From contig NZ_CP034449.1 in the NCBI RefSeq assembly GCF_003952425.1, forward strand, positions 2,046,001 through 2,110,000: 64,000 nucleotides of DNA. The letters are read 5' to 3'. The position numbers were made by a program, and so were the translations under genes. Under the pieces are notes generated by a model. The model was not told the origin of the DNA and made no database searches. It was given only the letters and a program-made list of their open reading frames with translations. Numbering within the stretch: the first letter of the stretch is position 1; the number at the start of each line of letters is the position of its first letter. Source of the stretch: Mesorhizobium sp. M2A.F.Ca.ET.046.03.2.1. Lineage in GTDB: Bacteria > Pseudomonadota > Alphaproteobacteria > Rhizobiales > Rhizobiaceae. Positions 1-64,000 of the stretch are shown in pieces.

Positions 1-9
1 CCACGACCG

Positions 10-270
10 TTGAGCGCGACCAAGACCTATCGCCAGGGAGTGCAAACGACCAAACCGATCGAGAGCTGGAACGATACGTACAAACCAGTTGAGCTTGCCC
101 AGAAATACGGTCTAACAATCGGGCAGGCTAAGATCGTCATCAGTTCCAACGGCCCATCGAGACATGGCTGCGAAGTGGGAGCGGAGGCTTTCCGGAATGC
201 TTTGAAGATGCGGACCGGGCGGAAACCTTCACGTCATCGCTCCGCCGGTCCAAATCCCCGGGCAGGTTGA
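10..270 (+). CDS. Small hypothetical protein, DUF3606-like, possibly 5' partial
   Basis: This short frame stays open to the left edge of the window, so the TTG at position 10 is only the first usable start and the gene may begin outside. The middle of the protein (VELAQKYGLTIGQAKIVI) resembles the helix pair of the short rhizobial DUF3606 proteins found again at 12622 and 20557, but the match is weak. It ends in a basic tail rich in Arg and Pro. No function can be assigned. It could be a decayed copy. Confidence 0.4.
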   Translation: MSATKTYRQGVQTTKPIESWNDTYKPVELAQKYGLTIGQAKIVISSNGPSRHGCEVGAEAFRNALKMRTGRKPSRHRSAGPNPRAG

Positions 271-281
271 CCCAAACTCCA

Positions 282-404
282 TCAATCGGAGCGAATTGCT
301 TCAAGCACGGCCTGATAAACGCTGCGGGTATCTTCCTCGATTTCGTTGCTGTTGATGCCGTCTGCCACCGCCTTCGCGGTGAGTGCCGCGGTCTGGCTAG
401 TCAT
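282..404 (-). CDS. Hypothetical 40-residue protein
   Basis: An acidic, helix-favouring short frame starting at the ATG at 404 and rich in Ala, Thr and Glu (for example GINSNEIEEDTRSVYQAV). A TGAAG lies directly before the ATG, too close for a convincing ribosome site. The frame stays open upstream but changes to low-complexity Arg/Gly text there. I do not recognise a family. It might be the C-terminal end of a degraded larger gene. Confidence 0.3.
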   Translation of the reverse strand: MTSQTAALTAKAVADGINSNEIEEDTRSVYQAVLEAIRSD

Positions 405-562
405 CTTCAGTGGCTCTCGGCCGCCGCCGGCGGCTACCTCGCCGGACGTTTGCGAACGAAATGGGTCAACACTCACACGGACGAGGTCTATTTCCGCGAT
501 ACCGCACATGGCTTTTTGGCGTGGGCCTTGGCGACGCCCAATCACCAGCGCCAATGCGCCAA

Positions 563-655
563 TCAAGGCTGATGTTGCGCTGCCTTGTCGGCGACGGCCT
601 TGGCTTTGTTTTTCGCGTCCTCGATGTTCCCCGAGACCGCATCAACACGCTTCGT
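563..655 (-). pseudogene. CsbD-like stress protein remnant
   Basis: Reading the minus strand gives the C-terminal half of a CsbD-family protein (VDAVSGNIEDAKNKAKAV, then ADKAAQHQP and a stop). CsbD proteins are short, highly charged, helical general-stress proteins of about 60-70 residues. The N-terminal half is not in this frame: upstream text turns into Arg/Cys-rich sequence without a start codon, so I call it a truncated or frameshifted remnant. The call rests on the Asp/Lys/Ala repeat pattern alone. Confidence 0.4.
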
Positions 656-777
656 GGCGCAGCCTCTTCGCCGATGCAAGGTCGCTCGGCACGTTGTGAC
701 GCCACTGTGAACGACGCTTCGGTGTTGCCACCCGTGAGCTTCGGCGGCAAGTCAGTGGAAGAGAAACCGGCCGGCGA

Positions 778-1086
778 CTAGATCCGCGTCACCTTGTCGA
801 GATGCAGTCGCAGCCTTTGGCCTTCAGCATAGTTCAGAGCATATTGCTCGCTCACAAAGGTGCGGGCGCTTTCTTTCCCGTCCTCCTGGACGAGGACGTG
901 CCATTCCCCACAAACCTCGGTTATCGAGACGGAATTCACGGTGCAATGCTCTGCGCTATAGGGATTGAGCAACGGTCTCGTCTCAATCAGTAATTCGCGC
1001 GACCGCTCGATCGCTTCCTTCGAGCTTGCGATGAGTACGACGTCGAGCGCTGTTTGGTTTGGGCAAGTGGAGACTGGATCGGCCAA
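778..1086 (-). CDS. Hypothetical 102-residue protein
   Basis: The protein has soluble, non-repetitive composition with an alternating hydrophobic pattern (SVSITEVCGEWHVLVQEDGK) that looks like a small alpha/beta fold. The chosen start is TTG at 1086 because GGGAG stands about seven bases before it and no ATG lies further upstream in frame. No family is recognised. A stress-type promoter (1337-1361, minus strand) lies about 250 bases upstream and could serve it or a shorter ORF in between. Confidence 0.55.
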   Translation of the reverse strand: MADPVSTCPNQTALDVVLIASSKEAIERSRELLIETRPLLNPYSAEHCTVNSVSITEVCGEWHVLVQEDGKESARTFVSEQYALNYAEGQRLRLHLDKVTRI

Positions 1087-1409
1087 CGAATTGCTCCCGG
1101 TCTGGGTTCAGACAAGAGCGCGGTCGGTGTGTCTCTCAGCCGCCGATGTCCACAAGGTCGTTACCGGCGATAGGTCACTTATGCGCCCGTGCCGCATCGC
1201 CACCAACCACATTTGATATGGCAGTAGTCGCACGTTCCATCACAAGAGCCCGTTCGCCTGGGGAGGGTCGAACGGGCTCCGGGGTCTGGGCCCCCGGCTG
1301 CGCTGGGACCTCGGCACGAGCTGCGCAGCGAAACACAACAAGGCGGCTGGCGGATTGTTCCATTAGCTGGCGCTTGCGAACCTATCTGCCGCTCCGGCAT
1401 TGTAATGGC
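1087..1409. other. Intergenic stretch with one stress-type promoter
   Basis: No gene of normal length is convincing here. The minus strand has a 29-codon frame (1110-1198, beginning MRHGRISDLSPV) that lies downstream of the promoter at 1337-1361 at a distance like that seen for other small genes in this region. I see no family match and only a weak GGTGGCG before its ATG, so it is not listed as a gene. Confidence 0.4.
1337..1361 (-). promoter_or_regulatory. EcfG/RpoE2-type promoter, GGAAC-N16-TGTT
   Basis: On the minus strand GGAAC (1361-1357) is followed by exactly 16 bases and TGTT (1340-1337). The published alphaproteobacterial general-stress consensus is GGAAC, a 16-17 base spacer, then a weakly conserved element ending in TT. 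The same spacing recurs at several other sites in the first 20 kb. Confidence 0.5.
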
Positions 1410-1712
1410 ATGGCCAAGGGCAGCATAAAGGTCGGCGACGAGGTCGCCATAACGGCAACCGTGCGCAAGCGCGTGACAGAGGACAGGATCAGCGTTTTGA
1501 TCCCGTCGTACCATCAACCACATTCGATCGTGGACACCACGCCTCACATCAGCAGCGGGCAGCAGATCGAGATTGTGGGAGAGGTCACACGCGTCGACGA
1601 GGACACGGTGACGATCGGCGGCAAGGATCTCGGGATAACGGTCAAGACGAACACTGTGCGGCTGGTGACGAGCCACGTTCCACCTATGAGGAAGGCACCC
1701 TCCGCTAACTAG
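1410..1712 (+). CDS. Hypothetical 100-residue beta-rich protein
   Basis: From the ATG at 1410 the frame reads MAKGSIKVGDEVAITATV and continues with alternating beta-strand text (IEIVGEVTRVDEDTVTIGG), suggesting a small barrel fold of OB or SH3 type. The frame is open further upstream, but that part is Arg/Ser-rich and unlike a protein, so the start at 1410 is preferred. It probably belongs to a rhizobial family of small uncharacterised proteins. Function is unknown. Confidence 0.55.
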   Translation: MAKGSIKVGDEVAITATVRKRVTEDRISVLIPSYHQPHSIVDTTPHISSGQQIEIVGEVTRVDEDTVTIGGKDLGITVKTNTVRLVTSHVPPMRKAPSAN

Positions 1713-1830
1713 GCAACTTAGTCGCCTGTGGAGCGCCGTTCGCCTAGGTCGGCTCGCGCGCTCGCACCTCTGAGCCGCAACAAGGCCTGGCGATCATCGT
1801 TGGAGCGGTGACCGAAACGGGGCGCTATGC

Positions 1831-2022
1831 ATGAAAACCTACCAAGTCGAGGAGATGGCCGGCGAGACGCCGGTTTCCCGTAACACAGTCACCGCCAAGT
1901 CGCCGTGGGAGGCTGCGACCCTCAGTACCAAGAAAGAGGTCCAGGCGCGCAGAGAAGAACGGCTATGGGTTCGCGTTACCGAAGAAAGCGGCCGCGCGGT
2001 ATACAAATACGCGTTCAAATAG
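1831..2022 (+). CDS. Hypothetical 63-residue protein, paralogue of the 20742 ORF
   Basis: The protein begins MKTYQVEEMAGETPVSRNTV and ends with a strand pair RLWVRVTEESGRAVYKYAFK. Its plan matches the product at 20742-20960 (MARYRVDELFGEDVVSTNEA, later HWFRVTDESGTIHEFSV): an N-terminal strand, a helix with an Ala-rich turn, then W-x-R-V-T-[ED]-E-S-G. The two are likely members of one small family in this genome. No function is known to me. It is followed at once by the stress-type promoter at 2042. Confidence 0.6.
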   Translation: MKTYQVEEMAGETPVSRNTVTAKSPWEAATLSTKKEVQARREERLWVRVTEESGRAVYKYAFK

Positions 2023-2041
2023 CTGCCCTCGCCGGACCGGC

Positions 2042-2066
2042 GGAACGAGCAAAGGACAGGTGCGTT
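2042..2066. promoter_or_regulatory. Palindromic EcfG-type promoter reading both ways
   Basis: GGAAC at 2042-2046 is followed by 16 bases and CGTT at 2063-2066. Because GGAACG and CGTTCC form an inverted repeat, the minus strand reads GGAAC-N16-CGTT as well. On the plus strand the start of the next gene (ATG 2074) is only 7 bases after the -10 element, so the transcript would be nearly leaderless. Confidence 0.55.
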
Positions 2067-2073
2067 CCTCTTC

Positions 2074-2316
2074 ATGGTTCTCGCCGACGAGATCGAAATG
2101 GTGAAAGGCCATGTGAGGCTGGGTGAGCAGCATCTGCTTCGTCAACACGAACTCATTGCCCAACTGGAGCGGGACAACCTGCCGACACGTCTAGCCATCG
2201 AATTGCTCCACCAATTAGAGGACATGCAAGCTCTGCACCGCCTGCATTTATCGCGGCTGCTGCGCATGGCTGTGGATAGTAAGCCCTCGTTCACCATATC
2301 AGGGCATCCAAATTAA
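2074..2316 (+). CDS. Hypothetical 80-residue helical protein
   Basis: The sequence is mostly one or two amphipathic helices (GEQHLLRQHELIAQLERDNL, then LHQLEDMQALHRLHLSRLL), which suggests a short coiled coil. No signal peptide or membrane segment is present. The ATG at 2074 is almost at the expected transcription start of the promoter at 2042-2066; a later ATG at 2098 is possible. Short His/Leu-rich helical proteins like this are common in rhizobia and have no known role. Confidence 0.6.
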   Translation: MVLADEIEMVKGHVRLGEQHLLRQHELIAQLERDNLPTRLAIELLHQLEDMQALHRLHLSRLLRMAVDSKPSFTISGHPN

Positions 2317-2464
2317 AGGCGCAAACAGCGCGCCTAATCTGGACCTGCGTCAATTGAGACGCGCCCCACCCAAACGGCGGCCCGACGCTTTCAATCCGGG
2401 ACCCCAACCAAAGTATGCGTCGGCCGCCAGATTTTTAGGCCTGGGATTTCGCGGGGGCGAGATC

Positions 2465-2752
2465 ATGCAATGGCTGGAGCGAATGAAGGCGGCCATGTCC
2501 GCCAGAGAATTTCTGGTAGTGCCGCCCCGGGAAGCCCGCTACGAAAGCGCAGCCTATCGGGCTCAGATGGCGGCTGCTCTATCGGCCGCGATGCCCGACT
2601 CTACGTTTACCGTGACGCTTGAGCATCCGCAGCAGCAGGACGAGGAAGATACCTTTGTCGAGCCGAACGGCGTAGTGCTCAATCTGGAGCCGTTTCTACA
2701 GCGCGTTGCCGAAGCCCTGGCACCCTTCGTTGCCGACAAGACGCTCAACTAG
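2465..2752 (+). CDS. Hypothetical 95-residue protein
   Basis: Starting at ATG 2465, which is preceded by GGGGGCGAG, the protein reads MQWLERMKAAMSAREFLVV and later has beta text (DSTFTVTLEHPQQQDEEDTF) and an Ala/Leu helix at the end. The open frame extends upstream to 2354, but that part is Pro/Arg-rich and the ribosome site favours 2465. I recognise no family. It is soluble and acidic. Confidence 0.55.
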   Translation: MQWLERMKAAMSAREFLVVPPREARYESAAYRAQMAAALSAAMPDSTFTVTLEHPQQQDEEDTFVEPNGVVLNLEPFLQRVAEALAPFVADKTLN

Positions 2753-2902
2753 ACTAGCTGGCACCCCAGACACACGATGCCCGGCCTTCGGGGAGTCGGG
2801 GGGACTTCGGGCGGACAGGCCGGGCCCTTACCCCGATGAAGTGCGGGGCAGACTCGCATTATGCGCCAGCGTTGATCCCTCGACATTAACAATTTTAGGT
2901 AT

Positions 2903-2950
2903 CGCTCACGAAAAGCCCGTCGCAGCTAATAAGCGTGAGCGACGGGCTTT
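2903..2950 (-). terminator. 12-bp hairpin with a competing second stem
   Basis: AAAGCCCGTCGC (2912-2923) pairs perfectly with GCGACGGGCTTT (2939-2950). Read on the minus strand the stem is followed by TTTTC, as in an intrinsic terminator. A second stem, CGCTCACG (2903-2910) with CGTGAGCG (2934-2941), shares bases with the first, so the two folds exclude each other. No gene ending here on the minus strand is evident. Confidence 0.5.
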
Positions 2951-3282
2951 CTGAATTCGTGGCTAACACCCCCGAGGGACCGACCACTGCCTGTAGAACT
3001 CGGTGTGATCGCATGTTGTTCCATTTTGCTACGCCATGCGCCCTCGGCGTGCTCCATCGCCTCAAAGATCAGCTCGGCAACGCTATCGACTTCTTCGTTA
3101 AATTTCCCTGGGTGAAATGCCTCCGCGTTCGGCCCCCTTCATCAATCAAGCCAGATCGCTCAATGCCACCGGATCATCCGAAATCGGTAGGTGTTCAGCC
3201 ATCCATCGATATATGAATCGAGCCCCTCGCGTGCTCATCCGGCTATAAGCGAAATAAGCCTATCAGGTTCCGCTTTAGCGAT

Positions 3283-3313
3283 GAGCCCGCATCGAGGGGA
3301 ACGATGCGGGCTC
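3283..3313. repeat. Perfect 12-bp inverted repeat
   Basis: GAGCCCGCATCG (3283-3294) and CGATGCGGGCTC (3302-3313) form a perfect stem with a 7-base loop. There is no T run on either side, so termination is doubtful; a processing or protein-binding hairpin is as likely. It resembles the neighbouring hairpins in carrying a GAGCCCG/AGCCCG arm. Confidence 0.5.
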
Positions 3314-3414
3314 TATGTCGGGTGATGCAAGCCCGACCGCGACGCCAGCACAGCCTAACCAAAAGATGCGTCGCCGTTATCCGAACCGCCGCCTGGCTGG
3401 AATGTTCCAGCAAC

Positions 3415-3445
3415 AAAAAGCCCGCTGGCTGGGAGCTAGCGGGCT
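3415..3445 (-). terminator. Intrinsic terminator on the minus strand
   Basis: AGCCCGCT (3419-3426) pairs with AGCGGGCT (3438-3445). On the minus strand the stem is followed by a run of four to five T (plus-strand A at 3415-3419). It would end a transcript coming from above 3445, where I see no clear minus-strand gene. Confidence 0.5.
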
Positions 3446-3605
3446 GTGCAATCTCCGTGGGTGGGCTGTCAGTCGGACAAGGACCGGCGGCCCCGATGGT
3501 CCAGCAACAATGGCTGTGAGCTTCGCCTTGCAACGAGCACAGGCGATCGCTGCGAAACAAAGCGATGGAGCGAGCGTTGTTCTGCTGTTCAACAAGGCTA
3601 GCGGC

Positions 3606-3904
3606 ATGCCCACTTTTCATTTTTCCACGTCGACAACGGCGAATTCAACCCCGATGATGAAGGCGTCGATCTTCCCGATCTGGATGCCGCGCGCCTGGAA
3701 GCAGTGCGCGCGGCCGGCGAGATGATCAACGACAGCAAGCAGTCTTTTTGGGAGCATATGACCCCCTGGATCATGAACGTAACGGATGACCAAAATCGGC
3801 TTCTGTTCACTCTCCAGTTCGCTGCAAAGGTGCCATCTGGACAGGCCCTTTACATTCCGCGAGAGGGCGAAGCAAAAAACCCGCTGGCCGAAGCCAGCGG
3901 GTGA
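3606..3904 (+). pseudogene. DUF6894 protein gene with a frameshift in a T run
   Basis: ATG 3606 begins MPTFHF and then loses frame; the next frame continues with FHVDNGEFNPDDEG, LPDLDAARLEAVRAAGEMI and MNVTDDQNRLLFTLQFAA, the pattern of the short rhizobial DUF6894 family (start of Pro-x-Phe/Tyr-Phe-His-Val, Asp/Glu-Gly, Leu-x-D-x-x-x-A-R). The second frame has no start codon after its TAG at 3599. One extra T in the five-T run at 3620-3624 would join the parts. It is therefore either a recent one-base loss or a sequencing error. The stop lies inside the hairpin at 3879-3902. Confidence 0.65.
3873..3902 (-). terminator. Intrinsic terminator on the minus strand
   Basis: ACCCGCTGGC (3879-3888) and GCCAGCGGGT (3893-3902) form a perfect 10-bp stem. 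On the minus strand the loop is TTCG and the stem is followed by five to six T, a textbook intrinsic terminator. It lies 70 bases beyond the stop of the 50-residue minus-strand ORF at 3974-4126 and supports that ORF. Confidence 0.7.
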
Positions 3905-3973
3905 GAGGTGGTTGGTCTCGGACCCACCAGGACCGAGCGACCAATCATGTGCACGGGCCGCGCCTACAAATTT

Positions 3974-4126
3974 TTAGGGAAGGGCTTGCTTCAGGCGCAG
4001 CTCGTCGATCTCCCGCTTCAGGTCCTGGATGACGTCACGACGCGCGCCGAAGTCCTGACAGTTCGTCAATGCGGCAATTTGAAGTCCGCCGGTCGCCCGA
4101 TTCCGCCGCACCCACTCGTTGTGCAT
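3974..4126 (-). CDS. Hypothetical 50-residue protein
   Basis: The frame reads MHNEWVRRNRATGGLQIAAL and ends with a charged helix IQDLKREIDELRLKQALP. The in-frame upstream text (GGRRYFPTGV) is basic and has no better start than the ATG at 4126 or the GTG just before it. The strong minus-strand terminator at 3873-3902 follows its stop. I recognise no family; the C-terminal half is probably a short coiled coil. Confidence 0.45.
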   Translation of the reverse strand: MHNEWVRRNRATGGLQIAALTNCQDFGARRDVIQDLKREIDELRLKQALP

Positions 4127-4631
4127 CACGCCGGTCGGAAAGTAGCGCCTTCCGCCCCGTCTGCCGGGTTTCCGTGGCGTGCCACGATCCGTGCCGGACC
4201 TGGAACCAATCGCGCGCGCCCAAGTTAGGAAGAGCTTATCGGGGACTTCGCTATGCTCCTTGCCTTGGACGATGCGATCTCGTCGGCTGTTTTGGCCGGC
4301 CGAGGGGCAGATGTGGAAATCTTCGGCGTGGTCGACCTCACCAGCAAAATTGAAACGCGGATCAGCGCTTTAAGCTTGGGGCACGCCATCCAGTTCGTCG
4401 CCAACGCGTCGGTGCTCGGTTACGATGTTCGCGGTGCCATGGTCCATACGGGTTACCGGGCACGCCAAGCCTCAGGAAATGGGGCTGCGACCGCCTGTGG
4501 TCGCAATACGGTGGCGCCTTGCTCCAGCCTTGAATGCCGGACGCGGGCGCGCTGCAGTAAACTGGGATTGCCGATCCCACCGGCTAAACGCTAATCCTCG
4601 TACCTCCGTGCTGACGGCCGGCGCTCGTAGT
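4127..4631. other. No clear gene
   Basis: A plus-strand frame from ATG 4253 starts with plausible protein text (MLLALDDAISSAVLAGRGAD, VEIFGVVDLTSKIETRIS) but then runs into Arg/Cys-rich text after about 60 codons, so it may be a decayed gene. I could not assign it and do not list it as a CDS. Confidence 0.4.
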
Positions 4632-4733
4632 CTACTGGGGCATTGCCAATATTCGAGCCTCTCCACGCCCGACCTCGCGTCCAAGCTTGAAAGCGGCATA
4701 GACTGCGCCGAGAGTTATCAGAAATCTGAGCAT
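4632..4733 (-). CDS. 33-residue small membrane protein
   Basis: ATG 4733 is preceded by CGGAGAAC at good spacing. The peptide MLRFLITLGAVYAAFKLGRE, followed by a basic amphipathic tail ending AMPQ, has one hydrophobic helix of about 15 residues and a positively charged C-terminus, as in small inner-membrane proteins. The stress-type promoter at 4886-4910 lies upstream on the same strand, giving a leader of about 145 bases. No family name is known to me. It is too short for default gene callers. Confidence 0.5.
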   Translation of the reverse strand: MLRFLITLGAVYAAFKLGREVGRGEARILAMPQ

Positions 4734-5386
4734 GATTGTTCTCCGTTCAGGGCAGAGCAGCCGGAGCAACTCCTGTTGGTTCCGGCAATCGTCCTCGAGT
4801 GGAACCCGCGCCCCTCGGCAAGGACGCGGGCCGGTGTCTCCACCAATCTGCGGTCGCTTGAGGGGACGATCGCAGACCTCTTTTCAACAAGCTGAATTAC
4901 CGCTTGTTCCTTCATCAAAAGAAGAACCGCGACTGAAGCCCTCTCGTGAAGGTTCGAATTAGAGCGCCGGCTTCAGAGGGGTGAACAAGCTAGCGACCGG
5001 TGACGCCCTCGGCAGAGAGCGAAAACCAATCCCGCAGTCTTCGAGGTGTTTCGGTCCGGCTGCCGAGGAAGAGAACATACCTTTCCAAATCCAGAGCTTG
5101 GGTAGTTCCAGTCCGACGGACGCGCGTGCAATTCAAGAGACTCGTGGTGGCGTCGCGAGCGGCGTGCTTTCAGTGCCAGTGCGCTACATGCACACGCCGT
5201 CGGAAGTTCTTTGCCTCGACGACGTGCAAGCTACCGTCGATCTGGTTTGCGCCTACTGTCGACGATTGACGCCTGAGCTGGACTTCACGCCAGAATGAGG
5301 GGGTTCCCTTCCGCCATAGGCATGACCAGAAGGTCCCTTCACCTTTCAACAGTTCACTGGTCCCGATTGGCGCCGAGCTTGCTTCT
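4734..5386. other. Leader region and unassigned sequence
   Basis: The left part is the presumed leader of the small membrane protein gene and holds a GC-rich stem (about 4807-4832). A minus-strand frame from ATG 4918 (MMKEQAVIQLVEKRSAIVPS) overlaps the promoter at 4886-4910 and is doubtful. A plus-strand frame at 4981-5298 has a Cys pair late in its sequence but no recognisable fold. Nothing here is firm enough to call. Confidence 0.35.
4886..4910 (-). promoter_or_regulatory. EcfG-type promoter, GGAAC-N16-TGTT
   Basis: On the minus strand GGAAC (4910-4906) is followed by 16 bases and TGTT (4889-4886). Spacing and sequence are identical in plan to the sites at 1337, 6016, 8375, 12996 and 16088. 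The first well-formed gene downstream is the 33-residue membrane protein starting at 4733. Confidence 0.55.
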
Positions 5387-5411
5387 GGAACAGATGACCG
5401 TTGACGGAGTT
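5387..5411 (+). promoter_or_regulatory. Weak EcfG-type promoter, GGAAC-N16-AGTT
   Basis: GGAAC (5387-5391), 16 bases, AGTT (5408-5411). Only the final TT of the -10 part agrees with the other sites, so this is a weaker match. It stands about 100 bases before the start of the 54-residue ORF at 5509. Confidence 0.3.
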
Positions 5412-5508
5412 CGGTAGTGGGCAGCAGGCTCCAATCTGCCCAAGCGGCCCGCTGCTACTTCTCTTGGCTGAGGCATCACTAGCAGCGGCCACTCCGGCTA
5501 AACGCGAC

Positions 5509-5673
5509 ATGATTGATATGGGGAAGAAGGAAAAGCTTAGGGCCAAACATAGAGCTGAAAAGCCTTTAGAAAGCGCGCTCATCGCGGAAGCAGCCTACTA
5601 CGCCCGCAGGTGCGGTATCACCATCCACGAAGCCGCTAAGATCATTCGACAAGCCACACACCGAACCAGATAG
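5509..5673 (+). CDS. Hypothetical 54-residue basic helical protein
   Basis: From ATG 5509 (or 5518) the product is MIDMGKKEKLRAKHRAEKPL followed by a helix-turn-helix-like end (AEAAYYARRCGITIHEAAKI). The second half, a helix, Cys-Gly-Ile-Thr turn and another helix, resembles the helix pair of DUF3606-type proteins and of short rhizobial proteins with an ARRCGIT-type turn. The frame is open upstream to 5401, but that text is Leu/Ala-rich and unlike a leader. Function is unknown. Confidence 0.5.
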   Translation: MIDMGKKEKLRAKHRAEKPLESALIAEAAYYARRCGITIHEAAKIIRQATHRTR

Positions 5674-5700
5674 TTTCGCCGACCAGACGTCATGCTCAGA

Positions 5701-5961
5701 CTAACCACCTCGAGTTACCGCCATCGTGCCACTGGCGACAACCATCCAGTTCACTTCGGCCTTCTTCATCTGCCCTCGAAGCTCCGGTTTCAGGCCCTTG
5801 TCGAGCATTGTGACAATCGAGCCTGGATCCTCGAGATGGCTGAGTCTCTTCGGTCGTTACGTCGAGCAACATGTTCTTGCGGCCGAGATCGTCTTCGCCC
5901 CGGCATTGGGTGAAATAGCGCATGCAGCAAGCTCGCCAACCGCGCCGCCGAACTGCTCCAT
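5701..5961 (-). pseudogene. Manganese catalase fragment, frameshifted
   Basis: Three minus-strand frames together rebuild residues of about 27-105 of the intact Mn-catalase at 8427: MEQFGGAVGELAA, then MRYFTQCRGEDDLGRKNMLL, then LSHLEDPGSIVTMLDKGLKP and MVVASGT before a TAG. Two frameshifts separate the pieces and both ends of the gene are missing. It retains the first ligand Glu and the second-helix His region. It is a decayed second copy lying 2.7 kb from, and opposite in direction to, the intact gene. Confidence 0.75.
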
Positions 5962-6015
5962 TTTTTGACCTCCCGCCAGCAGCAACTTGACTGGATGCTG
6001 CACAAGCACGCTAGC

Positions 6016-6040
6016 GGAACAACAAGGGCCTGTGCTTGTT
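6016..6040 (+). promoter_or_regulatory. EcfG-type promoter, GGAAC-N16-TGTT
   Basis: GGAAC (6016-6020), 16 bases, TGTT (6037-6040). The ATG of the flavoprotein gene at 6049 is only 8 bases further, so transcription would begin close to the start codon and the message would be leaderless or nearly so. Confidence 0.5.
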
Positions 6041-6048
6041 CGGCGGCG

Positions 6049-7023
6049 ATGATCAATCCGGGCATCAATCGCTTTTGCGATGTCGCTGTTGTGGGGGGCG
6101 GTCCTGCCGGTCTTGCCGCGGCCGTCTATCTGTCTCGCTTCTTGCGATCCGTGCTGCTCTTCGACGCCGGCGACGGACGGGCGGAACTCATTCCCAAGAC
6201 CCACAATTGCCCAGGCTTTCCCGATGGCGTTTCAGGCAAGGATCTGCTGGCCCGCTTGAGAGCGCAAGCGATGGCATACGGAACCGAAATAGTCGCGGCG
6301 GGCGTAAAGTCTCTGACAGCAAGACCCGGTGCTTTCGTTCTCGCAACGACTACCGGTCACGTTCATGCGTCCCGCGTTGTGCTCGCGACGGGCGTCGTCG
6401 ATCGGGCCCCCGCTATGCATGGCCTGCGCAAGGCGATTGCGGCAGGGATTGTTCGGCTGTGTCCTGTTTGCGATGCCTATGAGGTTCAGGGACAGCGCAT
6501 CGCGGTTGTTGGCCCCGAACGCTCGGCTCTTAAAGAGGCTCTGTACCTGCGGCACTACAGTCGGGACATTTGCATCATATGCAACTATCCCGAAGACGTT
6601 TCAGGGTCTACCCGTGCGAAGGCTGGCGCCGCCGGCATTGCGGTCCGGGACTTCGTGGACGATCTTGTTCCACGGAACTCCGGCCTCGATCTCGTCATGG
6701 CGGATGGATCGACGGAGCGGATCGACGTGCTTTATGCCGCCATGGGGTGCGACGTTCGATCGGAACTCGCCATGGAAGTTGGCGCGCACTGTGATGAGGA
6801 CGGCTACATTCTCATTGGACCACACGCGCAAACCTCGATCGAGGGGGTCTACGCCGTCGGAGACGTGGCCAAAGCACTGAACCAGATAGCGGTGGGATTT
6901 GGTCAGGCGGCTTTGGCATCCACTCATATCCACAATGCCATGCTAGCGGAGCGAGCCGGCTCACGATGCGAGAAAGAGCCAGAAGCGCATCATCAGTCCC
7001 CAAATCCACGACCTGGCGGATGA
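6049..7023 (+). CDS. Thioredoxin-reductase-like FAD/NAD(P) oxidoreductase
   Basis: This is a pyridine-nucleotide-disulphide oxidoreductase of the thioredoxin reductase class, 324 residues. The FAD-binding motif VAVVGGGPAGLAAAVYLSR is near residue 13, a redox-type CxxC (CPVCDAYE) lies in the middle, the NAD(P) site follows (IAVVGPERSALKEAL), and the FAD-contacting YAVGDVAKALNQIAVGFG is near the end. It differs from classical TrxB by CPVCDAYE instead of CATCDG, as in a proteobacterial subgroup of unknown partner. The NAD(P) motif is GPERS rather than GxGxxA, which is odd. The start at 6049 is chosen because of the FAD motif position; the frame is open upstream. A stress-type promoter lies directly before it. 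Confidence 0.8.
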   Translation: MINPGINRFCDVAVVGGGPAGLAAAVYLSRFLRSVLLFDAGDGRAELIPKTHNCPGFPDGVSGKDLLARLRAQAMAYGTEIVAAGVKSLTARPGAFVLATTTGHVHASRVVLATGVVDRAPAMHGLRKAIAAGIVRLCPVCDAYEVQGQRIAVVGPERSALKEALYLRHYSRDICIICNYPEDVSGSTRAKAGAAGIAVRDFVDDLVPRNSGLDLVMADGSTERIDVLYAAMGCDVRSELAMEVGAHCDEDGYILIGPHAQTSIEGVYAVGDVAKALNQIAVGFGQAALASTHIHNAMLAERAGSRCEKEPEAHHQSPNPRPGG

Positions 7024-7146
7024 TAATAATCCACAGGTCAATTACCGGCTTTGATGCCTATCAGCCTTCGGTCACGCCCTCATCGCGGCCACCGACGTTT
7101 CACAATGGCCTTGAACGCGGAAACCGTACCTGCCACCGTTGATGCC

Positions 7147-7335
7147 ATGCACCTTGTTCAAATTCTGCTCCCATGCATGGACAACCAAGGGCAGCCTTTC
7201 GGGCAGGAAGAATTCGAGAGGGTAAAGGAAGAGCTGGCTGGCCGTTTCGACGGCGTTACCGCTTTCCTCCAGGCTCCTGCGGATGGGCTGTGGAGAATGG
7301 GGGCCGAGGGTGTTCGAAATACCCCTGGGATATAG
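7147..7335 (+). pseudogene. C-terminally truncated small hypothetical protein
   Basis: The text MHLVQILLPCMDNQGQPFGQ followed by a helix and FDGVTAFLQAPADGLW is that of a rhizobial protein of about 110 residues which normally goes on with a second alpha/beta half. Here the frame leaves the conserved text after GLW and stops at 7335, two bases before the exonuclease gene. I infer loss of the C-terminal half, but a short natural variant cannot be excluded. Function unknown. Confidence 0.45.
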
Positions 7336-7337
7336 CG

Positions 7338-8110
7338 ATGACGCGGATCGCGACGTTCAACGTCAATGGCGTCAATGGCCGCTTGCCGGTGCTGCTGAAG
7401 TGGCTTGGCGAGACTGCCTATGACGTGGTCTGCCTCCAGGAACTGAAAACGTCGGACGACAAATTTCCGATCGAGGCAATTCGAGATGCCGGCTTCGGCG
7501 CGATCTGGCACGGCCAGAAATCCTACAATGGCGTGGCAATCCTCGCGCGTGAACGGACCCGGTCGAGCGCCGCCGCGGCTTGCCGGGCGATCCCGATGAT
7601 ACGCATAGCCGCTATTTAGAGGCGGAGATCGACGACCTTGTCGTCGGCTGCATCTATCTCCCCAATGGCAATCCGGCGCCAGGCCCCAAGTTCGATTACA
7701 AGCTCCGCTGGTTCGAACGTCTCCTGACCTACATCAAATCCCTACTAGACGAGCACGCCGTTCTCTGTGGCGACTACAATGTCGTCCCCACCGAGATGGA
7801 CGCTGTAGTGCCTGCGCGCTGGTTGGGCGATGCCGTCTTCTTCCTGGAAAGCCGGAGCGCCTACGCTCGCATGCTGGACCTGGGCTGGGTGGATGCGATT
7901 CTCCGGATCCACCCAGGCAAGGGCATATACACCTATTGGAACTTCTCCTATCGCGGCGGCTACGATCGCAGCTCCGGCCTGCGCATGGATCACTTGCTTG
8001 TAAGCCCATCGCTTGCGCAGACGATCCAAGCTGCAGGTGTCGATGTCGAGACCCGTGGGTGGGAAAAGCCCAGCGATCACGCTCCCGCCTGGATCGACGT
8101 CGACCGATGA
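7338..8110 (+). pseudogene. xthA: Exodeoxyribonuclease III gene with a one-base frameshift
   Basis: Exonuclease III cleaves abasic sites and trims 3' ends in base-excision repair. The first frame from ATG 7338 gives MTRIATFNVNGVNGRLPVLL and VVCLQELKTSDDKFP (metal-ligand Asn and Glu) up to GVAILAR; the second frame gives PVERRRGLPGDPDDTHSRYL, LCGDYNVVPTEMD and the terminal catalytic SDHAPAWIDV. One G missing in GCGCGTGAACGG at 7551-7553 explains the shift; restoring it gives an uninterrupted protein of about 257 residues, the usual family size. It is thus either a very recent mutation or a base-calling error. Confidence 0.85.
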
Positions 8111-8374
8111 AACCGCCGCGCTTGCCCCCCCTTCCGGCCTGGACCTTTGTGCTTGTTCAGCCCGCGCCGATAGATCACTGACCCGTCGTCCCGAGGTGCG
8201 TCGATTGACCGGTCAGACGCGCTCCCGATCGCCGGCACGATATTGTCGCGCTAGTCGAGCGTGCCGCGGGCGCGGCGTGATCGCCCTCAAGGCTCATCAA
8301 AGCAAAAATTCCACCAGAAGGTTCTTTCGCCCTGAGCCAAGAGCGGGTGACCATCCGCCATTCTATTTCCGCGA
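8111..8374. other. Intergenic, no gene seen
   Basis: Between the exonuclease gene and the Mn-catalase promoter. The open plus frame that runs into the catalase gene through this stretch is Arg/Ser-rich and lacks a ribosome site, so it is not coding. Confidence 0.6.
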
Positions 8375-8399
8375 GGAACAATCACCGCGCCGCGATGTT
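8375..8399 (+). promoter_or_regulatory. EcfG-type promoter of the Mn-catalase
   Basis: GGAAC (8375-8379), 16 bases, TGTT (8396-8399), 27 bases before the ATG at 8427. Non-haem catalases are known members of the general-stress regulon in rhizobia, so the placement fits. Confidence 0.65.
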
Positions 8400-8426
8400 A
8401 GGGAGCCTCAACCCTGGAGGCCCCCC

Positions 8427-9389
8427 ATGTTCATGCACAACAAGCGACTGCAGTACACCGTCCGTGTCTCGGAACCCAATCCGCGTCTCGCCTGTATGAT
8501 CATGGAACAGTTCGGAGGCGCCGATGGCGAGCTTGCCGCCGCCATGCGCTACTTCACCCAAGGGCTGGGCGAAGACGATGTCGGCCGCAAAGACATGTTG
8601 CTCGACATCGCAACCGAGGAATTGAGCCACCTGGAGGTCGTCGGCTCGATTGTCACCATGCTCAACAAAGGCCTGAAAGCACAGCTTGCCGAAGGGCAGA
8701 TGAAGGAGGCAGAGCTCTACTTGATGGTTGGCGCCAGCGGCACGACGGCCAAGGAGTCCATCCTGTTCGGCGGCGCACCTGCGCTGTGCGACTCCGCTGG
8801 GGTGCCGTGGACTGCCGCCTATATCGATTCCCGCGGCGAGCCCACCGTCGACCTGCGGTCCAACATTGCGGCGGAGGCAAGGGCCAAGATCGTCTATGAG
8901 CGGCTGATCAACATCACCGATGATCCCGGCGTCAAGGACGCGCTAGGGTTCCTCATGACGCGCGAAATCGCGCATCAGAAATCGTTCGAGAAAGCGCTGT
9001 ACGCGATCGAGAACAACTTCCCCACCGGCAAGCTCCCCGGCATCGAGAGATTTGCCAGCATGTACGTCAACACGTCGCAGGGCGAAGGGGACATAAACGG
9101 GCCGTGGAACTCGGGCGATGAATGGGACCGCGTGGACGACCTTGAGGAAGTCATGCCGGCGGACGATGGCGATGGGACGGCAACAGTCAAGCTGGCGGCC
9201 AAGGACATGAAGATCGTAGCCAAGATGGGCGAGCGCACGCTTTCTGACCCCTCCTCCGCTCCGACCACGGGCGCGGATCTAGGTGCCGGACCGGGGGCCG
9301 GACGAACCAAGAATGGCGACATGGGCGGCGCGGCGAGCATCAAAGAGGCGCCTGCGCGGGCAGAGGCCACCCCTCGCAAGAAAAGATGA
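8427..9389 (+). CDS. Manganese (non-haem) catalase
   Basis: The enzyme converts hydrogen peroxide to water and oxygen with a dimanganese centre in a four-helix bundle. The start at 8427 has CTGGAGG six bases upstream. Candidate metal ligands are in the expected order: E35 (FGGADGEL), E65 and H68 (ATEELSHLE), E150 (NIAAEARAK) and H183 (REIAHQKSF). After about residue 210 the protein carries the usual extended arm (MYVNTSQGEGD), then a Pro/Gly/Ala-rich, basic tail. Its 320 residues are near the family norm for proteobacterial forms. A decayed second copy is at 5701-5961. Confidence 0.9.
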   Translation: MFMHNKRLQYTVRVSEPNPRLACMIMEQFGGADGELAAAMRYFTQGLGEDDVGRKDMLLDIATEELSHLEVVGSIVTMLNKGLKAQLAEGQMKEAELYLMVGASGTTAKESILFGGAPALCDSAGVPWTAAYIDSRGEPTVDLRSNIAAEARAKIVYERLINITDDPGVKDALGFLMTREIAHQKSFEKALYAIENNFPTGKLPGIERFASMYVNTSQGEGDINGPWNSGDEWDRVDDLEEVMPADDGDGTATVKLAAKDMKIVAKMGERTLSDPSSAPTTGADLGAGPGAGRTKNGDMGGAASIKEAPARAEATPRKKR

Positions 9390-9534
9390 AGTGGGCTGAT
9401 TGGGCCCTGCCAATTTGACGAGGCCCGGTGCGTCCTTACGGGGTACACGAGATGCCAAAGGCGGGAGAGACAGCCCTCGCTGGCCGCAAGACACTGTCGT
9501 TGCGCGTCCGTATCGCGCAGAGTTCGGGAGCTCG

Positions 9535-10011
9535 TCAGAACAGCTCGATTGCGGGCCGTGTGATCATGAGCCAATAGATCGCGGCCACGCATGCGAATGC
9601 TGGAAACCCGAAAGCGAACCAAAGCCGAAAGAGCTGTTTGTAGCGCTCGGGCGGCGGGATGCCAGCGGATGCGGCTTGCGCAGCGAGATCCCGCATGCGC
9701 ATCTGCATCCACACCACCGGTAACCAGAACAGCCCGGTGACGACGTAGAGCAGGATCGACAGCACGATCCAGCCCTCGCGGAGCGAGTAGCCAGACTGCC
9801 AGGCCAATGCGGCGCCGGTTATCGGTTGCGCGATGACGGCAGTGGCGGTGAACAGGAAATCGGCAATGACGACGATCCGGGCCACGGCGGCGATCGTGGC
9901 GGCGCTGCCGGTCCGGTGGGCGAGGAGCATGAAGAACGCAATGCCGGCACCGGTGCCGAGCAGCACGGCAGCGCCGATGAGGTGCAAATATTTCAGCGCA
10001 AAGTAGAGCAT
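9535..10011 (-). CDS. DUF2269-type integral membrane protein
   Basis: This 158-residue protein has four hydrophobic helices, beginning MLYFALKYLHLIGAAVLLGT and ending in a WLMITRPAIELF helix; the His and Gly positions in helix one match the DUF2269 family of predicted membrane proteins of unknown function. Its ATG overlaps the TGA of the upstream SDR gene by one base (TGATG), so the two are translationally coupled. The frame is open far upstream, but only the part from 10011 is protein-like. A role with the DoxX-like tail of its partner is a guess. Confidence 0.7.
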   Translation of the reverse strand: MLYFALKYLHLIGAAVLLGTGAGIAFFMLLAHRTGSAATIAAVARIVVIADFLFTATAVIAQPITGAALAWQSGYSLREGWIVLSILLYVVTGLFWLPVVWMQMRMRDLAAQAASAGIPPPERYKQLFRLWFAFGFPAFACVAAIYWLMITRPAIELF

Positions 10012-11312
10012 CAGCGTTCCTCCAGGATCGCCAGCGCGCAGAAGTGCAAGACGAGTATCGGCAGGATTTTCATCAGGGGGCCGAGGGGCTCGTTCCACAG
10101 GTCCGGGCGAAGAATTGTTCCAGCAATCGCATAGAAGGATGAAATCGAGATCGCCCCCCAGAGCCCTACCCGGCTGGCCGGACGCCATGCGATCATCGCG
10201 CCGACGACCATATCGGCCAACGCGCCTGCGACAACAGCCGGGCCGGCCAAGGGCTCGAAGGCGGTGTTGAGCAGAAGCTCCACTCCGCTGCGCCAACCGG
10301 TGGTGAGGGAGATGATACCGGTCGCGATCCAGAAGAACGGCAGAACCACGAAGATTGCCGGCTTCACGAAGTAGAGCCTGGCAAACCAGCGCTCTTGCAC
10401 GGTGGGAGGGCTGGCGGCCAAGGCGGACGCGAGACTGGACGGCTGGAGCCCGGTTGCAAGCTTCCACGGCTCCAAAGCGCCGGTCGCACCGCGCGCGATT
10501 TCCTTGGCGGCGTTGGTGCGTATTGGAGGCCGCCAGCCGAGGAGGCCCGCCACGTCGCCGAGCCGGTAAAGCGTTGCGGCCATCCATCCGGGCAGGACAA
10601 ACTCCTTCGCTCTGCCCCACCCAAACCATTGGCGGTACCGGGCGACGACTTCGCTCATCGTCAGTGCCTCGGGTCCTGCCAGTTCGAGCGTCAGGCGGAA
10701 CGGGCCTTGCCTACCGAGCAGGATCGAAACAGTGGAGACCACATCGTCAAGTTGGACCACCTGCAGAAGCCCCGTGCCGGGCATTGCTGGAGCCAGCGGC
10801 AGGGCCGCGAGGCCTCGAAAAAGGGCGCTTGCGCCGAAGGCGGGCCGACCGAGCACCACCGAGGGCCGCAGGATCAACCAGTTGAGATCACGCTCCATCA
10901 ACGCATGGTCCCCAGCCAGCTTGCTGGCCGAGAAAGCTGAAGGCTGTTCCCGGTCGACACCGACTGCAGAGAAATGGATAACCCTTCGTACGCCTGCGCG
11001 TTCGCAGGCAGCAAAGAGAGCCGAGGCGCCGGTAGCATGAACGTTGCGCGTATTCTCCCGAGCACTGTCCTGAAGCACGCCCGCGCAGTTCACGACAGCG
11101 TCGACCCCACGAAGGTGGGGGAGCCAGTCTTCCGCCTCCAATGCCCTCGCCATATCGATGACGACGCTCCGCCCCTGAAAAAGGCCATTTGGTGTGCGGC
11201 CACGGACAGCCCGGACGACTTCGTGCCCCTCCGCCGCAAGGCGCGCGCACAATGTCGAGCCAATCAGACCTGAAGCGCCAGTGATCAGAACGATCATCCT
11301 TGCTTGATCCAT
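10011..11312 (-). CDS. NAD-dependent epimerase/SDR fused to a DoxX-like membrane domain
   Basis: Residues of about 1-290 form a Rossmann-fold atypical SDR: MIVLITGASGLIGSTLCARL is the nucleotide motif, followed by VDAVVNCAGVL and a lineage-typical IHFSAVG. After about residue 300 there are four membrane helices (VVLPFFWIATGIISLTTGWR onward) like the DoxX-like domain found at the end of such proteins. The start at 11312 has GGGAGAGAG upstream; a later Met (MIVLITG) is possible. Total length is 433 residues. It probably acts on a lipid or quinone-linked substrate at the membrane, but that is inference. Confidence 0.75.
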   Translation of the reverse strand: MDQARMIVLITGASGLIGSTLCARLAAEGHEVVRAVRGRTPNGLFQGRSVVIDMARALEAEDWLPHLRGVDAVVNCAGVLQDSARENTRNVHATGASALFAACERAGVRRVIHFSAVGVDREQPSAFSASKLAGDHALMERDLNWLILRPSVVLGRPAFGASALFRGLAALPLAPAMPGTGLLQVVQLDDVVSTVSILLGRQGPFRLTLELAGPEALTMSEVVARYRQWFGWGRAKEFVLPGWMAATLYRLGDVAGLLGWRPPIRTNAAKEIARGATGALEPWKLATGLQPSSLASALAASPPTVQERWFARLYFVKPAIFVVLPFFWIATGIISLTTGWRSGVELLLNTAFEPLAGPAVVAGALADMVVGAMIAWRPASRVGLWGAISISSFYAIAGTILRPDLWNEPLGPLMKILPILVLHFCALAILEER

Positions 11313-11541
11313 CGCGCTCTCTCCCGTCTCGACCACGTCGCATTCTCCCGGATCTCAGGCGGCGCGGCGATCGCCACTTCGCGAACCGCACTTTCTCAAT
11401 CCTTCAACTTCGCCTTTCCAACCTGGGGCCTGTCCGTACGCAAAAGCAATCAGAACGTAGGGTTTCGTACGCTGAACCAGCGCACCCGAACTTGCGAACG
11501 CGACAAGCTGTTCCACTCGGCGGGTGGCCACTGCGAACCGG

Positions 11542-12402
11542 TCAGGGTAGTTCGCCTCCTGACTCCAGCGTCGGTGGGTCGCTTGGGTTCGCCTCGACGA
11601 GGGCAGCAAGGCGAGAGAGGAAACCGAGTAGCCCTTTTTCAGGATCATCGTCGTCGCCCGTGACCACTGTGATGCCCCAACGCGCCAGCACCGCCTCCTC
11701 GACCGGATCACGGTGCGCCATGAAAATGAAGGAGGGAGGCCGATCCGCCTCGTAGCCCGATCGGCTCCAAGTTTGCCAGAGCCGGTGCAGGAGCAACCGG
11801 ATGTTCAGGTCGGAAAGGCTGTAGCCAAAGAACAAGACCGTGCTGCCCAAGGGGTCCGAACGGAACCTCACGTCGAGCGGCGAGTCGAATGACAGCCGGT
11901 CGAGGTAGTCAGTCTCTGTGAGAACCAGGGAGGAATCGTCATCGAAGTCGCCGTGGAATTTCACAATGTAGGGGACATCCCTGCGCGCCTTCGACACGTC
12001 CCGCGCATTGGCCACTTTGACGTATTCGACGCCATGTATCTCAAAGGCAACTTCGAGGTTCCGATCGTAGTTCGTGGTATAGATCACCGGGAAGTTCAGC
12101 GCGACGATGAGACGGTGCAATTCGGATTTTTCGATCTTGTCGCGGCTAACGGTCCAGTGCCGGTCCATCCAACTGCGAAGCGGTCCGATGCTGCCATGCT
12201 TGATGCGGTAATACTCGGCAAGGGTCTGAAAGCGATCACGCTGCCTGCCAAGGTCCACCTCAAGGCCAAGCTCATCCGCCATTCGCTGGATCAGTTCCTC
12301 CCAGGAAGGCAGTCCGACACTCATGGAGACGCCCGCCCCGACGAACAGGACGGCGTCCCGTTCTCGAACGGATTTTGCGAGCGGCACAAGAGGATCGCTC
12401 AT
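11542..12402 (-). CDS. SIR2-domain protein (SIR2_2 type)
   Basis: This 286-residue protein is a stand-alone SIR2-like domain. The NAD-binding motif AVLFVGAGVSMSVGLPSW is at residues 17-34, TTNYDRNLE follows near 110, KFHGDFDDD near 150 supplies the catalytic-type His, and LFFGYSLSDLNIRLLL is the signature of the SIR2_2 subfamily. Proteins of this subfamily often act as NAD-depleting effectors in phage defence (for example with HerA, or as DSR and Thoeris ThsA), but no partner gene lies next to it here. It may be an orphan effector or have another role. It does not resemble the classical protein deacetylase in length or motifs. Confidence 0.75.
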   Translation of the reverse strand: MSDPLVPLAKSVRERDAVLFVGAGVSMSVGLPSWEELIQRMADELGLEVDLGRQRDRFQTLAEYYRIKHGSIGPLRSWMDRHWTVSRDKIEKSELHRLIVALNFPVIYTTNYDRNLEVAFEIHGVEYVKVANARDVSKARRDVPYIVKFHGDFDDDSSLVLTETDYLDRLSFDSPLDVRFRSDPLGSTVLFFGYSLSDLNIRLLLHRLWQTWSRSGYEADRPPSFIFMAHRDPVEEAVLARWGITVVTGDDDDPEKGLLGFLSRLAALVEANPSDPPTLESGGELP

Positions 12403-12621
12403 TGCAGACCGAGGAGAGACGAGCGCTGCCCATCACCGAATCGGTGGCCGCCGCAGCAGCGGCGTCGACACCCTGCGCATGCTCCGCAATCATGTCCTGC
12501 CATCATCCCTCTTCTCGTTCGATACAAGTTTATCTGCCAAGCGGCCACGCGAGAGCTTCCCCCGACGCCGCTCATCGCTTGTTCCGGTGCTGTAATTGGC
12601 GATCGGCGGTAATGCGCTTTA

Positions 12622-12840
12622 TCATCCTAGCTCTCGGAGCTTCCGAGCTTCATTGACGAGCACGGCAAGGTTGTCCCCATGCCTTTGAATCAGGTCCCGC
12701 GCCTGTTGCTCTGTGATGCCGTTCACTGCGGCGAAATAGGCGAGTTGGTCTACATCGCTTGTCGAAATGCGATTTGCATGTCGGACATCGTTGTCAGCGC
12801 TGTCACTTCCGAAATTAAATATATTCATACGGGGGCGCAT
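12622..12840 (-). CDS. DUF3606 small protein
   Basis: The 72-residue product has a polar N-terminus and the DUF3606 core VDQLAYFAAVNGITEQQARD, followed by LIQRHGDNLAVLVNEA. The start at 12840 has GAGGACGTC before the ATG. Members are short helical proteins, common in several copies in rhizobia and often stress-induced, with no known biochemical activity. The promoter at 12996-13020 lies about 150 bases upstream on the same strand. It is close in plan to the protein at 20557. Confidence 0.75.
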   Translation of the reverse strand: MRPRMNIFNFGSDSADNDVRHANRISTSDVDQLAYFAAVNGITEQQARDLIQRHGDNLAVLVNEARKLRELG

Positions 12841-12995
12841 GACGTCCTCGCATAGGCTTGGCGTCCAGGGCTGCTAGAGAATCGGGCTGCACACACAACA
12901 AACATGATCCCGGTTCGCCATCTGGGCTTGGGCCGCGAAATTCTGTTTGTTTGCCGCAAGCTCATAGCTGGCAGCTCTCCACTGCAACGCGACCG

Positions 12996-13020
12996 AACAA
13001 CGGCCGAGAGACATTGTTCC
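12996..13020 (-). promoter_or_regulatory. EcfG-type promoter, GGAAC-N16-TGTT
   Basis: On the minus strand GGAAC (13020-13016) is followed by 16 bases and TGTT (12999-12996). It points at the DUF3606 gene starting at 12840, leaving a leader of about 150 bases. Confidence 0.55.
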
Positions 13021-13463
13021 AGTCGACGATCTTGTTTGATTGCCCGGCCTTGCCGAAACAGGCCCGCGAGCTTGTTAAGAGCCGGTCAGTCCACTTCGGA
13101 AGCACGCATACGCCGAAACTTGCCAAGCCATGGCGCCAATTGGCATCGCCTGGCTTACCTAATGAAGCCCAGAACACTCGTGAGCGCTTCACTCAATTGA
13201 GATGTCGCAACATGGATCCTGTGCAGCCATCTAACGCTAATTCTGGCGGGGCGGGTTGCTTTCTCCGCAATCGCAGCCTGGAGTGTTAGGACAACTAGAT
13301 CGTCGACGGCCGCTTCCGAACCCCCTCGGTATAGAGCAGCCTGTTTGGGCAAGGAGCCAAGCAAACGAACAACGTTCAAGCGGGAATTTCACAGGGTGCC
13401 ATGCTGGTGATCTTACCAGCTCAGGGAGAGGCCGCGATTGGCCTCGCCCTGTCGGACTGGAGA
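13021..13463. other. No recognisable gene
   Basis: A minus-strand frame at 13155-13379 (MNVVRLLGSLPKQAALYRGG) has moderately protein-like text but no ribosome site and no recognised family. Nothing else stands out before the nuoD fragment. Confidence 0.4.
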
Positions 13464-14036
13464 CTATCTATCGACATCTCCCAGCACGATATCGATAGAT
13501 CCCAGGACAGCCGTAACGTCGGCAAGCAAGTGACCGCGGCACAGCAGATCCATCGCCTGCAGGTGCGCGAAGCTCGGCGCTCGCAGCTTGCAGCGGTAAG
13601 GCTTGTTGGTGCCGTCCGCCACCAGATAGACCCCGAACTCGCCTTTGAGTGCTTCGACCGCTGCATAGACCTCCCCCGCGGGCACGCGAAAACCTTCCGT
13701 GTAGAGTTTGAAATGATGGATCAGCGCTTCCATCGAACGCTTCATCGCAGCACGCTTGGGCGGCACGATCTTTCGGTCCGGATTGGAGATGGGGCCAGGC
13801 CCCTCCTTCACCAGCAGTTCGATACACTGGCGCATTATTTTCGCCGACTGGCGCATCTCTTCCATGCGCACGAGATACCGGTCGTAGCAGTCGCCGTTCT
13901 TGCCCACCGGAATGTCGAAGTTCATTTCGGAGTAGCATTCATAAGGTTGTGCTTTGCGCAAATCCCACGCTGCGCCCGAGCCGCGCACCATCACGCCTGA
14001 GAAGCCCCATCCCCAGGCATCCTTTTCAGAGAAATA
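13464..14036 (-). pseudogene. nuoD: 3' half of nuoD (NADH-quinone oxidoreductase subunit D)
   Basis: Full NuoD has about 400 residues and helps bind quinone in respiratory complex I. Only the C-terminal 190 or so are here: [20 protein letters not shown], the conserved [20 protein letters not shown] and the true end [17 protein letters not shown]. Homology stops at about 14031, where text turns into that of a metallo-beta-lactamase gene on the other strand. There is no start codon in the homologous part and no other nuo gene nearby, so it is a dead fragment created by a rearrangement. Confidence 0.9.
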
Positions 14037-14038
14037 CG

Positions 14039-14767
14039 GGATTGCCAACGTCGAGGAGCAGCATCGTCAGCGTTGCGCAGTCACGTTTCGGCCCAGACGC
14101 CCGGCCGTCTGCCATCATTCTGACGCATGGCCATTTCGATCATGTCGGCACCGTGCTGGAATTGGCCAAGATGTGGGACGTGCCGGTCTATGCCCACCCG
14201 GATGAGCATCCGTACCTCGACGGGACCGCATCTTATCCTCCACCCGATCCTTGGGTTGGTGGCGGCCTGATGGCGTTGCTTTCGCCACTTTTCCCGTGTG
14301 GCCCGATCGATCTCGATACCCGGCTTAGACCCTTGCCTGAGGATGCGTCGGTGCCAGGCATGCCGGGTTGGCAGTGGCTGCACACGCCCGGGCACGCCCC
14401 AGGTCACATCTCACTGTGGCGCGAAGCCGACCGTGCACTGATTGCCGGCGACGCCTTCATAACAACAGGCCAGGAATCGGCCTACGAAGTCGCCGTGCAG
14501 CAGCTCGAAATGCACGGCCCGCCACGCTATTTCACGCCCGACTGGGAAGCCGCCGAGGGCTCGGTCCGCGAACTGGCCGCTTTGAAACCGGAACTGGTGA
14601 TCAGTGGCCATGGAGCCGCGGCGGCTGGCGCGGGAATGCGCCAGGGTCTCGATCGGCTCGCGGAGCGGTTCGACCAGTTCGCGGTGCCCGCAGGTTCGAA
14701 ATATGTCCGCAAGCCAGCGACGGTTAGAAACGGCCGCGCCTACCAGATGCCGCACAGGACTGGCTGA
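14039..14767 (+). pseudogene. Metallo-beta-lactamase-fold hydrolase, 5' truncated
   Basis: The family signature AIILTHGHFDHVG (HxHxDH) is followed by WLHTPGHAPGHISLW (third His), a GDAFITT Asp motif and VISGHG (last His), so the metal site would be complete. Residues normally preceding AGLPTSRS, about the first 45-50 including the start and the DTG-type strand, are missing: homology begins at 14039, directly at the nuoD breakpoint. An upstream in-frame ATG at 13949 lies inside the nuoD fragment, so a chimeric product is conceivable but unlikely to be the native one. Substrate unknown. Confidence 0.8.
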
Positions 14768-14880
14768 CAAAACCAGCATTGATACTCAGGGTTGCCCTCC
14801 AAAAGCCCGAACACAGCCGAGGAACCTTTCAGAGACCGCCGGTTTCTGCGCATCTCAGGGATCAGGTTTGCCGGAATACC

Positions 14881-15063
14881 ATGCAGCGTAGCAAGCGCTC
14901 GGAACAGGTTGCAAGCGTTGTGAGACAGCAATTCACAAACGAAATAATGCGGCGCCACTTGCGCGCGCTCCCGGTTTTTCGCTCGGAGGGATGGCTACCC
15001 GACCACTTGCGTACAATCATGGATCGGCTCAAGGCAAGCGAGATGAAGAACCCTAGACGCTGA
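14881..15063 (+). CDS. Hypothetical 60-residue basic protein
   Basis: From ATG 14881 the product is MQRSKRSEQVASVVRQQFTN, then MRRHLRALPVFRSEG and LPDHLRTIMDRLKASE. It is basic and helical with a Trp-Leu-Pro turn near residue 41. A GGAAC at 14821-14825 with GTTT 16 bases later is a weak stress-type promoter match. No family is recognised; the frame is also open upstream but without a good start. Confidence 0.5.
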   Translation: MQRSKRSEQVASVVRQQFTNEIMRRHLRALPVFRSEGWLPDHLRTIMDRLKASEMKNPRR

Positions 15064-15115
15064 TCATTCGCTTTCCTTGCGAATTGAAGTAGCGGACCTT
15101 GGCCCTCCACCCCGT

Positions 15116-15913
15116 TCAGACCTTGAAACTTGACCAGGCCAAGCAGCCGCCGACCAACGGCGATGTGCTGACGACAAGGGCACCGTTGGCATGCAGACTG
15201 AAGAGTCCTCCCCATGAGACCGGCCCAACGACCCATATAGATCCGTCAGAGCTGTTCCATCTTGTGCTCGTACCCGCTCTGAGAATCGCCTGCATCATGG
15301 AAGCCGGGTTCATCCCCTTCTGGAATACTACTATCACTTCGGAGTTCCGAGTGAAGCTTGGTCCCACCGCTGCCGCCAGCCCTGACAGTAAGACAATGCT
15401 CATCAGGGCGGCGCCCATGCCTCCACTGGCTGCTCCGCTCCGGCTCGGGAACGCCCAGGCGAGCAGCAAAGGCAAGAGGCCAAAGATAACGAGCCACCCG
15501 ATGTCCCAGGCAAGCGGAGCATCACTATTGATCTTGATCCGATGCAGCCCGAGCAGCCAATGGAATACAACCGCGTCGGCAACGTGCCACATGCCAAACC
15601 CGACCAGCGAAAGCCGCAGAATCTCACTCGTCGTGACGACGCGTGAATTCGTTGCTCGAGCCGCCACCAGCAAGATGCTGGCCAATACAAGCAACAGGTA
15701 CATCACCAGATGAAAAAGGCCGTCGCTCATTACCTGGAACCGCAGGTCGGATCCGGGAGAGAAGGCTGAAAGCAAGTGATGCCACTGCAAGATCTGGTGC
15801 AGCACAATGCCATCGAAAAAACCCGCCAGCGCGAAGCCGACCAGCAGCCAACCGCAAAGCGCTTGGCGATTCACATCATGACGCGAGCGATTAACGGCAT
15901 CATGGACTGACAT
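15116..15913 (-). CDS. DUF2243 integral membrane protein
   Basis: The 265-residue protein has about six membrane helices. The stretch FFDGIVLHQILQWHHLLSAF, with its paired His residues, and later FHLVMYLLL and GMWHVADAVVFHWLLG are hallmarks of the DUF2243 family, which is often placed next to cytochrome oxidase genes. Conserved His residues facing the membrane suggest metal or haem binding, but function is unknown. The ATG at 15913 overlaps the end of the small membrane protein gene upstream, so both are likely one operon running away from ctaD. Confidence 0.75.
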   Translation of the reverse strand: MSVHDAVNRSRHDVNRQALCGWLLVGFALAGFFDGIVLHQILQWHHLLSAFSPGSDLRFQVMSDGLFHLVMYLLLVLASILLVAARATNSRVVTTSEILRLSLVGFGMWHVADAVVFHWLLGLHRIKINSDAPLAWDIGWLVIFGLLPLLLAWAFPSRSGAASGGMGAALMSIVLLSGLAAAVGPSFTRNSEVIVVFQKGMNPASMMQAILRAGTSTRWNSSDGSIWVVGPVSWGGLFSLHANGALVVSTSPLVGGCLAWSSFKV

Positions 15914-16064
15914 CAGGTCCCCGCACGTCCGTGCCGCGGATCGGCACATATGGTCCCTTCTCAGCAGGGCCATGAAGGCCATGACGGGCCTCCAGCCAGA
16001 ACACGAAAATCAATCCCCCGGCGATCGCCAAAAGCACCAGTAGGGCTGCAAACATCTCCAACAT
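15900..16064 (-). CDS. 54-residue single-helix membrane protein
   Basis: ATG 16064 gives MLEMFAALLVLLAIAGGLIF, one membrane helix, then VFWLEARHGLHGPAEKGPYV and a hydrophilic tail. It ends inside the start of the DUF2243 gene with a 14-base overlap. The promoter at 16088-16112 is 24 bases before its ATG. Small one-helix proteins of this kind occur with oxidase or DUF2243 genes and may be oxidase accessory subunits, but that is inference from position. Confidence 0.65.
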   Translation of the reverse strand: MLEMFAALLVLLAIAGGLIFVFWLEARHGLHGPAEKGPYVPIRGTDVRGPDVSP

Positions 16065-16087
16065 AGGCGTCGCTCCAGTCGGAACCG

Positions 16088-16112
16088 AACAGACCGTTCG
16101 TTCGGTTGTTCC
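16088..16112 (-). promoter_or_regulatory. EcfG-type promoter, GGAAC-N16-TGTT
   Basis: On the minus strand GGAAC (16112-16108), 16 bases, TGTT (16091-16088). The surrounding 16081-16112 is an imperfect palindrome (GGAACCGAAC / GTTCGGTTGTTCC). It is placed directly before the small membrane protein and DUF2243 genes. Confidence 0.6.
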
Positions 16113-16214
16113 AGCGGCCGAAAAATTTACCCTCCGTCAGCCGGGAACAATGCTCCGATTGCCCGGTTCGGTGCGCTTGGCGCGTGCACAACTCGCTGCC
16201 AGTCATCCGGCTGA

Positions 16215-17888
<1,674 letters not shown>

Positions 17889-17904
17889 CCGGCGCCTTTT
17901 TCGA

Positions 17905-18112
17905 AGCCTGAGGACGCCACGGCACTCGCTGCAGAAGATGATCTTGAGCAAATCCCACTGAAGGCAGGGCTGGTTTGGCCCGCTCCGCCTGGCCAATGCG
18001 GCGACGTCGAGTACCGCCCTGCGCTTTGCATGTGAGGCAGTGGACGCATAGGCCTGTGCCGTCGCAACTTGCCGCCGAGCGTGGCTTCTGTGAATGGATA
18101 TTCTTTGCCCAT
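17905..18112 (-). pseudogene. Small zinc-ribbon protein gene, frameshifted
   Basis: Three minus-strand frames together give MGKEYPFTEATLGGKLR, then GTGLCVHCLTCKAQGG, then LDVAALARRSGPNQP and IIFCSECRGVL. The pattern of CxxCxxC, an LDVAALARR helix and a second CxxC is that of short rhizobial zinc-ribbon proteins. Two shifts, near 18055 and 18015, are needed. It could also be chance similarity, but the paired cysteines in the right order argue for a decayed gene. Confidence 0.45.
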
Positions 18113-18218
18113 GGCGATCTCCACAAAGGTCGCACCCACCCACCTTCTGATAAGGAGGCTCCTGACAGTCGCCAAGAAGGGAACCGGATCGATTGACCGT
18201 CTTCGACCGCTTCTCTTC

Positions 18219-18395
18219 CTATTTGTGCCCGCGCTTCTTTGCGTCCGTTTTGGTCCTGTTTTGAGTCTCCCGGGCTAAACGCGCTTCCCTCAATCGCGCT
18301 GTTTTCTCTGCGCGTTCCTGCCGCTCAACCCGCATGATTTCGTCAGCCGCCCGCCTTGCGCGTTCATCCCGGTCATTATCAACCTGACGGATCAT
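18219..18395 (-). CDS. 58-residue charged coiled-coil protein
   Basis: ATG 18395 is preceded by GGAAGAGTGAG. The product MIRQVDNDRDERARRAADEI, then RVERQERAEKTARLREARLA and a basic tail, is almost entirely charged helix with heptad-like spacing. Very strong upstream evidence is the perfect stress-type promoter at 18428-18452, 33 bases before the ATG. No family name is known to me. The size is just below usual calling limits, so it may be missing from databases. Confidence 0.6.
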   Translation of the reverse strand: MIRQVDNDRDERARRAADEIMRVERQERAEKTARLREARLARETQNRTKTDAKKRGHK

Positions 18396-18427
18396 CTCAC
18401 TCTTCCGGCTCTAAAGATCTGAGGAAC

Positions 18428-18452
18428 AACGCTCCGCGAAGCGGGACGTTCC
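18428..18452 (-). promoter_or_regulatory. Perfect EcfG promoter, GGAAC-N16-CGTT
   Basis: On the minus strand GGAAC (18452-18448), 16 bases, CGTT (18431-18428), exactly the reported consensus. The site is 33 bases before the ATG of the 58-residue coiled-coil gene. Confidence 0.7.
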
Positions 18453-18658
18453 TGTCTTGGGATGATCAACTTGGATCTCCTCGAACGCTCGCTGGAATAC
18501 GCGATAGCTAACTCTAGATCTTATTGTTCGAGGTGTTCGCTTTGAGGAATGCAACGAAGAACTCACTCTCCTCACACGAGCAAGAGTCTCTCAACGTTGA
18601 CCGGAGGCAACAAAGTGAACTCCCCCAAACGCGCCGTGTGTACCGACCCCATCATAGT

Positions 18659-20428
18659 CTAAGCTGCTATCCAAGAACCGGCTCTAAACGGCCTCGCGAC
18701 ACTGAAAGTGTCCGGCCGGACACCTGCCTCAACCTGCTTCCACGTCACGGGATGCGCGATCGGGTAGCCGAGGCGGGCTCGCGGAGAAAATGCGCCTACG
18801 GCAGTGTTGCCTCGGCCGTTGCGGAGGTAATCAAGGAAGATGCGTCCTGCGCGTGCTGATGGACCAGCTGATAGAAGGTACCGCTCGGGGTCGGCGTCCA
18901 CAAGGCACTGAGCCAGCGATCTGGCTAGTTTCCGCGCGCTATCGTGAGTCATGTTTGGCGGCAGCGGGGCCGTAAGATGGACGCCTTTGCCGCCGGTCAC
19001 CTTCGGCCAGCTCTCCAAGCCAGCGGCTTCAAAAATCATACGGAGCGACAGCGCGGCCTCCATGACCACATCCCACGGCACGCCTTCGCCGGGATCAAGG
19101 TCCAATACGAGCTGGTCAGCGTGTTCGATGTCGTCGATGGTCGCGTTCCATGGATGAAGCTCGACGGCGTCCATTTCGACCAAGCCAAGCAAACCATCGA
19201 GGTCATCTACCCAGACCCGGACACCTTCGCCGCCTTCGCGCTTTTTGACTTTTAGCTGGTGCACCGACCGTGGAATCGGGGGCAACGGCCCTTTATGGTA
19301 GAACGTGGCACCGTAGGCGTGGCGGACGAGCTTCAGTGGTCGTCGGCCTAGATGAATCAGCGCCCGGTCGGCTACTCGCCGCCAGTATCCCGTCAGCTCG
19401 TCCTTGGATGGCGCGACCGCGTCCGGTAGCAACTGAAGAATGTTCTTTCGCGGGACGCCGTGCTTGCTTTCCACCCGGCGCTTGGAAGGAGCCGGAGGCT
19501 TGGCCGTAATTGGCTGAAGGTCCTCGCGCAATCCCTTGAACACCGCCTCGCGCAAGATGCCGCGGTCCGTCACACCGCTGAATTGCACCTCTGCCAGCAC
19601 CTCTGGTCTGACCCACGTTGCCTTGGGTTTCTTGATGGGTGCCGACAACGGCGACTTCTCGATGATCAGCGGGTCCAGCCGCTCCCGAACCCGTTGGGCT
19701 GCTTGCAAGGTATAGCCGCTTTGCGCCTTCCCGGCATATAGCAGGCGGTCGCCGTCTCGCCTGCCTATGTAAAGCGAGGCGATGCGGCGCGGCTGAGCCC
19801 CGAGCTTCTCAACGAAGGCGACAATCGAGAACGTGTCGCTATTGATGCACTTCACCTTGAGCCAGCTTGTTTGAACGCCGGAACGGTAGGGAGAGTCGGC
19901 TCGCTTCGATACAATGCCCTCCAAGCCCATCCGGCAGGCATGGTCGAACACGTCGCTACCGCCCGCCTCCAAATGCTCGGCATAGGTCAGCGTCGGAGCC
20001 GTTTCTTTCAGCCAGCCATGCAGAGCAGCCTTGCGCTCTATGAGAGGCATCTGTCGCAGATCTCGACCGTTGAGGTGCAAAAGGTCGAATGCAAAGAACA
20101 TGAGCTTTAGCGAGTTCGGGTTTCCCAGCTCCCGTTCGAGGGCTTGAAAGTCCGGCAGCCCAGTGGTGCCGAGGACCACCACCTCGCCATCTAGGATTGC
20201 CGACTTGACCGGCAGGTTGGCAGCCGTCTGAATTATGCGCTTGTAGCGGTGAGACCAGTCGTAGCCCCGTCGGGTGAATGCTCGTGCCTCCCCGCGCTCG
20301 ATGACGATCTCTGTTCGATAACCGTCATACTTGATCTCGTGCAGCCAGTCGGAATCGGCGGGAGCTCTCTCGACCAGCGTCGGCGATTGGAACTCGATGA
20401 AGGTGAGTTGGCCTTTCCGCCTACTCAT
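18659..20428 (-). CDS. ligD: ATP-dependent DNA ligase D (ligase plus polymerase domain)
   Basis: LigD works with Ku in bacterial non-homologous end joining. Residues of about 20-310 are the ATP ligase: nucleotidyl-accepting K33 in HEIKYDGYR, GLEGIVSKR, and WLKVK. The second half is the archaeo-eukaryotic primase-type polymerase domain (LVLDLDPGEGVPW with the metal Asp pair, and WPKVTGGKGVHL). The N- or mid-phosphoesterase domain of the Pseudomonas form is absent. At 589 residues it is a two-domain version, order ligase then polymerase. No ku gene is in the window. A GGAAC-N16-CATT box upstream fits reports that some rhizobial end-joining genes are stress-sigma dependent. Confidence 0.88.
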   Translation of the reverse strand: MSRRKGQLTFIEFQSPTLVERAPADSDWLHEIKYDGYRTEIVIERGEARAFTRRGYDWSHRYKRIIQTAANLPVKSAILDGEVVVLGTTGLPDFQALERELGNPNSLKLMFFAFDLLHLNGRDLRQMPLIERKAALHGWLKETAPTLTYAEHLEAGGSDVFDHACRMGLEGIVSKRADSPYRSGVQTSWLKVKCINSDTFSIVAFVEKLGAQPRRIASLYIGRRDGDRLLYAGKAQSGYTLQAAQRVRERLDPLIIEKSPLSAPIKKPKATWVRPEVLAEVQFSGVTDRGILREAVFKGLREDLQPITAKPPAPSKRRVESKHGVPRKNILQLLPDAVAPSKDELTGYWRRVADRALIHLGRRPLKLVRHAYGATFYHKGPLPPIPRSVHQLKVKKREGGEGVRVWVDDLDGLLGLVEMDAVELHPWNATIDDIEHADQLVLDLDPGEGVPWDVVMEAALSLRMIFEAAGLESWPKVTGGKGVHLTAPLPPNMTHDSARKLARSLAQCLVDADPERYLLSAGPSARAGRIFLDYLRNGRGNTAVGAFSPRARLGYPIAHPVTWKQVEAGVRPDTFSVARPFRAGSWIAA

Positions 20429-20454
20429 GCACTCGGAACTCTCTGAGCTGAGGA

Positions 20455-20529
20455 AATGGCCGGGAGCTGGTTGCGTTCCTTAGCAGTCGCTGAAGCATCG
20501 AGGTGGAACATTTTGCCTATGTCCGCTTT
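20455..20529. promoter_or_regulatory. Divergent stress-type promoters between ligD and DUF3606
   Basis: Minus strand: GGAAC (20479-20475), 16 bases, CATT (20458-20455), 27 bases before ligD. Plus strand: GGAAC (20505-20509), 16 bases, CTTT (20526-20529), 27 bases before the DUF3606 gene. Each keeps the box, spacer and final TT but departs from the consensus at one -10 position. Confidence 0.45.
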
Positions 20530-20556
20530 CTCTTTTCACGAGCGGAGGACAGACAC

Positions 20557-20745
20557 ATGGCAGACGACAAAAGCAAAACGGATTTCCGTGACCGGGACCG
20601 TGTCTCGGGTGATGAAGAATACGAAGTTGGCTATTTCGCCAGCAAGTTTGGGCTTTCGATCCCTCAAGTGCGCGAGTTGATCGCCAAGCATGGCAACGAC
20701 CGCGAGACCCTTGAGGCAGAGGCGAAGCGCCTTGGGGTACGATGA
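20557..20745 (+). CDS. DUF3606 small protein
   Basis: The start at 20557 has GCGGAGGAC at good spacing. The 62-residue product begins MADDKSKTDFRDRDRVSGDE and contains the family core YEVGYFASKFGLSIPQVREL and AKHGNDRETLEAEAKRLG. It overlaps the next gene by four bases (ATGA), so both are co-translated. DUF3606 proteins are of unknown function and often stress-induced. It is the best DUF3606 match in the window. Confidence 0.8.
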   Translation: MADDKSKTDFRDRDRVSGDEEYEVGYFASKFGLSIPQVRELIAKHGNDRETLEAEAKRLGVR

Positions 20746-20960
20746 TGGCTCGCTACCGCGTAGACGAACTCTTCGGCGAAGATGTCGTCTCTACAAATGA
20801 GGCTGATGCTGACAACGCACTACAGGCAGTGGAAGATGTAACCGGCAAAGTCATCTCGCCGCGCGCGCTGCAGGAGCACTGGTTCCGCGTAACAGACGAG
20901 AGCGGCACAATCCATGAGTTCAGTGTCGATGCCGCTCCAGCCAAGGTGTTCAGCAAGTAA
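20742..20960 (+). CDS. Hypothetical 72-residue protein, paralogue of the 1831 ORF
   Basis: It starts at ATG 20742, overlapping the DUF3606 stop, or at the next ATG at 20745. The text ARYRVDELFGEDVVSTNEAD, an Ala-rich helix and HWFRVTDESGTIHEFSV repeats the plan of the protein at 1831-2022. Such proteins appear to form a small rhizobial family that travels with DUF3606 genes. No activity known. Confidence 0.65.
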   Translation: MMARYRVDELFGEDVVSTNEADADNALQAVEDVTGKVISPRALQEHWFRVTDESGTIHEFSVDAAPAKVFSK

Positions 20961-21636
20961 CCCGCCGCCGGACCTAAACACCGGCCGACCTAACGAGTCA
21001 TCTTGCATTGCGGCTCCTCGCAAATCGACCGCGCCGGTCGACGTTCTGAAAGGAGAAGCAACCTTCGACGTCTCCGGTCGTGTGACCACGGGATCGGCGC
21101 CGCGGCAGGCTTCCAAGCGCAATCAACGGTCTTGGCATTGCTATGATCACCTCTAACTGGTCCGGCTCTGGCGGGGCTATTCGCTGGATCCGGGTAGAAG
21201 CGCTCGCGGTGCTCCCGGCTGGACCTCGCCCCGCAGAAGGTGCGTTCCTCGAGTTTCGTGAGAATGAACTCAGGGGACCTCGTGGTACTCAGGTGTAACG
21301 AATTAGCTCAAAACGGAGTTCATCCCGGCATGAATAAACCGTCTGCTTTCGGGAAACGACCAGGAAGGCCTAAACGTCGGAAATCGGGGCGCAAAGCTGC
21401 CATTCGCTCAATCTCATCAGACTGAATGTCTGAAACGCGCCCCATGTGGGACGTTGAAGTCACGCTTGCCACCGCCTTATAGCGGACACTGCCGGCGACC
21501 ACCCTGGAGGTCGCGGTCGCGCCACTTCCCGACTTTTCGCTGGCCCCAGTGATGGTCGCAAGCCGCCTTAGCCGCTCTCGAGAAAAGGCGAGAACACATC
21601 TCGGTGGCGTGGTGCCACCCTGCGCCGCTCGCTGGA
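20961..21636. other. Gap without a clear gene
   Basis: Two very short plus frames follow each other: 21331-21423 (MNKPSAFGKRPGRPKRRKSG, basic) and 21427-21483 (MSETRPMWDVEVTLATAL). They may be pieces of one broken gene but are not recognised. The right end is the region just beyond the stop of the receiver-transporter gene. Confidence 0.4.
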
Positions 21637-23211
21637 CTATACCGGCATCGGCCGCGATTGTTCCGTGGCTGCCGGTAGTGGGTCAAGGCGCGGGACCAGA
21701 TCCTCTATTGTATCGTCCAGTAGCGGCGGTTCTTCTTCGGCTTCCTGCTTCGGCTCCACCATGATCAGTCCGACAATGATCAGCGCCAAGGACGCCCAGG
21801 TCAGTATTGGTATTGCTTCACCGAGCAACAGCATGCTCCAGCCGATGCCCGCCGCTGTTACGGCATAAGCGCTCTGGCTGGCGAAAACTGCACCTGTTGT
21901 CGAGATAAGGACCATAAAGAGCAGCATTGCCAGATTGGCAGCCACGGCCATCAGAACCACGATGACGCCGAGGCGTCCCGTTAACAGATCAAGCGGGATG
22001 AAATCATCGTAATAGGCCGCAATCGGGATGAGCAGCGCCACGGAAACGACAAGGGTGATCCCGAACAAAGCGACGCTGTCGATCGCAGCAGGCCTCCGCT
22101 CAGCCAAAAATATATCTTCGGTCGCGTAGGTGACGGGGATGACCATCGCAATCGCAATCCAGAGCCAGCTGGCGGTCATGTCCGCCGGCTGACCATAAAT
22201 CAGAATGATGACGATACCGGCGAGGCCAAGGCCCAATCCGAGGAAACGCTTAACATTTGGCGCCTCGGTCCGCATAACCGCCGCGAACAGAAAAACGACG
22301 AAACCCTCAAGGACAATGACGATAGAGACAATGAAGGCGGGAAGCCTGCTGGCCATCCAGTAAACCAGCACCTGATTTATCACGGAGCTGATAAGCGCGA
22401 GGAGCAGGATGAAGATCCAGTCAGTGCGTGTGAGGCCCTTCAAATTCGGCATGGTCTTGCGGTTCACGCTGATGCCGATGCAGACGGCAGCGCCGATAGT
22501 ATCGATGAGCAAGGCCAATCCCACTGGATGCGCCTCAATGATCGAGGCCATCTTCGAGAGCGGCACGACTAGGCCCCACAGGCCGCCGCACGCCAACAGC
22601 AGCAGGCCCCCACGGAAGGTGCGGATGTTCTGTCGCAACTTGCGTTCGCGCTCGTAAACCTTCTGGGCCATCGTCGAAAACACAGTGGCGAGCTTGCCCA
22701 GACCATCCGTCCGGCTTGCCACGTCCTGGATGCCCAGCTTTGAGGGGTTGAACCGCCCTGACTCCAGGGTCGCAGCCGCCCTTGTCAACTTGGTGACTTG
22801 GCGCAGATACTCCTTCTCGATGTCGCGAAGCCTCTTCTTTTCGATGCAGGTAGCAACCCGCGCCTTGAGAAGGGCGAGTTCGAAGTCCTTGGGCAAGAAG
22901 TCCTCGGCGCCGAGCTCGATGGCATGGACGACGCTGTTCATCTCCTCGTCGAGCGCGGAAATGACGATGACCGGCAGGTCCCGTGTCTTGGCTGACGACT
23001 TCAGCCTTTTGAGCACCTCGAAGCCGTCCATTTCCGGCATCATGATATCAAGCAGTACGAGGTCGAACGGAGCGCCAGCGGTCTGATCGAGAGCGGCCGC
23101 ACCGCTCTCCACTGCCACCGCTTCGTGACCGAGGGTCTCGACCGCTTTCTTCAGCTTGATCCTCACCATCGCGGAGTCGTCGACAACGAGAATCCTACCG
23201 AAGCTGCTCAT
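21637..23211 (-). CDS. Response-regulator receiver fused to an EamA/DMT transporter
   Basis: Residues of about 5-120 are a canonical CheY-like receiver: acidic pair VVDDSAMVR, phospho-acceptor D55 in LVLLDIMMPEMDG, Ser switch in VIVISALD and K108 in FLPKDF. Residues 120-200 are a helical linker. From about 200 on there are ten membrane helices in two similar halves (GGLLLLACGGLWGLVVPLSK; later VFASQSAYAVTAAGIGW and a final LALIIVGLIMVEPK), the layout of EamA/DMT exporters. The protein ends in an acidic, Pro-rich tail. A receiver joined directly to a drug/metabolite transporter is unusual and implies gating or assembly control by phosphorylation. Start chosen at ATG 23211 (TTG 23223 is possible); it overlaps the HPt gene by 17 bases. 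Confidence 0.88.
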   Translation of the reverse strand: MSSFGRILVVDDSAMVRIKLKKAVETLGHEAVAVESGAAALDQTAGAPFDLVLLDIMMPEMDGFEVLKRLKSSAKTRDLPVIVISALDEEMNSVVHAIELGAEDFLPKDFELALLKARVATCIEKKRLRDIEKEYLRQVTKLTRAAATLESGRFNPSKLGIQDVASRTDGLGKLATVFSTMAQKVYERERKLRQNIRTFRGGLLLLACGGLWGLVVPLSKMASIIEAHPVGLALLIDTIGAAVCIGISVNRKTMPNLKGLTRTDWIFILLLALISSVINQVLVYWMASRLPAFIVSIVIVLEGFVVFLFAAVMRTEAPNVKRFLGLGLGLAGIVIILIYGQPADMTASWLWIAIAMVIPVTYATEDIFLAERRPAAIDSVALFGITLVVSVALLIPIAAYYDDFIPLDLLTGRLGVIVVLMAVAANLAMLLFMVLISTTGAVFASQSAYAVTAAGIGWSMLLLGEAIPILTWASLALIIVGLIMVEPKQEAEEEPPLLDDTIEDLVPRLDPLPAATEQSRPMPV

Positions 23212-23584
23212 AACTATCCCCAAGGTGAAAAATGTCTTGAAGCTCCGCCACCGCCGAGTTGAAAGCGCGTCTCGCGTTCTCGATATCTACCACGTCGGGC
23301 GGCTCACCCTTCGCGCATCGGGCTTCGATACCGGCGCAGACTTCGGCTAGCTCGGTTGCTCCCATGTCTCTTGCATTGGATTTCATGGAGTGCGCGGCCC
23401 GGCGCGTCGCGGGCAAATCGGAGGTCGACCCGGATTTTGCCAGGGTCTCCATGATCGACGGTCCCTCGTCGAGGAACGAACTGACGAGTTCGACCACGTC
23501 GGATTCTTCGCCACCGACGAGTTCCCGCAGCTTGTCCAGTGCTCGCCTGTCGATTGCCAAAACATCCCCGAAGCGCAGCGCCAC
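23195..23584 (-). CDS. Histidine phosphotransfer (HPt) protein
   Basis: The 129-residue protein is a free HPt domain: helix LRELVGGEESDVVELVSSFL, then the phospho-accepting H65 in RRAAHSMKSNARDMGATEL, which is the HPt signature, and a third helix IENARRAFNSAVAELQDI. HPt proteins shuttle phosphoryl groups between receivers of hybrid kinases and separate response regulators. Here it lies between the sensor genes and the receiver-transporter gene and overlaps the latter, which strongly suggests the relay kinase, HPt, receiver-transporter. The start codon is GTG at 23584 and lacks a good ribosome site. Confidence 0.88.
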   Translation of the reverse strand: MALRFGDVLAIDRRALDKLRELVGGEESDVVELVSSFLDEGPSIMETLAKSGSTSDLPATRRAAHSMKSNARDMGATELAEVCAGIEARCAKGEPPDVVDIENARRAFNSAVAELQDIFHLGDSYEQLR

Positions 23585-23680
23585 TTGTAAAGTTCATGCG
23601 GGCGCTTGCGGGGTGAGTCTGGTATGACCCTCGCCCGATTGTCAACGGGCCCGTACTGCCTCGCAATCACCCCAACTCCA

Positions 23681-24541
23681 CTATTCGTGGGAAGTGAGAT
23701 CGAAATCGTACCACTTCATGGAGATTGTTTTCAGGGTTCCATCGGCATGCATTTCGTCAACGGTCTTCTTGATGAGTGCCGCGAACTCATTGTCGCCCGG
23801 CAAGATCGCCACGCCATGGGGCACGCGATAGAGCGGCTGGCCGACTATCTTGAACGGCTTGCCCTCCTTGATAAGCGCCATGACTGCCGGGAGGAGATTG
23901 ACCAACCCGTCGATCTCGGCTCCGTCGCCCTTCTCCAAGGCGGCGTACACGTCCTCTTCATGTTCATATGAAACGGTCACCGGATCGTCGATTTTGTAGA
24001 TGAAATCAGGGACTCCAACGATCCCAGGCGGCACCTTCTTCAGGTAGTTCTCGTATTGCGAACCGGCCAGCGCCCCTATCCGCTTGCGGCTTGCATCGGC
24101 CGGCGTACGGATCGTCGTATTATCCCGATGAACGGCCAGCACGCCGATGCCATAATGATATGTTGCCGGGAAAGCGATGTGCTCGGCGCGTTTCTTGGTC
24201 GGTGTCATCCCGCCAACGACAATGTCGTATTTCCCCTGCCAATTCCCCGAGACCTGTTCATCCCACGTTATGATGGAACCATCCGGGTTGGTCACGTATT
24301 CGACCTTGACTCCCATCCGCCGTGCGACCTCACGCAATACCTCGACGTCGAACCCGTCATATTCGCCCTTCTCGTTCTTGATGACCTGTGGCGGCCAGAT
24401 GTCCGGGGCTGGAGAACGCAGGGTTCCGGTCGACCGGATGTGGTCGAGCACCTCACCTGCCAGGCTGTGGTCCGCAAGTGGAACCGATAAGGCCGCCCAG
24501 GCAATTGCGATGGCAATAAGAAGGCGCTTCACAGGATGCAT
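23681..24541 (-). CDS. Family 3 solute-binding protein
   Basis: The start at 24541 has GGAGGTGAGA directly upstream; the frame extends to 24571 but the ribosome site decides. Residues 1-29 are a signal peptide (MHPVKRLLIAIAIAWAALSV). The mature part has family-3 text: GTLRSPAPDIWPPQV, GEYDGFDVEVLREVARRMGV, YDIVVGGMTPTKKRAEHIAF and an end YDFD. These proteins bind amino acids or small polar organics in the periplasm. No ABC permease or ATPase is near; two paralogues and a hybrid kinase are in the same operon, so a sensory role is likely. Confidence 0.85.
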   Translation of the reverse strand: MHPVKRLLIAIAIAWAALSVPLADHSLAGEVLDHIRSTGTLRSPAPDIWPPQVIKNEKGEYDGFDVEVLREVARRMGVKVEYVTNPDGSIITWDEQVSGNWQGKYDIVVGGMTPTKKRAEHIAFPATYHYGIGVLAVHRDNTTIRTPADASRKRIGALAGSQYENYLKKVPPGIVGVPDFIYKIDDPVTVSYEHEEDVYAALEKGDGAEIDGLVNLLPAVMALIKEGKPFKIVGQPLYRVPHGVAILPGDNEFAALIKKTVDEMHADGTLKTISMKWYDFDLTSHE

Positions 24542-24582
24542 TCTCACCTCCATCGTAGAAGTATTCGGCAAACCCTAGCCGT

Positions 24583-25430
24583 TCAGGGAGTTATCATATC
24601 GTATTGATACCACTTCAGTGAAAGTTCCATCAGAGTACCGTCGGAGCGCATTTCATCGATAGTCTTCTTCACCAGCGTGCCAAATTCCTCGTCGCCCGGC
24701 ACAATGGCGATACATGAGGGTGCTCTATACAACGGTTGGCCGACAATTTTTATGGGCCTTCCCTGCTTGATTAACTCAGAATAACTGGAAGGGTGTTTAT
24801 CGTACCATCTATCTTCCCGTCCGAGACAGCGTCATACGCGCCTTCCTCGTGATCAAACTCGACGATTACAGGATCGCCTATTGGGTACGTGATCGGCGGC
24901 ATTCCAAGAATACCGAAGTCTTCTCTCTCCAAGTACTTTTCGTGAACCGAAGCCTTCAGCACGCCAATCCGCTTTCCACTGGCATCGGCCGGGGTCTTGA
25001 TTTGGCTGTTGCTCTGATTGACAGCAAGGACACCCATTCCATACCGGTAAATGGCAGGAAACGAGAGATGTTCGGCTCGCTCTGCAGTAGGCGACATGCC
25101 ACCTACGACTATGTCGTACTTGCCCTGCCACTGGCCAGAGGTTTGCTCCTTCCACGTGATGACGGAGCCGTCAGAGTTTTTGACGTATTCGACTTTGGCA
25201 CCTATGCGGCGGCCGATCTCTCGCAATACCTCCACATCATACCCGTCGATTTCACCATTTGGCTGCTGGATGACGGCCGGAGGCCAGATGTCTGGAAACG
25301 GAGCGCGGAGAATCCCCGTTGCTCGGATGCGGTCGAGTGCCTCACCCGCCACGCTGAACCCTGCGAGTGGAACCGACAAAACCGCCCAAGCAATGGCGAC
25401 TGCAACGAGAAACCGTGTCACTGGGTTCAC
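24583..25430 (-). pseudogene. Second family 3 solute-binding protein, frameshifted
   Basis: It is a close paralogue of the neighbour at 23681. The start is probably GTG 25430 (VNPVTRFLVAVAIAWAVLSV, parallel to the neighbour's MHPVKRLL), with CCAGGGG upstream. The frame holds through KIDGTINTLPVIL and then meets TAA at 24771-24773; in the next frame the text resumes ELIKQGRPIKIVGQPLYRAP and runs to LSLKWYQYDMITP and TGA at 24583. One missing base near 24778 (restoring VIL-ELIKQG) accounts for this. It may be a fresh mutation or a base-call error; if real, only a protein without the last lobe is made. Confidence 0.8.
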
Positions 25431-25678
25431 CCCCCTGGAGTATTTATGCACCGGGTCTGCGAGGTAGGTCGGCCTCGGCTACCGCCCCGGTCAAGGCAAT
25501 CACCTTTTGGAATCCTCTAGCAATCGTATCGCATCGGCCGTAATTTAGCGATAGCGCATATTCGCTCGGCACGCATGTCGAGCATCCACGGGGCAGGCCA
25601 ACACGGCCCTCGGCCTCTTGAGCAAATGTCGAGAATGTCTGACGAGCAATCGCCGGCGGCGGCGCTGATGAGCGCGGC

Positions 25679-26503
25679 TCATCGCGCCGTCGTGTCAATT
25701 CCGAACCACTTCAGAGAAATGAACTTAAGCATTCCATCCTCCCGAAGTCGATCGATGGCTCCCTTCAGTTCGGCAGCGAACTCTGGATCGCCCTTCTCAA
25801 TGGCGATTGCGGTCGGCGTATAGAGCAGCGGCTGACCGATAATCTTGATCGGACGACCCCTTCCGATCTCACTCATGAGTGTGGACAGCGAGTCCACAAT
25901 GCCATCCAGTTCTACACCATTGCCCTTTGCGAGCGACTCGTAGCCACCTTCGCTTGTCTCGAACGGCACGACGACAGGCCGGTCAATCTGATATTTGATC
26001 GGCGGAATATCAAGAATATCGAATGGCTCGCGGGTCAGATATTTTTCATATTCGGAGGACCTCACCGCTCCGATTCTCTTCCCGCTCGCGTCGGCAGGCG
26101 TTCGAATTGTCGTGTTGTCACGATGTACCGCCAGCGAACCAAGGCCGAAGGCATAAACGGCAGGAAAGTCCAGTTTTTCCGCGCGCTGTTTCGTTGGGGT
26201 TACGCTCGGAGAGACGTCCCATGCGCCCTGCCACCTTCCAGATATAACGGCGGAAAATTCCGCCACCTCAAAACGGACTTCGACGCCAAGCCGCCGTGCA
26301 ACTCCCGTCAGGACGTCGACATCAAATCCATCGAAGCTGCCGTCGTCCTTGCGCCAGGAGAAGGGTGGCCACGCCGGATCTACCGCTACCACCAGAACCG
26401 CTTTTTGCCTGACTCGATCGAGGACGGGGCCGGCAGAGCCGGGCATTGACAATGCACATAAGAGAAGCAACGAAACCGTTGCAATTGACATCCGCGACAG
26501 CAT
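25679..26503 (-). CDS. Third family 3 solute-binding protein
   Basis: ATG 26503 begins a signal peptide (MLSRMSIATVSLLLLCALSM) followed by the mature text LDRVRQKAVLVVAVDPAWPP, DGSFDGFDVDVLTGVARRLG and SPSVTPTKQRAEKLDFPAVY, ending KWFGIDTTAR. It is more diverged than the other two: DPAWPPFSW replaces PDIWPP. It starts 40 bases after the kinase gene, and a longer frame from 26566 overlaps that gene, so coupling is possible. Ligand unknown. Confidence 0.85.
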   Translation of the reverse strand: MLSRMSIATVSLLLLCALSMPGSAGPVLDRVRQKAVLVVAVDPAWPPFSWRKDDGSFDGFDVDVLTGVARRLGVEVRFEVAEFSAVISGRWQGAWDVSPSVTPTKQRAEKLDFPAVYAFGLGSLAVHRDNTTIRTPADASGKRIGAVRSSEYEKYLTREPFDILDIPPIKYQIDRPVVVPFETSEGGYESLAKGNGVELDGIVDSLSTLMSEIGRGRPIKIIGQPLLYTPTAIAIEKGDPEFAAELKGAIDRLREDGMLKFISLKWFGIDTTAR

Positions 26504-26543
26504 CGACACGATCTCGTTCCTTTTTGATTGGTCTTCCGGGGAT

Positions 26544-29500
26544 TCACCCGGTTTCGCCAGGTCCATTAGACAAGTTGTTGGAGCGTTGTCCGCTGACCAA
26601 TACCGCTCTTTTGAGTGATGCCACGAGCTCCTCGACGCGCAATGGCTTGCTGAGGTAATCATCCATCCCTGCATCCAGATATCGCTCGCGGTCGCCCGCC
26701 ATCGCATTGGCAGTGAGAGCTACGATGTAAGGTTGGCGTTGCTCGCGGGAACCGGATGCACGGATCAGCCTTGTCGCCTTGACGCCATCCATATCCGGCA
26801 TCTCGATGTCCATCAGAATGATGTCATGCCGCCCTTCGGCATATGAGGAAATTGCCGACTGTCCGTCTCCCGCCAGCTCCGCCCTGTAACCTAGTCGCTC
26901 GAGCACCTTGAAGCCCAGCTTTCGATTGGTGGCGTTGTCATCAACCAGCAGGATGCGAAGCGGAAACTTGGCTGCCATCGCGCTATCAAGAACAGGACTC
27001 TTCGGCTGATCGGGTTTGGCGAAGCGCGTGGGAGCCCCGGCAAAGACCGCCATGAAAGCATTAAGAAGAGGCGATGGCTTGATCGGCTTGGAAAGCACCG
27101 CCGCGAAGTTGACTCCTTCCATCTCCATCTTCTTCTGTTCGGAGATGGGTACCATTGAGCTCAGCAACACCAGCGGAATGCTGCCTTTGTCACCGAGTGC
27201 GCGTATTCCCCTCGCCAGTTCAATGCCGTCCATATCGGGCATGTTCATATCGAGCACGATGACATCAAAGGTTTCGCCGTCTGCAATCATGCGAATGGCG
27301 TCAGAAGGGGACCCGGTTGCATACGGAATCATGCCCCAGGCCTGCGCCTGCAGGGACATTATGCGGCGGTTCGTTGCATTATCGTCGACAAACAGCAGTC
27401 TCCGGCCGGTCAGTTCAACCTTGGCCAGCGACATCTGAGCCCGTTTGGGAGCCGGGGCAGTTGGAGCGCGGATCGTGAAGAAGAAGGTTGTGCCCGTGCC
27501 CTCGACGCTTTCCACCCACACCTCGCCTCCCATGAGTTCTACGAGGTGCTTGCTGATCGCGAGGCCAAGTCCGGTCCCGCCGTAGCGCCGGGTCGTCGAT
27601 GCATCGACCTGGCTGAACGACTTGAACAAGCGGTCCATTCGATCCTTGGGTATGCCGATCCCCGTGTCCCGCACCGCGAACTGCAACATGCACGGGGCCG
27701 CCTGATCTTGGCTTTGTGACCCACCCGTCTCTGCGGCTCCGAGTGAAACCTTCATTGCTGAAAGTACAATTTCTCCCCGGTCGGTGAACTTGACGGCATT
27801 GTTGAGGAGATTGATTAGAACTTGCCGCAACCTGGTATTGTCCGCGACAATTCCTTCGGGGGTTCCGGGTTCCACCACATACCCCAAGTCCAGCCCCTTC
27901 TCCGCTGTTTTTGGGGCGATCAGGTCAATCGCACTCTCAAGGCATTCGCGCAGTTCAAACGGCTTGGGATCAAGCTCCAGCTTGCCGGCTTCAACCTTTG
28001 AGAAGTCCAGTATGTCATTGATGATCGTCAGAAGTGCCTCTGCGCTGCTGTTGATCGTCTCGCCGATTTCCCGTTGCTCCTGGTCGAGCTTGGTGGAGAG
28101 CAGCAAGTTGCTCATGCCGATAACGCCGTTCATGGGCGTGCGGATTTCGTGGCTCATGGTAGCTAGGAAGGTGCTCTTGGCCTCATTGGCGGCCTCGGCG
28201 GCTTCCTTGGCCTGCTGTAGCGCTAGCGACAGCTGCTTGAGCTCGGTGAACAGCTGTGCGTTGTGAAGCGCAGCACCTGCATTGGCGGCGATAGTCGAAA
28301 GCAAGCGAAGCGAGTTGTCGTTGAACATGCCCTCCCGCGCTGTGCTTTGCACGCTGATCACACCCATGGTGCCAAGCCCTGTCTTGATCGGAACGCCCAG
28401 ATAGGAAAGGGCATCCCTGCCGACGGGAGTCGCTCCGATTTCGACGCTGCGCTCGTTTACGTCCTGGTTGATGAGCAGCGGCTCGCCGGTCTCGATGATC
28501 TTGCTTGTCAGACCTTCGCCGAGGGTGAGAGTGGTGAAAGACTCGCCGAATTGGTAAGGAAAATGAATGAGGTTGGTTTTCGGGTCGAGCAGCGCCACAT
28601 ACACGATGTCGGCCTGAAAAATATCGCGCATCTGGTTGCCGATCAGCCGGATGGTGCTATCGAATTCGGCTTCCGCGATGAGCGCCTCGCTGACCTTGCT
28701 GATCGCACCCAGCTCGGCTGCCCGATCCTCGGTTTCCTTGAGCAAGCGCTGAGTTTCGTCGAACAGGCGGGCATTGGCGATGGCTACGCCCATATTGGAC
28801 GCCAGCGTCTGCAACAGGCGCAAATGACCATTATTGAAGGCGCTGGCCTGATAACTCTGTACGCTGAGGACGCCTATAGTCTTGTTACCGGCGCTGATTG
28901 GCACGCCAATATAAGAGGCAGTTCTGTCTTCTTCTTTTGGGAAATATGCGCCTAACTCCCTTCCCTCCGCTGAGGTACGAAAAACCAAGGGTTTGCCTGT
29001 TATTATTACCTTAGAAGTTACTCCTATGCCCATCGGAAATGGCTCAATAGACACATATTTATCTCTATAGTATGCGAATGGAACACGTATTAGGTTCGAC
29101 GCATCATCATGCAATAGTATTTCTGCCACCTCAGTTCCGAAGATTTCACGAACCTTGTCTCCCACGAGGCGAACGATAGTCTCAAGATTCAACGATTTCG
29201 CCATCGATTCACTTACGCTATTTAGAATAGCCAGTTCCGCGGCCCGATCCTCTGTCTCCTTGAGAAGGCGTTGGGTCTCATCGAAAAGGCGCGCGTTGGC
29301 AATCGCAACGCCCATGCTGGTTGAGAGCCCCTGCAACAAATGCATTTGAGCTTCATTGAAGGCGTTCTTCTCGTAACTTTGCACGCTGACGACGCCCAGA
29401 GTCTTGTCGGCTGCGATGATCGGAACGCCCAGATAGGATTCCGTTTCGTCCTCTTCCGTCGGCGCAAGAGCGCCCAACTCATCGGCGCGATCGTTTGAGC

Positions 29501-30848
29501 CGATAACGAGCGGTTCGCCGGACAGGATGATTTTCGAGGTCAGACCCTCGCCCATCGCAAATGGCTCAGGCTGTCGATACCCATTGTAATAAGCATAGGG
29601 GACGGTGATCAGATCGGACTTGTCATCGTGTAAAAGGATTTCTGCGACTTCAACGCTGAATATTTCGCGCAGCTTGTCTCCCACAATGCGGGTTACTGTC
29701 TTCACATTGAGCGTCTTCGCCATCGCCTCGCCGACGGAATTGAGAATAGCGAGCTCCTTCACGCGCCGATTGATTTCCTGCGCATAATAGACAAAGGCCC
29801 GAGCTAGATCCGATATCTCGTCGTTGCCTTTTGTTAGCGTCTCCAATTTCGCAGGAGGGCTCGTTTCCAGCATGGCGAGGCTCAACTTGCGAATGCGGCC
29901 GACGACCGACGCCTGCAAGTAACCAGCAATGAGTATGGCTCCAACCACCGCCAGGACGGCAATCAACGAGAGGACCCGGGCACGCGCCGTCAGCCGGCCG
30001 TCAAGTGCGCTGCGTTGATGGTCAACATCTTGAGCAATCTCTTGAGAAATGACGTCGGCGGCCGCAACCAGCTTGCCGGAGAAAAGCTCGTTGTCAGCCA
30101 ACTGGCCGCGAATATCATCGAACAAGCGGAATAGTCTGCCCTTCAGTTCCACGACGCCCCGGGGGCCCAGCAAGGCCTCTTCAAACTGCCTTGCCAAATT
30201 GGGGTCTGCCGTAGCCAGCAAGGAAATCCTTGGCCGCAGTTCATTCGCCATAGTCTGCAGCTCTTCAGGTTTGCCCGCCGTAGCAAGCCCAAGGGCCGTC
30301 GCAGTCACCTCATTCGTGAGGGCACCATGCAGGGCTAGGACGCCGTCGGCCTTTCCAGATACGGCGATGCGAAAGATACGCTGGAGCAACCCCTCCAACG
30401 CATCTTCGGTTGCAGCACGGTCGTAGAGTGTGGTGGCAAGCGTATCGAGATTCCGGAACAGTTCCGCCGTCGTCTCTTCAATCTCCGAGAGGTCCTTGCT
30501 TGTCTGCGACTTGAGTTTGCCGGTCAGCTCCTGAAGTTTTGACTGCTCCTTGAAACTGAGGAGCGAGAAGTTGAGCAAGGCATCCTGCTCCAGCCCTTTT
30601 GCGTACAGCGATGGCGCCAGGCGTGTGATTGCTTGGGCGCGCTGCCGCAGCTCGGCGGCGGTCTGGATGGCCTCGACTTGGACGTCGGCCACCGAGTCGA
30701 AGCTTTGCCGCAATTCGTTGAAGGATTGGACAGCGATGACGCTGATCGCACCGACCATTAGAGCGAGAGCGACAAGACCTATCATCGCCCGGGCGGCAAG
30801 ACCATGCCAGGGACGATGGGGCCGCTTGCCGTCGCTCGCTTCGCTCAT
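26544..30848 (-). CDS. Hybrid sensor histidine kinase with three GAF and two receiver domains
   Basis: From ATG 30848 (GGCGGGATAT upstream) the protein has 1434 residues: membrane helix at about 20-42, a helical periplasmic part of about 250 residues, a second helix at about 292-316, HAMP, three tandem GAFs (about 366-520, 538-690, 711-863), HisKA with H900 in [17 protein letters not shown], HATPase with NLLNNAVKF and DTGIGI and GGTGLGLAI, then two receivers with D1200 ([11 protein letters not shown]) and D1347 ([11 protein letters not shown]). The all-helical periplasmic domain resembles the plan of TorS, which senses through a periplasmic binding protein. No HPt is fused, and a separate HPt gene follows. 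GAF2 is AT-rich relative to the rest, suggesting a domain swapped in from another source. Confidence 0.9.
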
Positions 30849-31147
30849 ATATCCCGCCCACGCCGCTATCGTGCGTCCCAGCGGCACACCTTGTATCCCA
30901 ATCTGGAGCCGCCGGGGGAATTCGTCAATCAGGCCGTTCTTCGGGCCCACTGGCGGAGTACGCGGGCGATAGGCTCGCCACGCGTCACTCGCCGAATTGC
31001 TTTGGACGCAAAGCGCCTACGATGGTCAGCAACGGTCACACCGCGACGTGCGCACGCCCAATCTAACTGTCCGCTCGTGAAGTGTCGTAGACCGAAGCTG
31101 CCGGTCTGTTCTCGGCCCCAAAGCGGCGTCGCCCTTAGGCTTTCCCG

Positions 31148-31600
31148 TTACTTGGCCTTTGGCCCAGATGAACGCTTTTTCACGGCGCTGGTCGACGCCT
31201 TGCGCCCTAGTCCGCTAGCCTTAGCCAGCTGTGAGCGGGTTGCAGCATAGTTCGGCGCAACCATCGGGTAGTCGACGGGCAAGCCCCATTTGGTGCGGTA
31301 TTCGTCGGGCGTTAGACCGTAGTGCGTGCTCAGGTGGCGCTTGAGCGACTTGAACTTCTTTCCGTCCTCAAGGCAGACCATGTAGTCCGGCGTCACCGAC
31401 CTCTTCGGATTCACGGCGGGCGTCAGTGCAGGCTTCGGCTCTTCGAACGGCTGCCCAATCTTTGACAGCGACGCGTTCACACTCTCGATCAACTCTGGCA
31501 GTCCCGCCACCGGAACGGCATTCTTGCTGACATACGCAGACACAATATCTGCGGTCAGTTCGATCAGAGCAGCGTGAGCGTGATCGTGTTCGTCCGACAT
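31148..31600 (-). CDS. mucR: MucR/Ros-family zinc-finger regulator
   Basis: MucR proteins are alphaproteobacterial H-NS-like regulators of exopolysaccharide, motility and symbiosis genes. The 150-residue protein starts at ATG 31600 (GAGGAA upstream) and has the N-terminal oligomerisation part LIELTADIVSAYVSKNAVPV, then the Ros zinc finger YMVCLEDGKKFKSLKRHLST followed by HYGLTPDEYRTKWGLPVDYP and a basic tail. The zinc finger has a single Cys where Ros has two (VCLEDG), a variation that is common in MucR homologues. The gene is next to the recombinase module and may be one of several paralogues. Confidence 0.88.
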   Translation of the reverse strand: MSDEHDHAHAALIELTADIVSAYVSKNAVPVAGLPELIESVNASLSKIGQPFEEPKPALTPAVNPKRSVTPDYMVCLEDGKKFKSLKRHLSTHYGLTPDEYRTKWGLPVDYPMVAPNYAATRSQLAKASGLGRKASTSAVKKRSSGPKAK

Positions 31601-31842
31601 CGTGTAAAATTCCTCAGTTTTGAAACAATCGAAGCCCAACTGCTTCTTACCTGCCATTTCGCAAATAGCTAGCCGTCAAGGCACATTCGGCTGGACTTCC
31701 TTGCGCGCGCAAGCATTGGTGTGGGGAACGAAGAGGCGGTATCCATCGCCACCAAAACCAAGGTCTCTCTCCAGCCCGCCAGCCGGGCTCAAGTCAGTAC
31801 AGGCGCCGGATTGGCCGGCACTGACACTGAAGGAGAACGATC

Positions 31843-32286
31843 ATGGCAACACTCGGCACCGATCAAAGCACGGAATCCGACAACGACAAGCTTCAGATCC
31901 CGCCGGAGCCGCGTGAGCACATTTGGGACGCGCTCGAGACCCCGCCCAAGCGGGCGAAGAAGGCGAAGTCGCCCAAGAAGAGAGCTCGTGACGTTGACGC
32001 TGGTGCGGAGGCGGGACCGGCAAAGCCACCGAAGGCTGCGGCCCGCAACGAGAGCAAGCAGAGCAAATCGGACCTAGTGCTGTAGAAACTTCGCCTGGCC
32101 AAAGGCGCCACCATCGAGATGCTGAAGGAGGTCACAGGCTGGCAGGCACACTCGGTACGGGGCTTCTTGTCGGCGGTGGTCAAGAAGAAGCTTGGCCTCA
32201 ACCTGGTCAGCGATGTCGGCAAGGATGGCGTCCGCCGCTACCGCATCGATGACGGCGCGAGGGCGCCTAAGCCTCATGCGCGCTAA
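31843..32286 (+). pseudogene. DUF3489 protein gene with an in-frame amber stop
   Basis: ATG 31843 has AAGGAG upstream. The N-terminal 80 codons are a Lys/Ala/Pro-rich linker; then TAG at 32083-32085 interrupts. The same frame continues [40 protein letters not shown] and GVRRYRIDD to a TAA at 32284, which is the DUF3489 winged-helix-like domain. AAG to TAG is one substitution. The domain would be lost unless translation restarts. DUF3489 genes regularly precede a DUF2924 gene and a recombinase gene in alphaproteobacteria, as here. Confidence 0.8.
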
Positions 32287-32749
32287 GCTCGACATCGAAG
32301 CAGCGGTCGCCGCCTTAGGCGACCTCTCCCGCGAGGATCTCGCAGCCCAATGGGAGAAGATCTACAGATGCTCGCCACCGAAAGGTGTCAGGCGTGAGCT
32401 TCTGATCAGGGCAGCAGCCTGGCATCTTCAGGCAAAACGTCTCGGTGGATTTTCCACCGAGACGCGTCGCATGCTCAGGTCCGCCATAGACCGGGTCGAG
32501 AAGAAGGTCGCCGACCGTGACAGGCAACCTAGCGTTGGCACTGACGACATCAAGGTGACTGCCGCTCCAAAGCGCAAACTAGTTTTGCCAGGCGCACGGT
32601 TGGTCCGTGACTGGAACGGCAAGACCCACATCGTCGACGTGCTCGAGGATGGCTTCGTCTTTGAGGCCAAGGTTTATCCCTCGCTATCGTCGATCGCGCG
32701 CAAGATCACCGGCGCACATTGGTCCGGTCCGAGGTTCTTTGGCTTATGA
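32276..32749 (+). CDS. DUF2924 protein
   Basis: The start at ATG 32276 overlaps the DUF3489 stop by 11 bases. The 157-residue protein has the DUF2924 plan: helical N-terminus [20 protein letters not shown] with [20 protein letters not shown], and a C-terminal beta part [20 protein letters not shown] ending [20 protein letters not shown], which resembles a small nucleic-acid-binding fold. DUF2924 proteins are encoded with serine recombinases, probably as accessory or specificity factors; this is inference from synteny. It overlaps the recombinase gene by four bases. Confidence 0.85.
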
Positions 32750-34440
32750 GCAGCAACGCGACACGTCGCCTGCGCTGCGCGGTCTACACTCGTAAATCGA
32801 GCGAGGAAGGCCTCGATCAGGAATTCAACTCGCTCGACGCCCAGCGCGAGGCCTGTGTGGCGTTCATTGCCTCACAGGTCGGCCTTGGCTGGAAGCTCGT
32901 CCCTGATCGTTATGACGATGGTGGCATCTCAGGTGGAACGATGGAGCGCCCCGCTCTGCAGCGGCTGCTTCAAGACATTCGCGACAAAAAGATTGATGTA
33001 GTGGTCGTCTATAAGATCGACCGCCTCACCCGCTCGCTGATGGACTTTTCGAAGATCGTCGAGATCTTCGATGCCAGCTCGGCGTCATTCGTCTCTGTGA
33101 CCCAGCAGTTCAACACCACCACATCGATGGGCAGGCTGACGCTAAACGTGCTTCTGTCCTTTGCGCAGTTCGAGCGCGAGGTCACAGCCGAGCGCATCCG
33201 CGACAAAATCGCGGCATCGAAGAAGAAGGGCATGTGGATGGGCGGTGTCGTGCCGCTCGGCTATCGCGTGGAGCATCGCAAGCTAGTCATCGACGACGGC
33301 GAGGCGAAGATCGTTCGGCTTCTCTTCAAGCGCTACCTTGTGCTGAAGTCAGTGCGCGACCTTGCTGACGAAGCGGCGCGGGACAGTCTCACGACGCGCA
33401 CCCGCGAGCGCCAGGATGGGACCCTTGCTGTGACGATGCCGTTCGGCCGCGGCAATCTTTATCACCTGCTCTCGAATCCCATCTACATAGGCAAGATCAA
33501 GCACAAGGATCAGGTCCACGACGGCGAGCACGAGCCGATCATCGCAGGCCCGGTGTTCAAAGAGGCGCTGGCGCTCCTGGCGTCTCAAGCACCACGCCGG
33601 AGGAGCAAATCGAACGTCACTCAGCCGCACCTTCTCACCGGACTTCTCTTTGACGAACATGGCGAGAACCTTCGATCGGTGCATGCCAACAAGCGAGGCG
33701 TTCGCTATCGCTATTATGTCTCAAAACAGTTTGTTGATCAGCGGCGCCGCAGCTCCGACGGATGGCGTCTTCCTGCCGATGCAGTTGAATCAGTCGTTGA
33801 GCTTCAGCTGAATCGTATTCTCAGCGATCACAGCCAAATCGCTGATTTGATTCGGCGTTGGGGAGGTCCCGGCGAGATTCAATACGCGATGAGCCGCGCG
33901 GCTGAAGTCAGGACTGCCTGGAGCTTCGAGACTGCCGACGCTAAGCGATCGCTTTTTCAGAAACTCGCTCGCCGCATCGCACTTGGTCAGAAGGCATTGA
34001 CCGTCGACATTGATTGCCGGGGACTATCCGAACATCTGCTCGATAGGGCTTTGCCATCCGACGGCGGCGCTGAAACGCTGTCGATCACATGCCCATTTGA
34101 AATCAAGCGACGCGGCGTCGAGATGCGCATCGTACTAACCGATCCCTCGTCCAACGGCTCGGAGCCGGATGCAGCGTTGATCGACGTGGTCTATCGCTCT
34201 CAGCTTTATCTCCATCAACTCACCGATGGCTCGGGTCGAAGCCTGACGGAGATCGCCAGCTTGAACGCGACCACCGTCTCTGAGGTGAGCAGGCTGCTGC
34301 CGCTGGCGTTTCTCTCGCCGAAGATCGTGTCGAAGATTATCGCCGGCATCCAGCCAGTCGAACTCACAGCCCATGGGCTGTCGCGCCTGTCCCGCCTTCC
34401 CCTCGCATGGTCCGATCAATCTGCCCTCCTCGGCTTCTGA
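32746..34440 (+). CDS. Large serine recombinase
   Basis: The resolvase/invertase catalytic domain occupies about residues 10-150: RCAVYTRKSSEEGLDQEFNS with nucleophile S18, YDDGGISGGTMERPALQRLL, VVYKIDRLTRSLMDF and FEREVTAERIRDKIAASKKK. Then a recombinase domain (LVLKSVRDLADEAARDSL) and a zinc-ribbon-like segment follow, ending in a Leu-rich helix-turn-helix C-terminus. At 564 residues it fits the large serine recombinases of mobile islands. It is the last gene of the DUF3489-DUF2924 module. About 200 bases past its end lies one copy of the direct repeat at 34642. Confidence 0.9.
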   Translation: MSSNATRRLRCAVYTRKSSEEGLDQEFNSLDAQREACVAFIASQVGLGWKLVPDRYDDGGISGGTMERPALQRLLQDIRDKKIDVVVVYKIDRLTRSLMDFSKIVEIFDASSASFVSVTQQFNTTTSMGRLTLNVLLSFAQFEREVTAERIRDKIAASKKKGMWMGGVVPLGYRVEHRKLVIDDGEAKIVRLLFKRYLVLKSVRDLADEAARDSLTTRTRERQDGTLAVTMPFGRGNLYHLLSNPIYIGKIKHKDQVHDGEHEPIIAGPVFKEALALLASQAPRRRSKSNVTQPHLLTGLLFDEHGENLRSVHANKRGVRYRYYVSKQFVDQRRRSSDGWRLPADAVESVVELQLNRILSDHSQIADLIRRWGGPGEIQYAMSRAAEVRTAWSFETADAKRSLFQKLARRIALGQKALTVDIDCRGLSEHLLDRALPSDGGAETLSITCPFEIKRRGVEMRIVLTDPSSNGSEPDAALIDVVYRSQLYLHQLTDGSGRSLTEIASLNATTVSEVSRLLPLAFLSPKIVSKIIAGIQPVELTAHGLSRLSRLPLAWSDQSALLGF

Positions 34441-34641
34441 TTCCGACCATCGCCCGAGCATCGCTTTTCCAAACAGTTGGCTACGCAAATGGGGCTGCAG
34501 AGACGAAGGTCCGAAATCGAGCCATTCTAGGCCCAGACGGGGTTGTCTCAGCCAAGCGTTGCCGCAAGTGCGCCGGTAACCTACGGAAATGTCGACACTA
34601 TTCTGAGATGGTCGAAAACGCGCCAGAACTCGCAGACTGAA

Positions 34642-34765
34642 TGGTGGGCCCGGAGGGTCATCATTTCCTACAGGAAATCAATACGTTAGCGGCTGGTTCG
34701 CCAACCCGTTTCCTTCGTATGATCTCGTATGGTCTGGCGAACCTAAGGACCACGACGAGGACTAG
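34642..34765 (+). repeat. Direct repeat copy A
   Basis: This 124-bp stretch matches 47721-47843 in the same orientation at roughly 80-85 percent by eye. Each copy holds identical blocks of 19 or more bases and an inner inverted repeat GGTTCGCCA / TGGCGAACC (here 34695-34703 and 34735-34743). Similarity continues weakly beyond (CCGCAAGG...CAATGA). Possible readings are an integration-site duplication or a dispersed palindromic repeat. Confidence 0.7.
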
Positions 34766-35246
34766 CCTCCGCAAGGCAATGAACCATGCCATGCTCGGTG
34801 AGCCCATTGACGGCAGGACTGCCGCCGACTGGGGGCCTTGCCGAGAGCATCGAGCTGCCGTTCCCGACTATCGGCGTTCAACGGCTGGAGAACCCGCACG
34901 GGGAATGCGCCGCCGCCGGAGATCCCGCCGGCGCTGAAAATCGCCGTCGCAGCCGCACACAAACCGGCGCAGACAAATGGCACCGCGGAGTAAGAAAGCT
35001 GTGGCGCTACCAGTTCACGGCGCGGCTTTCAGCTAGCACACCGCTACTTTCGAGTCTCCAACTTGACGGATGGGCACTTCAACTGTCTAGCCGGCCTCGC
35101 AACGAGACGGCGCGAGGCAGGCGGACCTAGCAGTAGAACGCCGAATTCCTGGTAGCCGACCAAGCAGCTAACTTTCCAGGTTGAGAATGAGCCTCTCCGC
35201 TGCCCAACCCATAGCCCCCTCCGTCCAGCAAACTTTAGTCAACAAT

Positions 35247-35283
35247 CCATAAGATGCAAGAGTTGATTTATATCTTATAGAAT
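35247..35283 (+). promoter_or_regulatory. Candidate operator of the transketolase genes
   Basis: CCATAAGAT (35247-35255) and ATCTTATAG (35272-35280) form a near-perfect inverted repeat, and the right arm contains the TTATAGA word (35275-35281) shared with 37926-37932 and 45192-45198. It sits 34 bases before the transketolase start. Binding by the GntR protein encoded at 37152 is an inference. Confidence 0.45.
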
Positions 35284-35314
35284 GCGAGAACGCCTGTGCA
35301 ACCCGGAGGGACGA

Positions 35315-36147
35315 ATGACAGGAAATCGAACACCGCCTGACGGCGCGGCTATCGCGCTGTTGGAGCAGAGAGCGGTTCAGCTCAAAAAGAACATGCTTGT
35401 TCAAGCGCGTGGGAAGGGACAGGGATATCTTGGCCAGGGGCTCGGCATCGCCGAACTGTTTGCCGCCATGTACTTTCATGAACTCCGTTACGATCCACAG
35501 GACATGACCGATCCGGATCGTGACAGGTTCCTGGTTTCGACTGGCCATTATGCGATCGCGCTTTGGGCGGCTTTCGCTGAAATCGGCCTTATCGATCGTG
35601 CCATCCTTCCCACATACGGCGCCGATGGCGGTCAGATCGATATGACGACCTTCGACGCCGTGCTATGACCGGCGGTTCCCTGGGCCAAGGTCTTGGCGTT
35701 GCAGTGGGCATCGCGTTGGCCCACAAGCTCGATGGTCGATCGGCGCGCGTCTTCGTTGAGATCTCGGACGGAGAGGTCCAGGAAGGATCGACCTGGGAAG
35801 CGGCCATGTCCGGATCGGCCTTCAAGCTCGACAATCTTGTCGCCCTGGTCGACTGCAACGGCATTCAGGCCGACGGCGCGATCGTGATGGATATCGAGCC
35901 AATTGCCCAGAAATGGCGGGCATTCGGCTGGGACGTCGTTGAGATCGACGGCAACGACATGGCCCAGATCATCGACGCCCTGAGTTGGGCTCGCACCGTG
36001 AACCAGATTCCCAAGGCGGTGATTCTGAGAACGAAGCCCGGCAAGGGACTCCCGACGCTCGAGGCACGTGAAAAAGCGCACTTCATCCGCGTCGAACAAA
36101 ATGAATGGGATCTGCTGGTCCGGGAACTGGAGGACCAAAATGCTTAA
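35315..36147 (+). pseudogene. Transketolase N-terminal subunit gene, frameshifted
   Basis: Start ATG 35315 has CGGAGGGACGA upstream. The first frame has the thiamine-diphosphate-domain text LGQGLGIAELFAAMYFHELR and STGHYAIALWAAFAEIG up to GGQIDMTTFDAV, then stops at 35668; the second frame starts at ATG 35665 with MTGGSLGQGLGVAVGIAL and ends at 36147 after ISDGEVQEGSTWEAAMSGSA and VDCNGIQADG. Intact homologues have a few residues (Pro-Gly-Val-Glu type) between the two parts, so a short deletion has shifted the frame. The ATGA overlap could allow two polypeptides. In the diphosphate motif SDG replaces the usual GDG. Confidence 0.75.
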
Positions 36148-37090
36148 TTCAGACAGGAATGCTCGTGCGGACAGCGGCAAGCGCAGCATCCAGGCTCCCT
36201 TCGGCGCCGCCTTGGTGAAACTCGCCTCTGATCACGACGACATCGTCGGGCTGACCGCCGACCTTGGAAAATATACCGATATCATGCCTTTCGCTGCGGC
36301 CTTTCCGGACCGATATTTCAATGTCGGAATGGCCGAACAGAATCTGATCGCTGTAGCAGCCGGAATGGCCAAGACTGGCAAGACGCCTTTCGTCACCACC
36401 TATGGGGTCTTCGCCACACGACGTGCTTACGACTTCATCGCGGTCGCCTGCGCGCACAGCGATCTCAACGTCAAGATCTTCGGTGCGCTGCCTGGGCTGA
36501 CGACATCCTACGGCGCGTCGCATCAGGCGATCGAGGATTCTGCCTTGATGCGAGCAATCCCCGGGCTGACCGTCATCGATCCTTGCGACGCGTCGGAAAT
36601 CATGCAGGTGGTACATGCTGCCTATGAAATGCCGGGCACAGTCTACGTCCGGCTGCAGCGCGGCAATGTGCCGATAGCCCTACCCGCAAATTACAGCTTC
36701 AAGACGGGAAAGGCGCAGATCGTCAGGACAGGTGAAGACATCGGCATCATCAGCACCGGCATTTCAACGGCGCACGCACTGGAAGCCGCTGTCCGGCTGG
36801 GGGAGGCCGGCAAATCCGCCGCTGTTCTGCACGTGCCGACGCTGAAGCCATTCGATCATGCCGCTGTGATCGAATTCGCCAAGTCTTTCGGTCGGCTGGC
36901 AACGGTGGAGAATCACGTGAAAGCGGGCGGTCTCGCCACGCAGGTCGCCGAATGCTTGTTCGACGCCGGCATCGTGAGGAACCTGCAGCGTATCGGCCTG
37001 CCCGACGCCTTCGTGGAATACGGCTCTCCTGCCTATCTCATGGACAAATATGGGATTTCCGCCACGAAAATCTTCGAAGCGCTTCGTTGA
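36140..37090 (+). CDS. Transketolase C-terminal subunit
   Basis: The 316-residue product is the pyrimidine-binding and C-terminal half of split transketolase: IVGLTADLGKYTDIMPFAAA, then YFNVGMAEQNLIAVAAGMAK with the catalytic Glu, and TTYGVFATRRAYDFIAVACA. The end carries the alpha/beta C-domain (IGIISTGISTAHALEAAVRL). It starts eight bases before the stop of the N-subunit gene. Split transketolases in catabolic operons often act on unusual ketoses or acyloins rather than in the pentose phosphate pathway. The substrate is unknown here. Confidence 0.88.
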   Translation: MLNSDRNARADSGKRSIQAPFGAALVKLASDHDDIVGLTADLGKYTDIMPFAAAFPDRYFNVGMAEQNLIAVAAGMAKTGKTPFVTTYGVFATRRAYDFIAVACAHSDLNVKIFGALPGLTTSYGASHQAIEDSALMRAIPGLTVIDPCDASEIMQVVHAAYEMPGTVYVRLQRGNVPIALPANYSFKTGKAQIVRTGEDIGIISTGISTAHALEAAVRLGEAGKSAAVLHVPTLKPFDHAAVIEFAKSFGRLATVENHVKAGGLATQVAECLFDAGIVRNLQRIGLPDAFVEYGSPAYLMDKYGISATKIFEALR

Positions 37091-37092
37091 AC

Positions 37093-37125
37093 AAAAAATG
37101 GGCGCCGATCGAGGCGCCCATTTTT
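37093..37125. terminator. Bidirectional intrinsic terminator
   Basis: AATGGGCGCC and GGCGCCCATT pair with a short GATCGA loop, flanked by a run of A on the left and T on the right, so it can stop transcripts from both sides. It lies between the convergent transketolase and GntR genes. Confidence 0.85.
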
Positions 37126-37151
37126 GAAGGCCGAAGATTGCATCGGCGACG

Positions 37152-37853
37152 TCAGGCGCCATTGCGTTGGATGAAGCTGAGAATGTTCTCCGCACCCAAT
37201 TTGATATCGCGCTGAAGCGCCTCGCGAGCCGCAGTTCCGTCGCGGTCGGCAAAAGCCCGCAGGACATTGATATGTTCTTCGCCACCAAAATGGATCAGGG
37301 GCATACCGCCATAATAGATCGAGTGGATCGGGCCCATCGATACCCACAGCGTTTCGATCTGAGCAAACAGCATGCGCAGCCCCGACGCCTCACAGGCTCC
37401 GAAATGAAACTGCCTGTTCGCCGTGATCGCGGCCTCGGTATTTTTCACTTTCTCGGCAGAAACATATTGCTCATTGATCTTGCGAAGCTCATCTATGCGT
37501 TCCTGACTGATACGGCTCGCGGCCAGTTCTGCTGCGAGGCCTTCCAGCGCAATCCTTATTGTCATCAGTTCGGTAAGCCGTGTGACTGTCAGATCGGGAA
37601 CCGTGACGAAGCGCCCTGACCTGAGTTCAAGCGCCTGTTCACTGACCAGCCGCAGGCAGGCCTCGCGGACCGGAGTGGCGCTGGCGCCCATCATCTCCGC
37701 CAGGTCCTGCATGACCAGTCGCTCGCCCGGCCGGAATCGGCCTTCCATCAGGGACTGCCGTAGCGCCACATAGCATCGCACGGAAAGACTGCCCTGCTCC
37801 AGACGGGTTACGGGCGAAGTCGACAGGGCAATCATAGATGCAGCCTTGGACAT
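37152..37853 (-). CDS. GntR-family (FCD-type) transcriptional regulator
   Basis: The 233-residue protein starts at ATG 37853 after CGGAGTACCA. The winged helix is at about residues 22-90 (LSVRCYVALRQSLMEGRFRP, then GASATPVREACLRLVSEQAL), the FCD effector domain follows (IRIALEGLAAELAASRIS; Arg and Glu typical of the metal or acid-binding pocket; FHFGACEASG). FCD regulators usually repress a neighbouring catabolic operon until a substrate or intermediate binds. A TTATAGA motif upstream of this gene recurs at two other promoters of the cluster, so it may regulate itself, the transketolase genes and the two divergent aminotransferase units. Confidence 0.85.
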   Translation of the reverse strand: MSKAASMIALSTSPVTRLEQGSLSVRCYVALRQSLMEGRFRPGERLVMQDLAEMMGASATPVREACLRLVSEQALELRSGRFVTVPDLTVTRLTELMTIRIALEGLAAELAASRISQERIDELRKINEQYVSAEKVKNTEAAITANRQFHFGACEASGLRMLFAQIETLWVSMGPIHSIYYGGMPLIHFGGEEHINVLRAFADRDGTAAREALQRDIKLGAENILSFIQRNGA

Positions 37854-37916
37854 TGGTACTCCGATTCCTGATTGCTTCTGGTTGGGGAGCACAGTCCAGG
37901 ACCAGCGGCAATGTCA

Positions 37917-37934
37917 ATCCATAGGTTATAGAAT
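37917..37934 (-). promoter_or_regulatory. Candidate promoter/operator of the GntR gene
   Basis: The plus strand reads AATCCATAGGTTATAGAAT. The TTATAGA word (37926-37932) matches the other two sites of the cluster, and AATCCATA also occurs next to the transketolase operator. On the minus strand TTGACA (37917-37912) follows it and could be a -35 element. Confidence 0.4.
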
Positions 37935-37972
37935 GGCGACGAAATACAAGGGGCTCCCCTCCCCTACATCCG

Positions 37973-38740
37973 TCAGCGGCGGCGAAGCAGACTCAGAAAG
38001 ACCATCAGCAAGATCGTCACCAGCAGCAGGATCGCCGACATCGCAAGGATGGAGGGATCGATATTGTCCTTGATGCCTTCGAACATCTGGCGCGGCAAAG
38101 TCTTCTGCTGCGGTCCGCCGATAAAGATCGCCACGACGACGTCGTCGAAAGACGTGACGAAAGCGAAGATCGCTCCGGCGATGACACCGTTTGCGATTAT
38201 CGGCAGGACGATCGTGAAGAACGCGTGGATCGGCGATGCCCCAAGGCCGCCGGCTGCTTGCAGCAGCCTGTTGTCGAAGGTCTGGAGGGTCGAGGAGACC
38301 GTGATCACGACGAAAGGCACCCCGAGCACAGTGTGGGCGATGACAAGTCCTGAGAAGGTGGCTACCAGCCCGAACTTCGCGAACATGAAATATGTGCCGA
38401 CCGCTGTTACAACGACCGGCACGATCATTGGTGAGACAATCAGCGCCAGCACGAGGCTCGAGCCACGGAAGTTGTTGCGGGTAAGGCCGAAGGCGGCAGC
38501 CGTACCCAGCACCGTTGCCAACGCCGTGGAGAGACTGCCGACGATCAGGCTGTTCCTGAGAGCGAACATCCAGGGTGTCGGCTGCAGAACCTTTTCGTAC
38601 CATTGCAACGAGTATCCCGGCAGTGGGTAGGACAGGAAACTCGCGGAGCTGAACGAGATCGGCAGGAACGCCAGCAGCGGCCCCAGCAGAAACAACATCA
38701 TGATGAGGGAGTAAGCTGTTATGACCCGATTGGTTTTCAC
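37973..38740 (-). CDS. PotC-type ABC transporter permease
   Basis: This 255-residue inner-membrane protein has six helices starting YSLIMMLFLLGPLLAFLPIS, and the EAA-type cytoplasmic loop (LLQAAGGLGASPIHAFFTIV) that contacts the ATPase. It matches the second permease of spermidine/putrescine-type importers. It starts ten bases after the first permease gene and works with the PotB-like (38751), PotD-like (40052) and PotA-like (42583) products. The real ligand may be any small cation or amide; specificity cannot be read from the permease. Confidence 0.85.
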   Translation of the reverse strand: MKTNRVITAYSLIMMLFLLGPLLAFLPISFSSASFLSYPLPGYSLQWYEKVLQPTPWMFALRNSLIVGSLSTALATVLGTAAAFGLTRNNFRGSSLVLALIVSPMIVPVVVTAVGTYFMFAKFGLVATFSGLVIAHTVLGVPFVVITVSSTLQTFDNRLLQAAGGLGASPIHAFFTIVLPIIANGVIAGAIFAFVTSFDDVVVAIFIGGPQQKTLPRQMFEGIKDNIDPSILAMSAILLLVTILLMVFLSLLRRR

Positions 38741-38750
38741 GGGAGCGTCC

Positions 38751-39977
38751 TCATTTCAAAGCCACTATTCGCGAGAATCCAAGGAGCCGGCCGAAAGTGC
38801 CGAAGATAAGCAACACAGCTGAAAGAAGAACCACGCCGAGGGCTGCGGCCATGCCCCAGTTGATGACGCTGTTGGTATGGAAGGCGATAAAGAAGCTGAT
38901 CATATTGTCGCCTGCTCCGCCAACAAGCGCGGGAGTAATGTAGTAACCGATGGCGATGATAAAGGTCATCAAGCAGCCAGCGCCCACGCCCGGCAAAGTC
39001 AGGGGCAGATAGACCTTGAAGAAACCGAGGCAAGGATGGGCTCCTAGGGACGCCGACGCTTTCATGTAGTTCGGTGAAATACCGTTCATGACGCTGCGGA
39101 TCGGGAGAACCATGAAGGGCAGCAGAATATGAACCATCACGATATAGAGGCCCGTGCGGTTGAAAATCAGCTGCAGCGGTTCGCTGACGATGCCCAGCCG
39201 GGTGAGAAAGCTGTTGACCACGCCATCCTTAGACAGGACCACGATCCAGGCGCTGGTGCGAACCAGCAACGATGTCCAGAAGGGTAGGATGACGCTGAAC
39301 GTCAAAGCCGCGGCAAGTCGACGGGGCAGGACAGTGATCGCAAACGCAATTGGATAGCCAATGACCGAGCAAAGCAGCGTGACGGTGCCGGCGATCTGGA
39401 ATGTGCGCAAGAACGTATCGAGATAGACGCGTCGATCGTCCTCGACGCGGACGATACGCCCGGCATCGTCCATCTTGAGGTCGAACGCGGCGAGAAAGAA
39501 CGCTGGCGTGAGACTAGCCGTCGCCCGGTTCAGCGCCAGCCAGTAGCGAGGGTTCGACCAGCGGGCATCGATGCTGGTCAGTTCATCCTGCGGAGCGGTG
39601 CTGGTTTGTTCAGCTTGCAATCGACGCGCGGTCTTGAAGAGCAGCGCACGATAGCCGGGAACCTCGAAATCCAACCGCCGCGCTGCTTCCCCGAGTGCCA
39701 TGGAATCGTTGTTCGACCTCAGGTCGAGGGCCAGCGCCGAAAACACGGAGTCTGGCGGAAGCCCGCGACCGTCCCAAGTCGCTATCGCTTTGCTGAGATG
39801 CGGCAGCACCGAGGGCACTTCGTTGTTGCGAACCGAATAGCTCAGCATGACCGCAAGCGGAGCGAAAAAGAAAACCGTGAGGAAGACGACGAGCGGCGCT
39901 GACAGCAGGATCGGCGCGGTCGTCAGTTTCGCGCGCCTGATAGGCTGCTTCTGCTCTGGCACAGAACACTCATTCAT
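38751..39977 (-). CDS. PotB-type ABC transporter permease with extended periplasmic insertion
   Basis: From ATG 39977 the protein has 408 residues, about 110 more than PotB. The first helix (LLSAPLVVFLTVFFFAPLAV) is followed by an insertion of about 150 residues that is soluble and charged (ATWDGRGLPPDSVFSALALD through DARWSNPRYWLALNRAT), and then the normal five helices with the EAA loop (ASASLGAHPCLGFFKVYLPL). The insertion would lie in the periplasm and could contact the binding protein. The frame is open to 40028, but the part before 39977 is basic and unlike a leader. Confidence 0.85.
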   Translation of the reverse strand: MNECSVPEQKQPIRRAKLTTAPILLSAPLVVFLTVFFFAPLAVMLSYSVRNNEVPSVLPHLSKAIATWDGRGLPPDSVFSALALDLRSNNDSMALGEAARRLDFEVPGYRALLFKTARRLQAEQTSTAPQDELTSIDARWSNPRYWLALNRATASLTPAFFLAAFDLKMDDAGRIVRVEDDRRVYLDTFLRTFQIAGTVTLLCSVIGYPIAFAITVLPRRLAAALTFSVILPFWTSLLVRTSAWIVVLSKDGVVNSFLTRLGIVSEPLQLIFNRTGLYIVMVHILLPFMVLPIRSVMNGISPNYMKASASLGAHPCLGFFKVYLPLTLPGVGAGCLMTFIIAIGYYITPALVGGAGDNMISFFIAFHTNSVINWGMAAALGVVLLSAVLLIFGTFGRLLGFSRIVALK

Positions 39978-40051
39978 TGGTCGCACCATTCGATCGTGCC
40001 GAAATCCCAGCCCCGGGCGAGAAGGCATCCCGGGGCCTTGCCACCTGCTCG

Positions 40052-41092
40052 TTAGCGCGCACGCCAGGCTTCGAACTTGGCTGTCAGATCCGCGTCATTT
40101 TCCGCCCAGAAAGCAGCGTCGAAGGGAATCGCGTTCTTCAGGTTCTGAGGGGCTGTCGGCATGGCCTCCCCGGCCTTCGGAGAGACCATCGCGATCGCCT
40201 TCTTGTTCATGATGCCATAGGCGATCTTCTCGGGAAGCTTCGACTGGATTTCCGGTCGGCTCGCAAATGTGAGGAACTTCTCGGCCAAATCCTTGTGGGG
40301 CGAGCCCGAAACGATGCCCCAGTAGTCCTGACCGTACATCTGTCCGTCCCATACAAGCGCGAAGTGCCGGCCGTTCTGGTTTGCCGTCGTCACGCGACCG
40401 TTGAAGGCTGTCGTGACCGCGACGTCGCCGGCTGCAAGCCGCTCGATGGGCTCAGCACCGGTCGACCACCAGACGATCTGCGACTTGATCTCGTCGAGCT
40501 TCTTGAATGCACGCGCCACACCCTCGTCGGTGGCCAAGACCTTGTAGAGATCCTCATTCTTGACACCGTCAGCAAGGAGCGCGGCTTCAAGGGTCAAGCG
40601 CGCGGATGCTCTCATCCCGCGCTTGCCGGGCCACTTCTTCAGGTTCCAGAAATCGACCCAGTTCTTCGGACCGTCGGTGATGCGATCCTGATCATAGGCA
40701 AAGATAAACGACCATGCGAATGCGCCGACGCCACATGGCTGTACCGCCTGGGGCAGGAAATCTTCGGGATAGCCGATCTTGGACCAATCGAGCTTCTGAT
40801 AGAGGCCCTCGTCGCAGCCAACGATCATCTCGGCGTGGTCCAGCTGGACCACATCCCAGGTTACGTTCTTGGACAGCACCATGGCACGGATCTTGGCCTG
40901 CTCGCCAGCGTAAGAATCCTCCGAAAACGTTACGCCGGCCTCCTTGGCGAACGGTTCGAAGAAGACCATACGCTCGGCGTCCTGCAGCACGCCGCCGGCG
41001 CCGACCAGGGTTATGTCGCTGGCATGGGCAACTTGAGCGGCGAGCAGGATGGCCGCCGCGGATAGCAAGGTGGAAATCGGGTTCATTCGCAT
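40052..41092 (-). CDS. PotD-type periplasmic solute-binding protein
   Basis: Start ATG 41092 follows AGGGAACTGAAAC. A signal peptide (MRMNPISTLLSAAAILLAAQ, cleaved after HAS) precedes the mature text ITLVGAGGVLQDAERMVFFE, TFSEDSYAGEQAKIRAM and WDVVQLDHAEMIVG, the family plan of spermidine/putrescine-type proteins (346 residues). FAWSFIFAYDQDRI is the usual central strand. The ligand is likely a small organic cation or related compound. Confidence 0.85.
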   Translation of the reverse strand: MRMNPISTLLSAAAILLAAQVAHASDITLVGAGGVLQDAERMVFFEPFAKEAGVTFSEDSYAGEQAKIRAMVLSKNVTWDVVQLDHAEMIVGCDEGLYQKLDWSKIGYPEDFLPQAVQPCGVGAFAWSFIFAYDQDRITDGPKNWVDFWNLKKWPGKRGMRASARLTLEAALLADGVKNEDLYKVLATDEGVARAFKKLDEIKSQIVWWSTGAEPIERLAAGDVAVTTAFNGRVTTANQNGRHFALVWDGQMYGQDYWGIVSGSPHKDLAEKFLTFASRPEIQSKLPEKIAYGIMNKKAIAMVSPKAGEAMPTAPQNLKNAIPFDAAFWAENDADLTAKFEAWRAR

Positions 41093-41127
41093 GTTTCAGT
41101 TCCCTTCGATTTGATGTTTTTGTTGGA

Positions 41128-42570
41128 TCACGATTTTAGGTTGGGCTTTCTATCGGCCCACGGTCTCGCCTCCTCGAGTTGTCGCGCCAGGTTGAAAAGC
41201 AGTCCCTCCTCGCCGTAGCGCGCCGTGAATTGCGTGCCGACAGGCAGGCCCTCGGCGTTCCAGTGAAGTGGAACGCTCATGGCTGGCTGTCCGGTCATGT
41301 TGGCGAATGTCGTGAAGGCGAGGAATTCAATGAAGCGGTCCATGACCGCGTCTCCTCCATGCACGCCCGCGTCGAAGTGACCGAGAAGCGGTGCCGGCGA
41401 GGCCAGGGTCGGAGTCAGCCAAAGATCATATCGGCTGTGGAACTCGGCAATTTTGCGCGCGAAGCAGTTGAAGAACACGATGTCCTTCAAATATTGCGCA
41501 GCGGTGATTCTGATGCCCTCTTCGAAAAGGTAGCGATTGAACGGCTCGGACCGTTCGACGGCGCTGTCGATAGCGATACCCGTGCGCTCCGAAAGCAAGG
41601 ACAGTATACGGGTCGCCGTCAGCGTCCAGAACCGCCGGTACACCTCCTCATATTCCGCAAATGAGAAATCCGGCGCGTTGAACTCAACCTGATGACCAAG
41701 ATCTTCTAGTAGACGCGCCGCCTCGTGGACCGCCTCCTTGCAGCTAGGGTCGACGGGCGTTCCAAACATCGAGACATCGGCACACGCGATGCGCAAGGCT
41801 CGAGGGCGGCGCCTCATCTGCTCGGTGAAACTGGAGCGTTGCACCGGAGCGTAGTAGGGATCGCCCGGCATTCCGCCAGCTGTCACGTCCAGTAGTGCCG
41901 CGCTGTCCCGGACCGACAAGGTCACCGCATGTTCCGCGCCGATACCCGCGACGCTGCCCTCTCCGAAGTCAGGACCATGGGTGATCCGCCCCTTGCTGGG
42001 TTTCAGACCAAACACGCCACAACAGGAGGCGGGAATGCGAATGGATCCTGCCCCGTCATTGGCGTGTGCCGCCGGCACCATCCGGGCGGCGACAGCGGCC
42101 GCCGATCCACCGCTGGAGCCGCCACTGGACCGTCTTGTGTCCCAAGGGTTGCGTGTCGGGCCGAACAATTTCGGCTCAGTCGTCCCGAGCGTGCCGAATT
42201 CGCAGGTGTTGGTTTTCCCCAGCGTTACCAGGCCGGATTTCCGGTAGCGCGCCATGAGTTCGCTGTCATGCGACACAGGTCTGTCGACCAGCAAGGGACT
42301 GCCTGCACTGGTGGGAAGGCCAGCATAATTGATCGCCAGATCCTTGATGAGGAAGGGGACTCCCGATAAAGGAGCCGCGTTCAGGTCCGCCAGATTCGCG
42401 AGATCCTGCGCCGGGTGGATCGGGCGTATCACCGCGTTGACAAGCGGATTGACAAGATCAATCCGCGCCTGCGCGGTTTCGGCCAGTTCAGATGGCGTAA
42501 GATCCTTGGCGGCAACCAGCGCGGCAAGGCCAACAAGGTCTGTCTCCATCAGATTATTGCTGCTCGGCAT
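41128..42570 (-). CDS. Amidase-signature hydrolase
   Basis: Amidase-signature enzymes hydrolyse C-N amide bonds with a Ser-cisSer-Lys triad. The Lys is in [15 protein letters not shown], and the Gly/Ser loop [20 protein letters not shown] carries the two Ser, with the oxyanion part [20 protein letters not shown]. Length of 480 residues fits. AGAGGACAAA precedes the ATG at 42570. It lies between the binding-protein and ATPase genes of the transporter, so it probably opens an imported amide. Confidence 0.9.
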
Positions 42571-42582
42571 TTTGTCCTCTGC

Positions 42583-43713
42583 TCATGCGCAAAAGGCGAT
42601 GCAGTCTTCGGCGGCCCATGTGAGTTCACACCGGTCGCCCGGATTCAGGCCGAGCCCTTCAGCAACGTTCAATTGCTTGACCAGCAGCCCGGTGCCGGCA
42701 TCGGTCTGGGCGTGAAACTGGAAGTGATCTCCGAGATAGATCCGATCGCGGATGCGGGCAGTCAGCTGTGCGGCGGAGCTGTTTCCCGCGGCACGGAGAG
42801 AGATCTTCTCGGGCCGAATGGAGATGATCGCTCGCTGGCCCTTCGCAAGACCAGTAGCCGCACGCGCCTGTGTGCTTATTCCGTGATCGATGATGAGCGT
42901 TGCCAACCCATCTCTGACAGCGATGACCTCACCTTCAATGGCATTGTTGTCGCCGATGAAGCCGGCCACGAAGCGTGTCTGCGGCGCATCGTAAAGCGCG
43001 CCGGGCTTGTCGAGTTGCTCAATGCGCCCGCAGTTGAAGATCGCGATACGGTCCGACATGGTGAGCGCTTCGGATTGGTCATGGGTCACATAGACGATGC
43101 TCACACCTAGCTCCTGATGCAGATGCTTGATCTCGAGCTGCAGGTCTTCGCGCAGCCTCTTGTCCAGCGCGCCCAGCGGCTCGTCCATCAAGATAAGTTC
43201 CGGCTGGAAGACGATCGCGCGCGCCAGCGCGACGCGCTGCTGCTGCCCACCCGACAGCAGCGCGGGTTTCCTTTCAGCGAAGTCACGCATCTGCACCATG
43301 TCCAGAGCGCGGTTCACGCGCTGGGTGATGACACCCTTCGCCAGTCTCCTCACGCGCAATGGGTAGGCGAGGTTTTCTGCCACAGTCATGTGGGGAAAGA
43401 GCGCATAGTTCTGGAACACCATTCCGATGTTCCGCTTGTGGGCCGGAAGATTTTCGATCGGCCGGCCGTTGAGATAGATCCGACCAGCGCTCGGAGCCTC
43501 GAAGCCCGCCAGCATCATCAGCGATGTCGATTTGCCGGATCCGGATGGACCAAGCAACGTGAGGAACTCGCCCCGCTCGATGTCCAGGGTCAGCCCCCTG
43601 ATGATGATGTTGTCCCGGTCATAGGCCTTTGACACATTCTCGAAGCGAACGACGACGTTCGTCTGCGGAGGAAGTGTATCGTCCCTATGGCTCTCGCTGA
43701 TACGCTGAAGCAT
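42583..43713 (-). CDS. PotA-type ABC transporter ATPase
   Basis: This 376-residue protein energises the importer encoded around it. Walker A GPSGSGKSTSLMMLAG, Q-loop VFQNYALFPHMTV, signature LSGGQQQRVALARAI, Walker B LILMDEPLGALDK and the switch His in YVTHDQSEAL are present. A C-terminal TOBE/OB part (from about 250) is present as in PotA and MalK. Its start lies 53 bases after the aminotransferase stop. Confidence 0.9.
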   Translation of the reverse strand: MLQRISESHRDDTLPPQTNVVVRFENVSKAYDRDNIIIRGLTLDIERGEFLTLLGPSGSGKSTSLMMLAGFEAPSAGRIYLNGRPIENLPAHKRNIGMVFQNYALFPHMTVAENLAYPLRVRRLAKGVITQRVNRALDMVQMRDFAERKPALLSGGQQQRVALARAIVFQPELILMDEPLGALDKRLREDLQLEIKHLHQELGVSIVYVTHDQSEALTMSDRIAIFNCGRIEQLDKPGALYDAPQTRFVAGFIGDNNAIEGEVIAVRDGLATLIIDHGISTQARAATGLAKGQRAIISIRPEKISLRAAGNSSAAQLTARIRDRIYLGDHFQFHAQTDAGTGLLVKQLNVAEGLGLNPGDRCELTWAAEDCIAFCA

Positions 43714-43766
43714 GGATGCCGTTCCCAGTTCTGCACTTAACGTGATGTTTTTATTGTCTGAATCTA

Positions 43767-45119
43767 CTAGCCGAAGACGTCTTCAAGCGCCTGATGGACG
43801 ATCTCCACCAGCTGTTCCGTCTCCGTTTCACTGATCTGGAATGGGGGGCAGAAGGCGATCGTGTCGCCCATGTTCCTGACGAGAGCGCCGCGCCGTCGGC
43901 ACGCCATCTCGATTTTCGCGCCGATGCGCTCTTCGGGGGCGAACGGAATGTTGTCCTTCCGATCGGCGACGATCTCAATTCCGCCGAGGAGGCCTACACC
44001 ACGGATGTCGCCGACAAATTCATGATCGGAGAATTTCTGCCGAAGCGACGAAAGCAGGTGCGATCCGGCGCTACGCGCCAGCCCCACAATGTCGATTTCC
44101 TGGTAGATCCTGAGCGCCTCCACAGCGACGGCGGACGTCACAGGATGGCCCGAATACGTGAACCCATGGCCAAACACCCCGATCGAGGCGGCCTGGTCGG
44201 CAATGGCCTGGTATATCCTGTCTGATATTATGACGCCGGCAATCGGCATATGCCCGGCCGAGAGGCCTTTGGCTATCGACACCATGTCCGGCTTGATGTT
44301 GAAGGTCTCGGATCCAAACCAATTTCCCGTGCGGCCAAAGCCGCAGATGATCTCATCGGCCAGCAGTAGAATGTCGTGGCGAGCGAGCACCTCCTGGATC
44401 AGCGGGAAATAGTTCTCTGGCGGGATAAAGACGCCTCCGGCGCCCATCACCGGCTCGGCAATCATCGCGGCGATATTGTCGGCGCCTTCCGCGAGGATCA
44501 TCGCTTCCAGTTCGCGGGCGAGCCTTGCACCAAATGAAGCCAACGATTCGTTCGGCTCGGCCTCCCGGAAATGATGGGGCCGCCTGGCATAGAGGATATC
44601 CCCGGTCGGCAGGTTGAATGCCCGGTGCATGTTGGGCAATCCGCAGAGTGCCGCCGCCATTACGGTGCTGCCGTGATAGGCGCCTTGCCGGCTGATGATC
44701 TTGCGCTTTTCAGGCTTGCCTCGCGCGCAGTTGTAATACCAGGCCAGCTTGACCATGGAGTCCGTCGCCTCGGAGCCCGTGCTGGTCAGGTAGATCTTGC
44801 AGGAGGGGATTGGTGAGATCTCCTCGATCAGTCTCACCAACTCTGCGACCGGTTCGTTCGAACGGTGATTGGCCGTATGATAGGCGCCAAGCGTGCGCAT
44901 CTGCCGATACGCAGCATTCGCAAGCCGCTCATTGGAAAATCCGAGCGAGGCGCACCAGAGCCCCGACATGCCCTCGATGTAGCGGCGACCAGAATCATCG
45001 ACCACGGTTGCGCCGCGGCCCTCCACAACCATCAGCGGTCCCTCGGTTTCATGAAGGCGCGGATTCGTCTGCGAATGCAGGTGCAACTGCATCTCGGCCG
45101 CGCGGTGATTGTTGCTCAT
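43767..45119 (-). CDS. Class III aminotransferase
   Basis: The 450-residue pyridoxal-phosphate enzyme transfers amino groups from omega-amines or amino acids, usually to pyruvate. The frame from ATG 45119 has GLWCASLGFSNERLANAAY, TSTGSEATDSMVKLAWYY (cofactor phosphate), ILLLADEIICGFGRTGNWFG (Asp for the ring nitrogen) and IAKGLSAGHMPIAGVII (Schiff-base Lys). It is the first gene of the minus-strand operon that continues with the transporter, so it probably deaminates the imported compound or its amidase product. Confidence 0.88.
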   Translation of the reverse strand: MSNNHRAAEMQLHLHSQTNPRLHETEGPLMVVEGRGATVVDDSGRRYIEGMSGLWCASLGFSNERLANAAYRQMRTLGAYHTANHRSNEPVAELVRLIEEISPIPSCKIYLTSTGSEATDSMVKLAWYYNCARGKPEKRKIISRQGAYHGSTVMAAALCGLPNMHRAFNLPTGDILYARRPHHFREAEPNESLASFGARLARELEAMILAEGADNIAAMIAEPVMGAGGVFIPPENYFPLIQEVLARHDILLLADEIICGFGRTGNWFGSETFNIKPDMVSIAKGLSAGHMPIAGVIISDRIYQAIADQAASIGVFGHGFTYSGHPVTSAVAVEALRIYQEIDIVGLARSAGSHLLSSLRQKFSDHEFVGDIRGVGLLGGIEIVADRKDNIPFAPEERIGAKIEMACRRRGALVRNMGDTIAFCPPFQISETETEQLVEIVHQALEDVFG

Positions 45120-45166
45120 GCCTCGGGTTCCCCGGATTTCCGATAGCGCAACGGTCGTACCCGCTT

Positions 45167-45209
45167 GCACTTATGACTTCGCACTTATAACTTATAGATT
45201 ACAGATTAC
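45167..45209. promoter_or_regulatory. Divergent control region with short repeats
   Basis: GCACTTATGACTT (45167-45179) and GCACTTATAACTT (45181-45193) are near-identical tandem repeats 14 bases apart. They run into the TTATAGA word (45192-45198) shared with the transketolase and GntR promoters, and then two copies of AGATTAC (45196-45209). The region lies between the divergent aminotransferase genes and is a good candidate operator for the GntR protein. Confidence 0.5.
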
Positions 45210-45264
45210 AAGAAGCGGATTCGCAAATTCGCGCGCCGCACAGCCAACGGAGAGATTCAACTCG

Positions 45265-46599
45265 ATGCGCAACGAAATCGGGGGGGCAGGCCAGCAGGAT
45301 CAATCTGCCGGCTTGACAGCGAGATTGGCCAACGTGCTTGCCGGAGGGATAGGAAGCGGGGGGCGCTACGAGCACCGCGATCTCTTCATTGCCAAGGGCA
45401 AAGGCGCGCATGTGGTGGATGCCGACGGCAAACGCTACATAGACTACATGCTCGCGTTCGGCCCGCTGATCCTCGGCCATGCCCCACGCGTTCTCTCAGA
45501 AGCAATCGCTCAATCGCTTGAAACCGGCATCATGTTTGGTGCGGCCTGCGAGAGCGAGTTGCTGCTCGCCGAAGAAGTCGTCAGCTCATTCCCTTGTGTC
45601 GACAAGGTAAGGTTCACCAATTCCGGAACCGAGGCCGTGCAGTCGGCACTGCGACTGGCACGTGCATATACCGGCCGCGACAAGATCCTGAAATTCGAGG
45701 GCCATTTTCATGGCTGGGCGGACAATGTCTTCATAAGCGTCAAGCCGGTCGCGCATATGGGGCTCGCCAGCCATCCGAAACCCGTGCCGATGACTCCGGG
45801 CCAGCCCAAGAGTGTGATCGACGACATTGTCATCGCAACATGGAACGACTTCACGGGGATTGAGCAGATCATGGCACGGCATGGGTGCGAGATCTCAGCT
45901 ATCATTCTCGAGCCGTGCCCGACGAACAACGGATTTCTGGAAGTCGCACCGGGTTTTCTGGAAAAGCTCCGTTCGCTGGCGTCAGCCTATGGCTCGATCC
46001 TGATCTTCGACGAGGTGGTCAGTGGCTTCAGGATGGCGCTCGGTGGAGGGCAGGAACTTTACGCGATCGTCCCCGATCTCTGCACGTTCGGCAAGGCGTT
46101 TGCCGGCGGCTTGCCCATTGCAGGCTTTGGCGGCCGCGACGATATCATGTCGCTCCTGGTCGACAATGCCGTTTCGCATCTGGGAACTTACAATTCCGGC
46201 GCATTGTCCTGCGCCGGCGCGCTTGCTGTGTTGCGCGAATTGAAGCGTGATGACCAGGCGGCTCTGAAACACATCCAACGATTGGGAAAAGAACTTATCG
46301 CCGGCTTCAACCATGTTTTCCGGGAGACAGGAACTCAGCTATCCGCAGGCGGCCCCGGCGCCGTCGTCAGCGTCTATGGGTCCGCGACAATTCCCAGAAC
46401 CTATCGAGATGTCCTGTCGCATAATAAGGAGTTCCTGGCACGCATTCATCGTGCCCTGCTCCACCACGGCATCTGGTCCTTTGCACGCGGGACCTTCATG
46501 ATTTCCGCAGCGCATGACGAGAACGACATCCAGCAAACTATCCACGCGATGAAACAGGTACTGACCGAAGACATCAATGGCGCAGGAGCATGGCGATGA
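45265..46599 (+). CDS. Class III aminotransferase, glutamate-1-semialdehyde-aminomutase-like
   Basis: The 444-residue protein starts at ATG 45265 (GGAGAG upstream). It has RYIDYMLAFGPLILGHAP, FTNSGTEAVQSALRLARAYT, ILKFEGHFHGWADN, IFDEVVSGFRMALGGGQELY and the Schiff-base Lys in CTFGKAFAGGLPIAGFGG. The HFHGWADN text and the internal spacing match the HemL-like branch, which in catabolic operons acts as an aminotransferase or aminomutase rather than in haem synthesis. It overlaps the SDR gene by four bases. Confidence 0.85.
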   Translation: MRNEIGGAGQQDQSAGLTARLANVLAGGIGSGGRYEHRDLFIAKGKGAHVVDADGKRYIDYMLAFGPLILGHAPRVLSEAIAQSLETGIMFGAACESELLLAEEVVSSFPCVDKVRFTNSGTEAVQSALRLARAYTGRDKILKFEGHFHGWADNVFISVKPVAHMGLASHPKPVPMTPGQPKSVIDDIVIATWNDFTGIEQIMARHGCEISAIILEPCPTNNGFLEVAPGFLEKLRSLASAYGSILIFDEVVSGFRMALGGGQELYAIVPDLCTFGKAFAGGLPIAGFGGRDDIMSLLVDNAVSHLGTYNSGALSCAGALAVLRELKRDDQAALKHIQRLGKELIAGFNHVFRETGTQLSAGGPGAVVSVYGSATIPRTYRDVLSHNKEFLARIHRALLHHGIWSFARGTFMISAAHDENDIQQTIHAMKQVLTEDINGAGAWR

Positions 46600-47342
46600 C
46601 GGGAATTTACATCGTAACCGGCGGCACCCATGGAATTGGTGCCGCATGCGTCGAGCATCTGGCATCAAAGCGCGCCAAGGTCCTTTGTGTCGGTCGTGAC
46701 GCGAAAAAGGGTTCGGAGATAGCAGGCGCTTTCTCGAGAGTTACCTTCTGCCGGGCAGATGTCAGCGACGAGGCCGACTGCAAAGCGGCGGTTGATCTGG
46801 CACTGACGCTAGGCGACGGACAGATCGCTGGCCTCGTCAACAATGCGGGCATGTCGATGCGGCGCACCTTCATCGATACGACGGCGGAGGAATGGGACAG
46901 GATTTTCGCAGTCAACACCCGAAGCGTTTATCTGTTCACGCGGTTGAGCCTGCCCGGCCTGATCAGGTCCAAAGGATCCGTGGTGACCGTTTCGTCCGTC
47001 GCTGGAATGACAGGCGCCGAGGGTATGGCTGCTTATTGCGCGAGCAAGGCCGCACTCATAGGTCTGACCCAGGCGCTCGCTCTTGAGCACGGCAAGGATG
47101 TGCGCTTCAACGTCATCTGTCCTGGCCAGGTCAATACCCGGATGATGGCATCGACGATGGCCAATCCGACCATTCTCAACGCCTTGCTTCGAACCATACC
47201 CGTGGAACGGATCGCGGATCCGCGCGAAGTCGCCGAGGTGGTCGGCTGGCTGCTTTCCAGCAATTCGTCATTCATCAATGGTGCCGTCATTCCTGTGGAT
47301 GGTGGAGAAACCGCGGGAATTCGACAACTACGTTTCGAATGA
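46596..47342 (+). CDS. Short-chain dehydrogenase/reductase
   Basis: The 248-residue classical SDR has the nucleotide motif VTGGTHGIGAACVEHL, NNAG, the catalytic Ser in VTVSSVAGMTGAEGM and YxxxK (YCASK), and ends with the family turn FINGAVIPVDGG. Start at ATG 46596, with AGGAG seven bases before, overlapping the aminotransferase stop (ATGA); ATG 46590 is too close to the ribosome site. It probably oxidises or reduces an intermediate of the same pathway. Confidence 0.88.
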   Translation: MTGIYIVTGGTHGIGAACVEHLASKRAKVLCVGRDAKKGSEIAGAFSRVTFCRADVSDEADCKAAVDLALTLGDGQIAGLVNNAGMSMRRTFIDTTAEEWDRIFAVNTRSVYLFTRLSLPGLIRSKGSVVTVSSVAGMTGAEGMAAYCASKAALIGLTQALALEHGKDVRFNVICPGQVNTRMMASTMANPTILNALLRTIPVERIADPREVAEVVGWLLSSNSSFINGAVIPVDGGETAGIRQLRFE

Positions 47343-47720
47343 CTTTCCGAACCGAGCCATCGATGGGGTGACCGGAGAATTCGGCGGCAAAAGGAGGTGA
47401 CAAACAAGGGACGGCGCGCTGTCAGAGGCAGTTAGCCGTCGAGACCGTGGCCAAGCCATCCCAATTGCGAGCGGTTTTCGGCGACGTTTACCCTCTATGC
47501 TGAGCGTCGGCGATAGCAGAATAGTGCTTCTTCGATAGCGCGTCTAGCGATGTAGCGCTCTCCAGACTCGGACCGCTGGGCAACGCAGTATCGCCTCTGG
47601 AGATTCTGAGATCGCGAGTAAAAATCGGTGGGTTCGTTTCGGTCAAAAAAAGGGGTTCGAGTCCACATTGTGGGTCGCCTCAGAAATATACAGCAAAATC
47701 AATTATTTACATAGGTCTTC
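47343..47720. other. Gap, no gene seen
   Basis: No protein-like frame. A stretch near 47650 (GGGGTTCGAGTCC) looks like a tRNA T-arm but no tRNA cloverleaf can be built around it. It ends at repeat copy B. Confidence 0.5.
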
Positions 47721-47843
47721 TGGTGGGCCCGACGGTCGTCGTTTTCTACAGAAAAACAATACGTTAGTGGCTGGTTCGCCAACCCGTTTGCCTCGTATTC
47801 TCTCGTATGGTCTGGCGAACCTAAAGACCGGTAGAAGGACTAG
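47721..47843 (+). repeat. Direct repeat copy B
   Basis: This copy matches 34642-34765 in the same orientation, with the inner inverted repeat GGTTCGCCA / TGGCGAACC at 47773-47781 and 47813-47821. The two copies bound a block of about 13 kb that begins with the transketolase genes. The spacer and outer parts differ by scattered substitutions and one or two indels. Confidence 0.7.
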
Positions 47844-48011
47844 TTTTCAATGCAAGTGGCGTCTCTGTCTTATCCCCGCAAGGAGCAATGACATCATCGA
47901 CAACCTTCGGACTTTGCATTTGGACCAGATTACTAAGCTGTGCCTAGAATGAGGATCAAGCCGTGCGATCGCCGCTAACAAACTCCTGGGTGATAGTGCC
48001 GTCGGCTCTCG

Positions 48012-48455
48012 TCAGGCAAGCTCAGTAAGTCGCAATATCACGCAATCGTGCTGACGTTCTCCGTTCGCGAGATACAGCCGCAGATTCAGATCGTCATGGG
48101 CCGGGGCTGCGGTTTCGAAGCGGATCACGGTGCGAAAATAGACTTGCGTCGAATCCACCTTTTCACCCCGTAGGAGCGCAGCCATTACTTCGGGCGGGCC
48201 GTGACGCAGGCCTTGGCTATCCACCCGGATCAAGGCGCCGTCCTCGGCCTCGATCACGTAGCGGGCATGGATGCGGGTCCGCCCATCGGCGCGGATGCGC
48301 TGTTCATCCGTCCCGCCAGGCAGAATGCGACCCGAAATGCCGGAGCCGAGGGCCGTGCCACCAAGGATGGGCACGATCCGCGCCTCCCCAAAGCCATCGT
48401 CGCCCAACTTCAACGGGACTCCGACCTGCACGCGGAACTCGGAAAATTGGGTCAT
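48012..48455 (-). CDS. DUF3237 protein
   Basis: The 147-residue protein is the last gene of the nine-gene minus-strand operon and starts five bases after the flavin monooxygenase stop. It has the family text RTRIHARYVIEAEDGALIRV, GLRHGPPEVM and VYFRTVIRFETAAPAHDDLN with the conserved R-Y and F-R-T residues. DUF3237 proteins are small beta barrels, often encoded with oxygenases and hydrolases of aromatic or amide breakdown; activity unknown. Confidence 0.8.
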   Translation of the reverse strand: MTQFSEFRVQVGVPLKLGDDGFGEARIVPILGGTALGSGISGRILPGGTDEQRIRADGRTRIHARYVIEAEDGALIRVDSQGLRHGPPEVMAALLRGEKVDSTQVYFRTVIRFETAAPAHDDLNLRLYLANGERQHDCVILRLTELA

Positions 48456-48460
48456 GCTGC

Positions 48461-49708
48461 TTAGCCTTTGAAGGGACCAAGAATTGGCGGCTCTGCGTTT
48501 AGAATATCGATCGAGAAGCCCGACAGGCGCTTGTAGTGCTCAGCATGGGCGGCCAGATCGGCGCGAGGGATGACCGTTTCGATATCCTCAAACACTCCGC
48601 CACAGCGGTCCTCGACCATTTGCATGACCGCATCCGGCCCCTTGCCTCGATTGGCGCGCAGGACGCCTTCCGCGCGGGGACGCATCTCAGCCTCATAGGC
48701 CAAAAGCGCCGGCCGCGTGGGGCCAAAGTCGCGGATCGCTCGGCCAAGTTTGCGGGCGTCAATGATCGCCAGTGTCGCCCCATTTGACCCCACCGGATAG
48801 GTTGCATGAGCCGCATCGCCCATCAGGGTGACATTGCCGGTCGTCCACGACGGCAAGGGGTCGCGGTCCACCATTGGGTATTCATAAACCGCGCCCGAGA
48901 TGCGGATCAGGCCAGGGCAATCGACCCAGCCAAAATCCCAATCTTCAAAAGCGGGCAGGAAATCCGCCTTGTTGGCAGAACGGTTCCAGTCGCCCTTGCG
49001 GAGGGCGCGCACCGGGTCGACTTTCAGCTCGGCGATCCAGTTGATCAGGGCAAGGCCTGTGTTCGGGTCTTCCGTCGTCAACGGATAAGCCACGAAGCGC
49101 TGGCTGTCATGCCCGGCTAGAAACATCGCATTGCCACCCAGGAAATGCGGCGCCTCGCTGGTGCCGCGCCACATGATGGCACCGTTCCAGATTGGTTCGC
49201 CTTCATGTGGCACCATCTGGCGGCGAATGGCGGAGTGGATGCCATCGCCCGCAATCGCAAGTTCGCCTTCCACGCGCCGACCATCAGTCAAGAGAAGTGC
49301 TGCGCCATGATCCGAGGTTTCAAACCCCGCTACCGCCGCACCCGTTTCCACACAATCACCCGCACGGGCACGCAATTCTTCCAGCAGTAGCATCTGGAAC
49401 TTCCCACGATGCAACGACAGTTGCGGCCAATTGTAGCCCGCCACCCGCCCACGCGGTTCGACCCAAATCTCGCGCCCCGATTTGGTGTAGAAACCGTATT
49501 GACGCGTACGTATACCGATCTGGTCCAGTTGTACCTCAAGCCCCAGATCGAATAACTCGCGCACGGCGTTAGGTTGCAGGTTGATCCCGACACCCAGTGG
49601 CTTGGGTTCGGCCACCCGCTCAAAGATGCGGAAGGGCTGGCCCAATTGGTGCAGTGTCAGTCCCATCACCAGTCCGGCAATGCCGCCGCCTGCGATTAGA
49701 ATGCTCAT
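48461..49708 (-). CDS. FAD-dependent monooxygenase (aromatic hydroxylase type)
   Basis: Class A flavin monooxygenases use NAD(P)H and oxygen to hydroxylate aromatic rings or related compounds. The 415-residue protein has the FAD motif MSILIAGGGIAGLVMGLTLH, the NAD(P)H/FAD DG motif AIAGDGIHSAIRRQM and the second FAD motif VTLMGDAAHATYPVGSNGAT with the GD of the family. It starts four bases before the stop of the 38-residue ORF. Substrate unknown. Confidence 0.88.
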   Translation of the reverse strand: MSILIAGGGIAGLVMGLTLHQLGQPFRIFERVAEPKPLGVGINLQPNAVRELFDLGLEVQLDQIGIRTRQYGFYTKSGREIWVEPRGRVAGYNWPQLSLHRGKFQMLLLEELRARAGDCVETGAAVAGFETSDHGAALLLTDGRRVEGELAIAGDGIHSAIRRQMVPHEGEPIWNGAIMWRGTSEAPHFLGGNAMFLAGHDSQRFVAYPLTTEDPNTGLALINWIAELKVDPVRALRKGDWNRSANKADFLPAFEDWDFGWVDCPGLIRISGAVYEYPMVDRDPLPSWTTGNVTLMGDAAHATYPVGSNGATLAIIDARKLGRAIRDFGPTRPALLAYEAEMRPRAEGVLRANRGKGPDAVMQMVEDRCGGVFEDIETVIPRADLAAHAEHYKRLSGFSIDILNAEPPILGPFKG

Positions 49709-49821
49709 GCGGTGCCTCCCGGCATCATCGGCCAGTGAAACTTGCCATCCGGCACCGTAAACTCGGCCCCGAAGCGGATGGAACCGTCGAGTTTAGCCAG
49801 CGGCGCGTGATACATGGTCAT
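49705..49821 (-). CDS. 38-residue coupled ORF
   Basis: This short frame (MTMYHAPLAKLDGSIRFGAE, then FTVPDGKFHWPMMPGGTA) overlaps its neighbour on each side by four bases of ATGA type: its ATG in the carboxylesterase stop, its stop in the monooxygenase start. Such exact coupling suggests it is translated. It might be a tiny subunit or a truncated piece of a larger protein; I recognise no family. Confidence 0.5.
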   Translation of the reverse strand: MTMYHAPLAKLDGSIRFGAEFTVPDGKFHWPMMPGGTA

Positions 49822-51404
49822 CCCTTCGCGGCATTCCGTCCGGTAAACCGGGCCAGAAGGGTTTTGTCCCAGAAGGCTCTGCGCACACCGAGCGGGTGGG
49901 ACGCGAGGTGGCTTTTCGGTCCAAAGATCCTCGTCTGCCCGCCGGTGTGGTTGTATTCGGGCCAAGCCGGGGTGCCTTCGCGGACAAAGGAAATCAGCGC
50001 ACCGGCCATCTCGCTGCAAAGCCTGGAGCGAATCTCCGCGTTTTGCGGTGTGGTCGGGCCGATCAACTCCGCCGCGGCGGCGCTGTCAGGCCTTGCGAAG
50101 AAGAACGGCAGGTCAGCCGCATGCATGGCGCGCAAGGTGGCGTTGACCTCGTAGTCCAGGCGATACATCCACACTTTCGATCCGCGGGCGGCGGCCGCTT
50201 CGGCGAACCAGGTGGTCGGCAGGGTAAAACCCACATCGGAGACGAGGTGCATGCCCTGAACTCCGGCAGTCTCGTGTGGGAAGAATCCGGCGTATGCAGC
50301 CACGGCCTCGGCTTGGGTTATGGCCGAAAGAAAGCCAAACCGCGCCGCCGTCCAGGCTGGATCGGCCTTGTCCAGATCGGGAAGCGCCATCAGCCACACA
50401 CCGGCCTCGTAATTGGTGTAGCCGATCATCAGGTCGATGCCGTCCATCGCCCCCTCTGCCACCGCCTGCATGGGCGGCACGGACCACAGATCACCGTCGA
50501 GGCCGGGATAAAATTGCCCGTCCAGGCCGAACAGTTCGTCCTCATAGTCAACGCTGGCTGCCCGTCGCACCAGATCCACTGCCGGAGCGTTCAGCAGAGT
50601 GTCCGCGTCGGCCACCCCGGCGCGATTCATCACGTCAACACCGATCTCGCGCACTGTTTCGGGTGAGTGCCGCCAGCGCGGCCCGTCACCGCCAATCCCG
50701 GCAGGGCCAGTCACACAGCTCATGATCACGGCGCGGCGAACCAGACCCTTCAGCCGGCCCGAGCAGAGCAGCCAGCTCACGTCCATCCCGCCCGCGGACT
50801 CTCCGGCCACGGTGATGTTGCTACCATCGCCGCCAAACGACCCAATGTTGGCCTTGATCCAATCGAGCGCCAGAAGCTGATCCTTCAGCCCGTTTACCTG
50901 CGCGTTGCGATAGCCCGGCCCCAGAACCGGCTCGACATCCATGAAGCCGAGAACGCCAAGTCGGTAGTTCAGCGAGACGACAATGATATCGCCCCGCTGC
51001 GCCAGCACATCGCCGTGGTACAGGGGCAGCCGGCTAGCTCCTTCATGGTTGGAACCGCCATGGATCCAGACATAGACGGGGCGCTTTTTGCCGTCCTTGG
51101 CAGGAGCCCAGATGTTCAAAGTGAGGCAATCCTCCTCGCCCACCACATCCAACGGGCCTTCGGGCAGGCTGTTGTAGAAATCGTCCGGCGGCCCCATGTC
51201 CCCCTTGAAGCGCTGGAGCGGGGCCGCGCCGAAACGGTCTGCCTCGCGAACGCCCGACCAAGATGCCACCGGCTTCGGCGGGCGAAATCGCAGCGCACCC
51301 ACTGGCGGTGCGGCATAGGGAATGCCGAGCCAAGCCAGACATCCATCCTGCAATCGGGTGCCGCGAACGGCACCCGATTCTGTTTGCACCACAAGGTCGG
51401 ACAT
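49818..51404 (-). CDS. Carboxylesterase/lipase (type B)
   Basis: The 528-residue alpha/beta hydrolase has the type-B signature EDCLTLNIWAPA and the oxyanion hole VYVWIHGGSNHEGAS, the nucleophile Ser in ITVAGESAGGMDVSWL, and the acid/His region further on. There is no signal peptide, so it acts in the cytoplasm. It starts four bases past the binding-protein stop. It probably hydrolyses an ester of the imported compound. Confidence 0.88.
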   Translation of the reverse strand: MSDLVVQTESGAVRGTRLQDGCLAWLGIPYAAPPVGALRFRPPKPVASWSGVREADRFGAAPLQRFKGDMGPPDDFYNSLPEGPLDVVGEEDCLTLNIWAPAKDGKKRPVYVWIHGGSNHEGASRLPLYHGDVLAQRGDIIVVSLNYRLGVLGFMDVEPVLGPGYRNAQVNGLKDQLLALDWIKANIGSFGGDGSNITVAGESAGGMDVSWLLCSGRLKGLVRRAVIMSCVTGPAGIGGDGPRWRHSPETVREIGVDVMNRAGVADADTLLNAPAVDLVRRAASVDYEDELFGLDGQFYPGLDGDLWSVPPMQAVAEGAMDGIDLMIGYTNYEAGVWLMALPDLDKADPAWTAARFGFLSAITQAEAVAAYAGFFPHETAGVQGMHLVSDVGFTLPTTWFAEAAAARGSKVWMYRLDYEVNATLRAMHAADLPFFFARPDSAAAAELIGPTTPQNAEIRSRLCSEMAGALISFVREGTPAWPEYNHTGGQTRIFGPKSHLASHPLGVRRAFWDKTLLARFTGRNAAKG

Positions 51405-51407
51405 CGT

Positions 51408-52499
51408 TCATTCCCCTGACTGGAACTTCGTCCAGGCGCGGTTGCGCTGGCGGGTCAGCGTGTCCTTGACCGTGCCGGAGACAAAAAGCTTGGCCATAAC
51501 CGCGCCTTCGGGGAAGATGGTCTTGTCTTCCGCCAATTCCTTGGGCAGCAGAGCCCGCGAGCCCGGGACCCCGTTGCCGTAACCCGACACCTCCGTCATG
51601 TGAGCCCCTACTTGCGGGGTCAGGAGATAATCCATGAAGGCATGGCCGGCTTTCGGGTTGGGCGCGCCCTTCGGGATGGCCAGCGACGTAATCCAGGCCA
51701 GCGTGCCCTCTTTCGGCAGGATATATTGAATGTCCTGCCCGTTAGCGGCTACCTTCGCGGCGTTTTTGGCTTGGATCACTTCGCCGGAATAGCCGATGGC
51801 GATACAGACATCACCCGCAGCCATTTCAGTGGGCAATTTGCCCTTGCTTAGCTGCACATAGGGTCTGATCGACTGCAAAAGCGCCATCGCCTTGTCCAGA
51901 TCAGCAGGGTCCTGGCTTTGCGGATCGAGCCCCAGATAGTTCAAAACAATCGGAACCACTTCGGTTGCGGAATCGGCGATCGACACTCCGCAATCGGCCA
52001 GTTTCGCGACATTCTCGGGCTTGAAGATCAGATCATAGCTGTCAATCGGCGCATCGGGCAGGCGTTCGTGGACCTTGCCCACATTGAGGCCCATCCCCAG
52101 CGTGCCCCATCCACCCACAGCGGCATAGCCGAGCGTCGGATCGCTGCGTTTCAAAAGCGCCATCAGTTCGGGGATTTGTGCGGCGTAACGCGGCACCCAA
52201 TCCTTGTTCAGCGGTTCCAGCGCCCCTGCCGCAATCTCGCGCGCCAGAAATGGCGTGGCCGAAGGCACAACAAAGTCGTAGCCGCTGTTGCCCGACAGAA
52301 GCTTCGTCTCCAGCGACTCGTCGGAATCGTAGCTGTCATAGACCACTTTGATCCCGGTCTTGGCGGTGAAGCCATCGGCGATCCAGCTGTCAAACAGCCC
52401 ATCCCAGGCATAGAGCCGCAATACCTCTTCGGCCCTTGCCGAGGTAGTCAGCGCCGCCAGGACCAATAACCCTGTCAGTCCAATCGCTTTTTTCATCAT
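51408..52499 (-). CDS. PotD-type periplasmic solute-binding protein
   Basis: AGAGGGAAACG precedes the ATGATG at 52499. A signal peptide (MMKKAIGLTGLLVLAALTTS, cleaved after ARA) is followed by polyamine-type text EVLRLYAWDGLFDSWIADGF, VYDSYDSDESLETKLLSGNS and YDFVVPSATPFLAREIAAGA. The 363-residue size and the Trp-Asp of the first strand fit the PotD/PotF branch. It pairs with the two permeases and ATPase that follow upstream in the operon. Confidence 0.9.
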   Translation of the reverse strand: MMKKAIGLTGLLVLAALTTSARAEEVLRLYAWDGLFDSWIADGFTAKTGIKVVYDSYDSDESLETKLLSGNSGYDFVVPSATPFLAREIAAGALEPLNKDWVPRYAAQIPELMALLKRSDPTLGYAAVGGWGTLGMGLNVGKVHERLPDAPIDSYDLIFKPENVAKLADCGVSIADSATEVVPIVLNYLGLDPQSQDPADLDKAMALLQSIRPYVQLSKGKLPTEMAAGDVCIAIGYSGEVIQAKNAAKVAANGQDIQYILPKEGTLAWITSLAIPKGAPNPKAGHAFMDYLLTPQVGAHMTEVSGYGNGVPGSRALLPKELAEDKTIFPEGAVMAKLFVSGTVKDTLTRQRNRAWTKFQSGE

Positions 52500-52541
52500 C
52501 GTTTCCCTCTGTTGCGTTAAGGGGCTTTTGCCCCGCTCTTT

Positions 52542-53336
52542 TTAGTCAGTCGTCTTGCGCCTCGCCCGCCGTTCCACCAGCGCGGCGGCAATAACGCCGG
52601 TAGCGACGATGCCGATGACGATTGTGGAGAGTGCGTTGATCTCGGGCGAAACCCCGGTGCGCACCATGGAAAACAGCCGCACTGGCAGCGTGGTGCTCTC
52701 TGGCCCGGATGTGAACGAAGCCACCACCAGATTGTCGAGCGAGAGCGAGAAGGCCAAAAACCAGCCCGACACCACCGCTGGTCCGATCAGGGGCAGGGTA
52801 ACCAGCCAGAAGGCGGTGAACTGGGTGCAGCCAAGGTCCTGCGCGGCCTCGTCCATCGATCGGTCGTGGCTGGCCAGCCGCGCGGCGACAATGACCGTGA
52901 CGAAACTTATTTGCACGGTGGATTGCGCCAGGATGATCGTCCACATCCCTCGGTCTAGCCCCACAGCAATGAAGAGCAGAAGCGTGGAAAGGCCGATGAT
53001 CACTTCGGGCATGACCAGAGGCGCAAAGACCAGCATGGCGAACACCGTCCGCCCTGGGAACCGCCCGGCCCGCACCAGCACGAAGGCCGTCATCGTGCCC
53101 AGGGCCGTCGCCAGCATGGCCGAGACCAGCGCCACTTTCAGCGACATCAGCGCCGCATCCAGAAATTTCGCGTTGTGAAACAGGGATCCATACCACTTTG
53201 TCGAAAACCCCGCCCAGACTGTGACCAGCTGGGAGGCGTTGAAGCTGTAGATCACCAGGACAAGCATCGGCAGATAGAGGAACGCGAGACCAAAGCTGAC
53301 CGAGGTGACGTTGAACCAGGACATCCCGCGTCTCAT
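52542..53336 (-). CDS. PotC-type ABC transporter permease
   Basis: From the ATG at 53336, which overlaps the upstream permease stop (ATGA), the protein has 264 residues with six helices (VTSVSFGLAFLYLPMLVLVI first) and the EAA loop DEAAQDLGCTQFTAFWLVTL. The frame is open upstream to 53441 but that part lies inside the previous gene. Second permease of the same importer. Confidence 0.88.
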   Translation of the reverse strand: MRRGMSWFNVTSVSFGLAFLYLPMLVLVIYSFNASQLVTVWAGFSTKWYGSLFHNAKFLDAALMSLKVALVSAMLATALGTMTAFVLVRAGRFPGRTVFAMLVFAPLVMPEVIIGLSTLLLFIAVGLDRGMWTIILAQSTVQISFVTVIVAARLASHDRSMDEAAQDLGCTQFTAFWLVTLPLIGPAVVSGWFLAFSLSLDNLVVASFTSGPESTTLPVRLFSMVRTGVSPEINALSTIVIGIVATGVIAAALVERRARRKTTD

Positions 53337-54232
53337 GGCTGCTCCTTGGCTTGCAGGTGATCCTGCACCTTGTGGAACAGCGCGATGGGCACGATCAAAA
53401 GGGCCAGCAGGATCACCGCCACCGCCGAGGCCACGGGCCAATCCTGATTGGTGAAGAACTCGTCAAACAGCACGCGGCCGATCATCAGCGTTGATGAGCC
53501 GCCCAAAAGCGAGGGGATGACATATTCGCCTATCGCCGGAATGAAGACGAGGAGGCACCCTGCCATCACCCCCCACCGCGACATCGGCAATGTCACCAGC
53601 CAAAAGGCTTTCAAGCGCGAACAGCCCAGATCCTGTGCCGCCTCGATCAGCGATCCGTCCAGCCGCTCCAGCGTCGCGTAAAGCGGCAGCACCATCAGCG
53701 GCAGATAGGCATAGGTGATGCCCAGATAGACCGCGAAAGGCGTCTTCAGCATCATGATGGGCGCATGGGTCAGCCCCAGTCCCATCAGCAATTGATTCAG
53801 GATGCCCTCGTTCGACAGGATACCGATCCAGGCGTAGATCCGGATCAGGAATGAGGTCCAGAAGGGCAGGATCACCGCCATCAGCAGGACTTTCCTCCAC
53901 GGATCGGACGCGCGGGTGATGCCATAGGCGATGGGATAGCCCACGAGAAGCGTCAGCACTGTGGCCCGGAACGCGATTCCAAGGCTGGAGACGTAGGCTT
54001 TCCAATAGAGGCCGTCGCTGGTCAGAAAGCGGTAATTGTCGAAGCTGAGTTGCGACAGGAAGTCCTTCAGCCCCGCCCAACCGCCTCCCGGCCTTAGCAC
54101 AGGCAGATAGGGCGGAATGGCTGTGGTGGCCTGGGACAGCGAGATGCGGAAGGCCATCAGCAGCGGCACCGCAAAAAGCAGCACCAGCCACAGGAAGGGC
54201 ACGGCAATCAGAAGCGTGCGGCGGGTGATCAT
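53333..54232 (-). CDS. PotB-type ABC transporter permease
   Basis: The 299-residue protein starts at ATG 54232, four bases after the ATPase stop, and has six helices (LLIAVPFLWLVLLFAVPLLM first) and the EAA loop IEAAQDLGCSRLKAFWLVTL. Unlike the PotB-like protein at 38751 it has no long insertion, only the usual loop after helix one (PYLPVLRPGGGWAGL). First permease of the importer. Confidence 0.88.
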   Translation of the reverse strand: MITRRTLLIAVPFLWLVLLFAVPLLMAFRISLSQATTAIPPYLPVLRPGGGWAGLKDFLSQLSFDNYRFLTSDGLYWKAYVSSLGIAFRATVLTLLVGYPIAYGITRASDPWRKVLLMAVILPFWTSFLIRIYAWIGILSNEGILNQLLMGLGLTHAPIMMLKTPFAVYLGITYAYLPLMVLPLYATLERLDGSLIEAAQDLGCSRLKAFWLVTLPMSRWGVMAGCLLVFIPAIGEYVIPSLLGGSSTLMIGRVLFDEFFTNQDWPVASAVAVILLALLIVPIALFHKVQDHLQAKEQP

Positions 54233-54236
54233 CGCT

Positions 54237-55373
54237 TCACCGCGTCAGCACAAGGCCGGCAGTATCGGCCCAGCTCAGCCAAACCTCGTCGTCCCTGGTG
54301 AAATCGCGGCGCGACAGACGATGGGCATTTGTGGTCTGGGTCTTGATGGTCACGCCCTGGGCGACCTCAACATGATAGATCGAGATGCTACCGACGTAGG
54401 CGATGTCGACAACCCGCCCTTTCAAGCAATTGGATTGCCCTTCGGACGGGGTGGCCGAGACGTCGATCTTCTCGGGCCGGATCGCATAAGAGATCCGTTG
54501 GCCTTGGGACAGACCCGCTTCGTACGCGGCGCGCAAATGGCAGCTGCCTTCGGCCCATTGCAAAGCACAGAATCCTGGCTCAAGCGCCGCTATGGTCGAG
54601 GGAAGGACATTAACTTCTCCAATGAAATCCGCAACATAGACGGAGTTCGGTGCCTCATAGATCCCCGCAGGCGTTGACACCTGCACCAGCTTGCCGTGAT
54701 CCATCACCGCAATCCGGCTGGCCACGGTCATTGCCTCTTCCTGATCGTGGGTGACGATGACAAAGGTCGTGCCGGTTTTCTCCTGAATATCCATCAGCTC
54801 GAACTGCGTCTCATGGCGCAGCTTTTTGTCCAGCGCGGCCAGCGGTTCATCCAGCAAAAGTAGTTTCGGCGCGCGGGCCAAGGCGCGGGCGAGCGCCACC
54901 CGCTGCTTCTGTCCACCCGAGATTTGATCGGGCTTCCTTCGCGCGAATTTCTCCAGCCGCGCCAGCCGCAGCATCTCTTCCACCCGCGCCGCGAGCCGGT
55001 CTTTCGCCCAACCGTCCCGCCGCAGGCCGAAGGCAATGTTGTCCCAGACCGACAGATGCGGGAACAGCGCATAGCTTTGGAACATCATGTTGACCGGGCG
55101 CAGGTGCGGCGGGACATGGCCGATATCGGCCCCGTCAAGGTGGATTGACCCGGCGCTCGGCGTCTCAAACCCCGCCAGCATCCGCATCATCGTCGTCTTG
55201 CCACAGCCCGACGGGCCAAGAAGCGCAAAGAACTCGCGAGGGTAGATCGACAGGTTCAGATCCTCGATCGCGGTGAAGGTGCCGAAGCGCTTGGTAACGC
55301 TGTCAAAGCGGATCAGAGGGCGCGCTGTGGGATCATCCCATGGTGCAGAGGGGGAATTCTCTACCCGAGCCAT
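54237..55373 (-). CDS. PotA-type ABC transporter ATPase
   Basis: The 378-residue ATPase has Walker A GPSGCGKTTMMRMLAG, Q-loop MFQSYALFPHLSV, signature ISGGQKQRVALARAL, Walker B LLLLDEPLAALDKKL and the switch His in VTHDQEEAM, followed by a TOBE-type C-terminal part. Its ATG at 55373 overlaps the amidohydrolase stop by one base (TGATG). Confidence 0.9.
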   Translation of the reverse strand: MARVENSPSAPWDDPTARPLIRFDSVTKRFGTFTAIEDLNLSIYPREFFALLGPSGCGKTTMMRMLAGFETPSAGSIHLDGADIGHVPPHLRPVNMMFQSYALFPHLSVWDNIAFGLRRDGWAKDRLAARVEEMLRLARLEKFARRKPDQISGGQKQRVALARALARAPKLLLLDEPLAALDKKLRHETQFELMDIQEKTGTTFVIVTHDQEEAMTVASRIAVMDHGKLVQVSTPAGIYEAPNSVYVADFIGEVNVLPSTIAALEPGFCALQWAEGSCHLRAAYEAGLSQGQRISYAIRPEKIDVSATPSEGQSNCLKGRVVDIAYVGSISIYHVEVAQGVTIKTQTTNAHRLSRRDFTRDDEVWLSWADTAGLVLTR

Positions 55374-57064
55374 CACACCTCCTCCGTCTGTCGCACGGAA
55401 CTCGCCACAACGTCCGAGTCATGGGTGATCTGTCCGTCGCAGATGGTCAGACGGGCGCAAACGGCGGGCAAGCCTTCGGGAAAAACGCCGGCAAGATCTC
55501 GATCCAGCAGCGTCAGATCGGCCAACGCCCCAGGGGCCAGAGCTCCGCGATCAGCCTCATCGAACGCTACCCAACCTGCCGCACGGGTGATCCCGTCCAG
55601 AGCTACTGCCAAGCTAATTCGATGGTCTGGTCCGCCGCTAGGCCAAGCCTCACGCGTCAACGCCGCATGCAGCGTGGCCATCGGCTCCAAGGGCGCAATC
55701 GGCCAGTCCGAGGACAGGACCACCGCCGCTCCCGCCGCCCGCAAATCGGCGGAAGCGAAGGCGTAACGTCCGCGCGCCGAGCCGATCAAATCCAGATAGC
55801 CTTCGCCTCGCGCCGGAACATGACAGGGCTGCAGGGACGCGACCACGCCTAGTTCGGCGAATCGTGGCAGGTCAGCGGGGTCGATCATCTCGACATGTTC
55901 GATCCGATGCCTCGCCGCGCGCCAGCCATTGGCCGCCCGCGCGGCGGCAAAGGCATCCAACACCTGCCGCACCGCCCCATCGCCGACGCAGTGCACGGCC
56001 ACCTGGAAGCCAAGACGGTCGGCCTCGACCACCAACGCCTGCAATTCGGCATCTGCGATCAACGGCGCGCCGCGGTGGCCCGGTTTATGGGCATAATCGG
56101 CCAGCATATACGCCGTACCGCCCTCGACCACGCCGTCGGCGAAAATCTTGACGAAATCGCAGCTCAGCTTGTCAGAGGCAAAACGGTGACGCCACGCCAC
56201 TGCATGCGCCAGATCGTGTGGCCCATGTCCCGGCTGCACCTGAAAGGGCATTCGCACCCGCACGGCCAAGCCCTCGTCGCGCTCGATCTCGGAGAGCAGT
56301 TCCAATTGATAGAGGCTGCCGTCCATGTTCTGCACCGCAGTCAGCCCCAGTTCGGCGCAATGCTGAATCGCCGCACGCAGCACCGCCTTGTCGGCAGCGC
56401 GGTCCTCTACGCTGACCGCAGGACTTTCCAGCGGTCGCTGCGCTGCAGCTGAATGCCGCGCACTGGCCGGATTGCAGCGTCGCATCAGGTCGATCGCCCC
56501 GAATTCCACCAGCGCTCCCGTCGCTTCACCCGCGTCGTCTATCACCACCTTGCTGCCGGGCGGCAGATCGGCCCCGCGCGTGATGCCCGCCAGCGCCAGC
56601 GCCGCGCTGTTGGCCCAGGCAGTGTGGAAGTCCACCGCCATGATCATAAAAGGGACATCGGGGCAGACCCCATCCAGATCGTGACGATCTGGCGCCGTTG
56701 TGTCTGAGATCAGGCTATAGTCCGCCCCAAAAGCAGAGATGAACCCCAATCCCGGTCGTGCCGCGCGGTAGCGTGCCACCGCATCGCGCAAATACGCCGC
56801 ACCCCGAATGCCGGTCAGGTTCAGGTCGGTCAGCGCCAGACCACCCGAGAACAGATGCACATGCGCGTCGTTCAAGCCGGGCAAAAGACTGGCCCCTTGA
56901 CCGTCGATGACACGGGTCCGCGCTCCAATCCACGCACAGGCGTCGCCGTAGCCCAAAGCCATGATCCGACTTCCGGCCACAGCGATCCAATCTGCCGCCG
57001 GAGCCCCGAGCGCGCCGGTCGTCACCTTCGCGTTGCGAATCAGGATGTCGGCCTTCGCCATCAT
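55373..57064 (-). CDS. Amidohydrolase family protein (YtcJ/amidohydrolase_3 type)
   Basis: First gene of the nine-gene operon. The start at 57064 has TGGTGGGGAAC upstream. The 563-residue protein has the metal-binding start LLPGLNDAHVHLFSGG (HxH), a later FQVAVHCVGDGAV and RHRIEHVEMID His pair, and SSDWPIAPLEPM near the end (Asp), the layout of amidohydrolase_3 enzymes. Members cleave N-formyl, N-acyl or exo-enzyme amides, so an N-acylated or formamide substrate is plausible. No signal peptide. Confidence 0.85.
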   Translation of the reverse strand: MMAKADILIRNAKVTTGALGAPAADWIAVAGSRIMALGYGDACAWIGARTRVIDGQGASLLPGLNDAHVHLFSGGLALTDLNLTGIRGAAYLRDAVARYRAARPGLGFISAFGADYSLISDTTAPDRHDLDGVCPDVPFMIMAVDFHTAWANSAALALAGITRGADLPPGSKVVIDDAGEATGALVEFGAIDLMRRCNPASARHSAAAQRPLESPAVSVEDRAADKAVLRAAIQHCAELGLTAVQNMDGSLYQLELLSEIERDEGLAVRVRMPFQVQPGHGPHDLAHAVAWRHRFASDKLSCDFVKIFADGVVEGGTAYMLADYAHKPGHRGAPLIADAELQALVVEADRLGFQVAVHCVGDGAVRQVLDAFAAARAANGWRAARHRIEHVEMIDPADLPRFAELGVVASLQPCHVPARGEGYLDLIGSARGRYAFASADLRAAGAAVVLSSDWPIAPLEPMATLHAALTREAWPSGGPDHRISLAVALDGITRAAGWVAFDEADRGALAPGALADLTLLDRDLAGVFPEGLPAVCARLTICDGQITHDSDVVASSVRQTEEV

Positions 57065-57286
57065 GATCGTGTTCCCCACCAAGGCCATCACAGCCGCTAG
57101 TTGATCGCAGGCAATATTCTTCTACGCGTGACGGATGGCGGCCCATCCAACACGTATACGGTCCCCGTTGATGTCTGCGTTCGACCTCAAGCTGACAGGA
57201 CAAAGCGCTGCAGGCAACGACTTCTTGACAAATCCGCTGTCGCGGTTGTGATGGTAAACTGGGCAATTAGCGACAGGCCAAAGGCG

Positions 57287-58060
57287 ATGATCGACACGAC
57301 CCTTTCGCGGAACCTTCGCCTTCTGACCGGATATGCCGCTTCGGTTTCACAAGTGTGCCGCGGCACCGGCGTCAATCGCACGCAGTACCACCGCTACCTC
57401 GCCGGACAAGGCGAGCCCTCGCTCCGCAGCCTTCGGCGGATCTGTGATTATTTTGGTGTCGAAGAACATGAAATCCTTCAGGACCCCGACAGTTTTCGCG
57501 AACTCATTCGCCTCCGCCCGCCGCAGTTGGGGGCGAGCCCGGATCTTTTCACGGCTATTCAGAACCGTTTGACAGAAGGCGACGAAACGCCTCGCGTCGC
57601 CATGGGGTACTACCACATGGTGTTCCGACCCGACCCCAAAGTGGATCTGTACTACCGCAATTTACTGCGCCTGTCGGCAACGCCGCGCGGCCTGATCATC
57701 AAGCAGATTGAGCGCTATGCGCGGCCAGCAATCTCGTTGCCCCGCCGGATGGTCTATGAGGGAACCGCGTTCACCCGCTACGGCATACTGTTCGGCCAGG
57801 TACAGGAAAAGCGGCATCGCCGGTCGACCTGGTTCCTGGTGCTGAGTGTGGGCGTTTTCTCCTCGCCCAGCCAACTTCACGGCTATGCGACCGGCTGCGA
57901 GCCCGAGGGGCTTGATGGAATATTGAGCTTTCCCGTGGTTCTTTTGCACCTTGGAGAGAGGCCGAGCCTCCGCAGCGCCCTTGCGGACTGCGGATACTTC
58001 ACGGCCGATGAGATCAGTCTGTCGCCGCATCTCGACAACGCACTTCGTTCCAGGAACTAA
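57287..58060 (+). CDS. XRE-type helix-turn-helix regulator
   Basis: The protein (257 residues from ATG 57287, AAAGG upstream) has an N-terminal Cro/C1-like helix-turn-helix: AASVSQVCRGTGVNRTQYHR, YLAGQGEPSLRSLRRICDYF, typical of XRE repressors. The remaining 180 residues form an effector-like domain of a kind often found next to catabolic operons (YYRNLLRLSATPRGLIIKQI). It reads away from the amidohydrolase operon, so it probably controls that operon and itself. A longer frame from 57251 exists but has no ribosome site. Confidence 0.8.
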   Translation: MIDTTLSRNLRLLTGYAASVSQVCRGTGVNRTQYHRYLAGQGEPSLRSLRRICDYFGVEEHEILQDPDSFRELIRLRPPQLGASPDLFTAIQNRLTEGDETPRVAMGYYHMVFRPDPKVDLYYRNLLRLSATPRGLIIKQIERYARPAISLPRRMVYEGTAFTRYGILFGQVQEKRHRRSTWFLVLSVGVFSSPSQLHGYATGCEPEGLDGILSFPVVLLHLGERPSLRSALADCGYFTADEISLSPHLDNALRSRN

Positions 58061-58136
58061 GAGCCGTTCTCCAACTCAGGGGAAGCGATGCCGCGTCCAT
58101 GTGTTGGCGGGTCAGTTCTCATTGGCAATCAACACG

Positions 58137-59567
58137 TTAGGCTACGTCAGGTCTGTGAATTGCTTTCACTTCTTGAAAGTCATCAAGACCAAACTTGCCG
58201 CCCTCGCGGCCATTTCCGGACTGCTTGTAGCCGCCAAATGGACTTCCGTAGCGATGCGGCGCCCCGTTGATATGCACCATGCCGGCCCGCAGACGCGAAG
58301 CAACTCTTTCCGCTCTCTTCGGATCGCCGGTTTGCACATAGGCGGCAAGGCCGTAAGCCGTGTCATTCGCCATCGTGATGGCATCTTCTTCGCCGTCAAA
58401 AGGGATAATCGCAAGAACCGGCCCGAAAACCTCTTCCCGTGCGATGCGCATCCCGTTCTCGACGTCGACGAAGATTGTTGGTTTTACGAAGTAGCCAGTT
58501 TCGAAGCCTTCCGGTTTGCCTGGGCCGCCGACGATGAGGTTCGCACCTTCATCGATTGCCGCATTGATCAAGGTTTGCACACGGTCGAACTGAATGGCGC
58601 TCACCAGAGGTCCAATGTGGGTCCCTTCCTTCATGGGATCTCCAACTTCGGCAGCCAGGGCGGCTCGACCCGCTATCTCGATTGACCTTTGATAGACGGA
58701 GCGCTGCACGAGAAGGCGCGTTGGCGCATCGCAGGATTGGCCTGAGTTGTTGAAGCAGTCAGCGACGCTGGCGGAAATGCGCTCTTCGAGATCCGCATCT
58801 TCGAAAACGATGTTTGGAGACTTGCCACCAAGCTCCAGGGTCACCCTTTTGACAGTGTCCGCAGCATCTTTGCTGACTGCGATCCCTGCTCTCGTTGAGC
58901 CGGTGAAGGACATCATGTCGACGTCCTTGTGCTTCGAAAGCGCCGCGCCGCAATCGGCGCCACCATTGACCAAATTGAACACACCCGCGGGAAAGCCTGC
59001 CTCATCAATCATCTCAGCGTACAACATGGCGTTGAGAGGCGTGAGTTCGCTGGGCTTCAGGATGCATGTGCACCCTGTCGCGAGGGCCGGCACCACCTTC
59101 AATGCGATTTGATTGATCGGCCAATTCCATGGCGTAATCAGACCACAGACGCCGATAGGCTCGCGCAGAACGACATCGCCGTTTGGCAGTTCCTCGCGAA
59201 CTTTCAGATCGCGCAGCGCATCGATGAACCCCTGGAGATGGCCGACACCAACATCGGCCTGCTGCTCGCGGCTCATAGTGATCGGGGCGCCCAGTTCCAA
59301 GGTGATCGTTTCCGCCATCTCGTCGTAGCGACGCTTGTAAATGGCCAGAAACCTTTCGAGCAGCCGGAGCCGCTCTTCCAGAGTAGTTCGACTGTAGGAC
59401 GCGAACGCATTCCTGGCTGCCTCGACCGCCTTGTCGACATCCTCCCTGGACCCCATTGAAATGACGGCAATCGGCTTTTCGGTTGCAGGGTTCAGGACTT
59501 CGAGGTTCATCGCCGCGATGGACGATACCCACTCGCCACCGATATAGAACTTCCGCTTATCGAGCAT
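58137..59567 (-). CDS. Aldehyde dehydrogenase
   Basis: The 476-residue NAD(P)-dependent enzyme has the family order ITPWNWPINQIALKVVPALA, STRAGIAVSKDA, general-base Glu in VTLELGGKSPNIVF, and the catalytic Cys in FNNSGQSCDAPTRLLV, then EEVFGPVLAIIPFDGEEDAI. The Glu and Cys are intact. Next to the betaine-type transport genes it may oxidise an aldehyde of a quaternary amine or polyamine, but this is context only. Confidence 0.9.
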   Translation of the reverse strand: MLDKRKFYIGGEWVSSIAAMNLEVLNPATEKPIAVISMGSREDVDKAVEAARNAFASYSRTTLEERLRLLERFLAIYKRRYDEMAETITLELGAPITMSREQQADVGVGHLQGFIDALRDLKVREELPNGDVVLREPIGVCGLITPWNWPINQIALKVVPALATGCTCILKPSELTPLNAMLYAEMIDEAGFPAGVFNLVNGGADCGAALSKHKDVDMMSFTGSTRAGIAVSKDAADTVKRVTLELGGKSPNIVFEDADLEERISASVADCFNNSGQSCDAPTRLLVQRSVYQRSIEIAGRAALAAEVGDPMKEGTHIGPLVSAIQFDRVQTLINAAIDEGANLIVGGPGKPEGFETGYFVKPTIFVDVENGMRIAREEVFGPVLAIIPFDGEEDAITMANDTAYGLAAYVQTGDPKRAERVASRLRAGMVHINGAPHRYGSPFGGYKQSGNGREGGKFGLDDFQEVKAIHRPDVA

Positions 59568-59608
59568 GACAAGGCTCCTCCTTTATTCGAAAAGGGCTCA
59601 CAGCCGAT

Positions 59609-59794
59609 TCATGCGAGCGAAGGGCAAAACGTGAGCAGGCTTAGAATTTCAATGAGCACCGAGCCCCGACCTGCGCTGTGTTGGTTTGTCGGGTCGTATT
59701 GCGGGGCCCCTGCGACAACGTCTGCGCCGGCAAAATCGGCCTCCTTCAGCCCCCTGCTGAGCCGCAGCCTAGAGGCAGCCGGCCCAAAGATCAT
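59609..59794 (-). pseudogene. C-terminal remnant of an agmatinase/arginase-family gene
   Basis: The text RGLKEADFAGADVVAGAPQY, DPTNQHSAGRGS and VLIEILSLLTF is the conserved C-terminal 45 residues of ureohydrolases (GADVVEV-type strand, then the terminal helix). The metal-binding centre and the N-terminal 250 residues are absent: the frame begins at the permease stop (ATGA overlap at 59794). The rest was probably lost by a deletion that may also have removed the transporter's ATPase gene. Confidence 0.75.
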
Positions 59795-61824
59795 GATGAT
59801 GAATTGGCGCGAGGCGAGCCGGGTGCGTTCAATTTCTCCGCGACCGCGCCTACATAGCGGTCCAGGATGATCGCCAGTGCGGAAATCGCGAGGCCTGCAA
59901 GCAATCCTCTGCCGGGCTCGACGCGAGCGATGGCATCCACGGTCTCCAGTTCAAGCCCCTGTGAGCCAACAAGCGCCGTGATGACCACCATCCCAACGCA
60001 CATGAGGATGGTCTGGTTGAGACCTAGCATCAGGCCAGGTCGGGCAAGAGGCAGACGAACCTTCCAGAACGTTTGAAGCGGAGTGGCCCCGAACGCCACC
60101 GCGGCTTCGATCGTGGTGGGATCGACATTGCGGATGGCATGGTCGGTGTATCGCACCGTCGTCGCCACGGAGTAGAGCGCGATGGCAATCACCGCGGTTG
60201 CATCGCCCGGACCCAGAAGCATGACGACGGGCACCAGGTATACGAAAGAAGGCAACGTCTGCAGGGTCGTGACGATAACCTCCGACACCGCGTGTACGCG
60301 GCGAGAAGATCCCGCCCAGATTCCCAAAGGCGCTCCGACAAAAAGGGAGAGCAGCGTTCCGATCATCACCAGATTGAAGGTGATCAGCAACTTATCCCAA
60401 TAGCCGATGGCAGCGATGAGGATGAGTGTGGCGCAAGACAGGACAGCAAGAGAGGGTCGCCGCAGCGCAAAGCCGAAACACAGGATGCAGGCAGCAATCG
60501 ACACCCAGCCGAGATCTCTCAGTATCGTCAACAAGGGCCGGATGACGCCGAGCGTGATGATCAGCCGGGTGGCTTCGAAACCGTCGCCCCAATTGCTGTT
60601 CAGCCAGCTGATGACGCGTGACCAGAAATCGGCGGTCGAGATCGTCAACGCGGCGGGATATTGCGCCAGAGGTGCAATCGCGATTCCTGCGCCTGTGGGG
60701 ATGATCAGGATGGCGGCCAGGATCGCGAGGTGCCTCACCGGCTGAGGCCGAGACAGATGCGAAGGCCGACGCACGGCAATTGAATGTCCGTAGCCGTAGA
60801 GCAGTACGGCGAGCAGAGTTATCGCAATCCCCGCCTCCAACCCGCGGCCGATCTTGAGGGACTGGATCGCGCGAAGCACTTCCGCTCCCAGACCTCCTGC
60901 GCCGATCATCGAAGCCAGAATGACCATAGCCAGCGCCATCATCACCAGTTGATTGACGCCCAGGAGGAGGTCGTCCCTCGCGCTTGGCAAAAGGATCTTC
61001 GATGTACCCTGGCAACGGGAGGCACCGGTCATGCTGGATAGCTCGGACGTATGGTCCGGTAGCCGGCGCAGGCCATAGACCACCGCTCGCGCCATGGGCG
61101 GCAAGGCGAAGATCAGTGTTGCCACGAGTGCCGCGACGGGACCAAAGCCGAAGAGGATCAGGACCGGCACCAGATAGCTAAATGGCGGAATCGTCTGCAT
61201 GACATCGAAGACGGGGTTCAATACGGCTTCAAGCCAACCCCAGCGAAACAGCATCACGCCAAGCACCAGGCCAAAGACCACGCCGACGACGATTGCAAAC
61301 GCCACGGATGCGAGCGTCAATGTCGCTGCAGCCCAAAGGTCGAAGATGAGAAAATACGCGAAAGTAGCGAACGCCAGGACCGCCAGACGACGCCCGCCAG
61401 CGAGCCAACCCAGGTAGGTTGCGGCAAGAACGACCGACACCCACGACAATGGCGGCAGCGTAAGCGTTTCGGCGGGGGTGCTTCCTGGAAAGGTCCAGCC
61501 GGTCGTTAATAGGTTCTGAAGGCCACGCATCGGAAGACCGAACGCCTCACCGCCCGCACGCGTCCACATCCGGAGAGGTTCGCCAAAAATTTCAGTTCGG
61601 CGAAGCAACTGGTTGAGCACATCATTGGATATCTTGAGCAATGGCAACAGCCATTGCTTCGGCCATACATACAGCCCATCGGGAAGCAGATCCCGCCCGA
61701 CATAGGCCGCGAACAGCAAAACAAGGCCGAGTGCTACCCACAAACGGCTGCTCGGCAGCCATTTGGGGCGAAAGAGCGGCGCCAAAGATGTCGGGCCGAA
61801 GCTTATTGAAGCCACGGCGACCAC
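59791..61824 (-). CDS. Fused double permease of a glycine betaine/proline-type ABC importer
   Basis: Two ProW-like permease modules are joined in one chain of about 677 residues. Module one contains IPPFSYLVPVLILFGFGPVA and LGVNQLVMMALAMVILASMI; module two repeats it with LPSFVYLVPVVMLLGPGDAT and LGLNQTILMCVGMVVITAL. The EAA loops read SMTGASRCQGTSKILLPS and AFGATPLQTFWKVRLPLA. The start is uncertain: GTG 61824 is taken, with 61815 or ATG 61848 possible, all overlapping the binding-protein gene. No ATPase gene is present next to it, which is unusual for this transporter class. Confidence 0.85.
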   Translation of the reverse strand: MVAVASISFGPTSLAPLFRPKWLPSSRLWVALGLVLLFAAYVGRDLLPDGLYVWPKQWLLPLLKISNDVLNQLLRRTEIFGEPLRMWTRAGGEAFGLPMRGLQNLLTTGWTFPGSTPAETLTLPPLSWVSVVLAATYLGWLAGGRRLAVLAFATFAYFLIFDLWAAATLTLASVAFAIVVGVVFGLVLGVMLFRWGWLEAVLNPVFDVMQTIPPFSYLVPVLILFGFGPVAALVATLIFALPPMARAVVYGLRRLPDHTSELSSMTGASRCQGTSKILLPSARDDLLLGVNQLVMMALAMVILASMIGAGGLGAEVLRAIQSLKIGRGLEAGIAITLLAVLLYGYGHSIAVRRPSHLSRPQPVRHLAILAAILIIPTGAGIAIAPLAQYPAALTISTADFWSRVISWLNSNWGDGFEATRLIITLGVIRPLLTILRDLGWVSIAACILCFGFALRRPSLAVLSCATLILIAAIGYWDKLLITFNLVMIGTLLSLFVGAPLGIWAGSSRRVHAVSEVIVTTLQTLPSFVYLVPVVMLLGPGDATAVIAIALYSVATTVRYTDHAIRNVDPTTIEAAVAFGATPLQTFWKVRLPLARPGLMLGLNQTILMCVGMVVITALVGSQGLELETVDAIARVEPGRGLLAGLAISALAIILDRYVGAVAEKLNAPGSPRANSSS

Positions 61825-62762
61825 TTTTTCTCGTTCGCAGAGATCCACTCAGCCGCGGCAGCTTCGGGCGTAAGCCCGCCCTTATCTTGCTTGAGGATGC
61901 CCCATGCAACATCGTCATTGGTCAGAACAAATTTCTTCAAGAGACCGCTTACGTTGGGCTCTCGCTTGGCGAAATCATTGTTGATCAACTCGATGATATC
62001 TCCCGTGGGCAACGCGCAGTCACCCACGAGATTAGGGTTGATGCCCCAGGCGGGATCGCTGCGGCATGCGTCCTCATAGGGCGGGAAATCGACAAAGGTG
62101 CCAACGCCGGAACCGTAGAGCCAGTGGGGCACGAAACCAAACCCGATGATCGGCTTTTTCCTCTCGACTGCGCCCTGCATTGTGGCGACCATGGCCGCCA
62201 TTGTGCCCGGCAAGGTTATGTGAACATCGAGCCCGAGCGCCGCTATGCGGCGCTCGTCATCGGCGTCAAAATCCGCGGGTGTTCCTAGATAGTTGATCTT
62301 TCCATCTGTCTCTGGGTTGGATAGCGCTTTGATGCAGGCAGGATTCTTGAGCGCCTTCCAATCCGGCAACCCCGGGCATAGCTCGGCAACATAGTTGGGG
62401 TACCACCAGGTTTCCCTGATCTTGACGCCGACCGACCCCACCTTCGTCACAGAACCCGAAGCAAGCGCAGCTGCGATCAATTCGGGAGAAGACGACCAGA
62501 TTGCGGGACTGATCTCGAGATCGCCAAGTTCGATGGCCGTGAACTGCGCCGTATAGTCGGTATGCACGTACTGGACGTTGTATCCGGCCTTCTTGAGCAA
62601 GCTCCCGAACACGTTCGTGATAAAGTCCGCGTCGGGCGCACTAACGACCGCCATCCGCACCGGGTCCTGGGACTCAGCGGCGGCCAGCGCGTTCCCGGAA
62701 GAAATGCACAGGCTGACGCAAAGCGCGGACGCCAACGTGACTGCTGAGAGTGGAAAACGCAT
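61803..62762 (-). CDS. Glycine betaine/proline-type solute-binding protein
   Basis: From ATG 62762 (AAAAGGGG upstream) the 319-residue protein has a signal peptide (MRFPLSAVTLASALCVSLCI) and the OpuAC/ProX-type text: DPVRMAVVSAPDADFITNVF, then IWSSSPELIAAALASG, ETWWYPNYVAELCPG and IGFGFVPHWLYGSG, ending WISANEKKWSPWLQ. The Trp/Tyr residues suit binding of quaternary amines. It overlaps the permease gene by about 20 bases. Confidence 0.88.
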   Translation of the reverse strand: MRFPLSAVTLASALCVSLCISSGNALAAAESQDPVRMAVVSAPDADFITNVFGSLLKKAGYNVQYVHTDYTAQFTAIELGDLEISPAIWSSSPELIAAALASGSVTKVGSVGVKIRETWWYPNYVAELCPGLPDWKALKNPACIKALSNPETDGKINYLGTPADFDADDERRIAALGLDVHITLPGTMAAMVATMQGAVERKKPIIGFGFVPHWLYGSGVGTFVDFPPYEDACRSDPAWGINPNLVGDCALPTGDIIELINNDFAKREPNVSGLLKKFVLTNDDVAWGILKQDKGGLTPEAAAAEWISANEKKWSPWLQ

Positions 62763-62889
62763 GGCGAAACCCCTTTTAAATGACCGACGAGCCAAAGTAG
62801 GGCGCACTTATTATCACATGTCAATCACAAAATTGGAAAAGGAGATTGCATTGCCGGAGATTATCGGGATAGATAGGGTATCGGCGCGA

Positions 62890-63639
62890 ATGTCAGATAT
62901 CACAAATGAGTCACAGATGGCGAAAAAAGACGAGCAAAGCACGACCGCCTCGGACCGTGTGTACAAGCTTGTCCGTCAGGATATCCTTGAGTGCCGCTGG
63001 AGGGCTGGCCAGCGACTGAAGATCCGCGATATTGCCGCCGAGCTGGGCGTCAGTCCGATGCCAGTCCGTACGGCGTTCCGGCGTCTCGGCGAAGAGGGTA
63101 TTCTTATCGTCGAGGAAAACCGGTCGGCGCGTGTCCCCTTCGTTTCCCGGCAGAGCTTCAACGAATACCTTGAGATCTCGGTGAGACTCGAATGCCTGGC
63201 CCTGGAGAGGGCCGCCGGGCGCATATCGAGTGAAACGATCCAGGCGCTCCGAAGTGAAGTCGAGTGCATGCAGCGCGACATCGAGGCTGGCGACACCGTT
63301 GGATACGCCCCTCGGTTCAACGGCCTTCTGATGAAAATCTACGTGCGAGGAGAATCTCAGGCGCTCATTGAGATGATCGAAAGCGTCTGGATCAAGACGG
63401 CTCCGCCGTCGCGCGAGGCCTTCGAGGAAAGAGGCATCGTCACGCGACTGAATGCGGCCTTGGTTGCGATCATCGACGCCTTGGAGGTGGCCGACGCGGC
63501 TAGGGCCAAAGAAATTCTGACCTCGGCCCTGCACTATGCCTGCAAAGGCGTAAACCTGTTCCTTGAAATGGATCAAGATCAGAAAATGAAACCAAAAGCA
63601 AAAAAGAGGATCAAGGAACAATATGCCGAAACCAAGTGA
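62890..63639 (+). CDS. GntR-family (FCD-type) transcriptional regulator
   Basis: The winged helix reads ASDRVYKLVRQDILECRWRA, LKIRDIAAELGVSPMPVRTA and FRRLGEEGILIVEENRSARV; the FCD part follows (EYLEISVRLECLALERAAGR). It ends in a Lys-rich tail. The start is uncertain: ATG 62890 is taken, with 62818 or 62917 possible; none has a strong ribosome site. It is divergent from the betaine-type transport genes and overlaps the next SDR gene by 17 bases, so it probably controls both sides. Confidence 0.82.
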   Translation: MSDITNESQMAKKDEQSTTASDRVYKLVRQDILECRWRAGQRLKIRDIAAELGVSPMPVRTAFRRLGEEGILIVEENRSARVPFVSRQSFNEYLEISVRLECLALERAAGRISSETIQALRSEVECMQRDIEAGDTVGYAPRFNGLLMKIYVRGESQALIEMIESVWIKTAPPSREAFEERGIVTRLNAALVAIIDALEVADAARAKEILTSALHYACKGVNLFLEMDQDQKMKPKAKKRIKEQYAETK

Positions 63640-64000
63640 AGCTCCGATTGCGCTGGTAACCGGCGCGTCCCGCGGCATCGGGCGAGCGACAGCAGAAATG
63701 TTGCTTCGAGACGGCTATGATGTGCATGCCACCTACCTGAACGATGCCGCTGCCGCAGAGACCCTCGTTTCGTATGGCGAGAAGCTGGGGCGCAAAGTCA
63801 CGCTTCACCATTTCGATGCGGGTGCGCGGCATAGTCAGGACGAGTTAATGCGGCGCCTCAACGGCGTCCAACTTCGGGGCATCGTCCACAACGCGGGAAT
63901 CGTCAAGTTCGAGAAATTTACCGAATATGACATTTCAATCTGGGACCGCACTTTCGAAGTCAATCTGAATGCAGCGTTGCGCCTGACGCTTGGACTGCAG
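63623..64000 (+). CDS. Short-chain dehydrogenase/reductase, cut by the window end
   Basis: ATG 63623 has AAGGAACAAT upstream. The first 126 residues show the SDR nucleotide motif IALVTGASRGIGRATAEMLL, an HNAG motif (IVHNAGIV) instead of NNAG, and the following FEVNLNAALRLTLGLQ helix. The catalytic Tyr-Lys part lies beyond the window. It is translationally coupled to the GntR gene. Confidence 0.85.
   Translation, partial: MPKPSEAPIALVTGASRGIGRATAEMLLRDGYDVHATYLNDAAAAETLVSYGEKLGRKVTLHHFDAGARHSQDELMRRLNGVQLRGIVHNAGIVKFEKFTEYDISIWDRTFEVNLNAALRLTLGLQ

Follow-up and report, generated by a model that had tools for sequence, protein, structure and literature searches.

The operon described here lies in the 7.37-Mb, single-contig genome of Mesorhizobium sp. 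M2A.F.Ca.ET.046.03.2.1; positions are given within the window, that is, the whole 64,000-nucleotide stretch of DNA that was analyzed. ORF coordinates and Pfam matches bear out the gene order proposed in the initial annotation: six genes, all on the minus strand, encode a hybrid kinase, three family-3 binding proteins, an HPt protein, and a receiver-EamA fusion. The phosphoacceptor residues are likewise where that annotation had placed them, namely H900, D1200, and D1347 of the kinase (counted from the ATG at 30848), H65 of the HPt protein, and D55 of the receiver. It had not mentioned four features treated below: a HAMP-like linker, a resemblance to TorS, a broken gene, and a second module elsewhere in the genome.

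Table. Genes and domains of the operon, in order of transcription.
Feature	Position in window	Strand	Basis and remarks
Hybrid histidine kinase, 1434 aa	26544..30848	-	GAF x3, HisKA, HATPase_c, and two Response_reg (Pfam)
Kinase periplasmic sensor domain, ~residues 41-291, all-helical, TorS-like	29976..30728	-	
Family-3 solute-binding protein 1	25679..26503	-	SBP_bac_3 (Pfam); probable start 26503, ORF reaches back to 26707
Family-3 solute-binding protein 2, broken, 226 aa	24771..25451	-	SBP_bac_3 (Pfam); frame stops after 226 aa at 24771; C-terminal sequence in another frame, at least 24711-24589
Family-3 solute-binding protein 3	23681..24571	-	SBP_bac_3 (Pfam)
HPt protein, 129 aa, H65	23195..23584	-	Pfam Hpt, 5e-13
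Receiver-HAMP-like-EamA fusion, 524 aa, D55	21640..23211	-	Response_reg and two EamA stretches (Pfam); AlphaFold2 model
Receiver domain, residues 1-120, phosphoacceptor D55	22852..23211	-	Conserved acceptor-site residues
HAMP-like linker, residues 121-200	22612..22851	-	HAMP match of a homologue, profile alignment, model
EamA/DMT transporter domain, residues 201-487	21751..22611	-	Both repeats present

Gene overlaps had also been claimed, and these held in part. The HPt and receiver-EamA genes do overlap, by 17 nt (23195-23211). At its 5' end, the 342-aa ORF of binding protein 1 extends into the kinase gene; however, a start resembling that of a signal peptide (MLSRMSIATVSLLLL, judged by eye) is found at 26503, downstream of the kinase stop, and the overlap between these two genes is therefore probably not real. 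Similarly, SBP_bac_3 was recognized in each of the three binding-protein genes, but the middle gene is broken, leaving two of the three intact. Searches with proteins 1 and 3 characterized the binding proteins as ordinary family-3 proteins, close to amino-acid binders. The genome has 20 SBP_bac_3 matches in all; the clustering of three of them within this operon is beyond chance.

Neither the gene list nor Pfam revealed a DNA-binding response regulator in the operon. Promoter-like sites (6 found vs. 4.1 expected) and terminator-like sites (10 vs. 9.5) occur at chance level, and GC content does not change clearly at the operon. Of the flanking genes, three were scanned; they encode LigD, ROS/MUCR, and a resolvase, with no ABC parts among them. 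The operon sits between a LigD repair gene (18662-20428) on one side and, on the other, a ROS/MUCR gene accompanied by a serine recombinase (31151-34440), possibly in a mobile region.

The kinase, its sensor domain, and the phosphotransfer proteins

In the kinase, two TM helices flank the periplasmic domain and are followed by three GAF domains, a HisKA domain (H900), HATPase_c, and two receivers (D1200 and D1347); the protein therefore has the domains and the phosphoacceptor His and Asp of a phosphorelay hybrid kinase. We considered that the outer domain might have no known fold, as a sequence profile search gave nothing useful; yet fold comparison of its predicted structure, from a model built on 7 sequences, identified a TorS-type fold.

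The HPt protein, with its acceptor histidine, is encoded in the same operon as the kinase. Among HPt matches of related modules, 54 of 56 have the motif H[SGAT].K; the exceptions are AHEFK in locus L075 and the HPt of a different kinase in L067. The receiver has the residues of a response regulator: in 69 aligned homologues, chosen from the 120 listed, D55 and S85 are present in all 69 and K108 in 68, and the acidic pair is found in 67/67 (D11) and 66/67 (D12) of the sequences that cover it. A strict receiver motif was matched in 62 of 67 cases in the loci; of the other five, three have FLDIVMP and two are truncated at contig ends. Of all families and structures searched, PleD is the nearest to this receiver. 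Both the composition of the relay and its sensor are well supported.

The receiver-transporter fusion and its linker

The AlphaFold2 model of the fusion has a mean pLDDT of 89.8. In it, the last receiver helix extends to residue 150 (helix 112-150), and a connector leads to a single helix, residues 170-225, that spans both the linker and TM1. The linker of the window protein has no Pfam HAMP match listed at E<=1, falling short of the curated score; in EamA-bearing relatives the HAMP matches also lie below the Pfam cut-off (16/69 match at E<=1, the best at 0.0016), and the linker alone has sub-threshold matches to models of SiaA, NarQ, and BaeS. L112, a receiver protein from an Anaerolineae bin, is 56% identical to the window fusion over residues 1-200, and its linker is a HAMP at 35.7 bits against a Pfam cut-off of 25. 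When aligned to the HAMPs of the kinases, the linker profile scored 81.5% locally and 5.6% globally, compared with 0.2% for a HisKA-region control, 0.2% for HPt, and at most 1.9% for 40 column-shuffled HAMP alignments. The linker is conserved about as well as the receiver and better than the transporter. Judged by these sequence relationships, it is a HAMP-like coupler, homologous to a recognized HAMP. Such a coupler would provide a physical path from receiver to transporter for the transport control proposed below.

Fronts composed of a receiver and a HAMP-like segment (L101-L123) also occur in Chloroflexi, Gemmatimonadota, and other bins. In the ten that were scanned, the front is followed by a guanylate cyclase, a Ser/Thr kinase, a HATPase, or no further Pfam output domain.

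Pfam, the AlphaFold2 model, and fold comparison agree on two EamA repeats and a DMT fold for the C-terminal part, which in the model folds like the triose-phosphate translocator and LicB. A sequence search of this part against solved structures returned nothing relevant, and it reached no NCBIfam cut-off; the best score, to a carboxylate/amino acid/amine transporter family, was 38.7 vs. 230.2 bits. Many positions of TM1, TM4, and TM9 are nearly invariant, and TM3, TM7, and TM8 vary. At its C terminus, the transporter has an acidic stretch (window 21637-21750; consensus PK.EAEEEPP) common to many, not all, of 18 aligned homologues.

Conservation of the module and exchange of its input

Homologues and related loci rule out that this arrangement is a one-off: Response_reg and EamA occur together in 118 of the 120 listed homologues (of 1852 at E<=1e-20). 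Among named relatives, those nearest to the fusion protein and to its loci are Mesorhizobium. The scan of named genomes used two receiver-sequence patterns, not neighboring genes, and took the best 80 of 269 relatives, in 79 loci. We counted 59 loci (the window, L009, L045-L100, and L104), all with an EamA match. The 22 loci without one (L101-L103 and L105-L123, of which L115 is cut by a contig end) were left out, and L040/L041, which repeat L045/L052, were not counted.

The initial annotation had proposed checking whether REC-EamA homologues adjoin kinase and HPt genes. Indeed, a hybrid kinase and an HPt lie within 4 kb of REC-EamA in 53 of the 59 loci (from the best 80 of 269 relatives), with the HPt fused to the kinase in 5 of the 53. 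Where the HPt is upstream, REC-EamA comes close behind, often overlapping it; ORF starts were taken as first start codons, and these overlaps may be overstated. Of the six loci that lack the module, two (L046 and L095) are missing their upstream part because the record starts at or within the fusion gene; the other four (L091, L092, L093, and L099) have usable flanks but no module. By their record titles, the loci come mostly from Alphaproteobacteria, plus a Pseudomonas, several Granulosicoccaceae bins, and one bin labeled Rhodothermales. The module is rare and patchy, as a linker-EamA match at E<=1e-45 was found in 0 of 189 other genomes of the class and, among the matches listed, full-length matches occur in at least 3 of 37 genus genomes (its own included) and in none of 24 genomes of other families.

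The same genome has a second kinase-HPt-REC-EamA module (C1, about 4991470-4998019; L009:8471-15020), with a soluble kinase, without binding-protein genes, and with a REC-EamA protein 78% identical to that of the window. Two REC-EamA genes occur together in L062, L064, L068, L081, L086, and L091, in five cases beside a kinase and an HPt and in L091 without HPt, as if one relay served two transporters. Near its two REC-EamA genes, L091 encodes a kinase with ~13 predicted TM helices ahead of the kinase domain (L091:122-3478), perhaps a transporter-type sensor kinase.

The claim that the transporter is the only visible output is correct for the window; some related loci depart from it. A further receiver protein lies beside the module in L070, L079, L082, and L100, with a guanylate cyclase output in L082 and, by family count, L100; for L070 the output is an acetyltransferase. 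A second set of two-component genes is present in L067, and in L057 a receiver gene lies 3.4 kb away. In most of the 59 loci, no additional receiver protein adjoined the module in the domain scan. The DNA-binding family Trans_reg_C was counted in 4 of 73 neighbor proteins, hand-picked from 204 candidates and including some already known receiver and binding-protein genes; these are Pfam family counts and not counts per protein. Given these extra receivers and Trans_reg_C neighbors, transcriptional outputs may lie near the module in some loci. Two HMMs, RECcyc and RECgnat, drifted to receiver-linker proteins in general and were kept out of the counts. The acetyltransferase of L070 is a GNAT domain fused to a receiver (L070:5675-6658).

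A periplasmic-protein gene lies within 2 kb in 38 of 39 modules with a membrane kinase and in none of 14 with a soluble kinase (Fisher p 6e-12, a value that ignores relatedness), and the latter count led us to reject binding-protein neighbors as a general feature of the module. Kinases with one or more predicted TM helices were called membrane-bound (those of L073 and L078 have a single one). We chose the thresholds ourselves (hydropathy 1.7 over 19 residues, 2 kb, and 4 kb), and the seeds for the partner HMMs came from the loci analyzed here. The sole membrane kinase without a partner is in L078, a locus that begins at a contig end; the partner in L077 was counted on a weak 30-bit match.

The kind of partner follows the length of the kinase's outer loop. 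Loops of 457-470 aa go with DctP (7 loci, in one of which a single TM helix was found), those of 147-160 aa with Tll0287 (8 loci), those of 113-127 aa with an SBP3-like family (14 loci), and those of 239-312 aa with SBP_bac_3 (7 loci) or SBP_bac_5 (1 locus). The Pfam family counts of the 73 neighbor proteins support these kinds. The SBP3-like family (L061:5822-6574 and 13 further loci) has a weak match to the ectoine-binding EhuB; its members in L061 and L094, scanned singly, had no Pfam match. On the REC-EamA tree, the input class changes 13 times; shuffles gave 32.1, and the smallest possible number is 6. With relatedness counted, four independent contrasts on supported branches remain, all four in the expected direction (sign test p 0.125; with only four contrasts, the test cannot reach 0.05). 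Across loci, the input is swapped and the output is kept.

The module in the window reflects this exchange in its own history. Its REC-EamA groups with those of soluble-kinase modules (10-row set, SH-aLRT 97), and its GAF part and kinase core match mainly soluble-kinase modules (about 62-80% and 65-83% among the 14 matches listed), the one membrane-kinase match among them being L054 (78% and 83%). The outer domain matches L055 (Rhizobium setariae) and L056 (Mesorhizobium soli) at 46%, and the binding proteins match those of L055, which likewise has three such genes, at 75%, 58%, and 75%. Because outer domain and binding proteins point to L055/L056 and the transporter to soluble-kinase modules, sensor and binding proteins seem to be one moving cassette, which suggests that they work together. 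That the binding proteins feed the kinase, as originally proposed, is well supported by their association with membrane-bound kinases, the matched classes, and the TorS-like sensor fold.

Proposed mechanism and comparison with known systems

We interpret the operon, with a probability of roughly 60%, as a phosphorelay in which binding proteins supply the input and the terminal effector is a transporter gated by phosphorylation. Gene association suggests that ligand-loaded family-3 binding proteins would dock on the TorS-like outer domain and alter kinase activity; the three cytoplasmic GAF domains may contribute an internal signal. H900 would then donate its phosphate to a receiver of the kinase (D1347 and/or D1200), from which it would pass to H65 of the HPt and on to D55 of the receiver-EamA protein. 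Phosphorylation of D55 could shift the last receiver helix, predicted to be continuous with the HAMP-like linker. Through the second linker helix, continuous with TM1 in the model, the DMT transporter might open or close for a small metabolite without new transcription. We would give even odds to a broader proposal, a general class of outputs in which a phosphorylated receiver gates a transporter through a HAMP working in reverse (cytoplasm to membrane) and binding-protein/sensor cassettes are exchangeable.

The main rival has the signal flowing the other way. The EamA part would be a transceptor that reports its substrate through the linker to the receiver, draining or supplying HPt phosphate and so tuning the kinase, with the output elsewhere. 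HAMP domains in receptors do carry signals from membrane to cytoplasm, transporters fused to kinases are known from the sensor side (CrbS and other SLC5-STAC kinases), and some loci have a further receiver output, such as the guanylate cyclase of L082. We nevertheless regard reverse flow as rather unlikely: the periplasmic-protein genes of the membrane-type modules already provide a candidate input, most loci have no other receiver protein beside the module, and REC-EamA lies closely behind the HPt, even if their overlaps may be overstated. The relay might instead be branched, the HPt also feeding DNA-binding or other regulators elsewhere and REC-EamA being one branch or a phosphate sink. This too is unlikely, since the window's operon has no DNA-binding response regulator and kinase, HPt, and REC-EamA recur as a module; it would accommodate the extra receiver proteins of L070, L079, L082, and L100, and one HPt protein often serves several receivers.

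Two other readings appear much weaker. Being ordinary family-3 proteins near amino-acid binders, the binding proteins could be parts of ABC import that lie between signaling genes by happenstance. This is highly improbable, given that the scanned flanks contain no ABC parts, that periplasmic-protein genes accompany membrane-bound kinases and not soluble ones, and that four other periplasmic-protein families occupy the same place. It is scarcely credible that the EamA part has lost transport and merely anchors the receiver in the membrane: the variable TM3, TM7, and TM8 could be read in that way, but both repeats are present, the model folds like working transporters, and many positions of TM1, TM4, and TM9 are nearly invariant.

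Control of genes, second messengers, and motility is what two-component systems are mostly known for. If the phosphorylation-gated reading is true, receiver, HAMP-like coupler, and transporter would form a fast route from an outside signal to control of flux, built to a natural modular plan that keeps the effector and exchanges the sensors. Whether a HAMP can transmit signals in the direction from cytoplasm to membrane becomes a testable question, and the HPt and receiver-EamA proteins are separable parts with which phosphorylation-gated transport could be measured.

The initial annotation knew of no described system of this build, and the accessible passages of the open-licence literature yielded none either, whether a receiver joined to EamA/DMT, a fused transporter, or such a binding-protein-kinase system; this absence is weak evidence because only open-licence papers were covered. 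In the portions available, a marine study has EamA and the receiver domain as separate families (PMC12487129), a wheat QTL study contains both “EamA” and “receiver domain,” and the word transporter does not occur in an archaeal response-regulator census (PMC5847659).

With TorT-TorS-TorR of E. coli, the window shares a helical TorS-type outer domain flanked by two TM helices, a periplasmic binding protein separate from the kinase, and a multi-step relay. The HPt of TorS is internal and its relay ends on a DNA-binding regulator, whereas the window has a separate HPt, several family-3 binding proteins, and a DMT transporter as its putative endpoint. One report describes TorT as bound to TorS in vivo (PMC3795677). 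SLC5-STAC kinases (CbrA, CrbS) likewise join a transporter and two-component parts in one polypeptide (PMC5715377, PMC9100948). Their transporter, however, is on the sensor/kinase side and their output is transcription, while in the window the transporter is attached to the receiver at the end of the relay. The triose-phosphate translocator and LicB chains match the fusion only from about residue 190. These EamA/DMT transporters are not known to carry a receiver or HAMP part. Finally, response regulators with outputs other than DNA binding (PleD-type, REC-cyclase, and REC-kinase) share with the window a PleD-nearest receiver and, in other phyla, fronts of receiver and HAMP-like segment; the output in the window, by contrast, is a membrane transporter.
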